Source of the DNA: Kineococcus xinjiangensis
Lineage (GTDB): Bacteria; Actinomycetota; Actinomycetes; Actinomycetales; Kineococcaceae
Reading direction: 5' to 3'
DNA: 64,000 nucleotides
Assembly: GCF_002934625.1 (NCBI RefSeq)
Contig: NZ_PTJD01000014.1
Coordinates: forward strand, 62,001 to 126,000
The translations under genes were made by a program, and so were the position numbers. Numbering within the stretch: position 1 is the stretch's first letter; each line of letters starts with the position of its first letter. Shown piece after piece: positions 1-64,000 of the stretch. The notes under the pieces were generated by a model that searched no databases, had not been told where the DNA came from, and was given only the letters and a program-made list of their open reading frames with translations.

Positions 1-1088
1 GCCTCGAAGTCCTCCAGGGCCGGGGGCGCCTCCCCGTCGAGGCGGGGGGACAGCCCGCCCTGCTCCGCCGCGAACCCGGAGGAGTCCAGGAACCAGTCGA
101 CCCACGCCCGGGCAGCGTCCGCGTTGTCGGAGTGCCTGCTGATGCCGATCTTGTAGTCGCCGCTCACGGTGGAGTGGAAGTCGCCGTCCACCTTCCACGG
201 CATGGGCCAGAAGCCGATGTCGTCGGCCGACCCGCCGGCCGCCTCCGCCGCCTCCTGCATCTGGGGCACGGCCCACGAGCCGAGCACCATCGTCGCGACC
301 TCACCGGAACCGATGAGGTTCTTCGACTCCTCCCAGTTCGTCGTCGTCGGGTCCGGCTCGGACAGCCCGCGCTCGACGATCCGGTAGAGCAGGGAGTCGA
401 TGGCGTGCTGCTCCTTCCCCTCGGTCCAGGGCGCGTCGTCGCGGGTGCGCTCCAGGAGCGCGTCGGGCCCTGCGATGGAGCCCTGGTTGGACTGCCACTG
501 CGCCAGCGGCCATCCGTCGGCGTAGTTGGTGTAGTACGGGATCGCGTCGGTCTTCTCGTCGATCGCGGCCAGCGCCTGCAGGAACTCCTCGGGCGTCTCC
601 GGCGGGGCCGTGATCCCGGCCTCCGCCCACACGTCGGTGTTGAGGACGTAGCCCATGGCGGTGCCGAAGGTCGCCAGCCCGTACACCTCCCCCTCGTAGG
701 CCGCCTCGTCGACGAACCGGTAGGTGCGGCCGAGCTCCTCGGTGCTGCCGAGCGGCGCGAAGAACTGCGGGAGCTGGTCCTTGGTGACCTGGTTGGGGAT
801 GAGGAGGACGTCGCCGTAGTCGCGGGAGTTCAGGCGGACGGAGACGTCGCCCTCGTAGTCGGTGACGGCCTCGAACTGCACGTCGACGCCGGGGTGGAGG
901 GCCTCGAACTCCTTCGCGTAGCCCGCCAGCGTGGTGTCCACGATGTCCGTGCGGTTCGTCAGGACGGTCACCGTGCCGGTGATCTCGCCGTCCGCGCCGT
1001 CGGTGCCGGAGGCACCTCCGGCACCGCAGCCTGCGAGCAGTGCCGCCGCGGCGGCCGTCGTGACCAGAGGGGTGGTCTTCCGGGACAT
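1..1088 (-). CDS. Sugar ABC transporter substrate-binding lipoprotein (partial)
   Basis: An extracellular solute-binding protein of family 1 that would capture a sugar or oligosaccharide outside the membrane for an ABC importer. The start ATG is at 1088. The first 21 residues form a lipoprotein signal with lipobox LLAGC (Cys21), followed by a Gly/Ser/Ala-rich tether and then the binding fold (TVTVLTNRTDIVDTT at about residue 38; GSWAVPQMQEAAE near 285). The reading frame is open to the window edge, so only 362 residues and no stop are seen. The permease genes would lie to the left, outside the window. Three phased palindromic sites just upstream suggest LacI-type control. The sugar is unknown. 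Confidence 0.88.
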   Translation of the reverse strand, partial: MSRKTTPLVTTAAAAALLAGCGAGGASGTDGADGEITGTVTVLTNRTDIVDTTLAGYAKEFEALHPGVDVQFEAVTDYEGDVSVRLNSRDYGDVLLIPNQVTKDQLPQFFAPLGSTEELGRTYRFVDEAAYEGEVYGLATFGTAMGYVLNTDVWAEAGITAPPETPEEFLQALAAIDEKTDAIPYYTNYADGWPLAQWQSNQGSIAGPDALLERTRDDAPWTEGKEQHAIDSLLYRIVERGLSEPDPTTTNWEESKNLIGSGEVATMVLGSWAVPQMQEAAEAAGGSADDIGFWPMPWKVDGDFHSTVSGDYKIGISRHSDNADAARAWVDWFLDSSGFAAEQGGLSPRLDGEAPPALEDFE

Positions 1089-1189
1089 GTCGTGGTCCTC
1101 GCTCTCGTCGTCGTCGACAGGGGTGGAGCGGTGCGCGGATGCCGGGCGGCGGTGCATCGCCGGCCCGCGGCGGCCTCGAGACAGGAGTG

Positions 1190-1245
1190 AAGCGGTTAAG
1201 TAAAGCCAAGTCAACCGGTTCAGCAATCTGGGCTTGACCGGTTAA
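1190..1245. promoter_or_regulatory. Three phased LacI-type operator sites
   Basis: Three copies of a CG-centred palindrome lie upstream of the binding-protein gene: AAGCGGTT (1190-1197), AACCGGTT (1213-1220, perfect) and GACCGGTT (1236-1243). Their centres are exactly 23 bp apart, about two helical turns. The form fits LacI-family operators. No LacI gene is adjacent, so the regulator probably lies left of the window or elsewhere. The match is by eye. Confidence 0.5.
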
Positions 1246-1330
1246 GCCCTGCACGGACGGGGCTCCGGGCTCCCCGACGGCCCGGCCCTCGTCGCGCCCG
1301 TCCCGGACGGTCCCCGGCCGCCGAGGACCC

Positions 1331-2554
1331 CTACCCCACCAGTCCCGCCGCCGCCGCCGCGGCCAGACCCGGGGCCAGCGGCGCCCGCGGCAGCAGCGTG
1401 GCCTGCACCGCGTGGTACAGGTCCGGCTTGCCCGGCCACACCGTCGCCGCCGACCGGTTGCCGCTGTCCAGCTCGTGCCGCCACGAACCCCGCTCCACGT
1501 CGACGAAGTGCAGGCGCACGTGGTCCCACCACTGCGCGTACAGCTCGGCGTAGGAGTCCGCCCCCGTCCGGGCGTGCAGGGTCGCGGCCGCCCCCACGGC
1601 CTCCGCGGCGACCCAGTGCAGGCGCTGCCGCACCACCGGCCGCCCGTCCCAGTCCGTCGTGTAGACGAAACCCGCAGCGCCGTCGGCGTTCCAGCCGTCG
1701 CGGACCGCTCGCGAGAACAGGGCCTCGGCGCTCTCCAGCAACCACCCCGGAGCCGTCGCCCCCAGCGCGGCCTCCAGGTGCAGGAGGAGGCGCGACCACT
1801 CCAGCGCATGCCCGACCGTCGCACCGAAGGGCTTGAACTGGTCCCCCGGGCACTCGCGGTTGTACTCCGGCTGCGGCCGCCACTCCTCGTCGAAGTGCTC
1901 CGGCAGCCGCCACTCGCGCTCCCGCGCCCACCCCACCGCGCGCTCCGCGATGCGCAGCGCGCGGTCGAGGAGCGCCCGCTCCCCGCGGGCGTCGAAGGCG
2001 GCCAGCAGCGCCTCGACCCCGTGCATGTTCGCGTTGAGGCCCCGGTAGCCGTCCAGCCGGCCCCACGCGGTGTCCCACAGGTCGGCGAAGAGGCCGTGCT
2101 CCTCCTCCCAGAAGCGGGTGAGGAGGACGTCGAGGGCCTCGTCCAGCAGCTCCCGCGCCCCAGGGCGCCGCGCCGTGGTCGCCGAGGCCGCGGCGAGCAC
2201 CACGAACGCGTGGTCGTAGCAGGCCTTGCCGGGTGCGGCCTCACCGTCGGCCGACACCTGCGGGTGCCACCCGCCGCGCCGGCCGTCCCGCAGCACCCCC
2301 GTGAGCCCGGTGAGGGCGGCGTCGGCCAGGGGACCGGCGCCCGGCAGGCCCAGCAGAGCGCCCAGGGAGTACACGTGCGCCATCCGGGCGGTGATCCACG
2401 TGTGCACGGGGGCGTCGAGGTCGGGGGTTCCGTCCTCGCCCAGCCAGGCCGCGCCGCCGAGCGGGTGCGGGAAGCGGACGCCGAAGTCCAGCAGGCGCTG
2501 GGTCTCCCCGCCCAGCCATCGGAGGTGGGCGGGCTGCCGGAGCCAGGGCTTCAC
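1331..2554 (-). CDS. YihS/ManI-like aldose-ketose isomerase (AGE superfamily)
   Basis: A 407-residue cytoplasmic (alpha/alpha)6-barrel protein similar over its whole length to YihS (about 413 aa), which isomerises sulfoquinovose and mannose to the ketoses, and to bacterial mannose isomerases. Recalled family features are present: ITARM (Arg57), NANMH (His178), GATVGHALEW (His249) and the C-terminal DLYHAVQATLLPR with LAPGLAAAAAAGL. These match the positions of the catalytic Arg and His residues of YihS. The GTG at 2554 has AAGGAG 6-7 nt upstream. It probably works with the neighbouring sugar importer to feed a ketose into glycolysis. Sequence alone does not separate mannose from sulfoquinovose. 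Confidence 0.82.
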   Translation of the reverse strand: MKPWLRQPAHLRWLGGETQRLLDFGVRFPHPLGGAAWLGEDGTPDLDAPVHTWITARMAHVYSLGALLGLPGAGPLADAALTGLTGVLRDGRRGGWHPQVSADGEAAPGKACYDHAFVVLAAASATTARRPGARELLDEALDVLLTRFWEEEHGLFADLWDTAWGRLDGYRGLNANMHGVEALLAAFDARGERALLDRALRIAERAVGWAREREWRLPEHFDEEWRPQPEYNRECPGDQFKPFGATVGHALEWSRLLLHLEAALGATAPGWLLESAEALFSRAVRDGWNADGAAGFVYTTDWDGRPVVRQRLHWVAAEAVGAAATLHARTGADSYAELYAQWWDHVRLHFVDVERGSWRHELDSGNRSAATVWPGKPDLYHAVQATLLPRAPLAPGLAAAAAAGLVG

Positions 2555-2663
2555 GGGTGCTCCTTCGGAGTGGGGTGCGCGTGCGGCGCTCCGCCGCGTC
2601 AGCGACCGGGCGGCACCTGCCGCTCCCGGTGGCCCGCGAACGTAGGAACTGGACGGCACTGAT

Positions 2664-2675
2664 GTCAACGTTGAC
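2664..2675. promoter_or_regulatory. Perfect 12-bp palindrome, LacI-type operator
   Basis: GTCAACGTTGAC is a perfect palindrome with the CG centre typical of LacI-family operators. It lies 110 bp upstream of the isomerase start, in the promoter region. It differs from the AACCGGTT sites upstream of the binding-protein gene, so the two genes may answer to different regulators. Confidence 0.45.
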
Positions 2676-2708
2676 GCAGCCGGCCCGGCCGCGGGCTCCG
2701 CGCAGCGC

Positions 2709-3195
2709 TCAGGCGCTGCGCACCTCCCAGGTGAAGTCCACGCCCAGCGACCTGTCCTGGGCGGCGTTGTCGTCGCGGACCACGCAGGTGACGCGGCAGT
2801 GCCGCACCTGGCGCTCCGCGGAGGTCCCGCCCTCGAACAGGGCCGCACCCGCGCGCCGCCGCCCGGCGCACGGCGCACGGCGTGCCGGCACCCTCGCCGG
2901 TCTCCTCGACGACGACGTCGACGTAGGACGCGAGGGAGTCGTCCGGGCCGGCGGCGGTGCTGCGGAAGGCGGCGTGCAGCCGGACCTGCGCGGGGAGGTC
3001 GCCGTCGTAGGCGACGTCGATGCAGGAGCTGCGCGGCTGCCCGGGCACCAGGCCGTCGAACGTGAGGAGCGCGGACGTGGTGCCGGGCGTGCTGAGCGCA
3101 ACCCCGCCCGCGGCGAAGGTGTTGCCCTCGTTGCGCGTCTCGTGGCCGCCCGTGGCGGTGGCCGTCTGCCACATCCACTTCGAACAGTCCTGCAT
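2709..3195 (-). pseudogene. Broken secreted-protein gene (frameshifted, no signal peptide)
   Basis: Two adjacent frames together resemble a small actinobacterial secreted beta-sandwich protein. The first half (from about 3150 down to 2890) reads NTFAAGGVALSTPG, LVPGQPRSSCIDVAYDG and ASYVDVVVEETGEG. The second half continues in another frame with VTCVVRDDNAAQDRSLG and ends DFTWEVRSA at 2709. In the related proteins I recall, these motifs lie in one chain. The frame changes near 2850-2890 and no signal peptide precedes the first half. It is therefore read as a gene damaged by a frameshift and 5' loss. A sequencing error could explain the frameshift but not the missing leader. Confidence 0.5.
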
Positions 3196-3346
3196 AGCCG
3201 GCCCTGAGTTCTGCAGGATTCAGACGCACCGGTGCAGGACCAGCGGTGCGACATCCAGAGCGCTCACGTACCTCGACTGCTGGTTGATCTGGGCCATCCC
3301 TTCTGCCGCCACGAACCGCGCCTGGGGAGGGTGGGGCGCCGGGCGC

Positions 3347-3385
3347 GGCTGTGGGTGGGTCCCCGGGAGGAACCCACCCACAGCC
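3347..3385. terminator. Hairpin after the pectate lyase gene
   Basis: A 14-bp perfect inverted repeat (3347-3360 with 3372-3385) closes an 11-nt loop 12 nt past the pectate lyase stop. There is no T-tract, as is common in actinobacteria. Both flanking genes are on the minus strand. Confidence 0.6.
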
Positions 3386-3397
3386 GTTCATGCTGGA

Positions 3398-4963
3398 CTA
3401 CTTCGCGTATGTCTCGAACTCCGCGATGCGCGGGGTGCCTGAGGCGGAGGTGATCTGGAACGTGATCTTGCTGAGCGACGTCGAGGAGAACGAGACGGTG
3501 CCGGGAGCACCGGTGCCCGAGGCCAGAACCGCGCCGCTGCCAGCGTTCAGGACGCGCCACCCGGTGATGGTGCCGCCGCCCGAGGCGGTGCGGATGTTGA
3601 TCTTCGAGACCGTCTTGGCGGTGCCCCACTTGACCGAGATCGAGCCGGTCGTGCCGCTCGGGGACCAGTAGGTGCTCAGGCTGCCGTCGATCGCGTTGCC
3701 GTAGCTCGTGCCGCTGGCCTTGCTCGAGCCGTCGGCGCCCGCGCCGATGCTCAGGTTCGTGCCGGTCGGCGTGGTCGGGGTCGCGCTCGAGGTCGGCGTC
3801 GGCGTGCTCGTGGCCGTCGGCGTCGGGGTGGCCGTCGCGGTCGCCGTGGGGCTCGGCGCCGGGGTCTGCGGGGTGCAGGAGCCGTCCGAGACCTTCAGGC
3901 CCTTGTTGGCGCCGGCCGTGGCGGCGACGATCGCCGGGACGCAGCTCGCGCCGTCGAGCTTGTACGAGTAGGGGACGCTCGCGGTGCCCGTGGACGCCAT
4001 GCTCGGACCGGCCGGGTTGTACTCGCTGCCCTTGGGCGACCACGTGACGTTGTCGAGGATGTTGCCCGCGGTCTGCCAGGTGCCGGCCGCGCTCGTGTAG
4101 AACGTGCCGAGCACGTCCTTGGAGTCCTCGAAGTAGTTGTTCTCGACCTTGGCCCTCGCGCCGGCGCGCGAGTTGATTCCCGACTCGTTGAGGTTCACGT
4201 AGTGGTTGTTGTAGATGTGCGCCAGGCCGCCACGCAGCAGCGGGGTGCGCGAGTCGATGTTCTGGTACAGGTTGTGATGGAACGTGATGTTCGTGTTTCC
4301 CGTGTCGGTCTCGCTCGAGCCGATGAGGCCGCCACGGCCCGAGTTGCGCAGGATCGCGTACGAGAGGGTCACGTTCTCGACGTCACCCTTCATGTCGAAC
4401 AGGCCGTCGTAGCCCTCCGACTCGCCACCCGATGCCTCGAGAGTCACGTGGTCGACCCACACCTTGCGGACGGTCGACTCCATGCCGATCGCGTCGCCGC
4501 CGTTGGACGTGGGCGAGCCCGACTTCTTGACGTTCTTCACCGTGACGTTCTGGATGATGATGTTGCTCGAGTCACGGATGTGGATGCCGATCTGGTCGAA
4601 CGTGGCACCGCTGCCGACACCGACGATCGAGATGTTGCTGATGCCCTTGAGCTCGATCACGCCGGCCGCAGTGGAGCAGCTGCCGGACACCGCGGCGGTG
4701 TTCCCGACGGTGATCGTGCCCTGCACCTCGATGGTGAGGGGGGTGCTGGTGCTCGCGCGGCCGCAGATCGCGGCATGGATCTGGGTGCCGGTCGAGGCGG
4801 TGACCGTCTGCCCGCCGGCACCGCCGGTGGCGCCAGTCGCGAAGCCGTTCGCGCTGCCTGTCACGCCAGCCTGCGCGCCCATGGCCATGGCCGTCAGGCC
4901 CATCGTGGCCGCCAGGGCCACGGCGGCACCGGTCGCGAGGGGACGTCGTGCGACTGCTGTCAT
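3398..4963 (-). CDS. Secreted pectate lyase (PL1) with C-terminal beta-sandwich domain
   Basis: A 521-residue exported enzyme that would cleave polygalacturonate by calcium-dependent beta-elimination. Residues 1-31 are a signal peptide ending near GAQA. Residues about 40-350 form the PL1 parallel beta-helix, with WVDHVTLEA, YDGLFDMKGD, FHHNLYQN and the catalytic-type RTPLLR (Arg239), followed by HIYNNHY. A Pro/Thr-rich linker (about 367-400) leads to a C-terminal domain of about 120 residues resembling F5/8-type or other carbohydrate-binding beta-sandwiches. The ATG at 4963 has AAGGAG 8 nt upstream and is preferred to the TTG one codon earlier. It points to life on plant material. Confidence 0.9.
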   Translation of the reverse strand: MTAVARRPLATGAAVALAATMGLTAMAMGAQAGVTGSANGFATGATGGAGGQTVTASTGTQIHAAICGRASTSTPLTIEVQGTITVGNTAAVSGSCSTAAGVIELKGISNISIVGVGSGATFDQIGIHIRDSSNIIIQNVTVKNVKKSGSPTSNGGDAIGMESTVRKVWVDHVTLEASGGESEGYDGLFDMKGDVENVTLSYAILRNSGRGGLIGSSETDTGNTNITFHHNLYQNIDSRTPLLRGGLAHIYNNHYVNLNESGINSRAGARAKVENNYFEDSKDVLGTFYTSAAGTWQTAGNILDNVTWSPKGSEYNPAGPSMASTGTASVPYSYKLDGASCVPAIVAATAGANKGLKVSDGSCTPQTPAPSPTATATATPTPTATSTPTPTSSATPTTPTGTNLSIGAGADGSSKASGTSYGNAIDGSLSTYWSPSGTTGSISVKWGTAKTVSKINIRTASGGGTITGWRVLNAGSGAVLASGTGAPGTVSFSSTSLSKITFQITSASGTPRIAEFETYAK

Positions 4964-5316
4964 CAAAGCTCTCCTTCATCGCGGAACTCAGAGCGTCCCG
5001 TACCTGCACCTAGTACACGTCCGCGCCGGCTCATCCCAGCTCTCACCGCGAGCTTCTTGGAGCGCCGCCGCCCACCGCCCAGGGGGCCGTCTTCAGTGGG
5101 TTTCGACCCGCGGACGCTCACCGGCACGTCAAATTGCAGAGGAGAACACACCCTTGATCTCGCAAGGGGATTCACGTCGCCCAGACAGCTGCCGCGGGTG
5201 GTCGACGCACACTATCGCCGCACCGGAAGCCACGGCAAGCGGTTTCTGAAGATCATTGCGCTCTGCCCGTGGTGGCGTGAGCCGTCGCCACAGACGCGGT
5301 GTCGAAGGTGTTGAGT

Positions 5317-5346
5317 TCCCCCACCCTTCGGGCGGGAGGTGCCCCC
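5317..5346. repeat. Small palindromic repeat, copy 1
   Basis: A stretch of about 30 bp made of a C-tract, CACCC, a TTCG centre, and GGGAGGTGCCCCC. The same element lies in reverse orientation at 5628-5654. It can fold into a hairpin around TTCG. It stands about 65 bp upstream of the transposase remnant. Confidence 0.6.
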
Positions 5347-5411
5347 AGTAGGGCCTGGCCGGTCACGATGCTGGCGACCCAGCTCAACCGCCGCACCCGT
5401 CAGGACCTTGC

Positions 5412-5805
5412 GTGCTCTTCCATCGCGCCAGCCTCGACGTCTCCCGCGACCTCGCCCAAGCCATCGCACGCTTGCTGTCCGCTCGCCGCATCCACCTCGG
5501 CACCCGCCGGGGCCGGCGAACTCTCGGATGCTTTGCCCAGGCGGTCTTGGTGCTGCGGTTCATGCGCCAGCGCGTCGCAGTCGCCGACCTCGCACGCGAC
5601 AACCAAGTCCCGCTGAAGACCGCCTACGGGGGGCACCTCCCACGAAGTGGGGGACTACGTGAACTCCGCTCGCGCCTTCGTCGGGCACGGCATCGCCCAC
5701 CTCAAGACCCGCTGGCGAGCTCTCGCCCGCGTCACCCTCTGCCTTTGGCGGATCTCCGCGATCGCCGCCACTGCCCTTGTCCTCAGCAACCTGGAGAACC
5801 GCTAG
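5412..5805 (+). pseudogene. Internally deleted IS5-type transposase remnant
   Basis: The first 72 codons (5412-5627; LDVSRDLAQAIARLLSARR, TLGCFAQAVLVLRFMRQ, DLARDNQVPLKTAY) match the N-terminal part of IS5-superfamily DDE transposases of about 250-280 residues. The last 48 codons (5659-5805; FVGHGIAHLKTRWRALARV, AATALVLSNLENR) match the C-terminal helices. The DDE core between them is missing. A 27-bp palindromic element sits at the junction, flanked by CTAC on both sides. Removing it with one CTAC restores a single frame across the gap. The protein cannot be active. Confidence 0.75.
5628..5654. repeat. Small palindromic repeat, copy 2, flanked by CTAC
   Basis: Reverse-orientation copy of the element at 5317-5346, reading GGGGGGCACCTCCC then ACGAAGTGGGGGA. 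It is bordered by direct repeats CTAC (5624-5627 and 5655-5658), which looks like a 4-bp target duplication, and it interrupts the transposase remnant. Confidence 0.6.
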
Positions 5806-5947
5806 CGACAAAGCCTCACTGACTTCGATCCGCCCTCACCGCGCACTCCCGACGAATCCACGAGATGCAGCGGAAGCCTGATGCGCAGCGAAGTGCAGCC
5901 GCCTCGCCGCAAGGCCGTTCCGGCTCGGTCAGCTCGGTGCGCACGTG

Positions 5948-5968
5948 ATCATCGGCGGATCCAGGCTC
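5948..5968. repeat. 21-bp repeat, left copy
   Basis: This 21-bp sequence (starting ATCATCGGCGG and ending AGGCTC) recurs as a perfect inverted copy at 6651-6671. A third, imperfect copy lies at 6847-6866 in the same orientation as this one. The first two bracket the membrane-protein gene between them. Confidence 0.65.
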
Positions 5969-6016
5969 AGTGTCCAGAGGGGGTGGCCGTCAGCGCCGCG
6001 CAGGTCCGATAGGTCT

Positions 6017-6649
6017 TCAGGAGTTCGCGACCGTGAGGTGCACCGGGGTCAGCCGGGTTCCGGGCCCGGTGATCCTGCGACCCAGGTCGGTGTACTCGGC
6101 GCTGTCGGCGTAGGGAATCCGGAGATCGATGCAGATCTTGCCGTGGGTGTAGCGGGCGAAGGCCTGGTCGGCGTACTTCAACTCGAGTCTCGGGTAGCCC
6201 TTGAAACCGATCGTCGTCCCGACTTCCAGCTCGTCGATCGGGGTCCAGGACGCTGGCACGCCGATCTTCTCGTGAACGCGACGCAGCTCCTCGTGGCCCG
6301 CGATGGCGAAGTGAGCGCTGACGGCACCGGTGACCAGGGTGATCACGTCGATGGTGGCCGGGACGGCCCAGCGGTGACGGGTGGGGATGAGCTTGCTGAT
6401 CGCCATGACGCTCACGAGGACGCCGGGAAGGTAGAGCAGCGCCGCCCAGAGCCACCCCAGGGGGCCACTGGCGAAGCCACCGAAATGTACGACCAGGGCG
6501 ACGATCGCGCACCACGCCAGTCCGAAGAGGACCGCTAGGGCCATGATGAGGGGACGGGCTGCGCCGTGGCGAGGGCGCCCGTCATCGCCGGCCATGGAGT
6601 GGTCCTGGCCTGCTGAGTCGCTCATGGCAGAAGTCTGGTCTCCCTTCAT
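6017..6649 (-). CDS. Unrecognised membrane protein with three predicted helices
   Basis: I do not recognise this family. From the ATG at 6649 the product has 210 residues: a polar N-terminus, three hydrophobic segments (PLIMALAVLFGLAWCAIVAL, GWLWAALLYLPGVLVSVMA and VPATIDVITLVTGAVSAHFA), and a soluble C-terminal domain of about 85 residues with SWTPIDELEVGTTIGFKGYP and TPVHLTVANS. The start is uncertain: ATG codons at 6625 and 6595 are also possible, and the latter has an AGGA 7 nt upstream. The gene sits inside a pair of 21-bp inverted repeats, and the upstream repeat ends two bases before the 6649 ATG. It may therefore have moved as a unit. Confidence 0.55.
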   Translation of the reverse strand: MKGDQTSAMSDSAGQDHSMAGDDGRPRHGAARPLIMALAVLFGLAWCAIVALVVHFGGFASGPLGWLWAALLYLPGVLVSVMAISKLIPTRHRWAVPATIDVITLVTGAVSAHFAIAGHEELRRVHEKIGVPASWTPIDELEVGTTIGFKGYPRLELKYADQAFARYTHGKICIDLRIPYADSAEYTDLGRRITGPGTRLTPVHLTVANS

Positions 6650-6650
6650 C

Positions 6651-6671
6651 GAGCCTGGATCCGCCGATGAT
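6651..6671. repeat. 21-bp repeat, inverted right copy
   Basis: Perfect reverse complement of 5948-5968. With the left copy it defines a 724-bp segment holding one gene. No clear target duplication was seen outside the repeats. Confidence 0.65.
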
Positions 6672-6846
6672 GTTGGCGATCCGACGTGATCGAAGTCTGT
6701 CGTCGCCTGCGAGGCAGCGTTGATCACACCGAGTCGGCCCTCATCCGGGCTGCACCCACGGGGTGCGGCCCGGATGTGACGTGCCAACGGGGCAGTTCTT
6801 GTGGGTCACAGGTAGATCCGGAGGTGATCGGCTTGCCGCGCTCATG

Positions 6847-6866
6847 ATCATCAGTGGATCCAGGCC
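6847..6866. repeat. Imperfect third copy of the 21-bp repeat
   Basis: It differs from the 5948 copy at two internal bases and diverges at the last base or two. It lies in the 396-bp stretch between the membrane-protein gene and the MFS gene, in which no convincing gene was found. Confidence 0.5.
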
Positions 6867-7045
6867 GACGCCTCGTCGGTAGCGGTCCTCCATGGCACTG
6901 AGGACCAGGGCGGCGGCCGTGACGGCGGTGCCCGGTGTCGGAGCCGGCGATGCCGTCGCATCCCTTCGGCGTCGTTCGAACTCGGTGTCCGGCACTGCGC
7001 TGGAGGACTGGTGGCGGCGCTCCATCGCTGCTGGGTCTCGCCTGT

Positions 7046-8242
7046 TCAGCGGGGTGCGCGGATCCTGGCGATGGTGGGCCGCGCGAGGACGGTGAAGAGG
7101 GCCGCGATGGCGGCGACCCCGAGCATGGCGCCGCGCAAGCCATGACTGTCGGCGAGCCGGCCGACGATGACCGGGCCGCAGAGGAAGCCGAGGTAGGCGG
7201 TGGTGGAGATCAGGGAGGTCACGCGACCCCGGACGGCTTCAACGACGCCGGCGGTGCTGGCGCTGAGGAGGGTGGGGAAGAGCACGGCGGTGCCGGCGGC
7301 TGCGCACGCCAGACCGAGCAGCGCCAGGGGGACACTGCGTGAGCCGGCCAGGAGGACCGTGCCCGCTGTGGCCACGGCGCCACCGGTGAGGAGCAGGACG
7401 ACAGGGCGCAGGTGGCTGAGCGATCCCGCGGCGAGGCGCGTGATCGCGGCGACGGTGGCGAACAGTGCCGGGGCGACGGCCGCCAGGGCGGGTGAGACCG
7501 TCAGCACGTCGACGAGGTAGATGGCACCCCAGCTCTGGTGCGCGTTCTCCACCGCGAAGGCCAGAGCGGCCACCACCCCCACCGCTACCAGCAAGGGCGA
7601 CCGCAGCCAGGGCGGCGGGCTCGCGATCGCATCGCGTCCGGGACCCGTCGCCCCGGCGGGGGTCCGAGGGTTTCCGTGCTCCGCCGGGGTGCCGCGCAGG
7701 AGGAACCGCGCCGCGATGCCGGCGATCAGGACGACACCGCTGAACGCCACCCACAGCGGCGCACCGAGGCGCTGCAGCAGACCGGTCAGGAGGCTGGCCG
7801 CAACGACGGCTGCGGAGAACGTGGCGTGCGAGAAGGTGATCACCGGACGCCGGCACGTCCGTTCGGCGGCTCCGGCGACTGCGTTGATGGCGACGTCCGC
7901 AGATCCTGACGCGGCCCCCAGCAGCAGCAGCGCGACGCTCAAGCTGAACGCCCCCCTGGCGAGGACGGCGACGAGCACCCCCGCCACGCCGAGAGCGACG
8001 AGGGCTGCGGCCGGCACCCGAGGTCCCCACCGGTCGCTGGCCCGGCCGGTCAGGAGCATCGCCGGCAGCGCTCCGGCCGCGACGAACAGCAGAGCGGTGC
8101 CCAGTTGCCCGTCGTCGACCTCTGCGTGCGCCTTGATCTGGGGCAGGGCAGCGCCCCACACCCCCCACAGGGCACCGAAGGCCGCGAAGGCCCAGTAGGC
8201 CGCCACCGACCGGGACCTCGTCCGGGGATGTGTGATCGTCAC
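7046..8242 (-). CDS. MFS transporter (YbjJ/fucose-permease-like)
   Basis: A 398-residue inner-membrane carrier with about 12 hydrophobic helices and the MFS loop motif after helix 2 (GRASDRWGPRVPAA). The first half contains GAASGSADVAINAVAG and FSHATFSAAVVAAS, features of the YbjJ/FucP-like branch, whose members move sugars or export small molecules. GTG at 8242 is the start. It faces the LacI-type regulator gene at 8274 across a 31-bp gap that holds a TAACGTTA palindrome. The regulator therefore very likely controls it. The substrate is not evident. Confidence 0.85.
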   Translation of the reverse strand: MTITHPRTRSRSVAAYWAFAAFGALWGVWGAALPQIKAHAEVDDGQLGTALLFVAAGALPAMLLTGRASDRWGPRVPAAALVALGVAGVLVAVLARGAFSLSVALLLLGAASGSADVAINAVAGAAERTCRRPVITFSHATFSAAVVAASLLTGLLQRLGAPLWVAFSGVVLIAGIAARFLLRGTPAEHGNPRTPAGATGPGRDAIASPPPWLRSPLLVAVGVVAALAFAVENAHQSWGAIYLVDVLTVSPALAAVAPALFATVAAITRLAAGSLSHLRPVVLLLTGGAVATAGTVLLAGSRSVPLALLGLACAAAGTAVLFPTLLSASTAGVVEAVRGRVTSLISTTAYLGFLCGPVIVGRLADSHGLRGAMLGVAAIAALFTVLARPTIARIRAPR

Positions 8243-8247
8243 CGTCT

Positions 8248-8255
8248 TAACGTTA
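8248..8255. promoter_or_regulatory. LacI-type operator between divergent genes
   Basis: TAACGTTA is a perfect CG-centred palindrome in the 31-bp gap between the MFS gene (minus) and the LacI gene (plus). One bound dimer could block both starts, giving co-regulation and autoregulation. Confidence 0.6.
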
Positions 8256-8273
8256 CACAGCTAGGGTGGCGGC

Positions 8274-9362
8274 ATGCCAGGACAGCGTCGGGTGACCATG
8301 CCGGACGTCGCCCGGGAGGCAGGGGTCTCGGCCATGACCGTCTCCTACGCCTTCAACCACCCGCAGCGGGTCGCCGAGGCGACGCGCCGACGAGTCCTGG
8401 ACGCCGCTGAACGCCTCGGCTACAGCGGCCCCCACCCCGGCGCCCGCTCCCTGCGGCGCGGGCGCACCGGCACTCTCGGCGTGGTGCTCGGCGAGCACCT
8501 GACGTACGCCTTCGACGACCCCCAGGCAACGCAGTTCCTCGGCGGCGTCTCCAGCGTCTGCGTCGAGCACGAACTCGGCCTCACCCTCCTCCCGGTCACC
8601 GGAGGCCCCTCAGACGCCGCGCGGATCCGTGAAGCGGCGGTGGACGCCCTGATCCTGTGGACCAGCGCCGATGACGACCCGGTCCTGGACGCGGTCCTGC
8701 AGCGGGGCTTGCCTGCCGTCGTGCACGGCGGGCCGGCCAGGGAGGGGCTCGGCCTCATCGGCATCGACGACCGCGCCGCCGCGCGCGCGGTGGGCGCCGC
8801 AGCCTTCACCGGCGCCAGGGCACCCGCCGTGCTGTCCTTCCCGACGGGCCGGGACAGACAGCCCAGGCTCCTGCGCGGTCCCGCCCCGGACGCGGCCCGC
8901 TTCAGCGTCACCCGCCACCGACTGCAGGGCTACGCCGACGCAGCCTCAGCCGCCGGCCTGGACTGGGCACGGATCCCCGTGCTCGTCCTCGCCCGCAACG
9001 ACCGCGCAGAGGCCGAAGCCGCCACCCAACGCCTCCTGCAGGACAGCGAGACCCCCGTCGACGCGATCGCCGCGATGAGCGACGAACTCGCTCTCGGCGC
9101 CCTGGCCGCCGCCCACCGGCTCGACCGCAGCATCCCCGCGCAGCTGGCCGTCACCGGCTGGGACGACACCCCGGCCGCCGCGGCCGCCGGCCTGACCACC
9201 ATCGCCCAGTCGCTGCGCCACCAAGGCGAACTCTGCGCCCGATCCGTCATCGAACCCGGCGCCGCCCCGGCGCAGGCGCAGAACGCGCCGGTCTGGCAGC
9301 TCGTCCACCGGGCCAGCACTCACGGATCCCCACCCGCCGACGACGTCTCGAGGGCCCACTGA
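8274..9362 (+). CDS. LacI-family transcriptional regulator
   Basis: A 362-residue DNA-binding repressor. Residues about 9-55 form the LacI helix-turn-helix and hinge helix (MPDVAREAGVSAMTVSYAF, RRRVLDAAERLGY). The rest is a periplasmic-binding-type sensor with GTLGVVLGEHLTYAFDDP, AVDALILWTS and the late motif LAVTGWDDTPAAAAAGLTTI. It probably controls the divergent MFS gene and itself through the shared palindrome. The ligand is unknown. The short leader (about 18 nt past the palindrome, with AGGG) suggests a very short 5' UTR. Confidence 0.92.
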   Translation: MPGQRRVTMPDVAREAGVSAMTVSYAFNHPQRVAEATRRRVLDAAERLGYSGPHPGARSLRRGRTGTLGVVLGEHLTYAFDDPQATQFLGGVSSVCVEHELGLTLLPVTGGPSDAARIREAAVDALILWTSADDDPVLDAVLQRGLPAVVHGGPAREGLGLIGIDDRAAARAVGAAAFTGARAPAVLSFPTGRDRQPRLLRGPAPDAARFSVTRHRLQGYADAASAAGLDWARIPVLVLARNDRAEAEAATQRLLQDSETPVDAIAAMSDELALGALAAAHRLDRSIPAQLAVTGWDDTPAAAAAGLTTIAQSLRHQGELCARSVIEPGAAPAQAQNAPVWQLVHRASTHGSPPADDVSRAH

Positions 9363-9494
9363 CAGGGGCTCGACGTCCATGCCGACCACGTCACCGCGCC
9401 CCTGCTCCTGCAGCTCTTCGACCGGCTGCTTCCGTCGTGCCGGCGCGGGCGGCATCCGGTGGCGCCCGACGACGAGCCGGTGCAGGAGCCGTCG

Positions 9495-10331
9495 TCAGGG
9501 GCGGGTGAAGGTGGCCCGGTCGTCGTGGAGTTCGGTCAGCGCCTGCTCGAGGCGGTCGATGACGCCGGCGTCGACGAGCCTGGCGAACAGGGGATCACCG
9601 CAGGCGGCCAGGGCGCGCAGGGTGCGGGCGTGGTCGGAAACCCGCTCCTGCACCGCGTCCAGGACCTCGGCGACGCCGCCGGTCCATCCGTAGGCGTCGA
9701 GGAAGAGCCGCAGCCTGCGGGGACGGTCGGCGAAGTCGGTGAAACCCTCGGCGGTCACGACGGCCCGGGCGTGCAGGGGCACCCAGGAGAACGCCACGAA
9801 GGCGAGGTCCCACGCCCTGGAGCAGGGCCCGGCGAAGTCCCAGTCCACGAAACCCGCGAACACCCCCACCGGGGCCTGTGGGCCGGCCTCCGAGGACTGG
9901 GTCTGCGGGGTGGGCTGCCAGACGGCGTTGTAGGGACCCGCGTCGTTGTGGCCGATGACCTCACCCGGCCGCCAGGGCCGCAGCGACGTGCGCCAGCACG
10001 CCCCCTCGGGCGGGACGAAGTCGGCCACGGCCTCGTGGTAGCGGCGCAACCAGCCGCCGACCTGGACGAGGGTCTCATCGGCGTGCGCCCACGCGGGCCA
10101 GGGCCGCTGGGTCCCGATGGTGTCTCCGGGCAGGAAGGTCAGCACCTCCCGGCCCTGCTCGTCGATGCCGAGCACCCGAGGCACCCCGTCCAGCCGCTTG
10201 GCCTCCAGGTGCCGCAGCAGCGCATGCACGGCCGGTGTCCACGCTCCGGTGTGGCGACGCACGGTGGCCCCGACCGCGACGGCACCCTCGTCGTTGCCGC
10301 CGACGAGCCTCTGCTCCTGCACGCCGCCCAT
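9495..10331 (-). CDS. Aminoglycoside-phosphotransferase-family kinase
   Basis: A 278-residue cytoplasmic protein of the APH/choline-kinase fold. The catalytic loop VIGHNDAGPYNAVWQ carries the HxDxxxxN pattern and FVDWDFAGP supplies the metal-binding Asp. The N-terminal ATP-binding lobe is short but visible (VRRHTGAWTPAVHALLRHL, VLTFLPGD). These proteins phosphorylate small hydroxylated compounds; resistance to an antibiotic is only one option. ATG 10331 is chosen because upstream residues are low-complexity; a start at 10397 is possible. It stands alone between the LacI gene and the P450. Confidence 0.8.
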   Translation of the reverse strand: MGGVQEQRLVGGNDEGAVAVGATVRRHTGAWTPAVHALLRHLEAKRLDGVPRVLGIDEQGREVLTFLPGDTIGTQRPWPAWAHADETLVQVGGWLRRYHEAVADFVPPEGACWRTSLRPWRPGEVIGHNDAGPYNAVWQPTPQTQSSEAGPQAPVGVFAGFVDWDFAGPCSRAWDLAFVAFSWVPLHARAVVTAEGFTDFADRPRRLRLFLDAYGWTGGVAEVLDAVQERVSDHARTLRALAACGDPLFARLVDAGVIDRLEQALTELHDDRATFTRP

Positions 10332-10457
10332 GCTCGCAGCGACCACCCCCGGGCCGGCGCAGGGACCTCGGTGCAGCCCCCACCGACGAAGGCTCACCGA
10401 CCATCCCGCGGAAGCGCCGCCGAGCTCAGCGACCGGTCGGCACCCCGGGTCCGCTGC

Positions 10458-11828
10458 TCACCGCAGGCGCACGGGCAGGTGCTCCCAGCCGCGCAGCACC
10501 CGGGTCGAGGTGCGCCGCGCGCCCGGCTCGGCGCGCATGCCGGGGAAGCGCTCGAACAGCGAGCGCAACCCCACCTCCCCCTCCAGTCGCGCCAGTGCCA
10601 CCCCGAGGCAGAAGTGGCGCCCCGCGGAGAACGCGAGGTGCTCACGGACGTTCTCCCGGCGCACGTCGAAGCGCGCCGGGTCCTCGAACACGGCCGGGTC
10701 GCGGTTCGCCGCGCCGAGGAGCAGGACCACGCGGCTGCCGGCGCGCACCTCCTGCCCGGCGACCGCCGTGTCGCGCAGCGCCTGCCGGCCCACGATCTGC
10801 ACCGGGGACTCCAGGCGCAGCACCTCCTCGACCGCCTGCGGCCACAGGTCCGGTTCGGCGCGCAGCACCTGGAGCTGGTCCGGGTTCGCCAGGAGCAGGT
10901 GCACGGCGGAGCCGAGCAGGTTGACCGTCGTCTCGAAGCCCGCCGCCACGAGGAGTCCGGCGGTGGCGCGCAGCTCCCGCTCGGTGAGGCGCTGCCCCTC
11001 CTCGGTCGCGGTGACGAGGCGGCTGAGCAGGTCCTCCCCCGGCGCGCGGCGCAGGTGCTCCAGGTGCCGGCCGACCCAGTCGTCGAAGCCGCGCAGCGCC
11101 CCCTCGACGGTGCGGAACTGCCGCCAGGGCGCGACGGCCTCCAGGCTCATCGCCAGCCCGGCCTCGAACTCGCGGACCTCGGAGCGGCCCTCGACGGGCA
11201 CGCCCAGCAGGTCGCAGATCACCGTCACCGGCAGCCGCCCGGCGAAGGGCCGCACCACGTCCACCACCGGCTCGGGGGCGCGCGCCAGGTCGTCGAGGAG
11301 GCCGTCGGCGGTGGCCTGCACCTGCCCCCGCAGCCCCTCCACGGAGCGCGGCGTGAAGACCCTGGAGACCAGCTTGCGGTACCGGGTGTGGTCGGGACCG
11401 TCCACGGCGAGCATCGAGGGCGGCTCGATTGGGTGCACGGGTGCGCCGCGCCCGGCCCAGTCCAGCACCCGCCGCACCCGGGGGCTGCTGACGTCGTCGA
11501 AGCCGCCCATGCCGAAGTCGGCGCTGCCCAGGACCTCGCGGGCGACGGCGTGGGAGGCGCTGACCCAGGAGAAGCGGCCCCGCACGAGGGGCCCGGCCGC
11601 CCGGACGCGCTCGTGGAGGTCGTACGGCTCCCGCCAGACCGCGGGGTCGCTCAGCAGCAGCGACTGCAGGTCCCCGGCGCGCGCGCTGCGGCGCACCGCC
11701 ACCCGGGGCAGGCCGTGGGCGACGCCCCAGCGCACGGCGCTGCGCAGCGCGGCCGCCCGCACCGGCACGACCCCCGGGCGGTCCGGGGCCTCGACCGGGC
11801 TCTGCGTCCGCGTTCCGGGCTGGGTCAT
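10458..11828 (-). CDS. Cytochrome P450
   Basis: A 456-residue soluble bacterial P450. The I-helix oxygen-activation motif is AGFETTVN, the K-helix ExxR is in EEVLRLESP, and the heme loop FSAGRHFCLGVALARLEGE carries the thiolate ligand Cys407. HTRYRKLVSRVFTPRSVE is the usual C-helix region. It would hydroxylate or otherwise oxidise a small organic substrate using electrons from a ferredoxin and reductase; neither is encoded next to it. The ATG at 11828 has GGAGGAG about 12-14 nt upstream, slightly long. The gene is monocistronic and no biosynthetic cluster surrounds it. Confidence 0.92.
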   Translation of the reverse strand: MTQPGTRTQSPVEAPDRPGVVPVRAAALRSAVRWGVAHGLPRVAVRRSARAGDLQSLLLSDPAVWREPYDLHERVRAAGPLVRGRFSWVSASHAVAREVLGSADFGMGGFDDVSSPRVRRVLDWAGRGAPVHPIEPPSMLAVDGPDHTRYRKLVSRVFTPRSVEGLRGQVQATADGLLDDLARAPEPVVDVVRPFAGRLPVTVICDLLGVPVEGRSEVREFEAGLAMSLEAVAPWRQFRTVEGALRGFDDWVGRHLEHLRRAPGEDLLSRLVTATEEGQRLTERELRATAGLLVAAGFETTVNLLGSAVHLLLANPDQLQVLRAEPDLWPQAVEEVLRLESPVQIVGRQALRDTAVAGQEVRAGSRVVLLLGAANRDPAVFEDPARFDVRRENVREHLAFSAGRHFCLGVALARLEGEVGLRSLFERFPGMRAEPGARRTSTRVLRGWEHLPVRLR

Positions 11829-12034
11829 CGTCGGGCACCGCTCCTCCGGCCGGGGCGGCGCCGGGGCGCCGCGCGTGCGGCCAGTCTCCTGCACGCCGCG
11901 GGGCTCCGACAGCCCCGCACCGGGGGTTGCGGACCGCGGGACCGCGACGGACGAGCCCGCTCGGGTGGCCGCCCGAGGGGGCCGTCCGGGGCGCACTGTC
12001 GCCACGGGCACCCCTCAGGGCGCACACTGGACCC

Positions 12035-12256
12035 ATGACGTCCCGTCCGGGCACGACCCGGCGCCGCCTGCCCACCAGTCCCTTCGCCGTGGAGGAGGCC
12101 GCGCCCGCTGTCGAGTACGACGTCGACGACCGGGTCACCCACGACCGCTTCGGGATGGGCAGGGTGCAGTCCACCGAGTTCCCCACCTGGGTCACCGCCC
12201 GCTTCTCCTGCGGGCTGGTGCGCGTCCTCAACAACTCCAAGCTCAGCAAGATCTGA
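12035..12256 (+). CDS. Small protein with UvrD/PcrA-type Tudor-like motif
   Basis: A 73-residue protein. Its central VDDRVTHDRFGMGRVQ resembles the C-terminal Tudor-like motif of UvrD/PcrA helicases (DRVxHxxFGxGxV), and it ends in LNNSKLSKI. Stand-alone proteins of this kind are common in actinobacteria, with no firm role known to me; a nucleic-acid or RNA-polymerase contact is a guess from the helicase motif. ATG 12035 is preceded by a weak AGGG. It is divergent from the P450 and convergent with the sigma-factor gene. Confidence 0.75.
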   Translation: MTSRPGTTRRRLPTSPFAVEEAAPAVEYDVDDRVTHDRFGMGRVQSTEFPTWVTARFSCGLVRVLNNSKLSKI

Positions 12257-12270
12257 CCTGAGCCGGGCGC

Positions 12271-12290
12271 CCGGGCCCCGAGGGGCCCGG
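12271..12290. terminator. Bidirectional hairpin terminator
   Basis: CCGGGCCCC and GGGGCCCGG pair around a 2-nt loop, between the convergent genes ending at 12256 and 12305. No T-tract. Confidence 0.6.
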
Positions 12291-12304
12291 TGCTGCCCGC
12301 AGGC

Positions 12305-13438
12305 TCAGTCCGCGAGGGCCTCCGGCAGGCCGAAGCGGTCGAAGAGGCCGGGGTCGAAGAAGGCCACCACGTGGCCCACCCGCACCCCGTCCGCCGTTGC
12401 GGCCAGGTCGAGCACCTGGAGCTGGAACGCCCGGTGGACGCCGTCGGCGCCGCGCATGTACAGCCCGAAGGCCGGCTGCCCGTTCGCCGAGGTGGGGACC
12501 ATCCGCATGTCCCCGGCCGCCTGCGCCGGGCAGTTGCCGGCGATGAGGGTGGTGATCGCCTCGCCCCCGCGGTACCAGCCCGTGAAGGGCGGCATCTCCC
12601 ACACCGCGTCGGCGGTGAAGAGCTCCACCATGCCGCCGACGTCGTAGCGCTCGAACGCGGAGACGTAGCGGTCCAGCAGCGCCCGCAGCTCCGCGGACTC
12701 GGGTTCGCGGGTCTCCTCCGGGGTCGCCGCGAGCTGCTCGATCTGCCCGCGGGCCCGCTGCAGGGCGCTGTTGACGGCCGCGACGCTCGTGCCCAGCAGG
12801 TCGGCGACCTCCGCGGCCCGCCACGCCAGGACGTCGCGCAGCAGCAGCACCGCCCGCTGGCGCGGGGGCAGGTGCTGCAGCGCGGCCACGAAGGCCAGGC
12901 GGACGCTCTCCCGGGCGGCCACCACCCCGGCGGGGTCGCCCGCGCCGGGACCGGCGCCGACCCGGGCGTCGGGCACGGGCTCCAGCCAGGGCACCTCCCC
13001 GTCCGTCGTGAGCTCCCCGCGGGGGTCGGCGGGTTCCGCGCCCAGGCCGGACGGCAGCGGCCGCCGCTGCCGGCTCGCCAGCGCCGTGAGGCAGACGTTG
13101 GTGGCGATGCGGTGCAGCCAGGTGCGCAGCGAGGAGCGGGCCTCGTAGGTGTGGAACGAGCGCCAGGCCCGCAGGTACGTCTCCTGGACGAGGTCCTCCG
13201 CGTCGTGCACGGAGCCCGTCATCCGGTAGCAGTGGGCGAACAGCTCCGCCCGGTAGCGGTCGAGCGCCTCCTCGGGGAACCCGCCCGCGGGCGGGGCGTC
13301 ACCCCCCGGCGCGACCTGCGCGTCCCCGGCCACGTCCCCGATGGCCTCGCTGCTCACCCGTGTCGTCGGCACGGCGGCGAGCGTACGCACGGGCACCGAC
13401 ACGGCGACAGGTCCTGCGGCAGGTCCGGTGACGGCCAC
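12305..13438 (-). CDS. ECF sigma factor with SnoaL-like C-terminal domain
   Basis: A 377-residue ECF-type sigma factor. Region 2 is ELFAHCYRMTGSVHDAEDLV with SLRTWLHRIATNVCL; region 4 is LPPRQRAVLLLRDVLAWRA and LLGTSVAAVNSALQRARG. About 130 C-terminal residues (LLDRYVSAFERYDVGGMVEL to the end) form a SnoaL/NTF2-like domain. This fits the SigG/TIGR02960-like group, where the tail affects activity and no classic anti-sigma factor is needed. GTG 13438 is chosen because GGAGGAG lies 4-5 nt upstream. The VOC gene 50 nt upstream is likely co-transcribed. Confidence 0.87.
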   Translation of the reverse strand: MAVTGPAAGPVAVSVPVRTLAAVPTTRVSSEAIGDVAGDAQVAPGGDAPPAGGFPEEALDRYRAELFAHCYRMTGSVHDAEDLVQETYLRAWRSFHTYEARSSLRTWLHRIATNVCLTALASRQRRPLPSGLGAEPADPRGELTTDGEVPWLEPVPDARVGAGPGAGDPAGVVAARESVRLAFVAALQHLPPRQRAVLLLRDVLAWRAAEVADLLGTSVAAVNSALQRARGQIEQLAATPEETREPESAELRALLDRYVSAFERYDVGGMVELFTADAVWEMPPFTGWYRGGEAITTLIAGNCPAQAAGDMRMVPTSANGQPAFGLYMRGADGVHRAFQLQVLDLAATADGVRVGHVVAFFDPGLFDRFGLPEALAD

Positions 13439-13488
13439 GGTCTCCTCCTCGGGCGGTTCTCGGACGGCTCCCGGCGGTTTCCCGCGGA

Positions 13489-13908
13489 TCAGGCGGGGCA
13501 CTGCTCCCCGGCGACCACCGCGGGGTCCATCCACATGACCTCCCAGACGTGGCCGTCGAGGTCGGTGAACGCCCGCCCGTACATGAACCCCTGGTCCATC
13601 GGCTCGCGGGGTTCCTCCCCGCCCGAGGCGAGCGCCTCGCGCACCAGGGCGTCGACGTCCTCGCGGCTGTCGGCGGACAGGCACACGAGCACCTCGGTCG
13701 TGGCGCTCGCGTCGGCGACCGGCCGGGGGGTGAAGGTCGCGAAGAAGTCGCGTGCGATGAGCATCGCGAAGGCCTGATCGTTGACCTTCATGCAGACGGC
13801 GTTCTCGTCGCAGAACTGCTCGTCGAAGCCGAAGCCGAGGCCGGTGAAGAAGTCACGGCTCTTCTGCACGTCGGCCACCGGCAGGTTGACGAAGATCATG
13901 CGGTTCAC
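13489..13908 (-). CDS. VOC (glyoxalase/bleomycin-resistance fold) protein
   Basis: A 139-residue protein of the vicinal-oxygen-chelate superfamily with the paired beta-alpha-beta pattern: MIFVNLPVADVQKSRDFF at the N-terminus and GRAFTDLDGHVWEVMWMDP near the end. Members bind a metal and act on small molecules, or sequester drugs. GTG 13908 has GAGGAG 6 nt upstream. It ends 50 nt before the sigma-factor start and shares its strand, a common pairing for sigma factors with NTF2-like tails. The substrate is unknown. Confidence 0.82.
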   Translation of the reverse strand: MNRMIFVNLPVADVQKSRDFFTGLGFGFDEQFCDENAVCMKVNDQAFAMLIARDFFATFTPRPVADASATTEVLVCLSADSREDVDALVREALASGGEEPREPMDQGFMYGRAFTDLDGHVWEVMWMDPAVVAGEQCPA

Positions 13909-14216
13909 GGCGGGCTCCTCGGGTCGCGGGTCTCTCTTCCACCCCTACCGACTCCCCTCCCCGCCGGAACTCATCGCGGGCACCGCTGCTGCGGGAGCTG
14001 GGGCTGGGCACCCACCGCGGGATCCTCCTCGCCGTCCTGACCGTCGCCTCGACGAACGACCCGGAGGCGCTGAAGCCCTCGGCGCCGACCGGCAACCACC
14101 TCTGAGGGCCCGCGGGCGACCGGGTCCACCTGCGGTTCCGGGAGGCCGGGGCGGGAGTTCGCGGCTACGTTCTCGGATCGACCTGAACACACCCGAGGAC
14201 CGAGGAGGAACCGATC

Positions 14217-14444
14217 GTGCAGATCCCCAAGGACCAGATCCTGCAGCTCCTGCAGAGCCGCGGTGAGACCGGCAAGGCGCAGCAGGCCGAGGGCCAGCTC
14301 CCCGACCAGGTGGACCCCGAGCAGCACTCCGGGCTGCTGTCCTCCCTGGGCATCGACCCGCAGGAGCTGATCTCGATGGTCAGCGGCCTCGGCGGCAAGG
14401 GCGGAGGCGGGCTCGGCGGCATCGCCGGCAAGCTCGGCCTCTGA
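14217..14444 (+). CDS. Small conserved actinobacterial protein, unknown role
   Basis: A 75-residue soluble protein: a charged helical N-terminal half (PKDQILQLLQSRGETGKAQQ), a QLPDQVDPEQHSGLLSSLGI segment, and a Gly-rich tail. I have seen similar small proteins in other actinobacteria, without a known function. GTG 14217 follows GAGGAGGAA at a good distance, which makes translation likely. It ends just before a strong shared terminator. The 308 bp upstream (13909-14216) hold its promoter and nothing else I can support. Confidence 0.7.
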   Translation: MQIPKDQILQLLQSRGETGKAQQAEGQLPDQVDPEQHSGLLSSLGIDPQELISMVSGLGGKGGGGLGGIAGKLGL

Positions 14445-14450
14445 GCGCAC

Positions 14451-14482
14451 GCCGCCCGGGGAGCAGGCGCTCCCCGGGCGGC
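14451..14482. terminator. Bidirectional hairpin terminator
   Basis: A perfect 14-bp stem (14451-14464 with 14469-14482) and a 4-nt loop fill the gap between the convergent genes ending at 14444 and 14483. Confidence 0.75.
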
Positions 14483-15817
14483 TCACGCACCGGCCGCCTC
14501 CGGCAGCGGCTCCGGAGCGCACCCGGCGGGCGATGCGGACCCGTCGAGCGGGTGCGCGATCTCGTCGGCCGGGAGGCGCCCCGCCACCACCGCCACCACG
14601 GCGAGGGCGAGCGGCACCAGGCCCGCCACGAGGAAGACCGCCGTCATCCCGAACAGGGCCGCCGCCGGCCCCGCGAGCGCCATGGACGCCGGCATGAGCG
14701 CGAGGGAGACGAAGAAGTCCAGGCTCGCCACCCGCCCGAGCAGGGCCGGCGGGACCCGCCGCTGCAGCAGCGTCCCCCAGATGACCATCGGCGCGTTGAA
14801 CAGCGCCCCGGCGACGGCACCGGCCACGACCATGGGCCACAGCGCGGTGGAGAGCCCGAACACGACCATCGGCACGCACCCCACCCCCCACATCAGCGTC
14901 ATGACGGTGAGGTAGCGGCGCGGCATCCGCAGCGAGGCGACGACCGCGGAGCCCAGGGCCCCGCCGAGGCCGAACGCCGCGAGCACGAGGGCGTGCTCGC
15001 GCGGGCCACCGCCGGCGCGGTCGCGGACGGCGAAGGGCGTGAGGACCTCCAGCGGCCCCATCATCGCCAGCACCATGCCCGAGGCGAAGAGCAGCGTCAC
15101 CAGCAGCCAGCGGGTGCGGACCATGAAGCGGAACCCCTCGGCGAGGTCGCCGAGCACCGCGCGCACGGGCGACGTGGCGGTGCCGGCGCCCGCGGCGAGG
15201 TCGCGGCGCAGGGGCGTGACGGGCAGCGCCAGCAGGCACGCGGCCGAGGCGGCGGCGGCCAGCGCGGTCGCGCCCAGCGCCGCCCCGGGGGAGGCCGCGG
15301 CCACGAGCACACCGGCGAGCGCGGGCCCGCCCGCCTGCACGAAGATCGGGCGCAGGGCGCCCTCCAGGCCGTTCGCCGCGAGCAGCTCCTCCTCCGGCAG
15401 CAGCGCCGGCAGCAGCGCGGAGTAGGCCGGGTAGTAGACGCCCGCGGCGAGCCCGGAGAGCAGGCCCGCGGCGGCGAGGTGCCACAGGGCGAGGACCTGC
15501 GCCAGCGACAGGGCGGCGACGACGCCCGTGGAGCCCGCCTGCACCACCGCGACGGCGAGCAGGATGTGCCGCTGCGGCACGCGGTCGGCGAGCACCCCGC
15601 CGAGCAGGGTCGTCAGGAGCATGCCGAAGGCGCCGAGGGAGACGACGAGGGAGAGGTCCTGCGGCCCGCCGCCGAGGGCGACGACCTGCCAGACCAGGGC
15701 GACGGTCCACAGCCCCGCGCTGAGCAGCGACAGGGCCATCGATGCCGCGAGGAGGCGGTAGTGAGGGTGGCGCAGGGGCCGCAGGGCCCGCGGTGCCACC
15801 CGGGACGTCTCAGCCAT
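14483..15817 (-). CDS. MFS exporter (DHA3/EntS-like)
   Basis: A 444-residue inner-membrane protein with about 12 helices. GGVLADRVPQRHILLAVA is the conserved loop after helix 2, and LPALLPEEELLAANGLEGA is typical of the DHA3 branch that includes enterobactin exporter EntS and macrolide pumps. Long Ala/Leu/Val helices follow, then a polar C-terminal tail of about 30 residues. ATG 15817 follows AGGAA. It probably exports a drug or siderophore-like molecule, but no siderophore genes are nearby. Confidence 0.85.
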   Translation of the reverse strand: MAETSRVAPRALRPLRHPHYRLLAASMALSLLSAGLWTVALVWQVVALGGGPQDLSLVVSLGAFGMLLTTLLGGVLADRVPQRHILLAVAVVQAGSTGVVAALSLAQVLALWHLAAAGLLSGLAAGVYYPAYSALLPALLPEEELLAANGLEGALRPIFVQAGGPALAGVLVAAASPGAALGATALAAAASAACLLALPVTPLRRDLAAGAGTATSPVRAVLGDLAEGFRFMVRTRWLLVTLLFASGMVLAMMGPLEVLTPFAVRDRAGGGPREHALVLAAFGLGGALGSAVVASLRMPRRYLTVMTLMWGVGCVPMVVFGLSTALWPMVVAGAVAGALFNAPMVIWGTLLQRRVPPALLGRVASLDFFVSLALMPASMALAGPAAALFGMTAVFLVAGLVPLALAVVAVVAGRLPADEIAHPLDGSASPAGCAPEPLPEAAGA

Positions 15818-15861
15818 GGCCCGTTCCTACAGCGGGGCGCCGACGTGGTGGAGGGTTCAAC

Positions 15862-17007
15862 TCACCCTTCCGCCAGGCAGGAGTGCAGGCAGGCCCAGAA
15901 GGCGTCGAACCCGCCCTCGGGGCCGCCCATCATCCGCTGGGTGAACAGCACGGCGGCCACCTGCCGCGCAGGGTCGGCGTAGCCGGTGGTGCCGAGGCCG
16001 CCGCACCAGCCGAAGCGCCCGGGGGTGCTCCACGGACGGCCCGGCTCGACGGCCACCTCCACGCCGAGGCCCCAGGAGCAGCCGGGTTCCAGCATCGCGG
16101 CGGCGCTCGCGCGCTGCCCCGGGCCGAGCCGGTCCGACGTCATCAGCGCCACGGACTCGCGGCTCAGGACACCGCGCCCGCCGTCGAGGAGGGCCGTCAG
16201 GAACGTCAGGTGGTCGGCCGCGGTGGAGAGCAGCCCGCAGGAGAGCGACTCGAACGCGGGAGGAGCGGCGAAGACCCCGCCGGGGGCGTCGAACGGCTCC
16301 AGTCCGCCCTCGGTCGCGGGCGCGTAGGAGGTCGTGAGCCGCTGCGGCTCGCGGGTCCAGAACCCGGTGGAGGTCATCCCCAGCGGGTGCAGGACCCGCT
16401 CGGCGAGCACCTCGCCCAGCGGCCGGCCCGTCGCACGGGCCAGCAGGACGGCCAGCACGTCGTAGCCGGTGTGGTAGAGCCAGCGCTCCCCCGGCTGGTG
16501 CGCCAGCGGCAGCGCCCCGAGGCGGGCGAGGAACTCGTCGTGCCCCACCGCGGGCGGCAGCGGGCCGGGCGCGAGGCCCGCCTCCTCCATCGCCCGCCGC
16601 AGCGGCGCCGGGTCCTCGAGGTGCCCCAGCCCGAACGTCATCGTCAGCAGGTCGCGGACCACGACGGGGCGCCGGGCCGCGACCGTGGCGTGCAGCGCGC
16701 CCGCCGGCTCGGCGAGCACCCGAGGGGCGGCGAGCTCCGGCAGCCAGCGGCCCACCTCGTCGTCCAGGGCGAGGACGCCGTCCTCGACGAGCGCGAGGGT
16801 GAGCACCGCGGCGACCGGCTTGGTGAGGGAGGCGATCCGGAACAGCGCGCCCGGCTGCAGCGGCTCGGCGTCACCGAGCGCCGCGCTCCCCCCGGCGCGG
16901 ACGTGCGCCTCGCCGCGGTGCCGCACCGCCGCCACGTAGCCGGGCATCCGGCCGGCGGCGACCTGCCCGTCCAGCAGGTCCCAGAGCGGCCGCAGACCGG
17001 CGCTCAC
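15862..17007 (-). CDS. Serine hydrolase of the class C beta-lactamase family
   Basis: A 381-residue penicillin-binding-protein-like hydrolase without a signal peptide. FRIASLTKP carries the SxxK motif (Ser60, Lys63); YHTGYDVL occupies the YxN position but lacks the Asn; GWCGGLGTTGY is the late glycine-rich motif. Loss of the Asn and the cytoplasmic location favour an esterase (EstB/LovD-like) over a true beta-lactamase. Its GTG at 17007 overlaps the stop of the preceding DoxX-like gene by four bases (GTGA), so the two are translationally coupled. Confidence 0.82.
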   Translation of the reverse strand: MSAGLRPLWDLLDGQVAAGRMPGYVAAVRHRGEAHVRAGGSAALGDAEPLQPGALFRIASLTKPVAAVLTLALVEDGVLALDDEVGRWLPELAAPRVLAEPAGALHATVAARRPVVVRDLLTMTFGLGHLEDPAPLRRAMEEAGLAPGPLPPAVGHDEFLARLGALPLAHQPGERWLYHTGYDVLAVLLARATGRPLGEVLAERVLHPLGMTSTGFWTREPQRLTTSYAPATEGGLEPFDAPGGVFAAPPAFESLSCGLLSTAADHLTFLTALLDGGRGVLSRESVALMTSDRLGPGQRASAAAMLEPGCSWGLGVEVAVEPGRPWSTPGRFGWCGGLGTTGYADPARQVAAVLFTQRMMGGPEGGFDAFWACLHSCLAEG

Positions 17008-17444
17008 GCCGCCGCCCGCGTGCGGGCGAGGGGCAGCTGGGTGCGGACGGCGGGCTCCCGCAGCCACAGGCCCACCCACATCAGCGTGCCCATGTAGATC
17101 GGGAAGAGGGTCGCGGAGAGCAGGGGGTCCTCGACGCGCAGGTGGGCCGTGACGGCGCCGCCGAGGTAGCCGGTGAGCAGGACGGCGCCCAGCACCGTCG
17201 TCGGCCGCAGCAGGTGCAGGGCCAGGCAGAGCAGCTGCACGACTCCCATCACGATCGCCGACTCCGGCGGGAAGCCGAGCCGCTCCGTGGCCTCGACGAC
17301 GGGAGCGGGACGGACGAGGTGCGCGACGCCGTCGACGGCGAGGAAGGCGCTGAACAGGGCGGTGAGCACCCAGCCGGTGCGGACGGCGGCACGGCGGGGA
17401 CGCCGGGCGGTCGTGGCGGGCGCGAGGACGGTGGTGTCGGGCAT
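17004..17444 (-). CDS. DoxX-like membrane protein
   Basis: A 146-residue protein with four hydrophobic helices (WVLTALFSAFLAVDGVAHL; VMGVVQLLCLALHLL; GAVLLTGYLGGAVTAHL; FPIYMGTLMWVGLWLRE), as in the DoxX-like family of small integral membrane proteins. The VEATERLGFPPES loop after helix 1 is characteristic. No enzymatic role is established for this branch. ATG 17444 has GAGGAG 7 nt upstream, and the stop overlaps the serine-hydrolase start. Confidence 0.8.
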   Translation of the reverse strand: MPDTTVLAPATTARRPRRAAVRTGWVLTALFSAFLAVDGVAHLVRPAPVVEATERLGFPPESAIVMGVVQLLCLALHLLRPTTVLGAVLLTGYLGGAVTAHLRVEDPLLSATLFPIYMGTLMWVGLWLREPAVRTQLPLARTRAAA

Positions 17445-17640
17445 CGGGGTCTCCTCGGAGCGGACGGGTGCTCAGCGCGGACGGCGGGTGCCCCCCACGC
17501 CCTGTCCGACTCCCCGGGACCCCGGAACTCATCGCCCGCGCGCCGGGCGGATCGTCACACGATCGCAATGTTCGCGCCCGAAGAACCGCAAAGTGCGTTG
17601 TCCACTCTGAGCGGACCCACCCGACCCGTGAGGAGCTGTC

Positions 17641-17820
17641 ATGGTCACTTGCCCCTCCTTCCTCGCCGAACTCAAGGCGCAGATGGACCTCGCCCTGCAG
17701 CAGGAGCGCGTCGCCGGCGACCTCGGCGACACCTCCGCCGCCGAGGTCGCCAGCGGCCGGCTGGCCGACCTGCGGGAGCTGCTGGAGCGCAACTCCGAGC
17801 CGCTCGCCGAGCCCGCCTGA
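17641..17820 (+). CDS. 59-residue helical protein of unknown role
   Basis: A short protein starting MVTCPSFLAELKAQMDLALQ, followed by QERVAGDLGDTSAAEVASGR and ending ELLERNSEPLAEPA. It is charged, probably two helices, with no membrane segment. A strong AGGAG sits 6 nt before the ATG and a hairpin follows the stop, so it is likely a real gene although very short. I do not recognise the family. Confidence 0.6.
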   Translation: MVTCPSFLAELKAQMDLALQQERVAGDLGDTSAAEVASGRLADLRELLERNSEPLAEPA

Positions 17821-17840
17821 GCACTCCCCCGAGCCACCGC

Positions 17841-17873
17841 CCCGGCGGGACCCGGCCCAGGCCCCCCGCCGGG
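17841..17873. terminator. Hairpin between convergent genes
   Basis: CCCGGCGGG (17841-17849) pairs with CCCGCCGGG (17865-17873) over a 15-nt loop, in the 65-bp gap between the 59-residue gene and the GH30 gene. Confidence 0.5.
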
Positions 17874-17885
17874 ACCGCCTCCCCG

Positions 17886-20852
17886 TCAGGGGGCGGGGGC
17901 CAGGGCGATGACCTCGATCTCGCTCATCGTCATGTACGTGCCGGGCCGGGCGGTCATCACGACGCGGACGGCGTCGACCCGACGCGGCGGGAAGGCGACC
18001 TCCACGACCGGGGCCGTCGCGCCCCCGGAGGGCACCGCGACCTCCGGCGCGGCGTCCACCCACTCGCCGTCCCCGGTGCGGGTCTGCACGAGCAGCCGCG
18101 CGGGGTAGCTCTCCGTCCCGTCGCGGTAGGAGTGGGCGCGCACCTTCGCGACGTGGCGCGGTGCGGGCAGGGCCGTGGTGACGGTGTCGGAGGGGTTCTT
18201 CGTCCCCGGCTTCCAGTTGGACCAGGCCTTGTCGGTGGTCCTGCCGTCGTGCAGGGCGGCCGGTGAGTACCCGCGCTCGGTGAAGGTGGCGGTGGCCACG
18301 ACTCCCGGGGCCAGCGCCGCGTTCTCCTCGACCGGCTCGGTGACCGTGACCCTCGCCGTGGCGTCGAGCCGGCGGCCGTCGCCCGCGTCGGCGGTGCCGG
18401 TGACCGTCACGACCCCGACCCGGGAGTAGGCCCCCTCCGGCGGTGCGTGCCACGTGACGGGCCGCTGCACCTCGCGTCCCAGCGATCCGACCGCGGCGAC
18501 CGTCGCGGGCAGTTCGGGCTCCCCGCCGGCGAACGTCCGCGCCGCGGCGGGCAGCGTGGAGGTGAGGGTGTCCACGACGACCTCGGCGCGGGCCCGGTGG
18601 CGCCGCCCGGCCGCGTCGGTCGCGGTGCCCCGCACCTCGACGATCCCCGGCTTCCTCCACAGCGGCTCCGGCGGAGGGTTCCACGTCACCGGCAGGGAGG
18701 CCCCGGCACCGTCGGGATGCACGGGCACGACGAGGCCGGGCAGCACCGGGGCGACCCCCGGCACGGTGAACGCCTCGACGGGCCGGATCCCGGTGACCGT
18801 CTCGTCGACGAGGGTCCACAGCTGGTTGGCACCCGACGTGGGCCGGTACGTCGTGACGGGCGAGCCGTCCGCCGTGGCCCGGCCGCCGACTTCCAGCAGG
18901 CGCCCGGTCGCGACGTTGACGAGCGTGACCGTGCCGTCGCCGGTGGTCGACGCGATCCACTGCGCCGCGGCGTCCGGCTCCCCCTCCGCGGGCACGAGGA
19001 CCGGCGCGCCGGCGGCGACGGAGAGGCGGCGCCCGTCCGCGACGCTGGTCACGGCGTAGCGCGCCCGGTTCGTGCCCTTCGCCGCCACGGCGTCCAGCCG
19101 CCACAGCTGGGCGGCGTCGTCCGCGTCGTCGGTGCGCACGGCGGTCCGCCCGTCGGCGCCGGCCGTCAGCGACCTCCCGCTCTGCACGCCGCGGAGGCGG
19201 TAGGTGTGCCGGTCCTGGACGAGGGCCTGCTCGGCCGCCGCGCCGGAGACCCCCTCGACGAGGAAGGTGGTCACCGACTGGGCCGGCACCTCCACGGTGG
19301 CGCGTCCGTCGACGACCCGGACGGGAGCGCCCTGCACCAGCGGCCTCCCGGCGGTCGTGACGACGGGGGTCACCTGTGCGTCGCCGGCCACCTTGCGGAA
19401 CCCGGTCAGGTCGAGGGTCACCGTCCGGGGCGCCGTGCCGTCGTTGACGTGGACGACCGTGGCACCGCGCTTCGTCACCGCCGCGGCGGAGGAGGTGTCG
19501 TCCACGGCGACGAGGCGGTCCCCGGGGCGGATGTAGTGGGTGAAGTTCCGCGCGGTGTCGTACTTGGTGTTCGTCACCACCGGGCAGCGGGCGAGGGTGT
19601 CGGCCGGGGAGCAGCTGAACGGCACGTGGATGCTGCCCCAGTTGCTGCCGGCCTGCGTCGGCGTGGACCTGGTGAGGTCGTGGTTCTCCACCGGCTGCCA
19701 GAACACCCACGCCTCCGGTTCCAGCTCCCGCAGGTCGTCGGCCATCCGCTCGGCGATGCCCAGGCCCGGCACCATGCTCGTGGGGTTCCAGCCGGAGAGG
19801 AAGGAGCCCTCGACCTCGCTCATCCACAGCGGCTTGTCCTCGCCCTTGGCGATGTCGCGGACGGCGGTGCGCATCCGCGTCCCGTAGGTGTGGACGTTGA
19901 GCTGGGCGACCGCGGCGCGCACGTCGTCGGGGTAGGTGGCCCACTCGGCCGCGAACAGCTGCGGGTCGGTCTCGTCCATCGCGGAGACGACCGCGCCGCT
20001 CGGGGAGGCCTGCAGCCGCTCCGCCAGCGCCCGCACGACCTCGTGCTGCACGTCGGTGCTGATGTGGGCACCCTCCTGCTTGGTGGGCAGCGGCCTGCCG
20101 TCGGCACCGAGCTTCGTGCTCCAGTAGGTCGTGCCCGGCTCGTTGAACGGGTCGACGGTGGCGACCTCGATGCCGTGGGCCTGCTCCAGGTGCTCGGTGG
20201 CGCGCACGAGGTAGGCGGCGAACTCCTCGACGCTCTCCGGCCGCAGCTGGTTCGCGGCCGGGTCGAGGCCGCCGGAGACGTAGCCGCTGACGGTCTGGAA
20301 GTACGGGGGTGAGTTGCTGAACGTCTCCCACTTCGTGATGTCGCCCTTGATGCGGTCCACCCACCAGCGCTGGCGGGGGTCGGCGTCGAGGTCCCAGTGG
20401 GCCGGGTCGTCGGGGTTCCACCAGTCCTTGTCGGCCAGGCCCACCCCCGCGGGCGCCCGCCACCAGCCGGGCACGGCCGACCCGGGGCGCAGGTAGTCCG
20501 GCACGTCGGGGGCGTGACCACCGCCGATGTTGTACCGGGCGATGTTGAGGTTCAGGCCCTCCTCGCTGAAGAGCAGGCGGTACAGCTCCTCGCGGACCTC
20601 GTCGGAGTAGCCGCCGGTGGCGTTCGCGAACCAGACGAGGCTGGTTCCCCAGCCCTGGAACTCCGGCCCCTGGTAGGAGGGGTCGGGACGGACGGTGACG
20701 GCGTTCGCGGCCTGGGCGGAGGACGCGGCGGTGGCTGCGGCGGTGGGGGCGGCCGCGGTGGGGGCGGCGGCGGTGGGGGCGGCCGCGGTCGTGGCCACCA
20801 CCGCGACGGCGCCGAGCCCGGCGAGCAGCCGGGCGCTGGTTCGGGAGCTCAC
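17886..20852 (-). CDS. Secreted GH30 endo-beta-1,6-galactanase-like enzyme, multidomain
   Basis: A 988-residue exported glycosidase. A signal peptide (to about residue 50) contains an APTAA-type repeat. The GH30 (beta/alpha)8 domain spans about 52-540: FQGWGTSLVWFANATGGY, NLNIARYNIGGG, acid/base Glu238 in VDPFNEPG, and nucleophile candidate Glu346 in LWMSEVEG. This looks closest to the galactanase subfamily. Then come a RICIN/CBM13 domain (about 560-690, with AQLWRLD and NQLWTLV), two bacterial Ig-like domains (about 700-850, each with PVTWxxP) and an F5/8-type C-terminal domain (855-988). GTG 20852 has AGGAGG upstream. It is last in the transporter operon. Confidence 0.88.
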   Translation of the reverse strand: MSSRTSARLLAGLGAVAVVATTAAAPTAAAPTAAAPTAAATAASSAQAANAVTVRPDPSYQGPEFQGWGTSLVWFANATGGYSDEVREELYRLLFSEEGLNLNIARYNIGGGHAPDVPDYLRPGSAVPGWWRAPAGVGLADKDWWNPDDPAHWDLDADPRQRWWVDRIKGDITKWETFSNSPPYFQTVSGYVSGGLDPAANQLRPESVEEFAAYLVRATEHLEQAHGIEVATVDPFNEPGTTYWSTKLGADGRPLPTKQEGAHISTDVQHEVVRALAERLQASPSGAVVSAMDETDPQLFAAEWATYPDDVRAAVAQLNVHTYGTRMRTAVRDIAKGEDKPLWMSEVEGSFLSGWNPTSMVPGLGIAERMADDLRELEPEAWVFWQPVENHDLTRSTPTQAGSNWGSIHVPFSCSPADTLARCPVVTNTKYDTARNFTHYIRPGDRLVAVDDTSSAAAVTKRGATVVHVNDGTAPRTVTLDLTGFRKVAGDAQVTPVVTTAGRPLVQGAPVRVVDGRATVEVPAQSVTTFLVEGVSGAAAEQALVQDRHTYRLRGVQSGRSLTAGADGRTAVRTDDADDAAQLWRLDAVAAKGTNRARYAVTSVADGRRLSVAAGAPVLVPAEGEPDAAAQWIASTTGDGTVTLVNVATGRLLEVGGRATADGSPVTTYRPTSGANQLWTLVDETVTGIRPVEAFTVPGVAPVLPGLVVPVHPDGAGASLPVTWNPPPEPLWRKPGIVEVRGTATDAAGRRHRARAEVVVDTLTSTLPAAARTFAGGEPELPATVAAVGSLGREVQRPVTWHAPPEGAYSRVGVVTVTGTADAGDGRRLDATARVTVTEPVEENAALAPGVVATATFTERGYSPAALHDGRTTDKAWSNWKPGTKNPSDTVTTALPAPRHVAKVRAHSYRDGTESYPARLLVQTRTGDGEWVDAAPEVAVPSGGATAPVVEVAFPPRRVDAVRVVMTARPGTYMTMSEIEVIALAPAP

Positions 20853-20945
20853 GGGAGATCCTCCTGGGTGGGGACGACGGACCCGAGCGACGGGCGCGAG
20901 CGGGCGCGAGCGGGGGCGAGCGACGAGCGGCGAGCAGGGGCGGGA

Positions 20946-21653
20946 TCAGGGGCGGCCGTGCTGCGGCAGCACCGCCGCCAGGGAGGCGCAGGCACCGCTC
21001 CACACCACGAAGAGCACGGGCGCCGGCAGCAGGGGCAGCACCAGCAGGGGGCTGTGCGCGAGCGCCACGACCAGCACGCCCAGCAGGGCGAGCGCCACGG
21101 CACTGGCGGCCCACCGGCGGACCGTGGCGTACACCGCGGCACGCACCAGCGCCCCGGTGCGCACCCCCGGGAACCGCACGAGCGCCGCCAGGGCCGTCAG
21201 CGCGCTCAGCAGGACGCCGGCGGCGAGGACGACCAGCAGGGGCACGAGGTGGCCGGCCGCGCCGGTGCCGGCCACCACGGCGACGTCCACGGCGAGGACG
21301 CCCAGCACGGCCAGCGCCGCGCCCCAGACCGCCAGCGCCCGGGCCGCCGTGCGCCGGTAGCAGGCGAGGAAGTCCCGCACCGGACGCAGCCCCTCCTCCG
21401 AGCGCAGCCGGTCCCAGCACCCGAAGGCCGCGGCGACGGCCGGGCCCACGCACAGGGCCAGCACGAGGAAGAACGGCCACGACCGCAGCGGGTCCACCAC
21501 GACGGCCAGCCCCAGCAGCAGCGGGGACGTCGCCACCGCGAGCAGCAGGTTCACCACCAGGGCGGCGTGGACGTGCGCGAAGAGCGCCTCGTACGTCGCG
21601 CCGGACACGGCCGGCAGGCGCCGGGCCGGGGCGGTCGCCGCAGCGGGGGCCAC
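20946..21653 (-). CDS. DUF624 (YesL-like) membrane protein
   Basis: A 235-residue protein with about six hydrophobic helices, including PFFLVLALCVGPAVAAAFGC and LVVLAAGVLLSALTALAALV, and the DFLACYRRTAARAL loop. Proteins of this family often sit beside polysaccharide-uptake ABC transporters; the biochemical role is not established. GTG 21653 is preferred because AAGGGC from the end of the upstream permease gene is well placed. Its stop is 93 bp before the GH30 start, so one transcript is likely. Confidence 0.75.
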   Translation of the reverse strand: MAPAAATAPARRLPAVSGATYEALFAHVHAALVVNLLLAVATSPLLLGLAVVVDPLRSWPFFLVLALCVGPAVAAAFGCWDRLRSEEGLRPVRDFLACYRRTAARALAVWGAALAVLGVLAVDVAVVAGTGAAGHLVPLLVVLAAGVLLSALTALAALVRFPGVRTGALVRAAVYATVRRWAASAVALALLGVLVVALAHSPLLVLPLLPAPVLFVVWSGACASLAAVLPQHGRP

Positions 21654-21658
21654 CGCGC

Positions 21659-22576
21659 TCAGCCCTTCATCCCGGCGGTCGCGATGCCCTGGATGAAGTA
21701 CCGCTGCCCCAGGAGGAAGACGAGGAGGATGGGCAGCACCGAGATGACCGAGCCGGTCATGATCATCGCGTACTCGGCGTCGTAGAGGCCCACGAAGGAC
21801 CGCAGTCCGAGCTGCACCGTCCACAGCTCGTTGCTCGTCAGGTAGATGAACGGCCCCATGTAGTCGTTCCAGGTGTGCACGAACGTCAGCAGCGCCAGGC
21901 TCGCCAGCGCCGGCCTGGACAGGGGCAGGACGATGCGGGCCCAGATGCCGTACTCGCTGAGGCCGTCGATCCGCGCCGCCTCGCACAGCTCGTCGGGGAT
22001 GGTCATGTAGTACTGCCGCATCAGGAACACGCCGAAGGCACCGAACGCCTGCAGCAGGATCAGCGACGTGAACGTGTTCGTCAGCCCCGCCTTCTGCATG
22101 AGGATGTACTGCGGGACCATGTACGCCTGCCAGGGCACCGCGATCGTGGCGATGTAGGCGAGGAAGAGGACGTCGCGCCCGGGGAAGCGCACCTTCGCGA
22201 AGCCGTACGCCGCGAAGCTGCCGGTGAGGACCTGCAGGAAGGTGATGGTCACGGCGAGGAAGAGGGAGTTGCGCAGGTACGTCAGCATCGGGATGCGCGT
22301 CCAGATGTCGGCGTAGTTGCTCCAGACGAACTCCGTCGGCACCCACTGCACGGGCACGCTGAAGACCTGGTTGTCGTGCTTGAGCGACGAGGACACCATC
22401 CACACGAACGGCACCAGCACCGCCAGCGTCAGGCCGGCGAGGAGCGCGTGGACGAGTGCGCTGCGGACCCGAGACCGCAGCGCGCGGGAGCGGGCGCTCG
22501 CCGGCGGAGGGGTGACGGGCAGCGGGGCGGGAAGTTCGCCGGCCTCGCGCAGCCTCCCGGGCAGGGTCGTGCTCAT
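21659..22576 (-). CDS. Sugar ABC transporter permease (MalG type)
   Basis: A 305-residue inner-membrane protein with six predicted helices after a polar N-terminus. The ATPase-contact EAA loop is EAARIDGLSEYGIWARIVLP. LTYLRNSLFLAVTITFLQV and AYGFAKVRFPGRD are typical of MalG/LacG-type permeases. It would pair with the next permease and use a shared multi-sugar ATPase (MsiK-like) encoded elsewhere, since no ATPase gene lies here. Its ATG shares one base with the upstream stop (TGATG). Confidence 0.92.
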   Translation of the reverse strand: MSTTLPGRLREAGELPAPLPVTPPPASARSRALRSRVRSALVHALLAGLTLAVLVPFVWMVSSSLKHDNQVFSVPVQWVPTEFVWSNYADIWTRIPMLTYLRNSLFLAVTITFLQVLTGSFAAYGFAKVRFPGRDVLFLAYIATIAVPWQAYMVPQYILMQKAGLTNTFTSLILLQAFGAFGVFLMRQYYMTIPDELCEAARIDGLSEYGIWARIVLPLSRPALASLALLTFVHTWNDYMGPFIYLTSNELWTVQLGLRSFVGLYDAEYAMIMTGSVISVLPILLVFLLGQRYFIQGIATAGMKG

Positions 22577-23496
22577 CACCGCTCCCGTCGTTCCTGGACC
22601 TTGAACTGCAGCACCGTGACCGTCAGCACGATGAGGAAGAGCACCAGCGAGATCGCCGACGCGTACCCGAAGCGGCCCTCGCGGATGCCCTCGCGGTAGA
22701 TCAGCTGCGAGAGGACCGTCGTGGCGCGGCCGGGACCACCGTCGGTCATGACGACGATGAGGTCGAACACCTTGAAGCTGCCGACGGTGACCATGACGAG
22801 GACCAGGAACGTCGTGGGCCGCAGGCACGGCAGCGTGACGTTGCGGAACCGCTGCCAGGCGTTGGCGCCGTCGACCTGGGCCGCCTCGTAGTACTCCGGC
22901 GGGATCGCCTGCAACCCCGCGAGGTAGATCACCATGTAGTAGCCCATGTCGCGCCAGACGCTGGTGATGATGACGGCGGGCATCGCCCAGTCGCTGCTCG
23001 TCGTCCAGCCCGGCGGGTCGGCGACGCCGAGCGCCTCCAGGAGCAGGTTCACCGGGCCGGCGGTGGGGTTGAACAGCATGTTCCACACCACCGCGACCGC
23101 GACCAGGGAGGTGATGTAGGGGAAGAAGAGCGCGGTCCGGAAGAACCCCACGCCGCGCAGCTTCTCGTTGAGCAGGATGGCCAGGCCGAGGGCTGCGGCC
23201 ATGGTGAGGGGGATGTGGCCCGCCGCGTAGTAGGTGGTGTTCTTCAGCGCCACCCAGAACGTCTCGTTGCCGAGCATCCGCTCGAAGTTGGCCAGGCCCA
23301 CCCACTCGGGGTCGGAGTAGGAGTTCCACTTCATGAACGACAGCCCGAGGGCTGCCACGACGGGCAGCAGCGTCAGCGCGGCGAACCCCAGGAAGTTCGG
23401 CAGGATGAAGCTCCAGCCGATGAGCGTGTTGCGCCGGACCTGCCGCGGGTCGCCGTGACGGCGCAGCGCTGGCCTGGATGCGTCAGTGAGGGCCAC
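22576..23496 (-). CDS. Sugar ABC transporter permease (MalF type)
   Basis: A 306-residue partner permease with six helices. The EAA loop is YEAAQVDGANAWQRFRNVTL, and the N-terminal region GWSFILPNFLGFAALTLLPV and FRTALFFPYITSLVAVAVVW are standard for MalF/LacF-type subunits. GTG 23496 follows GGAGGTG. It lies 72 bp after the binding-protein stop and overlaps the next permease by one base. Confidence 0.92.
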   Translation of the reverse strand: MALTDASRPALRRHGDPRQVRRNTLIGWSFILPNFLGFAALTLLPVVAALGLSFMKWNSYSDPEWVGLANFERMLGNETFWVALKNTTYYAAGHIPLTMAAALGLAILLNEKLRGVGFFRTALFFPYITSLVAVAVVWNMLFNPTAGPVNLLLEALGVADPPGWTTSSDWAMPAVIITSVWRDMGYYMVIYLAGLQAIPPEYYEAAQVDGANAWQRFRNVTLPCLRPTTFLVLVMVTVGSFKVFDLIVVMTDGGPGRATTVLSQLIYREGIREGRFGYASAISLVLFLIVLTVTVLQFKVQERRER

Positions 23497-23568
23497 GGGC
23501 GGCCACCTCCGTCCTCGTGCGGTGCCGCGCGGCCGGCCGGTCGCCGGCCGCGCGGCGGGTGGGCCTCA

Positions 23569-24837
23569 TCAGCCCAGCACCTCGTCCCGGACCCGCTCCT
23601 CCATGGCCGCGATGCCCTCGGTCACGGACTTCTCCCCCACCATGACGAGCTGGTGCTCCTCGTTGAGGATGGTGTCGACGTCGCCGGAGAACTCGCTCAC
23701 GGGCATCTCGAGCACGACCTCGCCGGGCTCGAAGGCCTCCTTGGAGCCCTCGTCCGCGGGAAGCCCCGGCACCTGGAAGAAGGCCTCGGTGATCTCCGGG
23801 TCGGTGTAGGCGGGCACCACCCCGACGGCGGCGATGGCCTTGGCACCCTCCTCACCGGCCGCGAACTCCAGGAAGCGCTTGGCGGCCTCGGTGTTCTTCG
23901 CGTTCTTGTTGACGGCGAAGGCCGTCGGCGAGCCGAACGTGGTGACGTCGTCGCCACCGTCGCGCTGCGGCAGGGGCGCCATGCCCCACTCCACGTCGGA
24001 CTTCCCGGCGTCCTTCGCCTGCTTGATGCCCGCGATGTACCAGGTGCCCATCGGCAGCATCGCCGCCCTGCCGGTCTCGAACATCGTCCGGTAGCTGGTC
24101 TTCTGGGCGGCGGCGGTGGCGTAGTCGAGCGCCGCGCCGCTCTCCTGCAGCTCCAGGTCGACGTCGTACTGCGGCGCGAAGAAGTCGTAGTCCCCGCTGA
24201 GCTGGTCACCGCTGCTCTGCGCGTCGGCGACGGACTGCACCACGGAGCGCCAGGTGTGGTGGTAGGTGCCGAAGACCTTCTGCTCCCCCTCCCCCGCCGT
24301 CAGCCGCTGCGCCAGGTCGCGGTACTCCGACCACGTCATGCGCTCGGGATGGGGCAGCCCGGCGGCGTCGAAGAGGGCCTTGTTGTAGTAGAGCAGCCAG
24401 AAGTCCTGCCGGTAGGGCACGGCGAAGGTGCTGCCGTCGAGGTCGAAGTCGTCCAGGCCGGCGAGCTTGTCCCCACCCGCGGCCTCCGCCACGTCGCCGA
24501 CCTCCTGCAGCTGGCCGCGGCCGGCGTAGCGGGCGTACTCGACGACGTTCTTCATGGTGATGACGTCGGTGGTGTCCCCACCGGCGAGCATGGTGGTGAC
24601 CTTCTCCGGGTAGTCGTCGGCGAGGATGTCGACTGGTTGCACGTCGATGTCCTCGTTGGCCGCCTCGAAGGCGTCGAAGAGGGCCTTGAACTCCGGGGTC
24701 TGCTCGTAGTTCCACACCGAGACCGTCAGCGTGGTGGGTCCGCCTGCGGCGGCGGGTCCCTCGCCTCCGCCGCAGGCGCTGAGCGCCAGGGTGACACCGA
24801 CGGCCGTGGCCGCCGCCTTGAGGACCGTCAGCTTCAT
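23569..24837 (-). CDS. Sugar ABC transporter substrate-binding lipoprotein
   Basis: A 422-residue extracellular binding protein of family 1. The lipobox is LSAC with Cys22. Family segments include LTVSVWNYEQTPEFKALFDA, LTAGEGEQKVFGTYHHTW, MLPMGTWYIAGI and FGSPTAFAVNKNAKN. It would bind an oligosaccharide released by the GH30 enzyme and hand it to the two permeases. ATG 24837 follows AAGGAG and overlaps the upstream stop by 4 nt (ATGA). Confidence 0.92.
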   Translation of the reverse strand: MKLTVLKAAATAVGVTLALSACGGGEGPAAAGGPTTLTVSVWNYEQTPEFKALFDAFEAANEDIDVQPVDILADDYPEKVTTMLAGGDTTDVITMKNVVEYARYAGRGQLQEVGDVAEAAGGDKLAGLDDFDLDGSTFAVPYRQDFWLLYYNKALFDAAGLPHPERMTWSEYRDLAQRLTAGEGEQKVFGTYHHTWRSVVQSVADAQSSGDQLSGDYDFFAPQYDVDLELQESGAALDYATAAAQKTSYRTMFETGRAAMLPMGTWYIAGIKQAKDAGKSDVEWGMAPLPQRDGGDDVTTFGSPTAFAVNKNAKNTEAAKRFLEFAAGEEGAKAIAAVGVVPAYTDPEITEAFFQVPGLPADEGSKEAFEPGEVVLEMPVSEFSGDVDTILNEEHQLVMVGEKSVTEGIAAMEERVRDEVLG

Positions 24838-26897
24838 CGCTGGAACTCCTTCGTCGGGTGGTGCGGGGACGGGACCGGGCAGTCGCCGGAGCCGGGGACG
24901 TCGTGGGGCAGGGAGAAGCGGGAGTGCGTGCCGTCGGGCCAGCCGACCGTCGCGGCCGGTCCCGCGGCCGCTGCGGTGTGGAGGGTGAGGACGGGGGGTC
25001 CACCGGGCCGGGCGCGGCGGCCGGCGAGGAGGACGGCGGCGGCGTACCAGCGCCCGGGTTCGGCCGCGGCCGCGGTCCGCCGTTCCGGGACCGCGGTCAG
25101 CACCGACAGCGGGGTGGCGTCGAGGACCGCGTGGACGGTGGCCAGCGGCAGGCCCGCCAGGTCGTGGACGGCGGAGACGAGCCGGCCGGAGCAGGCCGTG
25201 GAGGAGTCGAACCGCGTGCCGTGCTCCTCGCCGACGCCCACGGCCCAGCCGCCGAGCCGCAGCACCCCGTTCACCACGTCGGAGCGGGGCGCGAGGTCGA
25301 CGCGGGCCAGCCGGACCTCCCAGTGGTGGCGCACCACGGAGACCGCGGTGACCCACGGGCCGCGGCGGGTCGTCCCCGCGTGGCCGGATCCGTGCCCGGG
25401 CGCGGTGGGGTCGGGCTCGACCCAGTGCGCCCGCCAGCGGGAGGCGCCCAGCAGGGCGGCCGGCGTCCCGTCGCCCTCCCCCAGCGCCCGCACGGTGAGG
25501 GTGGTGAAACCGGCGCGGTGGCTGGGCAGCCCGTCCTCGTCGAGGACGACGACGGAGGAGTCCAGCGGGTCGGCGGCGTGGTTCCCCGCCATCAGCGGCG
25601 CGGTGGCGGTGGAGTACCCGAGGCGGGCGTAGAGCGGGCTGTCGCTGACCTCGCTGCCGGGCAGGGCGTGGTCGCAGCCGTGGTTGACGACCCGGACGAG
25701 ACCGTCGTCGCGGGTGCCGCTGACCAGCCAGCCGGGGGCCGCCGCGGTGCGCATGTCGTCGCCGAGTTCGAGCGGCAGGGGTTCCTCCACGGCCGTCCAC
25801 ACGGGGTGGTCGGCGGGCAGCGCGAGGCCCAGCAGTCCCTTCGACGCCCAGTACGGCGATCCGGGCCCGGAATAGGACTGCGCCATCGGGCGCCAGGCGT
25901 CGTGCCAGCCGAGGGTGAGCAGCCCGTCGGGGCCGGGCACGCCGGCGTCGGTGAAGTGGCGGACGATGCCGCTGGCGGCGCGGCGGAGGCGGCCAGGGCC
26001 CAGCGCCGTGGAGCCCGCGAGCGCCCCCGCCCAGAACGGGGCCGCAGCGGCGTAGCGGTAGACGAGGCTGCGGCCCTGCAGGAGCGGGGAGCCGTCGGCG
26101 CCCACGAGCCGGACGGCGTCGTGGAGGAACCGGTCGAGGTGGGCCAGGTAGCGCCCGCGCCGGGCGGTGGCCAGGGGGTCGTCCCCGGCCATCTGCAACC
26201 AGAGCACCGGGTAGAGGTGCAGCGCCCAGCCCGCGTAGTGGTCGTAGGCGCGTTCCGCCCCGTCGGAGTACCAGCCGCCCTCGCGGGTGAACGTGTCGTG
26301 CAGGGCGAGGTCGTGCTCGAGGTCGTCCCGGGACCAGGGGCCGCCGACCGAGCGGAGGAACTGCTCGACGACGATGCGGAACCACACCCAGTTGATGGGC
26401 GGGTAGTCCGCGCCGACGACCGTGGCGAGGTAGTCGACGGTGCGCTCCTGCACGCCGGGGTCGAGGCGGTCCCAGATCCACGGCCGGGTCAGGTGCAGGG
26501 CGAGCGCGAGGGCGGCCGCCTCGACCTTCGCCTGGCCGTGCTCGTCGGGGCGGGTCCAGCGCTCCGGGGAGGTGGGGTCGGTGCCCGCGGCGAGGCCCTG
26601 CGCGTACCAGCCGGCCAGGTCGAGGGGGTCGGCGCCGCCCTCCCCCGCGAGGCGGAAGCCGGCGGCCATGAACGTGCGGGCGAAGCCCTCCAGACCGTCG
26701 ACGGCGCGGCCGTAGCCGCCCGGGGCGCCGGGCGGGGTGACGAGGGCGTGGGTGGGTGAGGCGTGGGGGCGCACGGCCAGCAGCAGGTCGTCGGCGGTGG
26801 CCTCCCAGTGCCGGCGCGTCCAGCCGGTGCACGGCGACAGCGCCCGGTCCTCGGGCACGGCGGCGGCCGCGGGCCGCAGCACGGTGGGGGCGCTCAT
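24834..26897 (-). CDS. DUF2264 family protein (predicted glycan-active)
   Basis: A 687-residue cytoplasmic protein matching the DUF2264 group: an N-terminal alpha-helical domain (NWVWFRIVVEQFLRSVGGPW, GGWYSDGAERAYDHYAGWAL, YWASKGLLGLALPADHP) and a C-terminal beta-rich half. The fold recalls helical-toroid lyases and hydrolases, and members often occur in polysaccharide-use operons, but no activity is assigned here. ATG 26897 overlaps the dehydrogenase stop by 4 nt, and its own stop overlaps the binding-protein start by 4 nt, so it is tightly coupled to uptake. Confidence 0.82.
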   Translation of the reverse strand: MSAPTVLRPAAAAVPEDRALSPCTGWTRRHWEATADDLLLAVRPHASPTHALVTPPGAPGGYGRAVDGLEGFARTFMAAGFRLAGEGGADPLDLAGWYAQGLAAGTDPTSPERWTRPDEHGQAKVEAAALALALHLTRPWIWDRLDPGVQERTVDYLATVVGADYPPINWVWFRIVVEQFLRSVGGPWSRDDLEHDLALHDTFTREGGWYSDGAERAYDHYAGWALHLYPVLWLQMAGDDPLATARRGRYLAHLDRFLHDAVRLVGADGSPLLQGRSLVYRYAAAAPFWAGALAGSTALGPGRLRRAASGIVRHFTDAGVPGPDGLLTLGWHDAWRPMAQSYSGPGSPYWASKGLLGLALPADHPVWTAVEEPLPLELGDDMRTAAAPGWLVSGTRDDGLVRVVNHGCDHALPGSEVSDSPLYARLGYSTATAPLMAGNHAADPLDSSVVVLDEDGLPSHRAGFTTLTVRALGEGDGTPAALLGASRWRAHWVEPDPTAPGHGSGHAGTTRRGPWVTAVSVVRHHWEVRLARVDLAPRSDVVNGVLRLGGWAVGVGEEHGTRFDSSTACSGRLVSAVHDLAGLPLATVHAVLDATPLSVLTAVPERRTAAAAEPGRWYAAAVLLAGRRARPGGPPVLTLHTAAAAGPAATVGWPDGTHSRFSLPHDVPGSGDCPVPSPHHPTKEFQR

Positions 26898-27913
26898 GCG
26901 ATCAGCTCCAGGTCGCGGCTGAGGACCTGGTGGCGCAGGGGCTGCCCGACGAGGTAGCGGCCGAGCTCGTCGAGCGCCACGTCGGTCATCCGGAACGTCT
27001 CGCTGCCCAGGGAGCCGGCCACGTGCGGGGTGATGACGACGTTGCGCAGCTCGTACAGGGGCGAGGCGGCCGGCAGGGGTTCGGGGGAGGTCACGTCGAG
27101 GACGGCGTAGAGCCGGCCGGTGGCGCACTCCCGCTCGAGGGCGGCGGTGTCGAGCAGGGCCCCGCGGGCGGTGTTGACGACCGTTGCGCCGTCGGGCAGC
27201 AGCGCCAACTCCCGGGCGCCGATCATCCCGCGGGTGGTGGGCAGGTCCGGGGCGTGCAGGGACAGCACGGAGACGCGGGGCAGCATCTCCGGCAGGGCGA
27301 CGAGGTGGCCGCCGGCCTCCGCGACCTCGAGGGGGTCGGCGTGGGGGTCGGCGACGAGGCAGGTGACGCCGTCGAGCTGCTGGAGCAGGCGCACCACGCG
27401 GCGGCCGATCCGGGAGAACCCGACGACGCCGATGGTGCGGCGGTAGTTGCTGAGCTCCCCGTGGGCGTGCAGGTAGGACCAGTCGTCGCGGTGCTCGCGG
27501 GCGTCGAGGGCGAGGAACTGGGCCTTCTTCCCGGCCAGGACGATGGAGGCGAACGTGAACTCCGCGACGGGGACGGCGTTGGCGTCCGCGCAGCTGCTCA
27601 CGACGATGCCGCGGCGCCAGAACTCCTCGCTGACGACGGGGCGCACGGAACCGGCGCAGTGCAGGACGGCGCGCAGCCGGCGCATCGCCGCGAGGCGGCG
27701 GGCGTCGAGGCGGGGGGCGCCCCAGCTGGTGAGCAGGATCTCGACCTCCGCGAGCGCCGGGGCCAGGGCGGGGTCGTCCAGGTCGTCGGTCCAGAGGACG
27801 GCGGGGAAGGAGAGGTGGTCGCGCAGCCGGTCGAGTCGCTCGGCGTCGAACTGGGTCTGGAAGGTGTCGCGGCTCATCACCAGGAGCGCCGGTGGTCGTC
27901 GTGCGGAGCCCAT
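26894..27913 (-). CDS. D-2-hydroxyacid dehydrogenase family protein
   Basis: A 339-residue NAD(P)-dependent oxidoreductase. The Rossmann motif is GVVGFSRIGRRV, with Ser in place of the middle Gly of GxGxxG. The catalytic set is present: Arg in VNTARGALLD, Glu in DVTSPEPL and His in ITPHVAGS. It is first in the operon and may oxidise or reduce a sugar acid from the imported glycan. ATG 27913 has GGGAG and GGAGAGG upstream and is preferred to the GTG at 27943, which has no ribosome site. Divergent from the regulator gene. Confidence 0.88.
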   Translation of the reverse strand: MGSARRPPALLVMSRDTFQTQFDAERLDRLRDHLSFPAVLWTDDLDDPALAPALAEVEILLTSWGAPRLDARRLAAMRRLRAVLHCAGSVRPVVSEEFWRRGIVVSSCADANAVPVAEFTFASIVLAGKKAQFLALDAREHRDDWSYLHAHGELSNYRRTIGVVGFSRIGRRVVRLLQQLDGVTCLVADPHADPLEVAEAGGHLVALPEMLPRVSVLSLHAPDLPTTRGMIGARELALLPDGATVVNTARGALLDTAALERECATGRLYAVLDVTSPEPLPAASPLYELRNVVITPHVAGSLGSETFRMTDVALDELGRYLVGQPLRHQVLSRDLELIA

Positions 27914-28010
27914 GCGCTCCCGCCTCTCCGTCGAGGTGGTCACCCGGCGGGTGACCGGCGGCTCCTTGCCGCTGACCGGATCCGAGGAAATACTCGGGGC
28001 AGCACAAGGT

Positions 28011-28037
28011 CAATCAGTTCGATCAGATTCGATCAGG
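28011..28037. promoter_or_regulatory. Direct-repeat operator, 10-bp period
   Basis: TTCGATCAG occurs at 28018-28026 and 28028-28036, one helical turn apart, and AATCAG at 28012-28017 is a partial third unit. The site lies in the 159-bp divergent promoter region between the operon and its regulator. Direct repeats suit a DeoR-type DNA-binding domain better than the palindromes used by LacI proteins. Confidence 0.5.
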
Positions 28038-28072
28038 ACTGTTCATTGTCGATCGACGGAGGAGGGGCGCAC

Positions 28073-29269
28073 GTGGCCGACGACCTGCAGCGGCCGTCGA
28101 TGTTCTCCCTGCAGCGGCGGGAGCGGCTGATGGACGAGCTGCGCCGCAACGGCTCGGTCCACATCCGCGACATCGCCCCCGTCCTCGGCGTCAGCGAGCT
28201 CACGGTGCGCCGCGACATCAACGCGATGGCGGAGCAGGGCCTGCTCACCCGTGTGCACGGCGGCGCCACCCTCAGCGGGCCCCTCGACGCCGCCCCGGCG
28301 CCCGCCCGCACCCGCTTCCCGAGCCGCTACACCCTCGGGATGGTCGTCCCCTCGCTGGACTACTACTGGCCGCACGTGGTGAGCGGGGCCCGGGCGGCGG
28401 CCACCCTCGCGCAGGCCCGCCTCGTCCTGCGCGGCTCCTCCTACGACGCGGACGACGACCGGCGCCAGATCGAGCGGCTGCTGGGCTCCACGGAGGTCCA
28501 CGGCCTGGTCGCGGCGCCGGAGACCGGCGACGAGCGCGGCCGGGCGCTGCTGCGGTGGCTGGACACCCTGCCCATCCCCGTCGTCCTCGCCGAGCGGCGC
28601 GCGCCCCGGGACCTGCCCGCCCAGAACCTGGAGTGGGTCAGCACCGACCACCCGTTCGGTGCCGGGCTCGCCGTGCGCCACCTGCACGCCGGCGGCCACC
28701 GGCGCATCGGGTTGCTGCTGGCCCGGCACAGCCCGACCTCCGCGCACGTCCTCACCGGCTGGCAGCGCACCGTGCGCGAGCTGGGGCTGCCCGCGGACGA
28801 TCCGCACGTCATCGAGCTCGACGCGGTGGGCGCCCACCGCGAGGAGGTGCTCACCCGTGTGCTGGAGCACTGCCGCCGCTCGGGCACGACGGCGCTGCTC
28901 GTGCACGCCGACCCGGAGGCGCTCGCCCTCGCCCAGACGTGCCTGGACCAGGGCGTGCGGGTGCCGGAGGACCTCGCGGTCGTTGCCTACGACGACGAGG
29001 TGGCGCACCTGTCGCAGCCGGCGCTGTCCGCGGTGCGGCCGCCGAAGGAGCACGTGGGCCGCACCGCGGTGGAACTGCTCCTGGCGCGGCTGCAGGAGGG
29101 GGACCGGCGCCCGGTGCACCGGGTGCGGGTGAACCCCGCCCTCGTGGTGCGGGAGTCCAGCAGCCCGCCGGGGCGGGAGCCCGACCCGCCCCCGCCGCCG
29201 CGGACGAACCCCCGCACGAACCCCCGCACGACCCCGGGGACCGCCCCGGACAGGAGGAGGACGCGATGA
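28073..29269 (+). CDS. Chimeric regulator: DeoR-type HTH with LacI-type sugar sensor
   Basis: A 398-residue regulator. Residues about 10-65 are a DeoR winged helix (MDELRRNGSVHIRDIAPVLG, VSELTVRRDINAMAEQG, RVHGGATL). The rest is a periplasmic-binding-type sensor of the LacI/GalR kind (GMVVPSLDYYWPHVVSGA, VRHLHAGGHRRIGLLLA, VPEDLAVVAYDDEVAHLSQP). A Pro-rich tail of about 35 residues follows. GTG 28073 has GGAGGAGGGG just upstream. It is divergent from the galactan-type operon and overlaps the ThuA-like gene by 4 nt, so it likely controls both in response to a sugar. Confidence 0.85.
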   Translation: MADDLQRPSMFSLQRRERLMDELRRNGSVHIRDIAPVLGVSELTVRRDINAMAEQGLLTRVHGGATLSGPLDAAPAPARTRFPSRYTLGMVVPSLDYYWPHVVSGARAAATLAQARLVLRGSSYDADDDRRQIERLLGSTEVHGLVAAPETGDERGRALLRWLDTLPIPVVLAERRAPRDLPAQNLEWVSTDHPFGAGLAVRHLHAGGHRRIGLLLARHSPTSAHVLTGWQRTVRELGLPADDPHVIELDAVGAHREEVLTRVLEHCRRSGTTALLVHADPEALALAQTCLDQGVRVPEDLAVVAYDDEVAHLSQPALSAVRPPKEHVGRTAVELLLARLQEGDRRPVHRVRVNPALVVRESSSPPGREPDPPPPPRTNPRTNPRTTPGTAPDRRRTR

Positions 29270-29949
29270 CCGACCCCGTGACCACGGACGGCCCCCGGGC
29301 GCTGCTGCTGTCCGGCGGTGGCCGCTACGCCGACCCCTGGCACCCGTTCGCCGCCACGACCGTCCGGCTGGCCGCGCTGCTCACCGGCTGCGGCCTGCGC
29401 GTCGACGTCCGCGACGACGTCGACGACGCCCTCGCCGGCCTGGCCGTGGCGCCACCGGACCTGCTGGTGGTGAACGTGGGCCAGCCCCGCGACGGCGGCC
29501 CCGCGCCCCTGCCCGGCGCGGCGGCGGACGGGTTCGCCGCCTACCTCGCCGGGTCCCGCCCCCTCCTCGGCGTCCACTCCAGCGCCACGAGCTTCGAGGG
29601 CTTCGACGCCTGGGAGGAGCGCCTGGGCGGCCGGTGGGTCCGCGACGTGTCCATGCACCCCGAGCACGGACCGGCCGCCGTGCAGGTCCTCGGCCCCCAC
29701 CCCGTCACGGCGGGCCTCGCCGACTTCGTGCTCCTCGACGAGCGCTACACCCACCTGCGGGTGCAGCCGGACGTCACGGCCGTCGCCGGGCACGAGCACG
29801 AGGGGCGCCGCCACCCGCTGGTGTGGGTGCGCGACGCCGACGGCACCCGCACCGCCTACGACGCGCTGGGCCACGACGAGCGCTCCTACGACTCCGCGGA
29901 GCACCTGCGCCTGCTGCGCGGAGTCGTCGGCTGGCTGCTGGGGGGCTGA
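29266..29949 (+). CDS. ThuA-like protein
   Basis: A 227-residue cytoplasmic protein of the ThuA group (glutamine-amidotransferase-like fold): ALLLSGGGRYADPWHPFAAT at the start, PLLGVHSSATSFEGFDAWEE and LGGRWVRDVSMHPEHGP in the middle, and VWVRDADGTRTAYDALGHDE near the end. ThuA proteins occur in sugar-use loci (trehalose, sucrose), perhaps linked to ketosugar metabolism. ATG 29266 overlaps the regulator stop (ATGA) and follows GGAGGAGG. Confidence 0.85.
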   Translation: MTDPVTTDGPRALLLSGGGRYADPWHPFAATTVRLAALLTGCGLRVDVRDDVDDALAGLAVAPPDLLVVNVGQPRDGGPAPLPGAAADGFAAYLAGSRPLLGVHSSATSFEGFDAWEERLGGRWVRDVSMHPEHGPAAVQVLGPHPVTAGLADFVLLDERYTHLRVQPDVTAVAGHEHEGRRHPLVWVRDADGTRTAYDALGHDERSYDSAEHLRLLRGVVGWLLGG

Positions 29950-29953
29950 CGGC

Positions 29954-30451
29954 TCAGCGGCCGCGGCGCAGCGCGCGCTCGCGCAGCCGCTGCCACCAGC
30001 GGCTGCGCGGCGGGGCGGGTTCCGGCGCCGGCGGTGGCGGTGGCGGTGGGTTCGCCTCGCTCCAGGCGGCGAGGGCCTCGTCGACGTCGAGCAGCGCGAC
30101 CGCCAGCGGCGTCCCGAGCTGCGGCCGTCGGTACTCCCGGAGCAGGCGGGCGTTGAAGTCCTCGACGGCCTCCCGCACGTCCGCCGCGGAGGGGTAGCCG
30201 GGCACGGCGGCGCGCAGCGCGGCCCGCTCCCGCCGGAACGCCAGGTGCGGCGGCAGCATCGCCGCCAGGTCCAGGCCCTCCCGGCGCGCCAGGCCGGCCG
30301 CCCAGTCCTCGGGGGTGAAGGGCTGGTCGAGGCCGGGGATCGGCTTGCCCGCGCCGGGCAGGGCGTCGAACTCGCCGCGCTCCTGCGCCTCCCGGATCAG
30401 CCGCTCGGTCCAGCTCTCGAACGACCTGCCGGCCGGCTTGCGCTGCGACAT
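29954..30451 (-). CDS. DUF1992 (DnaJ-C28-like) protein
   Basis: A 165-residue soluble protein. The signature is at the N-terminus: WTERLIREAQERGEFDALPG then GKPIPGLDQPFTPEDW, the DUF1992 pattern also found in DNAJC28. The middle is helical and a Pro-rich stretch precedes a basic C-terminus (RSRWWQRLRERALRRGR). The function is unknown in bacteria. ATG 30451 follows GGGAGGG. It converges on the ThuA-like gene with only 4 bp between the stops. Confidence 0.83.
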   Translation of the reverse strand: MSQRKPAGRSFESWTERLIREAQERGEFDALPGAGKPIPGLDQPFTPEDWAAGLARREGLDLAAMLPPHLAFRRERAALRAAVPGYPSAADVREAVEDFNARLLREYRRPQLGTPLAVALLDVDEALAAWSEANPPPPPPPAPEPAPPRSRWWQRLRERALRRGR

Positions 30452-30620
30452 CCGCCCGTTCCCTCCCACCCGTCCCGCTCCCGCGTCCCATGGTGCGGTC
30501 CTCCCCCGGCGGCGGCCAGACGGGCGGGCGCCGCCGTCGTGGCCCAGCCTCCGCCGGGTGCAGGGCTTACCGTGGCTGGGGGTCCGCCGACGCGGCGGGA
30601 CCCGGGCAGGAGGAGGCGCT

Positions 30621-31559
30621 GTGGCAGTCGTTCCCGGCGGGCGCCGGTTCCGGATGGCGGCGCTGCTGGCCCTGGCGCTGGCGTGCGCGTCGTGCACCGG
30701 CGCCGGCGGCGAGGGCGTGCCGCAGGAGTCGGTGACGGAGGGGCCGGTGCCGGAGGAGTCCGTGCCGGAGGCGTCAGCGACGGAGCAGTCGGGAGGGACC
30801 GTGACGGAGGGGATCGAGACGGCCCTGCCCCGGGGGACGCGGGTGGGGCGGGCACGGTGGAAGCCGCGGCCCGGTGTCGCCTGGCAGTGGCAGCTCTCCG
30901 GCGACCTCGACCTGACCGTCGACGTGCCCGTCTACGACGTCGACTGGCAGGTTCCCCGCGACGTCGTGGACCGCCTGCACCGCGACGGGCGGCGGGTCAT
31001 CTGCTACGTCAGCGTCGGCACGGTCGAGGAGTACCGCGACGACGCCGGGGACTTCCCCGCCGAGGTGCAGGGCCGGCCGCTGGCCGACTGGCCCGACGAG
31101 CGCTGGCTGGACGTCCGGCGCCTGGACCTCATCGGCCCGCCCCTGCTGCGCCGCCTCGACGTGTGCCGGGAGAAGGGCTTCGACGCGGTCGAGCCGGACA
31201 ACGTCGACGCCTACAGCAACGCCAGCGGTTTCCCGCTGACCGCCGAGGACCAGCTGAGGTTCAACCGCTGGATCGCGCGGGCCGCGCACGAGCGGGGGAT
31301 GTCCGTGGGGCTGAAGAACGACGTCGACCAGATCGCGGAGCTGGAGCCGGACTTCGACTTCGCCGTCAACGAGCAGTGCCTGCAGTACGAGGAGTGCGGC
31401 GCCTACGAGCCCTTCGTTCGGGCGGGGAAGGCCGTCCTGCACGTGGAGTACGAGATGAGCCCCGAGGAGTTCTGCGCGGCGGTGCCCGTGCCCGGTTTCT
31501 CCTCGATGCTGAAGCGCTACGACCTGGACGCCTACCGCCACGTCTGCCCGGGGAGCTGA
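30621..31559 (+). CDS. GH114-type endo-alpha-1,4-galactosaminidase-like lipoprotein
   Basis: A 312-residue exported protein. The N-terminus (MAVVPGGRRFRMAALLALAL then ACASC) looks like a lipoprotein leader, though the lipobox is not canonical, followed by a Glu/Ser/Val-rich tether of about 45 residues. The catalytic (beta/alpha)8 domain shows VPVYDVDW, VICYVSVGTVEEYRDD, FDAVEPDNVDAY, SVGLKNDVDQI and FAVNEQCLQYEECGAY, a GH114/TM1410-type pattern. Known GH114 enzymes, such as fungal Ega3, cut galactosamine-rich polymers; the PelA hydrolase domain is related. It probably trims the polymer made by the neighbouring locus. GTG 30621 follows AGGAGGAGG. Confidence 0.85.
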   Translation: MAVVPGGRRFRMAALLALALACASCTGAGGEGVPQESVTEGPVPEESVPEASATEQSGGTVTEGIETALPRGTRVGRARWKPRPGVAWQWQLSGDLDLTVDVPVYDVDWQVPRDVVDRLHRDGRRVICYVSVGTVEEYRDDAGDFPAEVQGRPLADWPDERWLDVRRLDLIGPPLLRRLDVCREKGFDAVEPDNVDAYSNASGFPLTAEDQLRFNRWIARAAHERGMSVGLKNDVDQIAELEPDFDFAVNEQCLQYEECGAYEPFVRAGKAVLHVEYEMSPEEFCAAVPVPGFSSMLKRYDLDAYRHVCPGS

Positions 31560-31586
31560 TCCGGCGCAGGGGACACCGGGGAGCGC

Positions 31587-31620
31587 GGAGGGGGCGGGCC
31601 CGGTCGGGCCCGCCCCCTCC
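31587..31620. terminator. Strong bidirectional hairpin
   Basis: A perfect 15-bp GC stem (31587-31601 with 31606-31620) with loop GGTC lies between the convergent GH114 and deacetylase genes. Confidence 0.75.
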
Positions 31621-31632
31621 GCCGTCAGCCGG

Positions 31633-34356
31633 TCACCAGCCGGTGACGGCGTTCGACCAGCCCGAGTAGGGGCTGGTGCCCACGGCGTTCACGGCCTGCA
31701 CGCGGAACCGGTAGGTGCCCACCTGCGGCAGGGGCATCGTCAGGCTGGTGCTCGACGCCGGCACGAGGTTCGGGTGCACGACCGTCTGCAGCACCTCGCC
31801 GTACCAGCCGATCCGGTAGGCAGTGACCCGGTAGCCGGTCACGGGGGACCCGCCGTTCGTCGCCGGCGCGCTCCAGGTCGCGGTGGCGACGATGCTGCCG
31901 CCCCACACGCCGGAGTGGGCGGTGCCGATGACGGGCGCCCCCGGGGTGGTGGCCGGGGTGACGGCGTTGGAACGGACCGAGGCCTCCCCGGCGCCCACCG
32001 CGTTCACCGCGACCACGTCGAAGGTGTACGCGCGGCCGTTCGTCAGCCCCGTGGCGGTGAAGCTCACCGCCGTCGCCGGGACCGTCGCCGTCGCCTGCAC
32101 CGTGGCCGACGTGCCGTCGTAGCGGCGGATGCGGTACTCCCTGATCGGGGAACCGCCCGTGCTCACCGGCGCCGTCCACGTCAGCGTCGCGGAGGCGTTG
32201 CCCGCCCTGGCCGCGACGGAGGTCGCCGCACCGGGGACGGTGACGGTGGAGTCCGCGCTGACGTAGCCGCCGCGGAAGGCGGTGGGCGTCGCCACGACGG
32301 TGTCGGCCGTGGGGACCCGGAACCAGCCGGACAGCTTCCCGCCGTACCCGCGCAGGTTCACACCGTGCACCGGCGTCCCACCGGGGACGGTGAGCGGCGC
32401 GTAGACGTCGGCGGGGCCGCTGATGTGCACGCCGGTGTCGTCGAGGTAGGCGGAGACCCGCGGGGCGTTCTTGCGCCACTCGGAGTGCTTGAGGATCAGG
32501 TCGCTCTGGATCCGCAGCGGGATCTGGACCAGGGGCGCGTCGCCGGTGTGCGTGGTGCGGTAGGCGCCGAGGACTCCCTCGACCACCGGGTAGAGCAGGC
32601 CGTCCTCGGCGAGGTTGGACTGGTGGGCGTAGAAGGAGCGGGGGTCGTTGGCCAGGACCTTCTGCAGCGCGTTGCGGACCTCCACCGGCTTCAGGTAGCC
32701 CTCGAAGCTGGCCTGCGCCTGCGCGTCGGTGGCCGCGGGCAGCGGCGAGATGCAGGTGCTGCGCACGTCGACCTCGCAGATCCCGCTGCCCCCGTTCGCG
32801 CGGGAGGTGTAGTACCAGTTGTACTCGTCGATCTGCTCGAGGTACGTCGCCGTGTTGTAGTACACGTTCATCGGGTAGCGCGGCACCGTCCGCGCCGCGC
32901 CGACCGCGCGGCGAACGTCCTCGCGCGAGGCGTCGGAGGCGATGTGCCTGATCCCGGTCGCGTCCAGCGCGGGGGCGAGGAAGGGGTTGTCGACCGGCTG
33001 CTGCGGGTCCGTCCGAAGCCCGGAGTGCTCACCCGTGACCAGTTCGGTGGCGTCGAAGTTGGGCAGCGCGTTCGCCCGGGCCCAGTCGATGTTGGCCTGC
33101 ACCTGCTGCTGCAGGAACTCCTGCGAGGCCCAGTAGGTGCCGCCACTCTCCTGCGAGGGGATGCCCGGGTCCTGGCGCGGGCCTTCTTCCGGGCCGGTGG
33201 CGCAGCGCCAGGACTGCCCCACGACCGTCGGGGCGATCTGGATGCAGCCCATGAAGGGGTGGGAGTACGTGTGGTTGACCCACGGGAACTCCGCCTTCGC
33301 CGCCAGGAGCGCGTCGGTCAGCGGGTCGGTCCCACCGCCGGCCTCCTTCGCCGCGACGCTGCCGCCGGCGTTGAACACCATGTCCAGCTTGAAGCCGTTG
33401 GCGCGCTGCCAGCCCACGAGGCGCTGCACGTCGGCGGCGTTCATGCGGATGTCGGGGGTGGACACCGCCGGGTCGACGCAGTCGTCGCCAGGGGTGCAGT
33501 TGCCGTCCACGCTCCAGCGGGAGTCGGGCAGGAACACGTCGTCGACCTGCACGTCGAAGTAGGAGCGGTGGTGGCCGAGGTGGATGCCCCGCGTCATCCA
33601 CGACACCACGCCGTGCGCGATCGTGTTGTACCACTGCATCGACGGGTTGTACGCCGCGGAGATCATCAGTTCCTCGCGGCCGTCGTGCGCGTAGGACCAG
33701 GCGATCGCCCCGGACCCCTCCGTCGCAGTGGCCGTGATGAGCGGGGTCACCACCTCACCGGCGGGCAGGTCGGCCGCCGGCTGCGCCAGGTAGCCGTAGA
33801 CCTCGCTGACCGCCGGGTCGAAGTCGTCGATGGGCAGCGGACCGCTCAGCGCGGAGAACCCCGACGCCCGCGCCGCGGCCGTCACCGTCCCCGCCGCGCC
33901 GTCCAGCGAACCCGCGTACGTCGCCGTCGCACCCGTCCCCGTCCCCGGGTACACGTAGGCGTTCACCTGCCGGATCCCGAACCGGCGCTCGAACGCGGCC
34001 AGTTCCGTCAGCTCCGCCGGGCTCATCCCCCACGGGTTGGCGTTGGGGAGGACCACCGCCTGGAACCGCGCCGCGCCGGAGGCGGCGTCCACCAGGAACT
34101 CCCGGTCGATGACCGCGCGGCCGGCGGCCGCCAGGTCCACGACGGTGTGGGGCACGCCCTCGCGCGCCAGTTCCGTCGCGATCGCCTGCGACGACGGGTC
34201 TCCCGCCGTCACCACCAGCACTCGCAGCTCCACCCGGAGACCTGCGGCCTGCGCCGGCTCGACCAGGCCCACCAGGGGCACCGCGGCCACTGCCGTTCCC
34301 GCGATGAGCCGCCGCAGCCGGGAACCGAACCCGTGGCACTCCTGGGCCTTCGCCAT
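31633..34356 (-). CDS. Secreted Agd3/CE18-like polysaccharide deacetylase with FN3 domains
   Basis: A 907-residue exported protein with signal peptide ending near AQA (residue 37). About 40-250 is a beta-rich domain at the place of CBM87 in Agd3 (RVLVVTAGDPSSQAIATEL, PNANPWGMSPAELTELAAF). About 255-620 is a CE4/CE18-like catalytic domain: YFDVQVDDVFLPD (metal Asp pair, about 268), VNHTYSHPFMG (HxxxH, about 359), LVTGEHSGLR and FYAHQSNLA. Two fibronectin type III domains (about 710-800 and 810-905) end the chain. It would remove N-acetyl groups from a GalNAc-rich exopolysaccharide outside the cell. ATG 34356 follows GGGAG. It is divergent from its signal-less paralog's operon. Confidence 0.8.
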   Translation of the reverse strand: MAKAQECHGFGSRLRRLIAGTAVAAVPLVGLVEPAQAAGLRVELRVLVVTAGDPSSQAIATELAREGVPHTVVDLAAAGRAVIDREFLVDAASGAARFQAVVLPNANPWGMSPAELTELAAFERRFGIRQVNAYVYPGTGTGATATYAGSLDGAAGTVTAAARASGFSALSGPLPIDDFDPAVSEVYGYLAQPAADLPAGEVVTPLITATATEGSGAIAWSYAHDGREELMISAAYNPSMQWYNTIAHGVVSWMTRGIHLGHHRSYFDVQVDDVFLPDSRWSVDGNCTPGDDCVDPAVSTPDIRMNAADVQRLVGWQRANGFKLDMVFNAGGSVAAKEAGGGTDPLTDALLAAKAEFPWVNHTYSHPFMGCIQIAPTVVGQSWRCATGPEEGPRQDPGIPSQESGGTYWASQEFLQQQVQANIDWARANALPNFDATELVTGEHSGLRTDPQQPVDNPFLAPALDATGIRHIASDASREDVRRAVGAARTVPRYPMNVYYNTATYLEQIDEYNWYYTSRANGGSGICEVDVRSTCISPLPAATDAQAQASFEGYLKPVEVRNALQKVLANDPRSFYAHQSNLAEDGLLYPVVEGVLGAYRTTHTGDAPLVQIPLRIQSDLILKHSEWRKNAPRVSAYLDDTGVHISGPADVYAPLTVPGGTPVHGVNLRGYGGKLSGWFRVPTADTVVATPTAFRGGYVSADSTVTVPGAATSVAARAGNASATLTWTAPVSTGGSPIREYRIRRYDGTSATVQATATVPATAVSFTATGLTNGRAYTFDVVAVNAVGAGEASVRSNAVTPATTPGAPVIGTAHSGVWGGSIVATATWSAPATNGGSPVTGYRVTAYRIGWYGEVLQTVVHPNLVPASSTSLTMPLPQVGTYRFRVQAVNAVGTSPYSGWSNAVTGW

Positions 34357-34718
34357 CCTCGCTGCTCCCACCCTCGTCCGATCGTTCCCCCGAGAGGTTA
34401 GAAAACTCTCCGCAACCGGAGGACCGTTCGGCCGATAGTCCACACGGACGGTCTACCCCTCCACCGGTGACGGCGAGTGACCGCGGCGGTGGCCGTCCGG
34501 GCGCCCACCGAGCCCGCCCACCCCGAACGGCCGCACCCGCTCCGCCGATCCGGTGAGCCACCCGGTGTGACCATCACCCCCCTGGCGGCGGGCACCCGTC
34601 GGGGCTGCTGCAACGGGGCGAGATCTGCCCGGGAGCCTCGTTCGGTTGAGAGGTCACCCACTACGGTGGGCGACGAGAGCGTTGCGACGTGCGAGGAACC
34701 GAGTCCGGGGAGGAAACC
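34357..34718. promoter_or_regulatory. Divergent promoter region of the exopolysaccharide locus
   Basis: A 362-bp gene-free stretch between the two divergent transcription units. Visible elements are GAGAG-N9-CTCTC (34392-34410), a second GAGAGGTCA (34648-34656) resembling the first GAGAGGTTA, and a CCCAC-TACG-GTGGG hairpin (34657-34670). No recognised riboswitch was found. A regulator binding GAGAGGT is a guess. Confidence 0.4.
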
Positions 34719-35150
34719 ATGGGGACGAGGCGGTGGTGGGGCCGGCCCACCGGGGGCTCCAGCGCGGAAGCGGACCTCCGCCACGAGATCGAGCGGCTGA
34801 CGCAGGAGAACATGCGGCTGCGGCTGGAACGGCAGCGCCCGCACAGCCTCAGCTCGATCACCGAGCAGTTGCGCGCCGCCGTGGAGGAGCCCGCCGGGGC
34901 CACCGACGCCCTCGAGGCCCGGGACGAGGCGCACCACGTCCTGGCGCAGGCCGAGGTGACCCGCAGGGCCGTCCTCGACGTCCTCGACAGCCTCGTCGTC
35001 GCGGCGAGCCAGATGCAGCGCCAGCTCGCCCAGGACGTCCCCCTGGCGGAGATCGACCGCCGCGTCACCGAGCGCCGCACCGGCCGTGGCGCGGGGCAGG
35101 AACGGGAACGGCTCGGCAGCTCCGTGGCGGCGGAGGCCTCGCGGTCATGA
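34719..35150 (+). CDS. Coiled-coil protein, first gene of exopolysaccharide operon
   Basis: A 143-residue soluble, strongly charged protein that I do not recognise. Helical segments include LRHEIERLTQENMRLRLERQ (typical coiled coil), LEARDEAHHVLAQAEVTRRA and VLDSLVVAASQMQRQLAQDV. No signal or membrane segment is seen. ATG 34719 follows GGGGAGGAAA, a strong ribosome site. Its stop overlaps the start of the second deacetylase-like gene (ATGA), so it is probably made with the polymer machinery, perhaps as a scaffold. Confidence 0.7.
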   Translation: MGTRRWWGRPTGGSSAEADLRHEIERLTQENMRLRLERQRPHSLSSITEQLRAAVEEPAGATDALEARDEAHHVLAQAEVTRRAVLDVLDSLVVAASQMQRQLAQDVPLAEIDRRVTERRTGRGAGQERERLGSSVAAEASRS

Positions 35151-36919
35151 CGACGTGGCCGACGGGAGCCGGCCACCCCGCGCACTCGCCGCACCTGCGG
35201 GTCGACCTGCGGGTCCTGCTCCTCGCGGGGCCCGAGGGCGACTCCACCACCACGGGGTGGGAGGAGGCGTTGCGCCGCACCGGCACCCCCTACGACCTCC
35301 GCCGCCCCACGCCGGAGACGCCCCTCACCGACGCCGACCTGGTGCACGCCGCGGACGTCCGGCACGGCCGCTACCAGGCGGTGGTCGCGGGCACGGACAC
35401 CTCCACGTTCTGGGACAGCCTCCCGGCCCTGGCCGCCTACCGCCGCCGGTTCGGGGTGCGGCTGCTCGCGGCCTACGAGTTCCCCCGCGCCGTCGCGGGC
35501 CTCGCCGAACCGGTGGGGACGGACACGGAGGGCCTGACCGCGCGCGTCACCGCAGCCGGGCGGGCCGCCTTCGGGTACCTGCGCGGGGAGTTCACCATCG
35601 GCGCGGGCGGTTTCGGCTACCTCACCCGGGTCGAGGACCCCGCCCTGTTCACCACCTACGTGGAGACGGCCGAGGGGAACCCGCTCCTCGGCGTCGTCGA
35701 GCGGGACGGCCTGGAGGACCTCCTCGTCCTCCTCGACCACGACCAGTGGATGCTGCACGGGCTGCTGCTGGCCCCCGGCCTCCTCGCCTGGGTGACGCGC
35801 GGCTGCCACCTGGGCCTGACGCGCTACTCCTTCGCCTGCCACATCGACGACGTGTTCCTCGCCAACACCCTCGCCCGCGACGGGGAGTTCCCCGAGGACG
35901 GCAGCGCGCCCACGGTGCGGATGAGCCCCGCGGACGTCGAGGCGGTGCTGGCCTGGCAGGAGCGGCACGGGTTCGTGCTCGACCTCGCCTACAACGGCAC
36001 GGGCGCCGGCGACGGCGACCCGCTCACGGAGGTCCTCCTGCACCACCGCGGCGCCTTCCGCTGGATCAACCACACCTGGAGCCACCGGCACCTCGGCCTC
36101 GTCGCCGACCCCGGCGCGACCGGCGGGCTGCGCTGGGTCGACGCCGCGCTGCTCACCGAGGAGATCGTCCGCAACCGCGAGTGGGCCCGCGCCGCAGGGA
36201 TCGACGTCAGCCCGCACGTCCTCGTGACGGGCGCCCACTCCGGCCTGGACAACCCGAACCTGCCCACCGCCCTGCGCGCGGCCGGGATCTCCGTCATCGC
36301 CGCGGACGCCTCGCACCCCTCGCCGGGGCCCGCGCTCGGACCCGCGACGACCGTGCCGCGCCACCCCACGAACGTCTACACCCACGTCAGCTCCTGGCCG
36401 GAGCAGCTCGCCGACTACAACCGGCAGTACGCGGGTGAGGGCGTCACCGCGGGCACCCCGGAGGAGTTCCTCGCCGCGGAGACCGCGATCGTGCTGCGCC
36501 ACGTGCTGGGCAACGACCCCTCCCCCACGTTCGCCCACCAGTCCAACCTCACCGGCGACCGCCTCGCCCTCGCCCTCGTGGAGCGGGTGCTCCAGGGGTG
36601 CGCGCGCCTGCTCGGCGACTCCACGCCGCTGCGCAGCCCGTCGATGGACGCGGTGGCGGAGGAACTGCGCCGGCGCCGGCGGTGGAACGCGGCGCTGGCG
36701 GACGGCGTCGTCGAGGCGGTCCTGCACGGCGGCGTGCTGCACCTGCGCACCGGCGTCCACCTGGAGGTCCCCCTGACTGCACCGGCCGGCAGCGAGGTGC
36801 TCGGCCCCGGCGGCGGCCACCGCTTCGGCGAGGACTACGCGGGAGCGGTGTCGGGGTGGCAGCCCGTCCCCGCCGGGGAACTGCTGCGCATCGGCCTGCC
36901 CGTGGGGGCCGCGGCGTGA
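35147..36919 (+). CDS. Agd3/CE18-like deacetylase paralog without signal peptide
   Basis: A 590-residue paralog of the secreted deacetylase. The N-terminal part (LRVDLRVLLLAGPEGDSTTT, YEFPRAVAGLAEPVG) matches the CBM87-like region. The catalytic part keeps the same motifs: ACHIDDVFLANTL (about 232), INHTWSHRHLG (His309 and His313), LVTGAHSGLDNPN and TFAHQSNLTG. A short beta-rich tail ends the chain; there are no FN3 domains and no signal peptide. The product is therefore predicted cytoplasmic, which is odd for a polymer deacetylase. ATG 35147 and the stop overlap both neighbours by 4 nt. Confidence 0.78.
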   Translation: MTTWPTGAGHPAHSPHLRVDLRVLLLAGPEGDSTTTGWEEALRRTGTPYDLRRPTPETPLTDADLVHAADVRHGRYQAVVAGTDTSTFWDSLPALAAYRRRFGVRLLAAYEFPRAVAGLAEPVGTDTEGLTARVTAAGRAAFGYLRGEFTIGAGGFGYLTRVEDPALFTTYVETAEGNPLLGVVERDGLEDLLVLLDHDQWMLHGLLLAPGLLAWVTRGCHLGLTRYSFACHIDDVFLANTLARDGEFPEDGSAPTVRMSPADVEAVLAWQERHGFVLDLAYNGTGAGDGDPLTEVLLHHRGAFRWINHTWSHRHLGLVADPGATGGLRWVDAALLTEEIVRNREWARAAGIDVSPHVLVTGAHSGLDNPNLPTALRAAGISVIAADASHPSPGPALGPATTVPRHPTNVYTHVSSWPEQLADYNRQYAGEGVTAGTPEEFLAAETAIVLRHVLGNDPSPTFAHQSNLTGDRLALALVERVLQGCARLLGDSTPLRSPSMDAVAEELRRRRRWNAALADGVVEAVLHGGVLHLRTGVHLEVPLTAPAGSEVLGPGGGHRFGEDYAGAVSGWQPVPAGELLRIGLPVGAAA

Positions 36920-38529
36920 GCGTCCCCGCGCCGTCGCGCCGCACCGCCGGGCCCCGCCCTCGCGTCGTCCTGCTGACCGAGGGCACCTACCCGTTCGTCA
37001 TGGGCGGGGTGAGCACCTGGTGCGACCTGCTGCTGGGCGGCCTGCCCGACATCGACTGGCAGGTGTTCGCCCTCACCGCCGGCGTCGTCGACGAGCCGCA
37101 GTTCGACCTGCCCCCGAACGCCCGGCTGGCGGGGCACCTGCACCTGTGGGGCTCCGGCCACCCGCCCCGCCGCCCCGGGCGCGGGCGGCGCTCGGTGCGG
37201 CGCACCACCCTGGCCGCGGAACTGGTCACGGGCCTGTTCGGCTGGGACTGCGACCCCCTCGACCTCGTCCCCGCCCTGGTGTGGTGCCGGGAGAACCCGG
37301 ACCGGGTCCTCCCGATGTTCCGGCGCGAGGAGACCTGGGACCACTACCTCGCCGCGCTCACGTCGGTGCTGGCGGAGGACCACGAGGAGGCGGGGACCCC
37401 GCCGCAGCTGGACCTCAACCGGGCGATCGAGCTGTTCCAGACGCTGGCGTGGGTTGCGCGCACGGCGGCGGAGCCCACGCCCTCCGGGGACGTCTCCCTC
37501 GTCACCGCCGCGGCCTGGTCGGGGATTCCCGCGGCGGTCGACAAGGCGCTGCTGGGACGCCCGGTCGTGCTGTCGGAGCACGGGATCTACGTGCGCGAGA
37601 GCTACCTGGCCGCGGTCCGCTCCACCGGTGCACCGGCCGCCGCGCGCTGGGTGAACACCCGCCTGGCGCGCGGGCTGACCCGGCTGACGTACGCCGTGGC
37701 CGACGTGGTCTGCCCGGTGGCGGACGCGAACGCGCCGTGGGAGGAGGCCCTCGGGGTGTCTCCCGACCGCATCGTCACCATCCCCAACGGGGTGCCCTCC
37801 CCGGGCCTGCCGCAGCCGGCGCGGCGCAGCCGCACCGTGGTGAGCGTCGGCCGCCTCGACCCCCTGAAGGACGTGCACACGATGCTGCGGGTCGCCCACG
37901 CCGTGCGCCGGCGGGTGCCGGACGTGACGTTCCTGCACTACGGGCCGGTGCCGCGCGGGCAGGAGGACTACGCGAGGACCTGTCACGCTCTGCACGCGGA
38001 GCTCGGGCTGGGGGACTCGTTCCGGTTCATGGGCCCCACCAAGGACCCGACCGGGGTGATGCGCGACGCGGACGTGGTCCTGATGACGAGCATCTCCGAG
38101 GGTTTCCCCATGTCGGTGCTGGAGGCCCTGTCCCAGGCGCGGCCGGTGGTGACGACCCTGGTCGGCGGCGTCCTCGACGGGATGCGCGGCGCGGGGATGA
38201 CGGCGCCGCCGGGCGACGTGCACGGCCTGGCCGACGCGGTCACGGCGCTGCTCGTGGCGCCGGACTTCGCCGAGTCCCTCGGCCGCCGCGGTCACGAGCG
38301 GGTGGTCCGCCTCTTCGGCCAGGAGCGCTGCCTCGACGGCTACCGGGTCGTCCTGCACGCCCTGGCCCGGCCGCAGCCGCAGGAGGCGGCACCGTGGGGA
38401 CGGGCGGAGGGGGCGGTCGGAGCGGCGATCCCCGCCACGGCACGGGAGCAGGCCCGGGGGCGGGCGGCGGAACGCGCCTCGCTCACCCGGGCGCGGCTCG
38501 CGTCCGCGACGAGGAGAGGTGCACGGTGA
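36916..38529 (+). CDS. pelF: PelF-type GT4 glycosyltransferase
   Basis: A 537-residue cytoplasmic GT-B enzyme. The N-terminal half has the PelF/DUF3492 signature: LLTEGTYPFVMGGVSTWCD, DIDWQVFALTAG, VVLSEHGIYVRESYLAAVR. The C-terminal half has the GT4 nucleotide-sugar site: TIPNGVPSPG, VVSVGRLDPLKDVHTMLRVA, MTSISEGFPMSVLEALSQA (retaining-enzyme EX7E pattern). In Pel systems PelF polymerises the GalNAc/GlcNAc-type chain at the membrane with PelG. A polar Ala/Arg-rich tail of about 45 residues is extra. GTG 36916 overlaps the upstream stop (GTGA), and its stop overlaps the membrane-protein start. Confidence 0.9.
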   Translation: MSVPAPSRRTAGPRPRVVLLTEGTYPFVMGGVSTWCDLLLGGLPDIDWQVFALTAGVVDEPQFDLPPNARLAGHLHLWGSGHPPRRPGRGRRSVRRTTLAAELVTGLFGWDCDPLDLVPALVWCRENPDRVLPMFRREETWDHYLAALTSVLAEDHEEAGTPPQLDLNRAIELFQTLAWVARTAAEPTPSGDVSLVTAAAWSGIPAAVDKALLGRPVVLSEHGIYVRESYLAAVRSTGAPAAARWVNTRLARGLTRLTYAVADVVCPVADANAPWEEALGVSPDRIVTIPNGVPSPGLPQPARRSRTVVSVGRLDPLKDVHTMLRVAHAVRRRVPDVTFLHYGPVPRGQEDYARTCHALHAELGLGDSFRFMGPTKDPTGVMRDADVVLMTSISEGFPMSVLEALSQARPVVTTLVGGVLDGMRGAGMTAPPGDVHGLADAVTALLVAPDFAESLGRRGHERVVRLFGQERCLDGYRVVLHALARPQPQEAAPWGRAEGAVGAAIPATAREQARGRAAERASLTRARLASATRRGAR

Positions 38530-39830
38530 GGATCACCCCCGGGCAGGCCGCGGCGCGCGTCCGTGCGGGACTCGGGCGCAAGCCCCAGGACGCCCTCGAG
38601 GCCACCGTGGTGCTGGAGGCGTGGGGCGGGCTCGTCTCGCGGACCGCGCTGCCGCTGGCGCACCAGGCCTCCACGCGGTGGCGGCCCACCCCGCCGGGCC
38701 GGTTCCCCACCGCTACCGAGCAGCCGTCGAGGGTTCCGGTGCTGGAGGTGCTGGGGCTCGTCGCGACCCTGCTGGCCACCACGGCCTGGGTGGCGCCGCT
38801 CGCCGCCGCCCTCGGCACCGACGCCACCGAGCGGGCCTGGAAGATCGCGCTCCCGCTGAGCCTGGGGCTGCAGTGGCTGATCCGCCGCCGCTACCTGACG
38901 GACCCGGAGGGCATGGGGCGGCTGCGGGCCGACGTGCGCGTCACCCGCCCCGTGGGCGTCGTCTGCCTCCTCGCCACCGCGGGCCTCGTCGTCGCCCCGC
39001 AGCTGCTGCTGCCCGTGGCCCTCGTCATCACCTGGGTCGGGGGGCTGCTCGTCGTGGTGCGCGGCTGGGGCCTGCCGTACGCGCTGATGCTGGTCGCGGC
39101 GACCGCCGCGCCCGCCTTCGGGGTGCCGGTGGTGGTCGACGTCCTGCTCGTGGTCGCCCTCACCCAGGCCGCGGTGGCCGCGGCGCTGCTCACCTCGCCG
39201 CTCTCGCACGGCACCCCCACCCCGTGGCGGCGCTCGCTGGCGGCGGGCGCCATCGGCGGGGCGAGCGCCGTCCTGATCGTGGCGGACCCCTCGATCGTCT
39301 GGTCCGGCGAGGCCGCCTTCCCGGTGCTCGCGCTCGTGCCGGCGATGCTGGGCAACCTGTGGGCCGGTCAGCACATGAACCGGATCTGGACGGTGCTCGT
39401 CGAGGCGCTGGCCTCCACGCGCCTGGAGGAGCGGACCAGCCGGCGCAACCGGCGGGTGTTCGGGGGGATCGTGCTGGGGGCCTTCGCCCGCCTGCTGCTC
39501 CTCACCGCGCTGCTCTCCGTCGCGGCCTACCCGCTGCTGCGGGAGAGCGCCGCCACCGGCGGCAGCCTCGCGCTGCTGCTGCTGGGCCTCGGCTGCTTCG
39601 GCGTCGTGGGGTTCCTCACCGCCCTGCTGGAGGGCTTCTCCCGGGTCGGCGCGGCGGCCGCGGTGACGCTGGCCGCGCTGGCCGGGGCCGCCGCGGTCCT
39701 CCTGGGCGCGACGGGGAGCCTGCCCCTGCCCTCCCTCGCCGCCGCGGCGTGCGCGGCCACCGCCGCAGCCGCGTGGCCGGTGGCCCGGCTGGTGCGCCAG
39801 CCCGACCGCACCCTGGCGACGCTGCATTGA
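38526..39830 (+). CDS. Polytopic membrane protein in PelG position
   Basis: A 434-residue protein. After about 75 polar residues there are roughly 10-12 hydrophobic helices (for example LLATTAWVAPLAAALG, VGVVCLLATAGLVVAPQLLL, LALLLLGLGCFGVVGFLTAL), with a cytoplasmic loop holding EALASTRLEERTSRRNRR. The place right after pelF and the helix number recall PelG, the flippase-like partner of PelF, but I could not confirm homology by motif. It probably carries the polymer across the membrane. GTG 38526 follows GAGGAGAGG and overlaps the pelF stop by 4 nt. Confidence 0.65.
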   Translation: MRITPGQAAARVRAGLGRKPQDALEATVVLEAWGGLVSRTALPLAHQASTRWRPTPPGRFPTATEQPSRVPVLEVLGLVATLLATTAWVAPLAAALGTDATERAWKIALPLSLGLQWLIRRRYLTDPEGMGRLRADVRVTRPVGVVCLLATAGLVVAPQLLLPVALVITWVGGLLVVVRGWGLPYALMLVAATAAPAFGVPVVVDVLLVVALTQAAVAAALLTSPLSHGTPTPWRRSLAAGAIGGASAVLIVADPSIVWSGEAAFPVLALVPAMLGNLWAGQHMNRIWTVLVEALASTRLEERTSRRNRRVFGGIVLGAFARLLLLTALLSVAAYPLLRESAATGGSLALLLLGLGCFGVVGFLTALLEGFSRVGAAAAVTLAALAGAAAVLLGATGSLPLPSLAAAACAATAAAAWPVARLVRQPDRTLATLH

Positions 39831-39858
39831 GACGTCCCGCACCGAGACGTCCCGCACC
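39829..39858. repeat. 15-bp tandem duplication
   Basis: GAGACGTCCCGCACC occurs twice back to back, starting with the last two bases of the membrane-protein stop codon. It lies in the 40-bp gap before the GH4 gene. Confidence 0.8.
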
Positions 39859-39870
39859 GGGCGGCGCGCG

Positions 39871-41199
39871 GTGAGCGGTCCTGCCACGGCGGTGGCGGTC
39901 CTGGGCGCGGGCAGCGTCGTCTTCACCCACCAGGTCGTCGCGGACCTCGTGCGGCTGCCCCGCCTCGACCGGCTGGACCTGCGGCTGCACGACGTCGACC
40001 CGCTCCGCCTCGCCACGGCCGTGGCCCTGACCCGCCGGGTCGCCGCGGAGCACGGCGCCGCGGGCCGGGTGCGCGTCAGCGGCCACGCCGAGCGCAGGGC
40101 GGCCCTCGCGGGGGCGCAGTTCGTGGTCAACACGGTGCAGGTCGGTGGCCTGGCCGCCACCCGCACCGACCTCGAGGTGCCTGCCCGCCACGGGCTGCGC
40201 CAGACGATCGGCGACACCCTCGGGGTGGGCGGGATCTTCCGGGCCCTGCGGACCGCGCCCTTCCTGGCGGGGGTGGCCGCGGACCTGGCCGAGGTCGCCG
40301 ACGACCCGCTGCTGCTGAACTACACCAACCCGATGGCGATGAACGTCGGCTACCTCGCCGCCGTCGCCCCCCGCCTGCGGGTGCTCGGGCTGTGCCACTC
40401 GGTGCACTGGACCGTCGCGGGGCTGTGCTCGCTCGTGGGGGTGGACGTGGCGGAGGTGACGTACTCCTCGGCGGGCGTCAACCACCAGGCGTGGCTGCTG
40501 CGCTGGGAGCGCGACGGGCAGGACCTCTTCCCGGAGCTGGACCGCCGGATCGAGGCGGACCCGGAGCAGCTGCGCCGCGTCCGCGTCGACATGTACCGGC
40601 GGCTGGGCCACTTCCCCACGGAGACCAGCGAGCACTCCGCGGAGTACGTCGGCTGGTACCTGCACTCCGACGCCGAGGTGGAGCGGCTGCGCCTGCGGCC
40701 CGGCGCCCACCTGCGGACCAGCGAGGACAACCAGCGCCGCCACGAGGCCCTCAGCAGCGCCGTGGCGTGCGGGGGCGAGCTGGGGTGGGTGAACCCGCCG
40801 GGCACCGAGTACGCCCCGCTGGTGGTCCAGGCGGTCGTCTCCGGGGTGCCGGAGGAGATCGTCGGCAACGTCGTCAACGACGGCCTCGTGCCCGGCCTGC
40901 CCGCCGGCGCCGTGGTGGAGGTGCCCTGCACGGTGGACGCCGCCGGGGTGCACCCGCACCGGGTCGGCCGCCTGCCCGAGCAGTGCGCCGCCCTCAACCG
41001 CGCCTACCTGGAGGTGGTGGCCCACACTGTGCGCGCCGCCGTCACCGGCGACCCGTGGGCCGTCCGGCACGCCGCCGCGGTGGATCCCAACACCGCCGCC
41101 AGCCTCGACGCGGAGGCCGTCGGGGCGCTGTGCGACGAGCTCGTGCGCCGCCACGGCGACCTGCTGCCGGAGCCGCTGCGGGTGCCGCCGCGCGCCTGA
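39871..41199 (+). CDS. GH4 family glycosidase (alpha-galactosidase-like)
   Basis: A 442-residue cytoplasmic NAD- and metal-dependent glycosidase. The N-terminal Rossmann motif is VAVLGAGSVVFTHQVVADL. Family motifs are QFVVNTVQVGG, LLNYTNPMAMN, GLCHSVHWT (Cys and His bind the Mn ion) and SSAGVNHQAW. The CHS form is typical of MelA-type alpha-galactosidases rather than 6-phospho-glycosidases. It could recycle alpha-linked galactose or related sugars from the neighbouring polymer; this is inference from context. GTG 39871 has no clear ribosome site, so it may be coupled to the upstream gene 40 bp away. Confidence 0.86.
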   Translation: MSGPATAVAVLGAGSVVFTHQVVADLVRLPRLDRLDLRLHDVDPLRLATAVALTRRVAAEHGAAGRVRVSGHAERRAALAGAQFVVNTVQVGGLAATRTDLEVPARHGLRQTIGDTLGVGGIFRALRTAPFLAGVAADLAEVADDPLLLNYTNPMAMNVGYLAAVAPRLRVLGLCHSVHWTVAGLCSLVGVDVAEVTYSSAGVNHQAWLLRWERDGQDLFPELDRRIEADPEQLRRVRVDMYRRLGHFPTETSEHSAEYVGWYLHSDAEVERLRLRPGAHLRTSEDNQRRHEALSSAVACGGELGWVNPPGTEYAPLVVQAVVSGVPEEIVGNVVNDGLVPGLPAGAVVEVPCTVDAAGVHPHRVGRLPEQCAALNRAYLEVVAHTVRAAVTGDPWAVRHAAAVDPNTAASLDAEAVGALCDELVRRHGDLLPEPLRVPPRA

Positions 41200-41274
41200 G
41201 GGCGGCACCTCCTCCGGCAACGGCCGTTCCGGGGCGGCGCTACAGATTCCGCCGCAGACGCCGACACCACCCCT

Positions 41275-42555
41275 GTGGCCCTTCCTGCTCAGCCCGCACC
41301 CGGCGCGCCCTCGCACGGCGTCCCCGCCCGCCTTCCCGGCGCGGCGCACGACGCGCTGCTGGTCCTGACCGCCGCGGGCGCCGCCGCCACCACCGCGACG
41401 GGTGCCGACGTGCTGCTGCTCGTCGCGGCGTGGGCCGCGCTCGCGGCGGCGCTGACGGTGTCCGTGCGCGGGCGGCGCTCGGTGGGCGCCCGCCTGGCGG
41501 GGGCGTTGTCCGCGGCCGCCGAGGCGGGCGAGCGGGCCCTCGCGCACGGGCAGGACCTGGAGTCCGCGCGGGCGGCCCGGGAGGCTCTCGCCCAGGACAT
41601 GTTCCGGGTGCAGCGCGACGCCGCGCAGGCCATGCGCGAGCGCGCGGAGCTCGTCGTCACGGAGATCTCCGGGATGGCCGTGCACGAGCTCAGCGAGGTC
41701 GTCACCGGCGTGGAGGCCGTGCGCGAGGCCGCGGCCACGATCGACGAGCGCGTCACCGCCGCGGAGACCATCACCGCCAGCGTCTCCGAGGAGGCCCGCG
41801 GCACCGACCGCGTCGTCGCCGCCCTGGAGGAGAGCCTCCGCAACGTCGGCGGCATGGCCCACATGATCTCCCGCGTCGCGGACCAGACGAAGCTGCTGGC
41901 GCTCAACGCGACCATCGAGGCCGCCCGCGCCGGGGAGGCGGGCAAGGGCTTCGGCGTCGTCGCCGACGAGGTGAAGGCGCTGGCCGAGGAGACCGCCCGC
42001 TCCACCGACCAGATCACCCAGACCGTCGGCTCGCTCGGCCACGACGCGCAGGCGCTGGCCGCCGCGCTGGTCCGGATGAGCGAGGGCGTCGCCCACGTCG
42101 AGGGCGCCACCGGCTCCCTGCGCGCCATCGCCGCCGAGCAGCACGCCCTCGTCGCCCGGCTCGACAACGCCCTCGGCGAGAGCATCGGCAGCCTGCAGGC
42201 CATGGACAGCCTCAGCAGCCGGCTGGAGCGCCGCGGCGCGCAGCGGGTGGCCGTGTCCGGGCCCGCCACCGTGGTCGTCGGCGGCGCCCCGCACACCGTG
42301 GACCTCCTCGACATCAGCGCCACCGGCGCCCGCTGCACCGCCCCGGCCGGCGTCGGCGAGGGCACCGCCCTCCAGCTGCAGGTGCACGTGCAGGGCGCCC
42401 CCGAGGTGTCGATCCCCTCGTCGGTGGTCCGCGTCCTCAACCGCGACGGCGGCAAGCAGCTCGCCCTCGACTTCACCGAGTCCGCGCGCTCCGACCGCAC
42501 CGTCAGCGACGTCCTGGGCGCCCTCACCAGCGGCGCGCAGCTCGTCGGCGTCTGA
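41275..42555 (+). CDS. MCP-type signalling protein fused to PilZ domain
   Basis: A 426-residue protein. Residues about 25-65 form a membrane hairpin with almost no external domain. About 70-315 is a methyl-accepting coiled coil with the conserved tip [19 protein letters not shown] and [19 protein letters not shown]. About 316-415 is a PilZ domain with the c-di-GMP motifs RRGAQR (RxxxR, about 318) and DISATG (D/NxSxxG, about 346). It probably senses c-di-GMP rather than an outside ligand. Location between the polymer genes and a GGDEF-EAL gene suggests control of synthesis or surface behaviour. GTG 41275 lacks a clear ribosome site. Confidence 0.86.
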
Positions 42556-42589
42556 CCGGCGCGGAAGGGGTGCCGGCGGAGCGGGGATC

Positions 42590-42637
42590 GGCAGTGGCAG
42601 TGGCAGTGGCAGTGGCAGTGGCAGTGGCAGTGGCAGT
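42590..42637 (+). repeat. GGCAGT hexanucleotide repeat, 8 copies
   Basis: Eight perfect tandem copies of GGCAGT lie 24 bp before the GTG of the GGDEF-EAL gene and after the MCP-PilZ stop. Copy-number change would alter the spacing or structure of the leader without changing the reading frame of either gene. The repeat is not translated from any start I can see. Confidence 0.95.
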
Positions 42638-42661
42638 GGTGACGGGAGCGGGGGGACGAGG

Positions 42662-45199
42662 GTGCTGAGCGGTCTGCGAGCGCGACTGCTGAGCCCACTC
42701 GCCCTGACGACGGCGCTGACGGCCGCCACGGCGGTGTCGGGCGGCGCCCTGCTCACCCTGCTGCCGCAGCAGCCGCTGCTGGGCACACCCGCGGGGGTGC
42801 CCGCCGTCGCGGTGCTGGTCGTGCTCGGTGTCACGTTCGTGCTCGCCGAGCTGGGCCAGGTGCTGGTCGAGATCCGCCGGCAGGCGTACTCGATCTGCCT
42901 CACCGGCGTCCCGCTGCTGCTGGGGCTGCTGTACTGCCCGCCGCAGCACCTCCTCGCGGTGCGCCTCCTGGCCGCCGTGGCGACGTTCGCGCTGCAGCGC
43001 TCCCCGCTGCTGAAGTCGGCCTTCAACACCTCGGTCTACCTGCTGGACACCGTCCTCGTCGTCCTCCTCTGCCACCTGCTCGTGGGCGCCGCTCCCGGCC
43101 TGTCGCTGCGCACGGCGGCGGGGGCGTTCGCGGCGCTGACGGTGGTGGAGCTCCTCATGAGCGCCCTCGTGCTGCTGGTCATCCGCATCCACCACGGCCC
43201 GCTCGGCCGGAGCACGGTGCTGGACGTCCTGGTCCCCGTCGCGGCCGTGGGACTGGTCAGCACGACCGCGGGGTTCATCGCCGCCGGTCTCCTCGGCCTC
43301 GGCTCGCTGGGGGTGGCGCTCCTCGCGGTCTTCGCCCTGCTCGTCGCCGCCACCTACCGCGGCTACCTGCTGCTGCGCGCACGCCACCACTCCCTGGAAC
43401 TGGTGCAGGAGTTCGTGGAACTGACGTCGGGCGGTGCGGGCGACGGGGAGGAGTTCAGCGGGCGGCTGCTGGACCACCTCCGCACGGTCCTGCGCGCCTC
43501 GAGGGTGGAGTTCACCTCCGCCCTCCCCGACGGGTGCGCCGGCGCCGTCCGGGTGGCCGTGGACGAGCACGGCGCGGTCAGCGTCGTCCGCGGCGACGAG
43601 GACGCGTTCCTGCTGGGCTGCGCGGAGCGCGGCGCGGCCGTGGTGCTGAACTCCTCCTCCCCCGACCAGGCGGCGCGGCGGTGGCTGAGCGCCAACGGCA
43701 TCGGCGACGCCCTCGTGGTGCCCCTGCCCCTGGACGGCGCGCGGGGCGTGGTCGTCGCCCTCGACCGGCTCGGCGACTCCACGGCGTTCACCGCGCACGA
43801 CCTGGCGATGCTGCAGACCCTCACCGGCCACCTGGCGGTGGCGGTGCGCAACGCCCAGCTGGTGGGCCGCCTCCGCCACGAGGCCACCCACGACCGGCTG
43901 ACGGGCCTGGCGAACCGGCTCCTGCTGGGCGAGCGCATGCAGGCCGCCCTCGACGGGGACCCCCACGGCCGGATCGCGGTCCTCCTCCTCGACCTCGACC
44001 GGTTCGAGGAGGTCAACGAGGCGCTCGGCCACCTCGTGGGCGACGAACTGCTGCAGGTGGTGGCCGGGCGGCTGGAGGGGCTGGACCTGCGGGGCGGGAC
44101 GGTCGCCCGCCTCAGCGGGGACGAGTTCGCAGTCCTGCTGCCCGCCTCGCCGTGCGCGGAGGCGGACTCGCTGGCGGTCGTGGCGGAGCTGGAGCACGCC
44201 CTCGCGGCACCGGTGGAGCTGTCCGGGGTCGTCCTCAGCACGAGCGCCAGCATCGGCGTGGCGCTGTCCTCGGCGGGGCACACCGCCGACGACCTGCTGC
44301 GGCAGGCGGACACGGCCATGCACGCCGCGAAGCGGGACGGGACGGGGGTGCGCGCCTACAGCGCGGACCTCGACGAGGGCCAGGTCGAGCGGCTGGTGCT
44401 GCTGCCGGACCTCCGGCGCGCGCTGGAGCGCGACGAGCTGGACGTCTTCTACCAGCCGAAGCTGGACCTGGCGCAGGGCGCGGTGACGAGCGCGGAGGCG
44501 CTGGTGCGCTGGAACCACCCGACGCTGGGGCGGCTCGCCCCGGACGTCTTCATCGGCCTGGCGGAGTCCACCGGTCTGATCGAGCGCCTCACCCACAACG
44601 TCCTCGCCAAGGCGCTGCGGCAGTGCCGCGAGTGGCAGGACGCCGGGCTGGAGCTGTCGGTGGCGGTGAACCTGTCCGCCCGCAACGTCGGCAACCCCGC
44701 CCTGCCGGCCCGGGTGGCGGCCGCGCTCGCCGAGGCGGGTGTGCCCGCGCACCGGCTCACCCTCGAGATCACCGAGAGCAGCGTGATGCGGGACCCGGAG
44801 CGGGCGCTGCCCGTCCTGCGGGAGCTGGAGGCGCTGGGCGTGGCGCTGTCCCTGGACGACTTCGGCACGGGCTACTCCAGCCTGTCCTACCTGCAGCGCC
44901 TGCCCGTCTGCGAGGTGAAGGTCGACCGCTCCTTCGTCATGGGCCTGGAGGTCGCCGACGAGGCCCGCACGAGCGCGGCGCTGATCCGCAGCATCACCGG
45001 GCTGGGGGCCAGCCTGGGGCTGCGCATCGTGGCCGAGGGCGTGGAGAGCGCCGAGGTGCTGGAGGAGCTGCGGGAGCTCGGCTGCGACGTCATCCAGGGC
45101 TACCACGTCGGCCGTCCCCTGCCGTCGGCGGAGTTCGACGCCGCGGTGCGGGTGCTGAACGGGGTGGCTCAGGAGGCGGGCGCGGCGGCGCCGGTCTAG
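42662..45199 (+). CDS. GGDEF-EAL c-di-GMP turnover protein with GAF domain
   Basis: An 845-residue membrane protein. Residues 1-235 hold about seven helices (MASE-like sensor). About 255-400 is a GAF domain (NGIGDALVVPLPLDGARGV, LQTLTGHLAVAVRNAQ). The GGDEF domain (about 415-570) has RLSGDEFAVLL (483-493), so the active-site loop is SGDEF; many active cyclases tolerate this. The EAL domain (about 590-835) is complete: SAEALVRWNHP, LEITESSVMRD, LDDFGTGYSSLSYL, KVDRSFVMG and IQGYHVGRPL. It can be expected to degrade and perhaps make c-di-GMP. Likely regulator of the exopolysaccharide locus via the PilZ protein. Confidence 0.92.
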   Translation: MLSGLRARLLSPLALTTALTAATAVSGGALLTLLPQQPLLGTPAGVPAVAVLVVLGVTFVLAELGQVLVEIRRQAYSICLTGVPLLLGLLYCPPQHLLAVRLLAAVATFALQRSPLLKSAFNTSVYLLDTVLVVLLCHLLVGAAPGLSLRTAAGAFAALTVVELLMSALVLLVIRIHHGPLGRSTVLDVLVPVAAVGLVSTTAGFIAAGLLGLGSLGVALLAVFALLVAATYRGYLLLRARHHSLELVQEFVELTSGGAGDGEEFSGRLLDHLRTVLRASRVEFTSALPDGCAGAVRVAVDEHGAVSVVRGDEDAFLLGCAERGAAVVLNSSSPDQAARRWLSANGIGDALVVPLPLDGARGVVVALDRLGDSTAFTAHDLAMLQTLTGHLAVAVRNAQLVGRLRHEATHDRLTGLANRLLLGERMQAALDGDPHGRIAVLLLDLDRFEEVNEALGHLVGDELLQVVAGRLEGLDLRGGTVARLSGDEFAVLLPASPCAEADSLAVVAELEHALAAPVELSGVVLSTSASIGVALSSAGHTADDLLRQADTAMHAAKRDGTGVRAYSADLDEGQVERLVLLPDLRRALERDELDVFYQPKLDLAQGAVTSAEALVRWNHPTLGRLAPDVFIGLAESTGLIERLTHNVLAKALRQCREWQDAGLELSVAVNLSARNVGNPALPARVAAALAEAGVPAHRLTLEITESSVMRDPERALPVLRELEALGVALSLDDFGTGYSSLSYLQRLPVCEVKVDRSFVMGLEVADEARTSAALIRSITGLGASLGLRIVAEGVESAEVLEELRELGCDVIQGYHVGRPLPSAEFDAAVRVLNGVAQEAGAAAPV

Positions 45200-45220
45200 C
45201 GGGCGCCCCGCCCGGCGGGT

Positions 45221-45643
45221 TCAGCGGTCGCGGGCGCAGGCGGCGACCGCGGGGCCGAGGGCGGTGTGCAGCTGCGCCAGCTCCGGACGCGGCCCGGCGG
45301 TCAGGGCGGCCTCGTGGGCGGCGGCGATGGCCTCCAGCCGTTCCAGCAGCGCGGCCCCGCGGTCGGACAGGTGCGCGACGATGCGGCGACGGTCGGTGGT
45401 GGAGGGGCGGCGGTAGACGAGCGCGTCGTCGACGAGGCCGTCGACGAGACGGGTCAGCGACGCCGGGGGCACCTGCAACTGCTCGGCGAGGTGGCCCATC
45501 GTCGTGCCGTCGGTGCCGGCGAGCGCCCGCAGCACCCGCCACTGCTCCACCCCGGTGCCCTCCTCGGCGAAGCGCTCGGCGAGTTCCCGCCACGCCAGCC
45601 GCTGGGCTCGGGTGAGCAGGTCGAGCAGTCGCACAGCGGGCAC
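45221..45643 (-). CDS. MarR-family transcriptional regulator
   Basis: A 140-residue winged-helix regulator: VEQWRVLRALAGTDGTTMGH, LAEQLQVPPASLTRLVDGL (recognition helix) and YRRPSTTDRRRIVAHLSDRG (wing with the DxR motif). MarR proteins release DNA on binding phenolic or oxidant signals. GTG 45643 has GGAGGAGG upstream. Divergent from the AmiC-like gene 120 bp away, which may be its target. No membrane exporter is adjacent. Confidence 0.9.
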   Translation of the reverse strand: MPAVRLLDLLTRAQRLAWRELAERFAEEGTGVEQWRVLRALAGTDGTTMGHLAEQLQVPPASLTRLVDGLVDDALVYRRPSTTDRRRIVAHLSDRGAALLERLEAIAAAHEAALTAGPRPELAQLHTALGPAVAACARDR

Positions 45644-45763
45644 CTGCGGCCTCCTCCCACGGATCCGGGCAGGCTACTGCGCCCTGGCGTCCTCGCCGCC
45701 CGGGCGGGGTCGCCGGTGCCGGTTCCTGGCCGGACGGCGGCGGTGGCGGCACACTTCCACCCG

Positions 45764-46834
45764 ATGAGCCGTTCCTCGGCGCAGCGGGACGACGCCCCCG
45801 GCGCCTCCCCCGGCGTCCTGCTCGACCCGCTGGCGGTTGCCGTGCAGGGTCCGGACGCGCACGCCCTGCGGATCGCGCTGGCGCTGCCGACGTCGGGGGC
45901 ACTCGGCATGACGGCGCCCGCGGCGCTGGCGTGCGCGGTGCTGGCCGCGGAGGAGGTCAACGCCGCCGGCGGGGTCCTGGGGCGGCCGCTGCGGCTGGTG
46001 CCGGTCGACGCGGGCCGGCCGGCGGCGGAGGTGGCCGCGGAGGTGGGGCGGCTGGCGCTGGCGGGGGTGGTGGACGCCGTCTGCGGGCACCACACCAGCG
46101 ACGTGCACCGGCGCCTGGGGCGGGTGACGGCCGGGCGGCTGCCCTACGTCTTCACGCCGCCGCACGAGGGCGGGCCGCGGGAGGCGGGGGTCGTCCTGCT
46201 GGGCGAGGGCCCGGCGGAGCAGTTGCTCCCGGTCGCCGCGCACCTGGCGTCGCGGCGGACGCTGCGGCGGTGGGCGCTGCTGGGCAACGACTACGTGTGG
46301 CCGCGGACGGTGCACGCCGCGGCGGTGCCCCTGCTGCGGGCGGCCGGTGCGGAGGTGGTGCGGCGGGAACTGGTTCCGGTGGGCGGCGTGGACGCGGAGC
46401 GGCTGGTGGAGGGGCTGCGGCGCAGCCGGGTGCAGGCGGTGCTGCTGAGCCTGATCGGCCGGGACCTGGCGAGTTTCAACCGGGCGTTCACCGCCGCGGG
46501 GCTGGGGCCGCGCATCGTGCGGGTCTCCCCCGCGCTGGAGGAGAACGGGTTGCTGGAGGCCGGTGGTGACGACTCCGGAGAGCTGTTCGCGGTGATGCGC
46601 TGGTTCGCCTCGGGCAGCGGGGAACTGCCGGCGCGCTACGCGGACCGCTGGGGTGCCGCCGCACCGCCGCTGGGCAGCTACGCGCAGGGCTGCTACGAGG
46701 GGGTGCACCTGCTGGCGGGGATGGCCCGGCAGGAGCCGCTGCCCGTGCTGGCCCGGCGCAGCCACCACCCCGTCCCCCACGGCCCGGTGCGGCTGGCGCG
46801 GGCGGACGGGGTGGACCTCACCGTCGTGACGTGA
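45764..46834 (+). CDS. Signal-less AmiC/UrtA-like binding protein
   Basis: A 356-residue protein of the type I periplasmic-binding fold (Peripla_BP_5/6 group): ALRIALALPTSGALGMTAPA, AEEVNAAGGVLGRPLRLVPV, ALLGNDYVWPRTVHAAAVPL and GSYAQGCYEGVHLLAG. It has no signal peptide or lipobox, so it is probably a cytoplasmic ligand sensor like AmiC of the amidase system, not a transporter subunit. No ABC or ANTAR gene lies beside it. Divergent from the MarR gene. Confidence 0.75.
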   Translation: MSRSSAQRDDAPGASPGVLLDPLAVAVQGPDAHALRIALALPTSGALGMTAPAALACAVLAAEEVNAAGGVLGRPLRLVPVDAGRPAAEVAAEVGRLALAGVVDAVCGHHTSDVHRRLGRVTAGRLPYVFTPPHEGGPREAGVVLLGEGPAEQLLPVAAHLASRRTLRRWALLGNDYVWPRTVHAAAVPLLRAAGAEVVRRELVPVGGVDAERLVEGLRRSRVQAVLLSLIGRDLASFNRAFTAAGLGPRIVRVSPALEENGLLEAGGDDSGELFAVMRWFASGSGELPARYADRWGAAAPPLGSYAQGCYEGVHLLAGMARQEPLPVLARRSHHPVPHGPVRLARADGVDLTVVT

Positions 46835-46877
46835 CGCCCGCAGCACCGGGAACCCCGGCCGGGGCGTCCGAGGGGGT

Positions 46878-48464
46878 TCAGGGCGCCGTCCACAGCTCGA
46901 CGCGGAACCGGCCGAAGCTCTCCCCGTACGCGAGCGCCCGGCCCGCCCGGGCGTCCCGCACGGGGCCGGCGAACATCTCCTCCCACGGGACGAAGTGCTC
47001 CGTGCCCACCACCCACACCCGCTCCCGCCCGGCGAGGGCCGCCGCCCGCTGCGGGCCGGTCAGGTCGTCGCCGCCGATGGAGACGCTGACCGACGGGTCC
47101 CGCACGAGCAGCACGTCGTCCAGCCCCACCCCGGCGGGCAGGTGGTGGCGCAGCATCGGGCGGTCGGTGTTGCCGAGGAACACCACCGCGTCCCCGGGCC
47201 GGGCGCGGGCCGCGAGCGCCGCGGCGGCCGAGCGGGGGTCGTCCACGACGAACGGCTGCTGCCGGTGCGCCACGAGCCGGGGGGCCTGACCGGCGGCGAC
47301 CAGCCCCACCAGCGCCAGCGCCGCGACGGCGGTCGGCGCCGTCCGCCGTCGCGCCACCGCGATCCCCGCCGCCCCGACACCGGCCAGCACGGCCAGCGCC
47401 GGGGCGGCGGCGACGGTGTAGCGGGCCTCGAACAACTGCCCGGCCGCCGCCGACGCCACCACCGCCGCGACCGGCGCGAGCGTCCCCGCGGCGAGCAGGG
47501 CCAGCACGGGCGGGCACCGGCGCAGGGCCAGCGCCCCCGCCCCCCACAGCAGCAGCAACCCGCCCAGGGCGGCGGGCGCCGCGGCGTAGGAGTGCCACAG
47601 GCCCAGGCTGCGCCGCAGGAGCGGGAAGTCCTCGCCGATCCGGTTCGGGGCCTGCGACATGCCCACCGCCACCATCGCGGCTGCCACGGCGAGGGGCGGG
47701 AGCCCGCCTGCCAGGAACCGGCGGCGGCGGGCGCGGCCCGGGGCGAGGAACGCCACCCCCACCATCGCCAGCACCGCCGGGGCGCCGGTGAGGACGTGCA
47801 GGGCCGCGGCGAGCGTCGCGGCCGCCGCCCACAGGAGCAGCCACCGGGCGCGCGGGGCCCCTCGGTCGCGCAGCAACCCGTAGGCGGTGGCCACCGCGCA
47901 GGCGGCGAGCACCGGGTACGGGCGGGCCTCCTGGCTGTGGCGCACCACGATCGGGGTCAGCGTGAACAGCACCCCCGCCACCGCGCCGGCCAGCGGGGCG
48001 GCGGCTCGGAGGACGGAGTCCTCGACGACGTGGCGCTTGACGACGTGGTTCTTCACGACGTGGTTCTTCACGACGTGGTTCTTCACGACGTGGTGGGCGA
48101 GGAGGCCGGCGAGCGCCGCGGCCAGCACCCCCGCCACCGCGCTCGGCAACCGCAGCCACGCCTCCGACTGCGACAGCAGCACCCACGGGCGCATCAGCAC
48201 GTACCAGGGGCCCATGCCCGCATCCGTCACCCGCAGGCCGCGCAGCATCACCCCGTACTCCCGCACCGCGGTGCCCAGGGTGTAGAACTCGTCGCGCCAC
48301 AGGGGTTTGGCGTCGTAGCGCCACGCGGTGGTGAGCGCCGCGACGAGGGCGGGCACCAGCCAGGCGCAGAGCAGCCCCCGATCCGGGCGGCGGCGCACCG
48401 CCGGTGCCGCTCCGCCGCCGCCGTCCGCCGCCCCCGCCCCCGCCCCCGTCGACCCCAGCGACAC
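46878..48464 (-). CDS. GT39-like membrane glycosyltransferase with repeat insert
   Basis: A 528-residue membrane protein with about 10-12 helices. The first loop has AKPLWRDEFYTLGTAVREYG, whose Asp-Glu pair is the catalytic signature of GT-C (PMT/ArnT/GT39) enzymes that use lipid-linked sugars; VRHSQEARPYPVLAA follows. The C-terminal soluble domain of about 130 residues (DAVVFLGNTDRPMLRHHLP) is typical of this group. Between helices, about residues 125-150, is a run of five-residue units (HVVKN) made by a 15-bp tandem repeat. GTG 48464 follows GGGGAGGGGG; longer starts up to 48590 remain possible. Confidence 0.75.
   Translation of the reverse strand: MSLGSTGAGAGAADGGGGAAPAVRRRPDRGLLCAWLVPALVAALTTAWRYDAKPLWRDEFYTLGTAVREYGVMLRGLRVTDAGMGPWYVLMRPWVLLSQSEAWLRLPSAVAGVLAAALAGLLAHHVVKNHVVKNHVVKNHVVKRHVVEDSVLRAAAPLAGAVAGVLFTLTPIVVRHSQEARPYPVLAACAVATAYGLLRDRGAPRARWLLLWAAAATLAAALHVLTGAPAVLAMVGVAFLAPGRARRRRFLAGGLPPLAVAAAMVAVGMSQAPNRIGEDFPLLRRSLGLWHSYAAAPAALGGLLLLWGAGALALRRCPPVLALLAAGTLAPVAAVVASAAAGQLFEARYTVAAAPALAVLAGVGAAGIAVARRRTAPTAVAALALVGLVAAGQAPRLVAHRQQPFVVDDPRSAAAALAARARPGDAVVFLGNTDRPMLRHHLPAGVGLDDVLLVRDPSVSVSIGGDDLTGPQRAAALAGRERVWVVGTEHFVPWEEMFAGPVRDARAGRALAYGESFGRFRVELWTAP
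48027..48086 (-). repeat. 15-bp in-frame tandem repeat in the GT39-like gene
   Basis: Three perfect units of GACGTGGTTCTTCAC (48042-48086) and a diverged fourth (48027-48041), then a partial unit. They encode KNHVV repeats in a loop between two helices. The unit is a multiple of three, so copy-number change keeps the frame. Confidence 0.9.
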
Positions 48465-48595
48465 CCGCCGGCCCCCTCCCCGATCCCCCGGACCGCCCCC
48501 GCGGCCCTGGGTAGTCAAGCGCACCCGGGGACCGCGCCGCCCCGGCAGGCACCGGGCGGTGGAATGCCGCCCGCCTCCCGGGCGCTGCACCGGCC

Positions 48596-49636
48596 GTGAA
48601 GCGCATCGGGTTCCTCAGCTTCGGCCACTGGCAGGCGGTGCCCGGCTCGCAGGCGCGCACCGCCCGCGACGCCCTCGTGCAGACGGTGGAGCTCGCGGAG
48701 GCCGCGGAGGAGCTGGGCCTCGACGGGGCGTTCGTGCGGGTGCACCACTTCGCCCGCCAGCAGGCCGCGCCCTTCCCCGTCCTCGCCGCCGTCGCCGCCC
48801 GCACCCGCCGCATCGAGATCGGCACCGGCGTCATCGACATGCGCTACGAGAACCCCCTCTACATGGCGGAGGAAGCCGCGCAGACGGACCTCCTCAGCGA
48901 CGGGCGCCTGCAGCTCGGCATCAGCCGCGGCTCCCCCGAGACCGCGCTGCGCGGCTCCGAGGCGTTCGGCTACGTCCCCGCGAAGGGCAGCACCGACGCC
49001 GACCTCGCACGCGCGAAGACCGAGCTGTTCCGGGCCGCGATCGCCGGCGCGAAGATCGCCCCCGCCAACCCGCAGATGACCGGCACCACTGCCCCGCTGG
49101 CCGTGCAGCCGCAGTCGCCCGGCCTGCCCGAGCGCATCTGGTGGGGCTCGGGAACGCGGGCCACCGCCCGCTGGACCGCGCTGCAGGGCATGAACCTCAT
49201 GAGTTCCACGCTGCTCACCGAGGACACCGGCGTGCCCTTCGACGAGCTGCAGGCCGAGCAGATCGCCGTCTTCCGCGCCGCCTGGACCGAGGCGGGCTGG
49301 GAGCGCGAACCCCGCGTCTCCGTCAGCCGCAGCGTGCTGCCCGTCACCACGGACCTCGACCGGCGCTACTTCGGTGGACGCGGCGGCAGCGACTCCACCG
49401 ACCAGGTCGGCCACCTCGACGGCTCCCTCGCCCGCTTCGGCCGCAGCTACATCGGCGAACCCGACGTCATCGCCGGGGAGCTCGCCCGCGACGCCGCCGT
49501 CCAGGCCGCCGACACCCTGCTGCTCACCGTGCCCAACCAGCTCGGCGTGGAGTACAACACCCACCTGCTGGAGAACGTCGCCCGCCACGTCGCCCCCGCC
49601 CTCGGCTGGCAGCCGGGAACCGCGCCGGCGACCTGA
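48596..49636 (+). CDS. Luciferase-like flavin monooxygenase
   Basis: A 346-residue member of the bacterial luciferase-like (LLM) group: IGFLSFGHWQAVPGSQART at the start, AEELGLDGAFVRVHHFARQ, RIEIGTGVIDMRYENPLYMA and LQLGISRGSPETA. These enzymes use FMNH2 or F420 to oxidise small molecules; the cofactor cannot be told from sequence here. GTG 48596 has only a weak ribosome site. Divergent from the GT39-like gene. No partner reductase gene is adjacent. Confidence 0.86.
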   Translation: MKRIGFLSFGHWQAVPGSQARTARDALVQTVELAEAAEELGLDGAFVRVHHFARQQAAPFPVLAAVAARTRRIEIGTGVIDMRYENPLYMAEEAAQTDLLSDGRLQLGISRGSPETALRGSEAFGYVPAKGSTDADLARAKTELFRAAIAGAKIAPANPQMTGTTAPLAVQPQSPGLPERIWWGSGTRATARWTALQGMNLMSSTLLTEDTGVPFDELQAEQIAVFRAAWTEAGWEREPRVSVSRSVLPVTTDLDRRYFGGRGGSDSTDQVGHLDGSLARFGRSYIGEPDVIAGELARDAAVQAADTLLLTVPNQLGVEYNTHLLENVARHVAPALGWQPGTAPAT

Positions 49637-49658
49637 CGCAGCGCCCCGACGGCACCGG

Positions 49659-49994
49659 TCATCGCCGGACGCCTGCCCTGCGCCGCAGCAGCTCCGCCGC
49701 CAGGACCAGCGCCACCCCGGCCACCACCACCGGGCCTGCCTCCACCAGCGGGCCGCGGGTGCGGAACCCCAGCACCGCCCCCGCGGACTGCGCCGACAGC
49801 AACGACCAGCACGACTGCACCGACAGGACGGACCCCGCGGACTCGGCCGAGCCGATGGACAGCACCGACGCGAACGAGCCGACGCTGCCGAGCGACAGGC
49901 ACGAGCCGACGCTGCCGACGGAGAGCACCGACCCGCTCGAGGCGATGCTGAGCACGGAGCCCTTCGACCAGAGGGACAGGCGGTTCGCCGGCAT
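49659..49994 (-). CDS. Ser/Gly/Val repeat protein with C-terminal membrane helix
   Basis: A 111-residue protein. After MPANRLSLW, about 60 residues are made of short units such as GSVLSIASS, GSVLSVGSV, GSCLSLGSV, ASVLSIGSA and GSVLSVQS. The alternation of small polar and aliphatic residues suggests stacked beta strands (solenoid or amyloid-like). A likely membrane helix (VEAGPVVVAGVALVLAAELL) and a basic end RRRAGVRR follow. ATG 49994 has GGGAG 9 nt upstream. I recall similar short repeat proteins in other actinobacteria but no function. Confidence 0.6.
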   Translation of the reverse strand: MPANRLSLWSKGSVLSIASSGSVLSVGSVGSCLSLGSVGSFASVLSIGSAESAGSVLSVQSCWSLLSAQSAGAVLGFRTRGPLVEAGPVVVAGVALVLAAELLRRRAGVRR

Positions 49995-50044
49995 GGAGGC
50001 ATGCTCCCGCCCGGAACGGACGCGATCAAGAGCGGGCGCGCGGT

Positions 50045-50279
50045 GTCCACTACGTCACCGCCGACGCGGAGGAAGCGCACCGGGCGCTGACCACCGCGGG
50101 TGCGGTGCCCCCACCAGGAGATCCCGCACACCGACTTCGCACCGCCGATGTTCACCGTCGCCGATCCCGCGGGCAACATCGTGGTCCTCGTCCGGGACGA
50201 CGCCGGCGCGGGCGGCTGGGCGGTCCCGCCGGTGCGCCCACGGCCGCGTCCGTGGGCGCCGGAGCGCCGGGGGTGGTAG
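50045..50279 (+). pseudogene. VOC-domain gene fragment with frameshift
   Basis: VHYVTADAEEAHRALTTAGA (50045-50104) is the start of the second VOC half. The match then continues in another frame as EIPHTDFAPPMFTVADPAGN and IVVLVRDDAGA, ending at the TAG at 50279. The first half of the domain is missing and one base shift breaks the rest, so this is a decayed remnant. It lies just before the epimerase gene. Confidence 0.6.
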
Positions 50280-50289
50280 CTGTGGGGCC

Positions 50290-51294
50290 ATGGCGACGAC
50301 GTTGAAGGCGCTGTTCATCGGTGGGACCGGGATCATCAGCTCGGCGTGCTCGCAGCGCGCCGTGGAGGCGGGGCTGGACGTCACCCTGCTCAACCGCGGC
50401 GGAACCACCACGCGGCCCGTTCCGGAGGGGGCGCGGGTCCTGCACGCCGACGTGCGCGACCCGGGCTCGGTGCGCGCGGCACTGGGTGACGAGGAGTTCG
50501 ACGTCGTCGCCGACTTCGTCGCGTTCACGCCCGAGCACGTCGCCTCCGACGTCGAGCTGTTCCGCGGCCGCACCGGGCAGTACGTGTTCATCAGCTCGGC
50601 CTCGGCGTACCAGACCCCGCCCGCGCGGCTGCCCGTCGTGGAGTCCACCCCGCTGCGCAACCCCTTCTGGCAGTACTCCCGCGACAAGATCGCCTGCGAG
50701 GGCCTGCTCGTGCGGGCCTACCGCGAGGACGGGTTCCCCGCGACGATCGTGCGTCCCTCGCACACCTACGACCGCACCCTCGTGCCGCTGGACGGCGGCT
50801 GGACGGTCGTGGACCGCATGCGCCGCGGCGTGCCCGTCGTGATCCACGGGGACGGCACCTCGCTGTGGACGCTGACGCACCACACCGACTTCGCGAAGGC
50901 CTTCACCGGGCTGCTCGGCCACCCCGCGGCGGTGGGCGACGCGTTCCACATCACCTCCGACGAGGCTCTCACCTGGAACCGCATCGCGGCCGACCTCGCC
51001 GCAGCCGCCGGCGTGGCCGAACCGCGCATCGTGCACGTGCCGTCGGAGGCGATCGCCGCGGCGGATCCGGAGGCGGGGCCAGGGCTGCTGGGTGACAAGT
51101 CCCACTCCATGGTGTTCGACAACTCCAAGGTCAAGGCCCTCGTGCCCGACTACGTGGCCACGGTCCCCTTCTCCGCCGGCGCCCGGGAGATCGTCGACTG
51201 GTACGACGGGGACCCCGCCCGCCGCGTCGTCGACGACCGGCTGAACGGCATCCTCGACGGCCTCGTGGAGCGCTACGCGGTGGGGCGTGCGTAG
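50290..51294 (+). CDS. NAD-dependent epimerase/dehydratase (extended SDR)
   Basis: A 334-residue Rossmann-fold enzyme. The cofactor motif is FIGGTGIISSACSQRAVEAG, followed by VISSASAY-type active site (YVFISSASAYQ), WQYSRDKIACEGLL (YxxxK: Tyr and Lys present) and FPATIVRPSHTYD. It resembles plant-chloroplast-type CSP41/epimerase-like proteins in bacteria that act on nucleotide sugars or related compounds. The substrate is not clear. It is 5 kb from the exopolysaccharide genes, so a link to sugar supply there is only possible. Confidence 0.83.
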   Translation: MATTLKALFIGGTGIISSACSQRAVEAGLDVTLLNRGGTTTRPVPEGARVLHADVRDPGSVRAALGDEEFDVVADFVAFTPEHVASDVELFRGRTGQYVFISSASAYQTPPARLPVVESTPLRNPFWQYSRDKIACEGLLVRAYREDGFPATIVRPSHTYDRTLVPLDGGWTVVDRMRRGVPVVIHGDGTSLWTLTHHTDFAKAFTGLLGHPAAVGDAFHITSDEALTWNRIAADLAAAAGVAEPRIVHVPSEAIAAADPEAGPGLLGDKSHSMVFDNSKVKALVPDYVATVPFSAGAREIVDWYDGDPARRVVDDRLNGILDGLVERYAVGRA

Positions 51295-51452
51295 CGCTGC
51301 GGCGCCGGCGGGCGCGGCACGTGGGGCGCTCGGCGGCTGCTCCCCCTAACCTCGAAGACCCCGCACCGTCCACCACCACGCACCGCAGGAGGCGAGCCCC
51401 CCTGGACCCCGACCACCCGACGCTGAGCGGACCCACCGCAGGGGGTGCGCCG

Positions 51453-52415
51453 GTGTCCGACGACGACTTCCACGCCGCCCCGGTGCCCGACGACGGCTTC
51501 CACCCGGACCTGCGCCTGACACGGCTCCTGCCGCGCGGCGTGGTCAGTGCCCGCAGCCTGTGGCGCATCCGGAAGCTGGGCGCTCTCAGCACCCGCCTGC
51601 ACCGCTCGCGCGCCGTCGAGGAGCCCGTCCAGCCCGGGGTGTCGGTCTTCGTCCACGGCCGCACCGCCTCGGCCGAGCGCAAGCCCGCGCTGCTGTGGAT
51701 CCACGGCGGAGGGCTCGTCATCGGCAACGCCCGCCTGGACGAGGGGTTCTGCTCCCGGGTCGCTGAGGAACTGGGCGCCGTCGTGGCGTCGGTGGAGTAC
51801 CGCCTCGCCCCCGACCACCCCTTCCCCGTGCCGCTGGAGGACTGCTACGCGGCGCTGCGGTGGCTGGCGCAGCAACCCCACGTCGACGCGGAGCGCATCG
51901 CCATCGGCGGAGCCAGCGCCGGCGGGGGCCTCGCCGCGGCGCTCGCCCTGCTGGCCCGGGAGCGCGGCGAGGTCCACCCGGCGTTCCAGCTCCTCGTGTA
52001 CCCGATGCTCGACGACCGCACCACGCTGCGCACCGACGTCGACGAGAACCGCCTGCGCATGTGGAACCAGGACAGCAACCGCCTCGGGTGGCAGAGCTAC
52101 CTCGGCCCCTACCGGCGCCCCGGCCAGCCCGACGGTGTGCCGGAGCTGGCCGCGCCGGCACGAGCGGAGGATCTCTCCGGCCTGCCCCCGGCGTGGATCG
52201 GCGTCGGCACCCACGACCTGTTCCACGACGAGGACGTCGACTACGCGCAGCGGCTCCGGGACGCCGGGGTCGAGTGCGAAGTGCACGTCGTTCCCGGCGC
52301 GTACCACGGGTTCGACGCCATCGAGCAGCGGGCGGCGGTGTCGCAGGAGTTCACGCGACGGCAGGTGGAGGCGCTGGCGCGGGCGCTGGGGAAGGCCGGG
52401 GCGGCGGGGAGCTGA
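51453..52415 (+). CDS. Alpha/beta hydrolase, HSL-type esterase
   Basis: A 320-residue cytoplasmic esterase of the hormone-sensitive-lipase group. LLWIHGGGLVIGNA is the oxyanion-hole HGGG motif, IGGASAGGGLAAALAL carries the nucleophile Ser in GxSxG, and GVGTHDLFHDED and GAYHGFDAIE carry the acid and the His. It would hydrolyse short-chain esters. GTG 51453 has AGGGGG upstream; the earlier in-frame residues have no usable start. Transcribed alone after the epimerase gene. Confidence 0.88.
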   Translation: MSDDDFHAAPVPDDGFHPDLRLTRLLPRGVVSARSLWRIRKLGALSTRLHRSRAVEEPVQPGVSVFVHGRTASAERKPALLWIHGGGLVIGNARLDEGFCSRVAEELGAVVASVEYRLAPDHPFPVPLEDCYAALRWLAQQPHVDAERIAIGGASAGGGLAAALALLARERGEVHPAFQLLVYPMLDDRTTLRTDVDENRLRMWNQDSNRLGWQSYLGPYRRPGQPDGVPELAAPARAEDLSGLPPAWIGVGTHDLFHDEDVDYAQRLRDAGVECEVHVVPGAYHGFDAIEQRAAVSQEFTRRQVEALARALGKAGAAGS

Positions 52416-52579
52416 CCCGCCCGTTCCGTGCTCCGGGGAGGTCGACCGGGGGTGCCGGCTCTGGTCAGCGTCGGCGGCCGGCGGGAAACTCCTCCGGCGG
52501 GGCTGTCGATCCGGGGCTGCGGCGTTCGTCGTCATCCCGTACGGCACCCGCCGCACGACGACCCGACAGGAGCCGAACC

Positions 52580-52930
52580 GTGAAGTACATGCTGCTGATG
52601 TACAGCCCCCCGATGAACGACGCCGGTGAGGTGCCCGAGCCCTGCGAGCTGGAGGAGTGGTTCCAGTACGACAAGGAGGTGCAGGAGGCGGGCATCCAGG
52701 TGGCCAGCCACGCGTTGCAGGACCTGACCACCTCCACGACCGTCCGGGTCGGGGAGGGCGGTGAGCGGGTCGTCACGGACGGCCCGTTCGCCGAGACGCG
52801 GGAGGTCCTCGGCGGCTACTACGTGATCGACGTGCCCGACCTCGACGTCGCACTCGACTGGGCCGCGCGCTGCCCCGGTGCTCGCGGCGGCGGCTCGGTC
52901 GAGGTGCGGCCCGTGTCCGAGGAGTACTGA
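52580..52930 (+). CDS. DGPF/YCII-like protein, ECF42 partner
   Basis: A 116-residue protein of the YCII-related DGPF family: MKYMLLMYSPPMNDAGE at the start, VVTDGPFAETREVLGGYYVI (the DGPF motif) and a dimer-type ferredoxin-like fold. Proteins of this family are nearly always paired with ECF42 sigma factors and are thought to take part in their regulation or targets. GTG 52580 follows ACAGGAG. The sigma-factor gene starts 5 bp after its stop. Confidence 0.9.
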   Translation: MKYMLLMYSPPMNDAGEVPEPCELEEWFQYDKEVQEAGIQVASHALQDLTTSTTVRVGEGGERVVTDGPFAETREVLGGYYVIDVPDLDVALDWAARCPGARGGGSVEVRPVSEEY

Positions 52931-52935
52931 CGCCC

Positions 52936-54252
52936 GTGCAGGAGCGGGCGGACGGTCCCACCGCCTCCCCCGGCGGCTCCGTGGAGTCGTCGGTGGAGGC
53001 GGTGTTCCGGGAGGAGCACGGCCGCCTGCTCGCCTCCCTCGTGCGCCGCTACGGTGACCTCGACCTGGCCGAGGAGGTCGCGTCCGAGGCGATCGAGGCG
53101 GCGCTGGTGCACTGGCCCGTCACCGGTGTCCCCACCCGGCCCGGCGCCTGGCTGCTGACCACGGCCCGGCGCCGGGCCGTGGACCGGCTGCGGCGGGACA
53201 GGGCCTACACAGCCCGGCTGGCGGTGCTGCAGGCGGAGGCGGAGCGCGGGGACCCGGCCGCCGCGCCCGACGCGGACGTGGACGACCTCCCGGACGACCG
53301 GCTGCAGCTGTTCTTCACCTGCGCCCACCCCGCCCTGCCCGCGGAGGACCGCACGGCGCTGACGCTGCGCTGCCTCGGCGGGCTGACCACGCCCGAGGTG
53401 GCGCGGGCCTTCCTCGTCCCGTCCGCGACGATGGCGCAGCGGATCGTGAGGGCGAAGAAGAAGATCCGGGCCGCGCGCATCCCCTTCCGGGTGCCCGGCG
53501 CCGACGAGCTCCCGCAGCGCCTGCCCGGGGTGCTGCAGGTGCTCTACTCGATCTTCACGGAGGGCTACGCCGCCAGTTCGGGCCCCGACCTGCAGCGCGT
53601 CGAACTCGCGGAGGAGGCGATCCGCCTGGCGCGGATCCTGCACCGGCTGCTGCCGCGTGAGCGGGAGGTCGCCGGCCTGCTCGCGCTGATGCTGCTGACC
53701 CACGCCCGCCGCGCCGCCCGCACCGGCCCCGACGGGGAGCTCGTGCTGCTGGAGGAGCAGGACCGCGGGCGCTGGGACCGCGCGATGGTCGAGGAGGGCT
53801 GCGGCCTCGTGCGCACCGCCCTGACCGGAGGGGTCGCGGGGCCGTACGGGCTGCAGGCGGCGATCGCCGCGCTGTACGACGAGGCCGTGGACTTCGCCGG
53901 GACGGACTGGCCCCAGGTGGTGGCGCTGTACGACGTCCTCCTCGCGGTGGCGCCGTCGCCGGTGGTCGCGCTCAACCGGGCGGTGGCGGTGGCGATGCGC
54001 GACGGGCCCGCCGCCGGTCTCGCGCTGCTCGACGAGCTGGCCGACGAGCCGCGGCTGCGCGGCCACCTCCCCTACCCCGCGGCCCGCGCGGAGCTGCTGC
54101 GCCGCCTCGGCCGTCACGCCGAGGCGGCCACCGCCTACCGCGAAGCGCTGGATCTCGTCGGGGCGGACCCGGCGCGGGCCCACCTGCGGCGCCGCCTCGC
54201 GTCGGTCGAGCCCCCGGGGCCGGGAGGGGACGGCTCCACCGCGCCCGGGTGA
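52936..54252 (+). CDS. ECF42-type sigma factor with long C-terminal domain
   Basis: A 438-residue sigma factor. Region 2: VFREEHGRLLASLVRRYGDL and WLLTTARRRAVDRLRRDRA. Region 4: LTLRCLGGLTTPEVARAFLV and SATMAQRIVRAKKKIRAARI. More than 200 C-terminal residues (FTEGYAASSGPDLQRVELAE, SPVVALNRAVAVAMRDGP, AEAATAYREALDLV) form the TPR-like extension of the ECF42 group, which replaces an anti-sigma factor. It is coupled to the DGPF gene. GTG 52936 lies in the short gap after it. Confidence 0.92.
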   Translation: MQERADGPTASPGGSVESSVEAVFREEHGRLLASLVRRYGDLDLAEEVASEAIEAALVHWPVTGVPTRPGAWLLTTARRRAVDRLRRDRAYTARLAVLQAEAERGDPAAAPDADVDDLPDDRLQLFFTCAHPALPAEDRTALTLRCLGGLTTPEVARAFLVPSATMAQRIVRAKKKIRAARIPFRVPGADELPQRLPGVLQVLYSIFTEGYAASSGPDLQRVELAEEAIRLARILHRLLPREREVAGLLALMLLTHARRAARTGPDGELVLLEEQDRGRWDRAMVEEGCGLVRTALTGGVAGPYGLQAAIAALYDEAVDFAGTDWPQVVALYDVLLAVAPSPVVALNRAVAVAMRDGPAAGLALLDELADEPRLRGHLPYPAARAELLRRLGRHAEAATAYREALDLVGADPARAHLRRRLASVEPPGPGGDGSTAPG

Positions 54253-54260
54253 GGCAGACG

Positions 54261-54358
54261 CTCACTCCGGGGTGCTCACTCCGGGGTGCTCACTCCGGGG
54301 TGCTCACTCCGGGGTGCTCACTCCGGGGTGCTCACTCCGGGGTGCTCACTCCGGGGTG
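54261..54358. repeat. 14-bp minisatellite, 7 perfect copies
   Basis: CTCACTCCGGGGTG is repeated seven times without a mismatch, with a partial eighth unit that runs into the EamA stop codon at 54360-54362. The core CACTCCGGGGTG is nearly self-complementary, so each unit can fold. It fills the gap between the convergent sigma-factor and exporter genes. Confidence 0.97.
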
Positions 54359-54359
54359 C

Positions 54360-55280
54360 TCACGCCCGGGCGACGAGCGCCTCCGGCTCGCGGGCGGGCG
54401 AGGCCGCCGCGGGTGCCCGGCGGGTCACGAGGACCGACCCGATCAGGACGCCCGCGAACCCCACGAGCGTCCACACCGAGATCCGCTCGGAGAGGACGAG
54501 CGCGCCGGCGACGACCGCGACGACGGGGTTGACGTAGACGATCGCGGTGGCGCGCACCGGGCCGAGCTCCCCGATGAGCGCGAACAGCAGGACGAACGCC
54601 GCCGCGGTGCAGACGACGGCGAGGACCACCACGCTGGCGACGACGGCCCCCGAGGGCAGCGAGGCGGGCAGTCCGGGCCCGAGCAGGACCACGGGCACGT
54701 AGATGAGGGTGGAGAGCACGAGGCTGGCGGTCACGACGGCCAGCCCGGGCAGGTCGCCGAGCTTGCGGGCGAGGATGGCGGGCCCGATGGCGTAGCCGAC
54801 GACGACGACGGCGACCTCGGCCGCCGCCGTGAGCTGGGAACCGGTCAGGTCGAAGCCGACGAGCGTCGCGACGCCCGCGGTGCCGAGGACCAGCCCGAGC
54901 CAGCCACGGCCGCCGAGGCGCTCGGACCGCCCGCTGAGGAACGCGACGGCGACACCGGCGACGGGCACGACGGAGATCAGCACGGCCGTGGTGGAGCTGG
55001 AGAGGTCCTGCTCCGCACGGGCGAGGAACAACCAGGGCACGGAGATCTCGATGACGGTGAAGGCGAGCAACGCGCGCCAGTGCCGGGCCAGCGCCGGCAG
55101 GGCGGCGCGGACGGCGGGACGGGTCAGGGCGAACGGCAGCAGCACCAGCGAGGCCAGCGCCGTGCGCGCGAGGACGAGCACCGACGGGCTGAGCTCTTCA
55201 CCGGCGATCTTGATGAGCAGGTAGGGGATGCCCCAGGCGATTCCGAGGGCGGTGAAGAGCAGGAAGGCGCGGCGGGTCAT
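54360..55280 (-). CDS. EamA/DMT-family exporter
   Basis: A 306-residue inner-membrane protein with ten hydrophobic helices in two EamA repeats (FTALGIAWGIPYLLIKIAGE; VVVGYAIGPAILARKLG; ATAIVYVNPVVAVVAGALVL with the usual late Pro). Such carriers export amino acids or metabolites. ATG 55280 follows GAGGGG. It is divergent from the LysR gene at 55342, which likely controls it. The C-terminal stop lies inside the edge of the 14-bp repeat array. Confidence 0.88.
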   Translation of the reverse strand: MTRRAFLLFTALGIAWGIPYLLIKIAGEELSPSVLVLARTALASLVLLPFALTRPAVRAALPALARHWRALLAFTVIEISVPWLFLARAEQDLSSSTTAVLISVVPVAGVAVAFLSGRSERLGGRGWLGLVLGTAGVATLVGFDLTGSQLTAAAEVAVVVVGYAIGPAILARKLGDLPGLAVVTASLVLSTLIYVPVVLLGPGLPASLPSGAVVASVVVLAVVCTAAAFVLLFALIGELGPVRATAIVYVNPVVAVVAGALVLSERISVWTLVGFAGVLIGSVLVTRRAPAAASPAREPEALVARA

Positions 55281-55341
55281 CGGTGCATCACCCCTCGATC
55301 GTGCGCCACCCACGACAGTTCAGTCCAGCTAGACTTTCCTC

Positions 55342-56313
55342 ATGAGTATCGATAGTGAAAACTTCACGATCGATCTGCGCCGGCTCCGCCTGCTCCGCGA
55401 GGTGGAACGCCGCGGGACGGTCGCGGCGACAGCGGCCGCCCTGCACCTCACCCCCTCCGCGGTCTCGCAGCAGCTCGCCGGCCTCGCCCGCGACCTCGAC
55501 GTCCCCCTGCTGGAGCGACACGGTCGCGGAGTGCGGCTCACCGGCCAGGCGCGAGTGCTGCTCGGGCACGCCGACACCGTCGCGGCGCAGCTGGAGAGGG
55601 CGCGCGCCGACCTGGCCGCCTTCGGCGAGGGGCTCGTGGGCGAGGTCCGCGTCGGGTCGCTGGCCAGCGCCATCGCCGCCGTGGTGGGCCCGGCCCTGCG
55701 GAACCTGCGATCCGAGCGCCCCGGCCTGCGCATCCTCGTGCGCGAGCGCGAACCCGTCTCGGCGATCGACGGCCTGGACACCGGCGACCTCGACGTGGCG
55801 GTCTCCGTCGACCACCGCGGCGCACCCGCCCGCGACGACGCCCGCTACGACCGTGTCGACCTCCTCACCGACGTCCTCGACGCGCTGCTCCCCGCCGACC
55901 ACCCCCTCGCGGCGCAGCCCGAGCTCGACCTCGCCGACCTCGCCCGGGAGGAGTGGGTGGCCGCCGCCTCCGACGACGCGTGCGCGCAGATCATCATCGG
56001 TGCGTGCGCGACGGCCGGCTTCTCCCCCGACGTCCGCCACCACACCCAGGAGTACGACTCCCTCGCAGCGCTCGTCGCCGCAGGTGCGGGCGTCGCCCTG
56101 GTCCCGCGCCTCGCGCACCCCCTGCGCCCGCCGGGTCTCGTCGTCGTCCCGCTGACGGGGACACCGCCCGCCCGCTCCATCTACGCAGCGACCCGCGCCG
56201 GGCGGCGGACCGACGCGCCGACCGCGGCGGTGGTGGAGGAACTGCGCCGGGTGGCGTGCGCCCGGCCGGACGCCTCCTGCACGCCTCCGACCGGGATGGC
56301 GACCTCGCGCTGA
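55342..56313 (+). CDS. LysR-family regulator
   Basis: A 323-residue regulator. The N-terminal winged helix reads LRLLREVERRGTVAATAAAL and LTPSAVSQQLAGLARDLDVP; the rest is a type 2 periplasmic-binding sensor (GLVGEVRVGSLASAIAAVVG, AALVAAGAGVALVPRLA). It is divergent from the EamA exporter with a 61-bp gap, the usual layout for LysR control of a metabolite exporter. The ligand is probably the exported amino acid or analogue, which is unknown. Confidence 0.9.
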   Translation: MSIDSENFTIDLRRLRLLREVERRGTVAATAAALHLTPSAVSQQLAGLARDLDVPLLERHGRGVRLTGQARVLLGHADTVAAQLERARADLAAFGEGLVGEVRVGSLASAIAAVVGPALRNLRSERPGLRILVREREPVSAIDGLDTGDLDVAVSVDHRGAPARDDARYDRVDLLTDVLDALLPADHPLAAQPELDLADLAREEWVAAASDDACAQIIIGACATAGFSPDVRHHTQEYDSLAALVAAGAGVALVPRLAHPLRPPGLVVVPLTGTPPARSIYAATRAGRRTDAPTAAVVEELRRVACARPDASCTPPTGMATSR

Positions 56314-56524
56314 CGCGCGGGCACCGCGCCGCACTGGACGTGGCCGCCCCGATACCCGCGGATCGTCACGAAGGTCCCCGGACACCCGCAGACCGGCGCG
56401 ACCTGAGCACGCAGCCGAACGTGATGCCGTCGCATGCCGGCGAGGCGGCAACCTCGATGCAGTCCGCGACTTCCGCTGAGCGGGTCGGGCAGGCCAGGAG
56501 CGCCGGCACCGGATGCGGGGCCTA

Positions 56525-56542
56525 GGCCGTGTCCTGCGGATC
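56525..56542 (+). repeat. Left terminal inverted repeat
   Basis: GGCCGTGTCCTGCGGATC, preceded by CCTA. The identity with the right end extends outward through GGCCTA because the CTAG target is itself palindromic. Confidence 0.85.
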
Positions 56543-56566
56543 TTGTAGCTGCGTCACCATGGCCGG

Positions 56567-57447
56567 GTGGGTGGGGTTGGTCGTGGCGAGGTCACCGACA
56601 AGGCATGGGCGCAGATCGAGCCGCTGCTGCCACCGACGGGGCAGCGCGGTGGTCGCTGGCGTGAGCACCGCCAGGTCGTGAACGCGATCTTGTGGAAGCT
56701 CCGCACCGGAGCACCGTGGCGAGACCTCCCTGAACGGTACGGGCCGTGGAAGACAGCGCATGAGCGGCTGCGGAAGTGGACCGCAGACGGCACCTGGGAG
56801 CGAATCCTGGCCGAGATCGTCGTCAAGGACGACTCCATCAGCTCTCTGAATGAGGCCACCACGGTGGTGGTCAGCATCGACTCCACCCACGTCCGGGCCC
56901 ACCAGCACTCCGCCGGTGCCCGGAAAAAGGGGGCTGTGCCGCCTGGATCGAAGACCTCGCCGTCGAAGGGGAGTGCCTCGGACGCTCCCGGGGAGGTCTG
57001 ACATCGAAGCTGCACCTGGCCGTCGACGCCTTCGGCCGGCCGCTGGCGGTCATCCTCACCCCTGGCCAAGCGGGCGACAACCCCCAGCTGCTGCCCTTGC
57101 TGGATGCCCTGTCCGAGCTGTCGGTGCAGGGCCGCCGGCTGCGCGTCGAGCGGGTCATCGCCGACAAGGCCTACGCCCACCACCCAACCCGTGAAGTACT
57201 GCGTCGCAGGCGGATCAAGGCGACCATCCCAGAACGGCTCGATCAGATCGCCCGCCGCAAGGCCAAGGGCTCAGCCGGCGGACGGCCACCGGCGTTCGAT
57301 CCGGACATCTACCGCCAGCGCAACGTCGTGGAGCGCTGCATCAACCGCCTGAAGCAGTTCCGTGCCTTCGCCACCCGATACGCCAAGAGAGCCGCCTACT
57401 TCCGCAGCGAGGTGATCATCGCCTGCATCATGCTCCACCTGCGGTGA
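56567..57447 (+). CDS. IS5-family DDE transposase, two frames joined by -1 frameshift
   Basis: The first frame runs from GTG 56567 (VTDKAWAQIEPLLPPTGQRG, NAILWKLRTGAPWRDLPERY, VVSIDSTHVRAHQHS with catalytic Asp). At 56924-56933 is AAAAAGGGGG, a slippery run. A -1 shift there continues as AWIEDLAVEGECLGRSRGG, TSKLHLAVDAFGRPL, RVIADKAYAHHPTREVL (second Asp) and QRNVVERCINRLKQFRAFAT (Glu), to the stop at 57447. All three catalytic residues are present, so the fused protein of about 290 residues may be active. Without the shift the first frame stops at 57001. Confidence 0.88.
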
Positions 57448-58345
57448 GCCCGGGGACGCGGTCCAGTTCTGTGAGGACGGCTCGCAGTGCGGGGCTGGCA
57501 TCGGCGCTGCGCCGCCATGCAGCGTGCACCTCGCGCTTCGGTGGCCGCCGCAGCGGTCGGGCGACAAGTCCGTCATGCAGGGGTGGGCGAGCAAGGCGGG
57601 GAATGAGAGCGATGACGCCGCTGACGGCGACGAGCGAGAGCTGGGTGGAGAAGTCGTCGATGAGATGACGCACGTCCGGTTCGCCGGAGACGTCGGCCAC
57701 GAGGCGGCGGAACCACTGGTGGCACACCGTGCCGGGCGGGCTGGTCACCCAGGCATGGCCGGCGAGGTCGTTCCCGGTGAGCGCTTCCTCCCGTTGCGCC
57801 AGGGGATGCTCACGTCTCATGACGACATCGCCGGCATCGGTGTGCACGTGTCGCTGGGTCAAGGAGCCCGGCAGTACGGCCGGCAGCCCGTCGGCGTCGT
57901 GGACCAGGGCGAGATCGGCCGCGCCGGTGGCGACGCTGCGCAGAGCATGGTCGGGGTCCTGCTCGACGATGTCCACGCGCAGGTCCGGGCAGCGCGTCGA
58001 CAGATGCCCGACGGTGGGCGCGAGCAGCCCACGGATGGCGGTGGAGAAGGCCGCGACGACCAGCGTGCCGCGCGGTGCGCCCCGCGAGGCCGAGCGGGCC
58101 GCCTCGGCGCAGCGCTCCAGGGCCTGGAACACCTCCGGCGCCGACTCCACGATCGCTCGCCCGGCAGGAGTGAGCACGACCCCGCGTCCTGCCGGGGCCA
58201 GCACGGGCACCCCGACCTCGCGCTCCAGCCTCTTGATCTGCTGCGAGATCGCCGACGCCGTGAACCCCAGCTCCTCAGCCGCTCGCGCCAGCGTCCCCAG
58301 GGCCGCCACTGACCGCAGCGCCCGCAGCGCACCCACATCGACCAT
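57428..58345 (-). CDS. LysR-family regulator (passenger gene)
   Basis: A 305-residue regulator: LRALRSVAALGTLARAAEEL and FTASAISQQIKRLEREVGVP in the winged helix, then the sensor domain (TLVVAAFSTAIRGLLAPTVG, LSLVAVSGVIALIPRLARPP). Its last codons run 20 bp into the 3' end of the transposase gene on the other strand, so the C-terminal GLTAGGA is encoded by IS DNA. This suggests the gene was joined to the IS at this point. Divergent from the DapA-like gene with a 73-bp gap, so it probably controls that gene. Confidence 0.9.
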   Translation of the reverse strand: MVDVGALRALRSVAALGTLARAAEELGFTASAISQQIKRLEREVGVPVLAPAGRGVVLTPAGRAIVESAPEVFQALERCAEAARSASRGAPRGTLVVAAFSTAIRGLLAPTVGHLSTRCPDLRVDIVEQDPDHALRSVATGAADLALVHDADGLPAVLPGSLTQRHVHTDAGDVVMRREHPLAQREEALTGNDLAGHAWVTSPPGTVCHQWFRRLVADVSGEPDVRHLIDDFSTQLSLVAVSGVIALIPRLARPPLHDGLVARPLRRPPKREVHAAWRRSADASPALRAVLTELDRVPGLTAGGA

Positions 58346-58418
58346 GAAGCCACGCTACGCAATACAGGCAAGAAGGCATCGCTGGACCCCGGCGATGGTG
58401 CGGCGGCAGGGTCGAACC

Positions 58419-59327
58419 ATGACGGACCCGCAGCGTTCCGCCGAGCAGGTCTTCGGCTCCAATCTCGTCGCCATGGTCACGCCCATGAACCCTGACGCCA
58501 CGGTCAGCGAGCCGGGGCTCACGGGCTTGGTCGAGCACCTGGTGGGCACGGACTGCGATGGCATCGTCGTTGGTGGCACCACCGGTGAGGCGCCCACCCT
58601 GACCGCCCATGAGGCGGCACGGCTCGTCCGCGCCGTAGCGGCCCAAGCGCGAGGCCACGCCCGGGTGATCGCTGGTGTCGGCACCTACGACACCGCCGAC
58701 AGCGTGCGACGAGCACAGGAGGCCGAGGCTGCCGGGGCGGACGCGCTGCTGCTCGTCTGCCCCTACTACTCCAGGCCCACCCAGGCGGGGGTCGTCGCCC
58801 ACTGCGTGGCGGTGGCCGACGCCACCGAGCTGCCCGTGATGCTCTACGACGTCCCCGCCCGCGCAGGCATCGCGATGGAGGCGGCCACGCTGGTCGAGCT
58901 GGCCGGCCATCCCCGCATCCGGGCGGTCAAGGACGCCAAGGGCGACCTGTTCGAGGCGATGTCCGTCATGGCCGACACGTCCCTGGCCTACTACTGCGGC
59001 ATCGACGAGCTCAACCTGCCCTACCTCGCGTGCGGGGCCACCGGGGTGGTCAGCGTCGTGGGCAACATCGCCGCCGACCGCACCGCCCACCTCATCCGCG
59101 CAGTCCGCGACGGCGACCTCGACACCGCCAGAGCGATGCAGACAGAGCTACTTCCCTTGACCGAGGCCATCATGCGCACCTCACAAGGCGCGATCATGGC
59201 CAAGGCCGCTCTCACCGAACTGGGGATCATCTCGCACGCGACGGTGCGCCCGCCTCTGCTGGAGTCGCCGCCGGCCGACCTGAAGCGGCTGACCAGAGCC
59301 CTGGCCGCGATCGCCGTCCCCGCCTGA
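58419..59327 (+). CDS. dapA: DapA-family aldolase (dihydrodipicolinate synthase-like, passenger gene)
   Basis: A 302-residue (beta/alpha)8 enzyme. VVGGTTGEAPTLTAHE holds the Thr-Thr pair, LPVMLYDVPARAGIAM the Tyr, and IRAVKDAKGDLFEAM the Schiff-base Lys; YYCGIDELNLPYLACGATGV is the late motif. These match 4-hydroxy-tetrahydrodipicolinate synthase, which condenses pyruvate with aspartate semialdehyde in lysine and peptidoglycan-precursor synthesis. Because it lies in a mobile element with a LysR gene, it may be an accessory copy or act on another aldehyde. ATG 58419 follows AGGG. Confidence 0.88.
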   Translation: MTDPQRSAEQVFGSNLVAMVTPMNPDATVSEPGLTGLVEHLVGTDCDGIVVGGTTGEAPTLTAHEAARLVRAVAAQARGHARVIAGVGTYDTADSVRRAQEAEAAGADALLLVCPYYSRPTQAGVVAHCVAVADATELPVMLYDVPARAGIAMEAATLVELAGHPRIRAVKDAKGDLFEAMSVMADTSLAYYCGIDELNLPYLACGATGVVSVVGNIAADRTAHLIRAVRDGDLDTARAMQTELLPLTEAIMRTSQGAIMAKAALTELGIISHATVRPPLLESPPADLKRLTRALAAIAVPA

Positions 59328-59349
59328 CCTGGTGTTGCTGCGTGGCCGA

Positions 59350-59700
59350 TCAGTCGCACACGAAGCAGAACTCGTTGTCCTCGGGATCCCGGATCACCTG
59401 GTAGGCGCCCAACGGGCCGCGCACGACCACGCCGACGCGGGTGGCGCCGAGGATAAGAGCTCGGGCCACAGCGGCGTCGATGTCGTCGACCTCCAGATCC
59501 AGGTGGAGGCGGTTCTTGCCCTGACGCGCTTCGGGCACCGGCTGGAACGAGATGCGGGGCATGCCCGGCGCCTCGATGTGCGACCAGCCCAGGTCACGAT
59601 CAACCGCCTCGGCACCCAGAAGGGCCGCCCAGAAACGCGCCAGTCGCGCAGGGTCACAACTGTCGATGACCACCTGATCCAGACGGACGCGCACACGCAC
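59350..59700 (-). CDS. VOC-family protein (passenger gene)
   Basis: A 116-residue glyoxalase/bleomycin-resistance-fold protein: LDQVVIDSCDPARLARFWAA, GKNRLHLDLEVDDIDAAVAR and YQVIRDPEDNEFCFVCD, one full VOC module pair. It resembles the small glyoxalase-like group common in actinobacteria, of unknown substrate. The start is one of several tandem GTG codons at 59700-59690. It converges on the DapA-like gene and is the last gene before the right IS end. Confidence 0.82.
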   Translation of the reverse strand: MRVRVRLDQVVIDSCDPARLARFWAALLGAEAVDRDLGWSHIEAPGMPRISFQPVPEARQGKNRLHLDLEVDDIDAAVARALILGATRVGVVVRGPLGAYQVIRDPEDNEFCFVCD

Positions 59701-59780
59701 ATCCTACGAAGCTGTTGACCACCCGGTCAGGACGGCGACACTCAACACCACCAAATGCGAGCCGTGGTCCGGGCCATCAT

Positions 59781-59798
59781 GATCCGCAGGACACGGCC
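59781..59798 (-). repeat. Right terminal inverted repeat
   Basis: GATCCGCAGGACACGGCC, the exact complement of the left end, followed by TAGG. It lies 81 bp beyond the VOC start codon. Confidence 0.85.
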
Positions 59799-60023
59799 TA
59801 GGCCACATGGGGGGCCCTGCCGCGGCAGCGCTCCGGGAGCGGCCGTTCCGGACGAGACTGTCTCGCGCACCCCCGGAACACCGGGACGCGCTCCCGCGAC
59901 AGCGGACCGGCGAGCGATCATGCCCAGCGAAGCGCCCCGAAAGTTTTCGGTTTCCTATAGAATATCCAAGCCTCGAGCGATTCACGCTCCTGGTCACCGC
60001 CCTCGTCCTGCACAAGGAGCTCC

Positions 60024-60617
60024 ATGCACTTCGTGATGCCCGCTTCCGCCCGTCCGCGTCTCTTCGGCGCCCTGGCGGCCGTGGTGCTCGGCGCCACCGC
60101 GCTCGTGGTCTCCCCCGCCACCCAGGCTGCGGCAGCGGACTCCCCGGTCTGCTACCGCGGCCCGAGCGAGAGCGTCTACTACAAGCTCACGAACGTCGCG
60201 ACCGGCAAGGTCCTCGACGTGAAGAGCAAGTCCACCGCCGCGGGCGCGCGCCTCGTGCAGTACAGCTACAACGGCGGCACCAACCAGCAGTGGCGCTTCG
60301 TGTGCGTGAACGGTGGTGCGTACAAGATCGTCGCGCGTCACAGCGGTCAGGTCATCGACGTCCCGAACGCCACCACCGCCGAGGGCGCCTTCCTGCAGCA
60401 GTGGCCGGCCAACGGCAGCACCGCTCAGGCGTGGTACGTCGGGCGCGTCAGCAGCCTCGACAGCGGCCACATGACCTTCGAGCTGCAGAACCTCGGCAAC
60501 AAGAAGGTCATCGACGTCGCCGCTGACGGTGTGAGCATCGTGCAGTCGACGAGCACCACCGCTTCCGGCAACAAGCGCCAGCAGTGGATCTTCGACCAGG
60601 TCGCGACCGTCTCCTGA
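60024..60617 (+). CDS. Secreted RICIN (CBM13-like) lectin protein
   Basis: A 197-residue exported protein: signal peptide to about residue 38 (ATQAAAA) and a RICIN beta-trefoil over the rest, with QxW-type motifs NQQWRFVCV, AQAWYVGRV and RQQWIFDQV and the repeated GKVLDVKSK/GQVIDVPNA segments. There is no catalytic domain; it probably binds galactose- or arabinose-containing glycans. AAGGAG lies 4 nt before ATG 60024, and an AT-rich stretch (59941-59968) upstream may be its promoter. Confidence 0.88.
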   Translation: MHFVMPASARPRLFGALAAVVLGATALVVSPATQAAAADSPVCYRGPSESVYYKLTNVATGKVLDVKSKSTAAGARLVQYSYNGGTNQQWRFVCVNGGAYKIVARHSGQVIDVPNATTAEGAFLQQWPANGSTAQAWYVGRVSSLDSGHMTFELQNLGNKKVIDVAADGVSIVQSTSTTASGNKRQQWIFDQVATVS

Positions 60618-60727
60618 CCTGAGGAGCGGCTGACCGCCCTGATCGAGCTGTTCCGTCAGCAACCGGTCGGCAGGAGCAGCACGGAGGCGCAGAAGCAGGG
60701 CCGCGTCGACGGCTTCGTTCCGAACGA

Positions 60728-60789
60728 CAGACAGCAGTGAACCTCGGGACCGGTGCGACAGCGCCGGTCCCGAGGTTCACTGCTGTCTG
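60728..60789. terminator. Very long perfect hairpin after the RICIN gene
   Basis: A 26-bp perfect stem (60728-60753 with 60764-60789) and a 10-nt loop, 110 bp past the RICIN stop. No T-tract follows. Its length is well above the usual terminator. The remaining gap, 60790-61110, shows no gene or repeat that I can support. Confidence 0.65.
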
Positions 60790-61110
60790 GCCCGCAGAGC
60801 GGGCCCTCAGCGGAGGACGGGGACTCCCGTCGGATCCAGCCCCTCCACGAGGCGGTGAGCGGTCGACCGCTGCGCGAACCACCAGACCTCCGTCGGCGGC
60901 GGTCGTCGAGGTGCTTGAGGACGAGGGCTGCGGCGCTGACGCGCTGCGGCAGGGGCCGACGTCACGCCGGACCCGCCGGCGGTTCCCGATGCGTCCGATG
61001 TCGCCACCGGCCGCTCCCCCGAACCTCGAGGAGCGGCCGCGACGGCCGTCAGGGTCGTCTCGGCGTCTCCCGCGGAGGCGCGAACGCCGAGCCGCCGAAC
61101 GGCTCGACGT

Positions 61111-63879
61111 TCACCGCAAGCGCCAGAGGTGGTCGCGGGTGCCGCTGTCGAGCCACTGCAGACAGGCGGCACCCGCCGCCGTCGATGCGTCCTGCACACC
61201 GAGGACCAGGTCGCTGTTGGCGTTGCGCAAGCGGATCTCGTCACCGTTGCCGGTGACCGCGATGCGCCACAGGTGGTCGCGCGTGCCGGTGTCGCTCCAC
61301 TGGAGGACGGCCGCCCCGTTCGCAGTCGAGGCGGCCGCGACCCCCAGGACCTTGCCGCTGTTCTGGTTGCGGATGCGGAAGGTGCCGTCCCCGTCGGGGA
61401 CGAAGGCCCAGCCGTGGTCAGCGGTGCCGGAGTCATACCACTGCACCGCCCGAGCGCCGTCCTCGACAGCGGCGTTCTGCACCCCGAGGAGCAGACCGCT
61501 GTTGACGTTCTGCAGCCTCACCCAGCCGTCCGGGAGGATCTGCCACTGGTGGTCGACCGCGCCGGTGTCGGACCACTGCAGCAGGGTGGCGCCTTCGCTG
61601 GTGGACCCCCCGGACACGCCGAGCACCTTGCCGCTGTTGCGGTTCACCAGCTTGACGTGGCCGCCGCCGATGTCGACCAGCTTCCAGTCGTGGTCCGGCG
61701 TTCCCGAGTCGGCCCACTGCACCACCGCGGCGCCGTCGGTCACGGCCATGCCGCTGACGCCGAGGACCTTGCCGCTGTGGCGGTTGCGGATGCGGACGTA
61801 CCCGCCGGCCGGGACGAGTTCCCACTGGTGGTCCGGGGTTCCGGTGTCACCCCACTGCAGCGCGGCAGCGCCGTCGGCGGTGCCCATGCCTGCGACCCCG
61901 ACGACGAGACCGCTGCGGCGGTTGCGCAGCCGCACGTAGGCGGACTTGGTGGGGTTGGTCCAGTAGACGGTGGCGTGCTGGTTGTGGGTGTCGAAGTACG
62001 GCTTGAGCACGACCGTCGCCCCGTCGGCCCGGGCCGTGAACGTGAGCGGGGTCGCCGTCGGCGCGATCGAGCCGGGGTCGAGCACGGGTAGCTGCGTCAG
62101 CGTCACCGGGCTGGGGGCTGGGGGCGTCGCGGGCTTCACCGGCTGGGTGAAGGGGCCGTACTGCCCGGCCAGCAGGACCGGTCCGTAGCTGATCGACTGC
62201 ACCGCGGGGTCGTCCGGCGTGGAGGTGAGCGCCAGCCGCATGGGCAGCGTGACGACGAGGGTGTCGCCGTCGGCCCACGTGCGGGTGATCGGGGCGTAGG
62301 CGCCGGCCCTGACGGACTGGCGCGCGCCGTTGACCGCGACGGTCGCGCCGGTGGCCCACGCGGGGATGCGCACGGCCAGGGTGGCACTGCCGGAGCCGCG
62401 CACGGTGAGCGTGCTCGTCCGACCCGCCGGGTAGTCCGTCGTCTGGGTCACGGTGAACCCGGTGGTCGACCAGGTCAGCACGGAGGGGATGAACAGGTTG
62501 ACGTAGAGCGTGCGGCCGCTGGAGAAGTAGATGGAGTCGTTGAGCTTGGCGAACGTCTCCAGGCTGCTGGCGGTGTCGCACCAGAAGGTGTCGTAGTCGT
62601 CGTCGTACACCTTGGCCCCGCCGGGGCGCAGGTCGAGGTAGTAGGTGACGCGACCGTGCCGGCTGGTGGCGTCCTGCTGCGGCAGGATCTCGTTGTAGAG
62701 GGCCCACTCGTAGTAGTCCATGAGATCGGCACGGGTGGGATCGAGGAAGAACAGCTCGCGTGCGATCTTGAGCATGTTGTAGACGTTGCACACCTCGCAC
62801 GAGGCGTAGGAGAGCCGGTTGGAGATCTGACCGGGACCCCGGAAGAGTTCCCCGTCGCTGTTGCCGCCGGTGCAGTAGGTGTGGTGGTTCAGCACCATGT
62901 TCCAGAAGTTGCGGGCGATGTCGAGGTAGCGGCTGCTGCCCGTCGCCTGGTACTCCTTCACCGCACCCACGACCTTGGCGATCTGGGTGTTGGCGTGCAT
63001 GCCCTCAAGCTGGTTCCGGTTGGCGGCCAGCGGGTCGAACAGCCGCTTGTGGTCGAAGCGCTGCGCGACGGTCAGCCACCGGCTGTTCCCGGTGAGTTGG
63101 TAGAGGTTGGCCAGCACCTCGTTCATGCCGCCGAACTCGATGTCGAGGTCGCGCTGGAGCGCTTCCGCGCCGCGCTGGGCGGTGTGCCGGTCCACCCAGT
63201 CCGCCAGCTTCAGCAGCACGTCCAGCGCCTGATCATTGCCGAGCAGGCGGTGAGCGTCGAGCAGACCCGCCATGATCTTGTGCGTGGTGTACCAGACGAC
63301 GATGTACTCGCCGTTCTGCATGCGGGTGAAGTGGCTCACCGGGAACGCGTTGAGGTAGCCCGCGGGCAGGCCGGCCGCGACGGCGTTGGCCTGGCACTTG
63401 CCCAACTCGGACACGAGGTAGGTGACCTTGCTCCGCAGCGTCGCGTCGCCGGTGGCGGCGACAGCCAGGGAAGCCCCGGACAGGTAGTGGCCCGTGGTGT
63501 GCCCGCGCCAGATCCACGTGGGGCTCTCCCAGCCCCCGCAGGGGGCGGCACCCTGCGTCGACAGCTTCGCGGTGGCCCGGAAGCTGTAGAGCAGGCGGTT
63601 CATGTCCAGGAACCGCATGTAGGCGAGCCGGCGGTTCTGGGCGTCGAGGAAGCGCCCGGCGGTGAGCCGCACGACGCCCGCGGCGAAGGGGCGGGCGCGC
63701 ACACCGAAATCGGGGCGGGCGTTGGGCACCGGCGCGACGGCTGCGCGGGCGCTGGGCGCGGCGAAGGCCTGCGCCCCGAGCGCAACTCCCGTCGCGCCCC
63801 CGGCGAGGAGAACGCTGCGGCGACTCGCGCCGGCGGGTGGCGCCGAGGTGGGGTCGGAATCGGTCGGGGGGCGCGTCAT
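61111..63879 (-). CDS. Tat-exported GH127-type (DUF1680) glycosidase with RICIN tail
   Basis: A 922-residue exported enzyme. SRRSVLLAGGATGVALGAQA near the start is a Tat signal. About 45-600 is the DUF1680 (alpha/alpha)6 domain: FLDMNRLLYSFRATAKL, WIWRGHTTGHYLSGASLA, YASCEVCNVYNMLKIARELF (active-site Cys region), then a beta domain. This is the family of beta-L-arabinofuranosidases. From about 615 to the end is a long string of about 50-residue RICIN modules with DHxW motifs (PDHQWELV, PDHDWKLV, VDHQWQIL, ADHGWAFV, RDHLWRIA, RDHLWRLR). ATG 63879 has GGAG 6 nt upstream. Confidence 0.9.
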   Translation of the reverse strand: MTRPPTDSDPTSAPPAGASRRSVLLAGGATGVALGAQAFAAPSARAAVAPVPNARPDFGVRARPFAAGVVRLTAGRFLDAQNRRLAYMRFLDMNRLLYSFRATAKLSTQGAAPCGGWESPTWIWRGHTTGHYLSGASLAVAATGDATLRSKVTYLVSELGKCQANAVAAGLPAGYLNAFPVSHFTRMQNGEYIVVWYTTHKIMAGLLDAHRLLGNDQALDVLLKLADWVDRHTAQRGAEALQRDLDIEFGGMNEVLANLYQLTGNSRWLTVAQRFDHKRLFDPLAANRNQLEGMHANTQIAKVVGAVKEYQATGSSRYLDIARNFWNMVLNHHTYCTGGNSDGELFRGPGQISNRLSYASCEVCNVYNMLKIARELFFLDPTRADLMDYYEWALYNEILPQQDATSRHGRVTYYLDLRPGGAKVYDDDYDTFWCDTASSLETFAKLNDSIYFSSGRTLYVNLFIPSVLTWSTTGFTVTQTTDYPAGRTSTLTVRGSGSATLAVRIPAWATGATVAVNGARQSVRAGAYAPITRTWADGDTLVVTLPMRLALTSTPDDPAVQSISYGPVLLAGQYGPFTQPVKPATPPAPSPVTLTQLPVLDPGSIAPTATPLTFTARADGATVVLKPYFDTHNQHATVYWTNPTKSAYVRLRNRRSGLVVGVAGMGTADGAAALQWGDTGTPDHQWELVPAGGYVRIRNRHSGKVLGVSGMAVTDGAAVVQWADSGTPDHDWKLVDIGGGHVKLVNRNSGKVLGVSGGSTSEGATLLQWSDTGAVDHQWQILPDGWVRLQNVNSGLLLGVQNAAVEDGARAVQWYDSGTADHGWAFVPDGDGTFRIRNQNSGKVLGVAAASTANGAAVLQWSDTGTRDHLWRIAVTGNGDEIRLRNANSDLVLGVQDASTAAGAACLQWLDSGTRDHLWRLR

Positions 63880-63917
63880 CGGGCACTCCGGCACTGGGAG
63901 AGAGGGAGGAACTACAG

Positions 63918-63935
63918 GATGTGAGCGCTAACATC
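63918..63935. promoter_or_regulatory. LacI-type operator of the GH127 gene
   Basis: GATGTGAGCGCTAACATC is an 18-bp palindrome with one mismatched pair and a CG centre. It is of the TGTTAGCGCTAACA type used by LacI-family sugar regulators of actinobacteria. It lies 38 bp before the start codon, where a bound repressor would block transcription. No LacI gene is within reach in this window on that side. Confidence 0.65.
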
Positions 63936-64000
63936 GCGGCGCCGCTCGAGTGTCGAGGGCCTCGGATCCCTTGTCAATGCTCAGCTGAGGGGGCCGTGGT

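Follow-up and report, generated by a model that had tools for sequence, protein, structure and literature searches.

Positions 56525–59798 of the window (the whole 64,000-nt stretch of DNA analyzed) probably constitute an IS427-type member of the IS5 family whose two ends enclose passenger genes, an arrangement called a transporter IS (tIS). Genes for a LysR regulator, a dapA-like enzyme and a VOC protein, none of them devoted to transposition, lie together with the transposase inside both ends of one IS (Table 1). This remains the best reading of what had been proposed as an IS5-type element with passengers; it is strengthened by a sister element in G007, another genome of the family, and more weakly by a copy in G005, whereas movement of the window's own unit is inferred.

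Table 1. Features of the element and its target site (window coordinates).
Feature	Position	Strand	Basis
Whole unit, end to end	56525..59798	+	3274 bp; 18/18 inverted ends, TA outside both
Left terminal inverted repeat	56525..56542	+	Repeat comparison and end-pattern search
Outer right terminal inverted repeat	59781..59798	-	Repeat comparison and end-pattern search
TA target duplication, left copy	56523..56524	none	Flank reading
TA target duplication, right copy	59799..59800	none	Flank reading
Transposase ORF A (DUF4096)	56567..57001	+	PF13340 4.2e-30; NF033580 134 bits vs cut-off 110
Transposase ORF B, C-terminal DDE part	57097..57447	+	DDE_Tnp_1 1.1e-8; the open frame, 197 aa, extends further upstream
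GGAAAAAGGGGGC, probable -1 frameshift site	56918..56930	+	Sequence; frameshifting predicted
Degenerate right-end match at ordinary place	57446..57463	+	12/18; 10/16 beyond GA
LysR regulator, cargo	57428..58345	-	PF03466, PF00126; relatives
4-hydroxy-tetrahydrodipicolinate synthase family gene, dapA-like, cargo	58419..59327	+	PF00701; TIGR00674 244.2 bits vs cut-off 206.15
VOC / Glyoxalase_6 gene, cargo	59350..59700	-	PF18029 9.1e-30

The terminal repeats, GGCCGTGTCCTGCGGATC at 56525–56542 (+) and 59781–59798 (-), are identical at 18 of 18 bases, and with the flanks counted the repeat tool returned an inverted repeat of 27 nt at 96%. The ends (GGCCGTGTCC...) are of the GGG..GTGTC kind seen in the IS427 group, with TA on both sides, in each case within CTAG. 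An 18-base degenerate end pattern, allowing at most one mismatch, was searched in 12 family genomes including the host's own (G000), with the reversed pattern as control. It occurs at 16 places, against one for the control, and because such ends are this rare a chance inverted repeat was ruled out as the origin of the outer right end. Only four places match without mismatch: the two ends of the element, one in G004 and one in G007. Both ends of the element carry a GGCC variant where G004 has GGGC. The 18/18 ends and the LysR, DHDPS and VOC domains bear out the original prediction that 18-bp ends at TA/CTAG targets enclose a transposase and 2.3 kb of further genes. A repeat of 2 bp, TA, does little to prove one insertion, and a palindrome in the flanks, tried as proof of a single insertion, was uninformative when tested on 31 insertions.

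The transposase is of the IS5 family (IS427-type) and is encoded in two open frames that overlap at GGAAAAAGGGGGC. PF13340 and PF01609 identify it as an IS5-type DDE transposase, with ORF A above the cut-off of NF033580 (NCBIfam transpos_IS5_3) and the ORF B piece alone below it. The frames contain the motifs SIDSTH (ORF A) and IADKAY and NVVERC (ORF B), which we take to hold the DDE residues, the first catalytic D being in ORF A. Two overlapping ORFs with a slippery motif are as in the IS427 group, frameshifting being predicted from the sequence. The size is not: members of the group measure around 0.8–1 kb with the right end at the transposase stop, whereas the element measures 3274 bp and ends 2.3 kb beyond that stop.

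In G004, the closest ordinary relative (83% nucleotide identity), a good right end begins at the transposase stop. The window has no good end there, as had been claimed, but a 12/18 match to it is still in place. Its score of 10/16 beyond the fixed GA is reached by 0.8% of 3910 background sites, and it may be what decay has left of the original right end. LysR ends at 57428, and the final 20 bp of the gene overlap the 3′ end of the transposase, which agrees with the proposal that the last LysR codons are made of IS DNA. For seven LysR relatives, the protein match stops at residue 294 (five relatives), 296 (one) or 303 (one) of 305; the junction in IS DNA therefore cost LysR little.

The cargo DapA scores above the curated equivalog cut-off of TIGR00674, an assignment at the sequence level, and by sequence its top PDB matches are DHDPS enzymes. 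Nine genomes from other families contain the divergent LysR–dapA pair without the IS. Among 148 other genomes, six from a single family have it at 73–76% nucleotide identity and G018 has it at 68%; a second scan, of 393 other genomes, found it at 80% in two. Neither the transposase nor the VOC gene is near the pair in any of the nine (at least 1.5 kb on each side, wider for six). Compared with the two 80% relatives, LysR and DapA have dN/dS values of 0.24–0.30, which speaks for retention of function in both over that divergence. The DapA cut-off is passed by three genes in the host genome and by one in each of the eleven other family genomes. The DapA encoded on contig C1, taken to be the housekeeping copy, shares 51% identity with the cargo DapA, which would be an extra, self-regulated DapA. 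The third gene above the cut-off, on C7 (G000:C7:78620-79465; L200), is 30% identical to the cargo DapA. A simple scan found no sigma-70-like promoter. Plasmids gave one 134-bp match, within dapA, and no LysR match at 1e-60, and viral contigs contained no relative of LysR or ORF A.

The 3.3-kb unit is single-copy in the host genome (a draft of 42 contigs), where neither a second copy of it nor any other copy of the IS was detected, and the whole unit is absent from the 148 other genomes (two candidates scored per genome). The genes to its left, a permease-like frame and another LysR, are conserved in nine of the 11 other family genomes. To its right, these 11 genomes give only matches shorter than 120 bp, so no empty site could be read. 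The dapA region was likewise not found at this place without an IS in any relative, the locus having no counterpart among them. A query joining the two flanks gave single-side matches only among the collected loci, apart from the window's own copies. Just left of the element, window positions 56354–56467 are 76% identical to G000:C14:129371-129482, 7.6 kb beyond the right end, which resembles the C terminus of a tyrosine integrase; the stretch left of the element is a possible insertion hot spot. Downstream of a ricin-type lectin gene, positions 60728–60789 form a 29-nt inverted repeat (4-nt loop, 97% complementary) that is perhaps a terminator.

The sister element in G007 (loci L036, L037 and L195) contains an IS of 81% nucleotide identity, in which the transposase is followed by approximately 0.7 kb and then by a distal right end. 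Its second copy matches at 95% identity for 1143 bp and at 93% across the final 131 bp; between these stretches lies an insertion, presumably of IS256 type, and the left end is missing. The third copy, 763 bp at 94%, comprises the last bases of the transposase, the cargo and the end. Outside the three copies, the flanks diverge from the TA outwards. Since all three share cargo and end while their flanks differ, the distal end genuinely bounds a unit that was copied in G007. None of the three combines two good ends with an intact transposase, the transposases being broken or cut. The G007 cargo contains one 157-aa ORF with no Pfam match; relatives occur in G010 (49%) and G001 (30%), and matches in three of 396 genomes of the order altogether.

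Close copies of the IS within the family comprise the window, an ordinary copy in G004, two with transposase in G007, one in G005, and remnants in G003 and G008. In the G005 copy, a left end is followed by 2 kb containing an alpha/beta hydrolase gene, then by a decayed transposase and a right end. This copy may thus carry 2 kb on its left side, a weaker case because 4 of 18 positions differ between its ends. More distant transposases in the family, in G010 (1013 bp) and on contig 444 of G005 (972 bp), have right ends near the stop; that of G002 gave no end pair under the pairing rule, and a right-end-like stretch follows its stop. Of eight solo ends examined for partners, only L055 has one, at four mismatches. 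One solo end lies beside CTA at L049 5001–5018 (G000:C13:131803-131820), with no such transposase detected within approximately 5 kb, and similar solo ends occur at L053 (G007) and L054 (G005).

In a tree of 29 IS rows (five family copies and 24 of the 80 relatives surveyed below), the family copies form one side of a branch with support of 100/99; the G008 remnant sits on a long branch, and support for the branching order within the family is only partial. The cargoes of the window, G007 and G005 differ, which suggests that they were gained separately. Because close relatives also picked up extra DNA, this IS line may be prone to becoming a gene carrier.

Beyond the family, the best 80 of 133 relatives from a scan with ORF A were surveyed. 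Ordinary ISs of approximately 0.9 kb account for 53 of the 80, 45 by the pairing rule, with ends 856–965 bp apart (first-listed ordinary pair taken), and eight more by eye, with both ends at ordinary places. Cargo between the transposase and a distal end was found in 0/80 loci, with few mismatches allowed and 26 of the 80 unjudged (cut by contig ends, truncated or unpaired), consistent with the earlier view that passenger carriage is uncommon in the IS5 group. A Sciscionella locus with 2366 bp between its ends (L118) was rejected as a passenger case, as another transposase gene, presumably of IS110 type, lies inside its transposase. Two loci with broken right ends, L088 and L129 (the latter near a contig end), were not counted as cargo and are among the 26. 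L118 (4181–5600) and L036 (match end near 6296) are both interrupted at or near the frameshift site, with similar junction sequence; the frameshift site of IS5-type transposases is perhaps a preferred target of another IS.

In the proposed mechanism, the transposase is probably made by -1 frameshifting between the two ORFs and would bring together the left end (56525) and the outer right end (59798) and transfer the full 3274 bp into CTAG-type sites with duplication of TA. At the transposase stop, the right end may have decayed or been replaced, locking the LysR, dapA and VOC genes inside, and the outer end may once have belonged to another IS copy or been a solo end. We infer that the 3.3-kb unit itself moved or can move.

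It is unlikely, though worth weighing, that two separate IS remnants bracket host genes and that the 3.3 kb never moved as one. The left IS would then have lost its right end up to LysR and the right IS been reduced to its end; a decayed composite transposon is a milder form of the same idea. Solo ends do exist in these genomes, and a stray end could lie near an IS, since the host genome holds four other single near-ends, each with one mismatch and one of them beside CTA. That the LysR–dapA pair is an ordinary chromosomal one elsewhere, and that the whole unit has no second copy, would also fit. Two separate insertions are nevertheless less likely because the genome contains no other copy of this IS. 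The two ends are, moreover, identical and share the GGCC variant, as against GGGC in G004, and, as G007 shows, a unit of this kind can be copied whole. In a composite transposon, two IS copies would flank the cargo; the right side of this element has the 18-bp end only, and traces of an IS beside it are not significant (p 0.07 to 0.31). Very improbable is an ordinary IS that sometimes carries neighboring DNA by way of an end look-alike, without fixed cargo, as described for a single IS1380-family copy and adjacent DNA in excerpts of PMC3281130: the outer end is perfect, and G007 retains one cargo across three copies.

If the tIS reading is correct, an end shift can turn a very small IS, usually limited to its transposase, into a vehicle for metabolic genes, and more than once within a single lineage. 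The element would allow the conversion of an IS into a unit transposon to be traced, and would mean that mobile DNA carries an additional dapA-type gene under separate regulation. A broader proposal, arguable but on balance doubtful, is that the IS427-type lineage in this actinobacterial family is a repeated gene-capture platform that loses its inner end and adopts an outer one, having separately taken LysR and dapA with VOC, the 157-aa gene and the hydrolase gene, and that spreads them as mini-transposons of less than 4 kb.

The tIS concept is established (excerpts of PMC3129680, PMC9330008, PMC7986276 and PMC10132070; for IS4, PMC2266710), and examples in the same partial sources (PMC7986276, PMC10132070, PMC9330008, PMC3129680) are ISDsp3 (IS6) and ISKpn21, ISKpn65 and ISRel10 (IS1202 family). 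As in these four, one IS holds passenger genes within its two ends. They differ in belonging to other transposase families and in their cargo, given in those excerpts as hypothetical or unidentified; here it comprises a regulator, an enzyme of known family and a VOC protein. A limited literature search, in part at abstract level, found no IS5-family tIS, which is weak evidence of novelty, and titles and abstract openings mentioned no mobile dapA. IS5-family transposases inside a Tn3-family transposon (excerpt of PMC7371123) are a different thing from a passenger-carrying IS. With the IS427 group, exemplified in excerpts of PMC6514802 and PMC3281130 by ISPssp5 (837 bp), the element shares two ORFs with a frameshift motif, GGG..GTGTC ends and a TA duplication. 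Ordinary members are without passengers, in contrast to the 2.3 kb of cargo and the shifted right end seen here. IS4-family elements of the Bacillus cereus group also hold passenger genes between one end and the transposase, on the left side according to excerpts of PMC2266710, as in G005, whereas the cargo of the window lies on the right. The G007 element likewise has its cargo between the transposase and a distal right end, and differs in the cargo itself and in its three copies. The Bacillus cereus group elements with extra DNA are presumably IS231-like.
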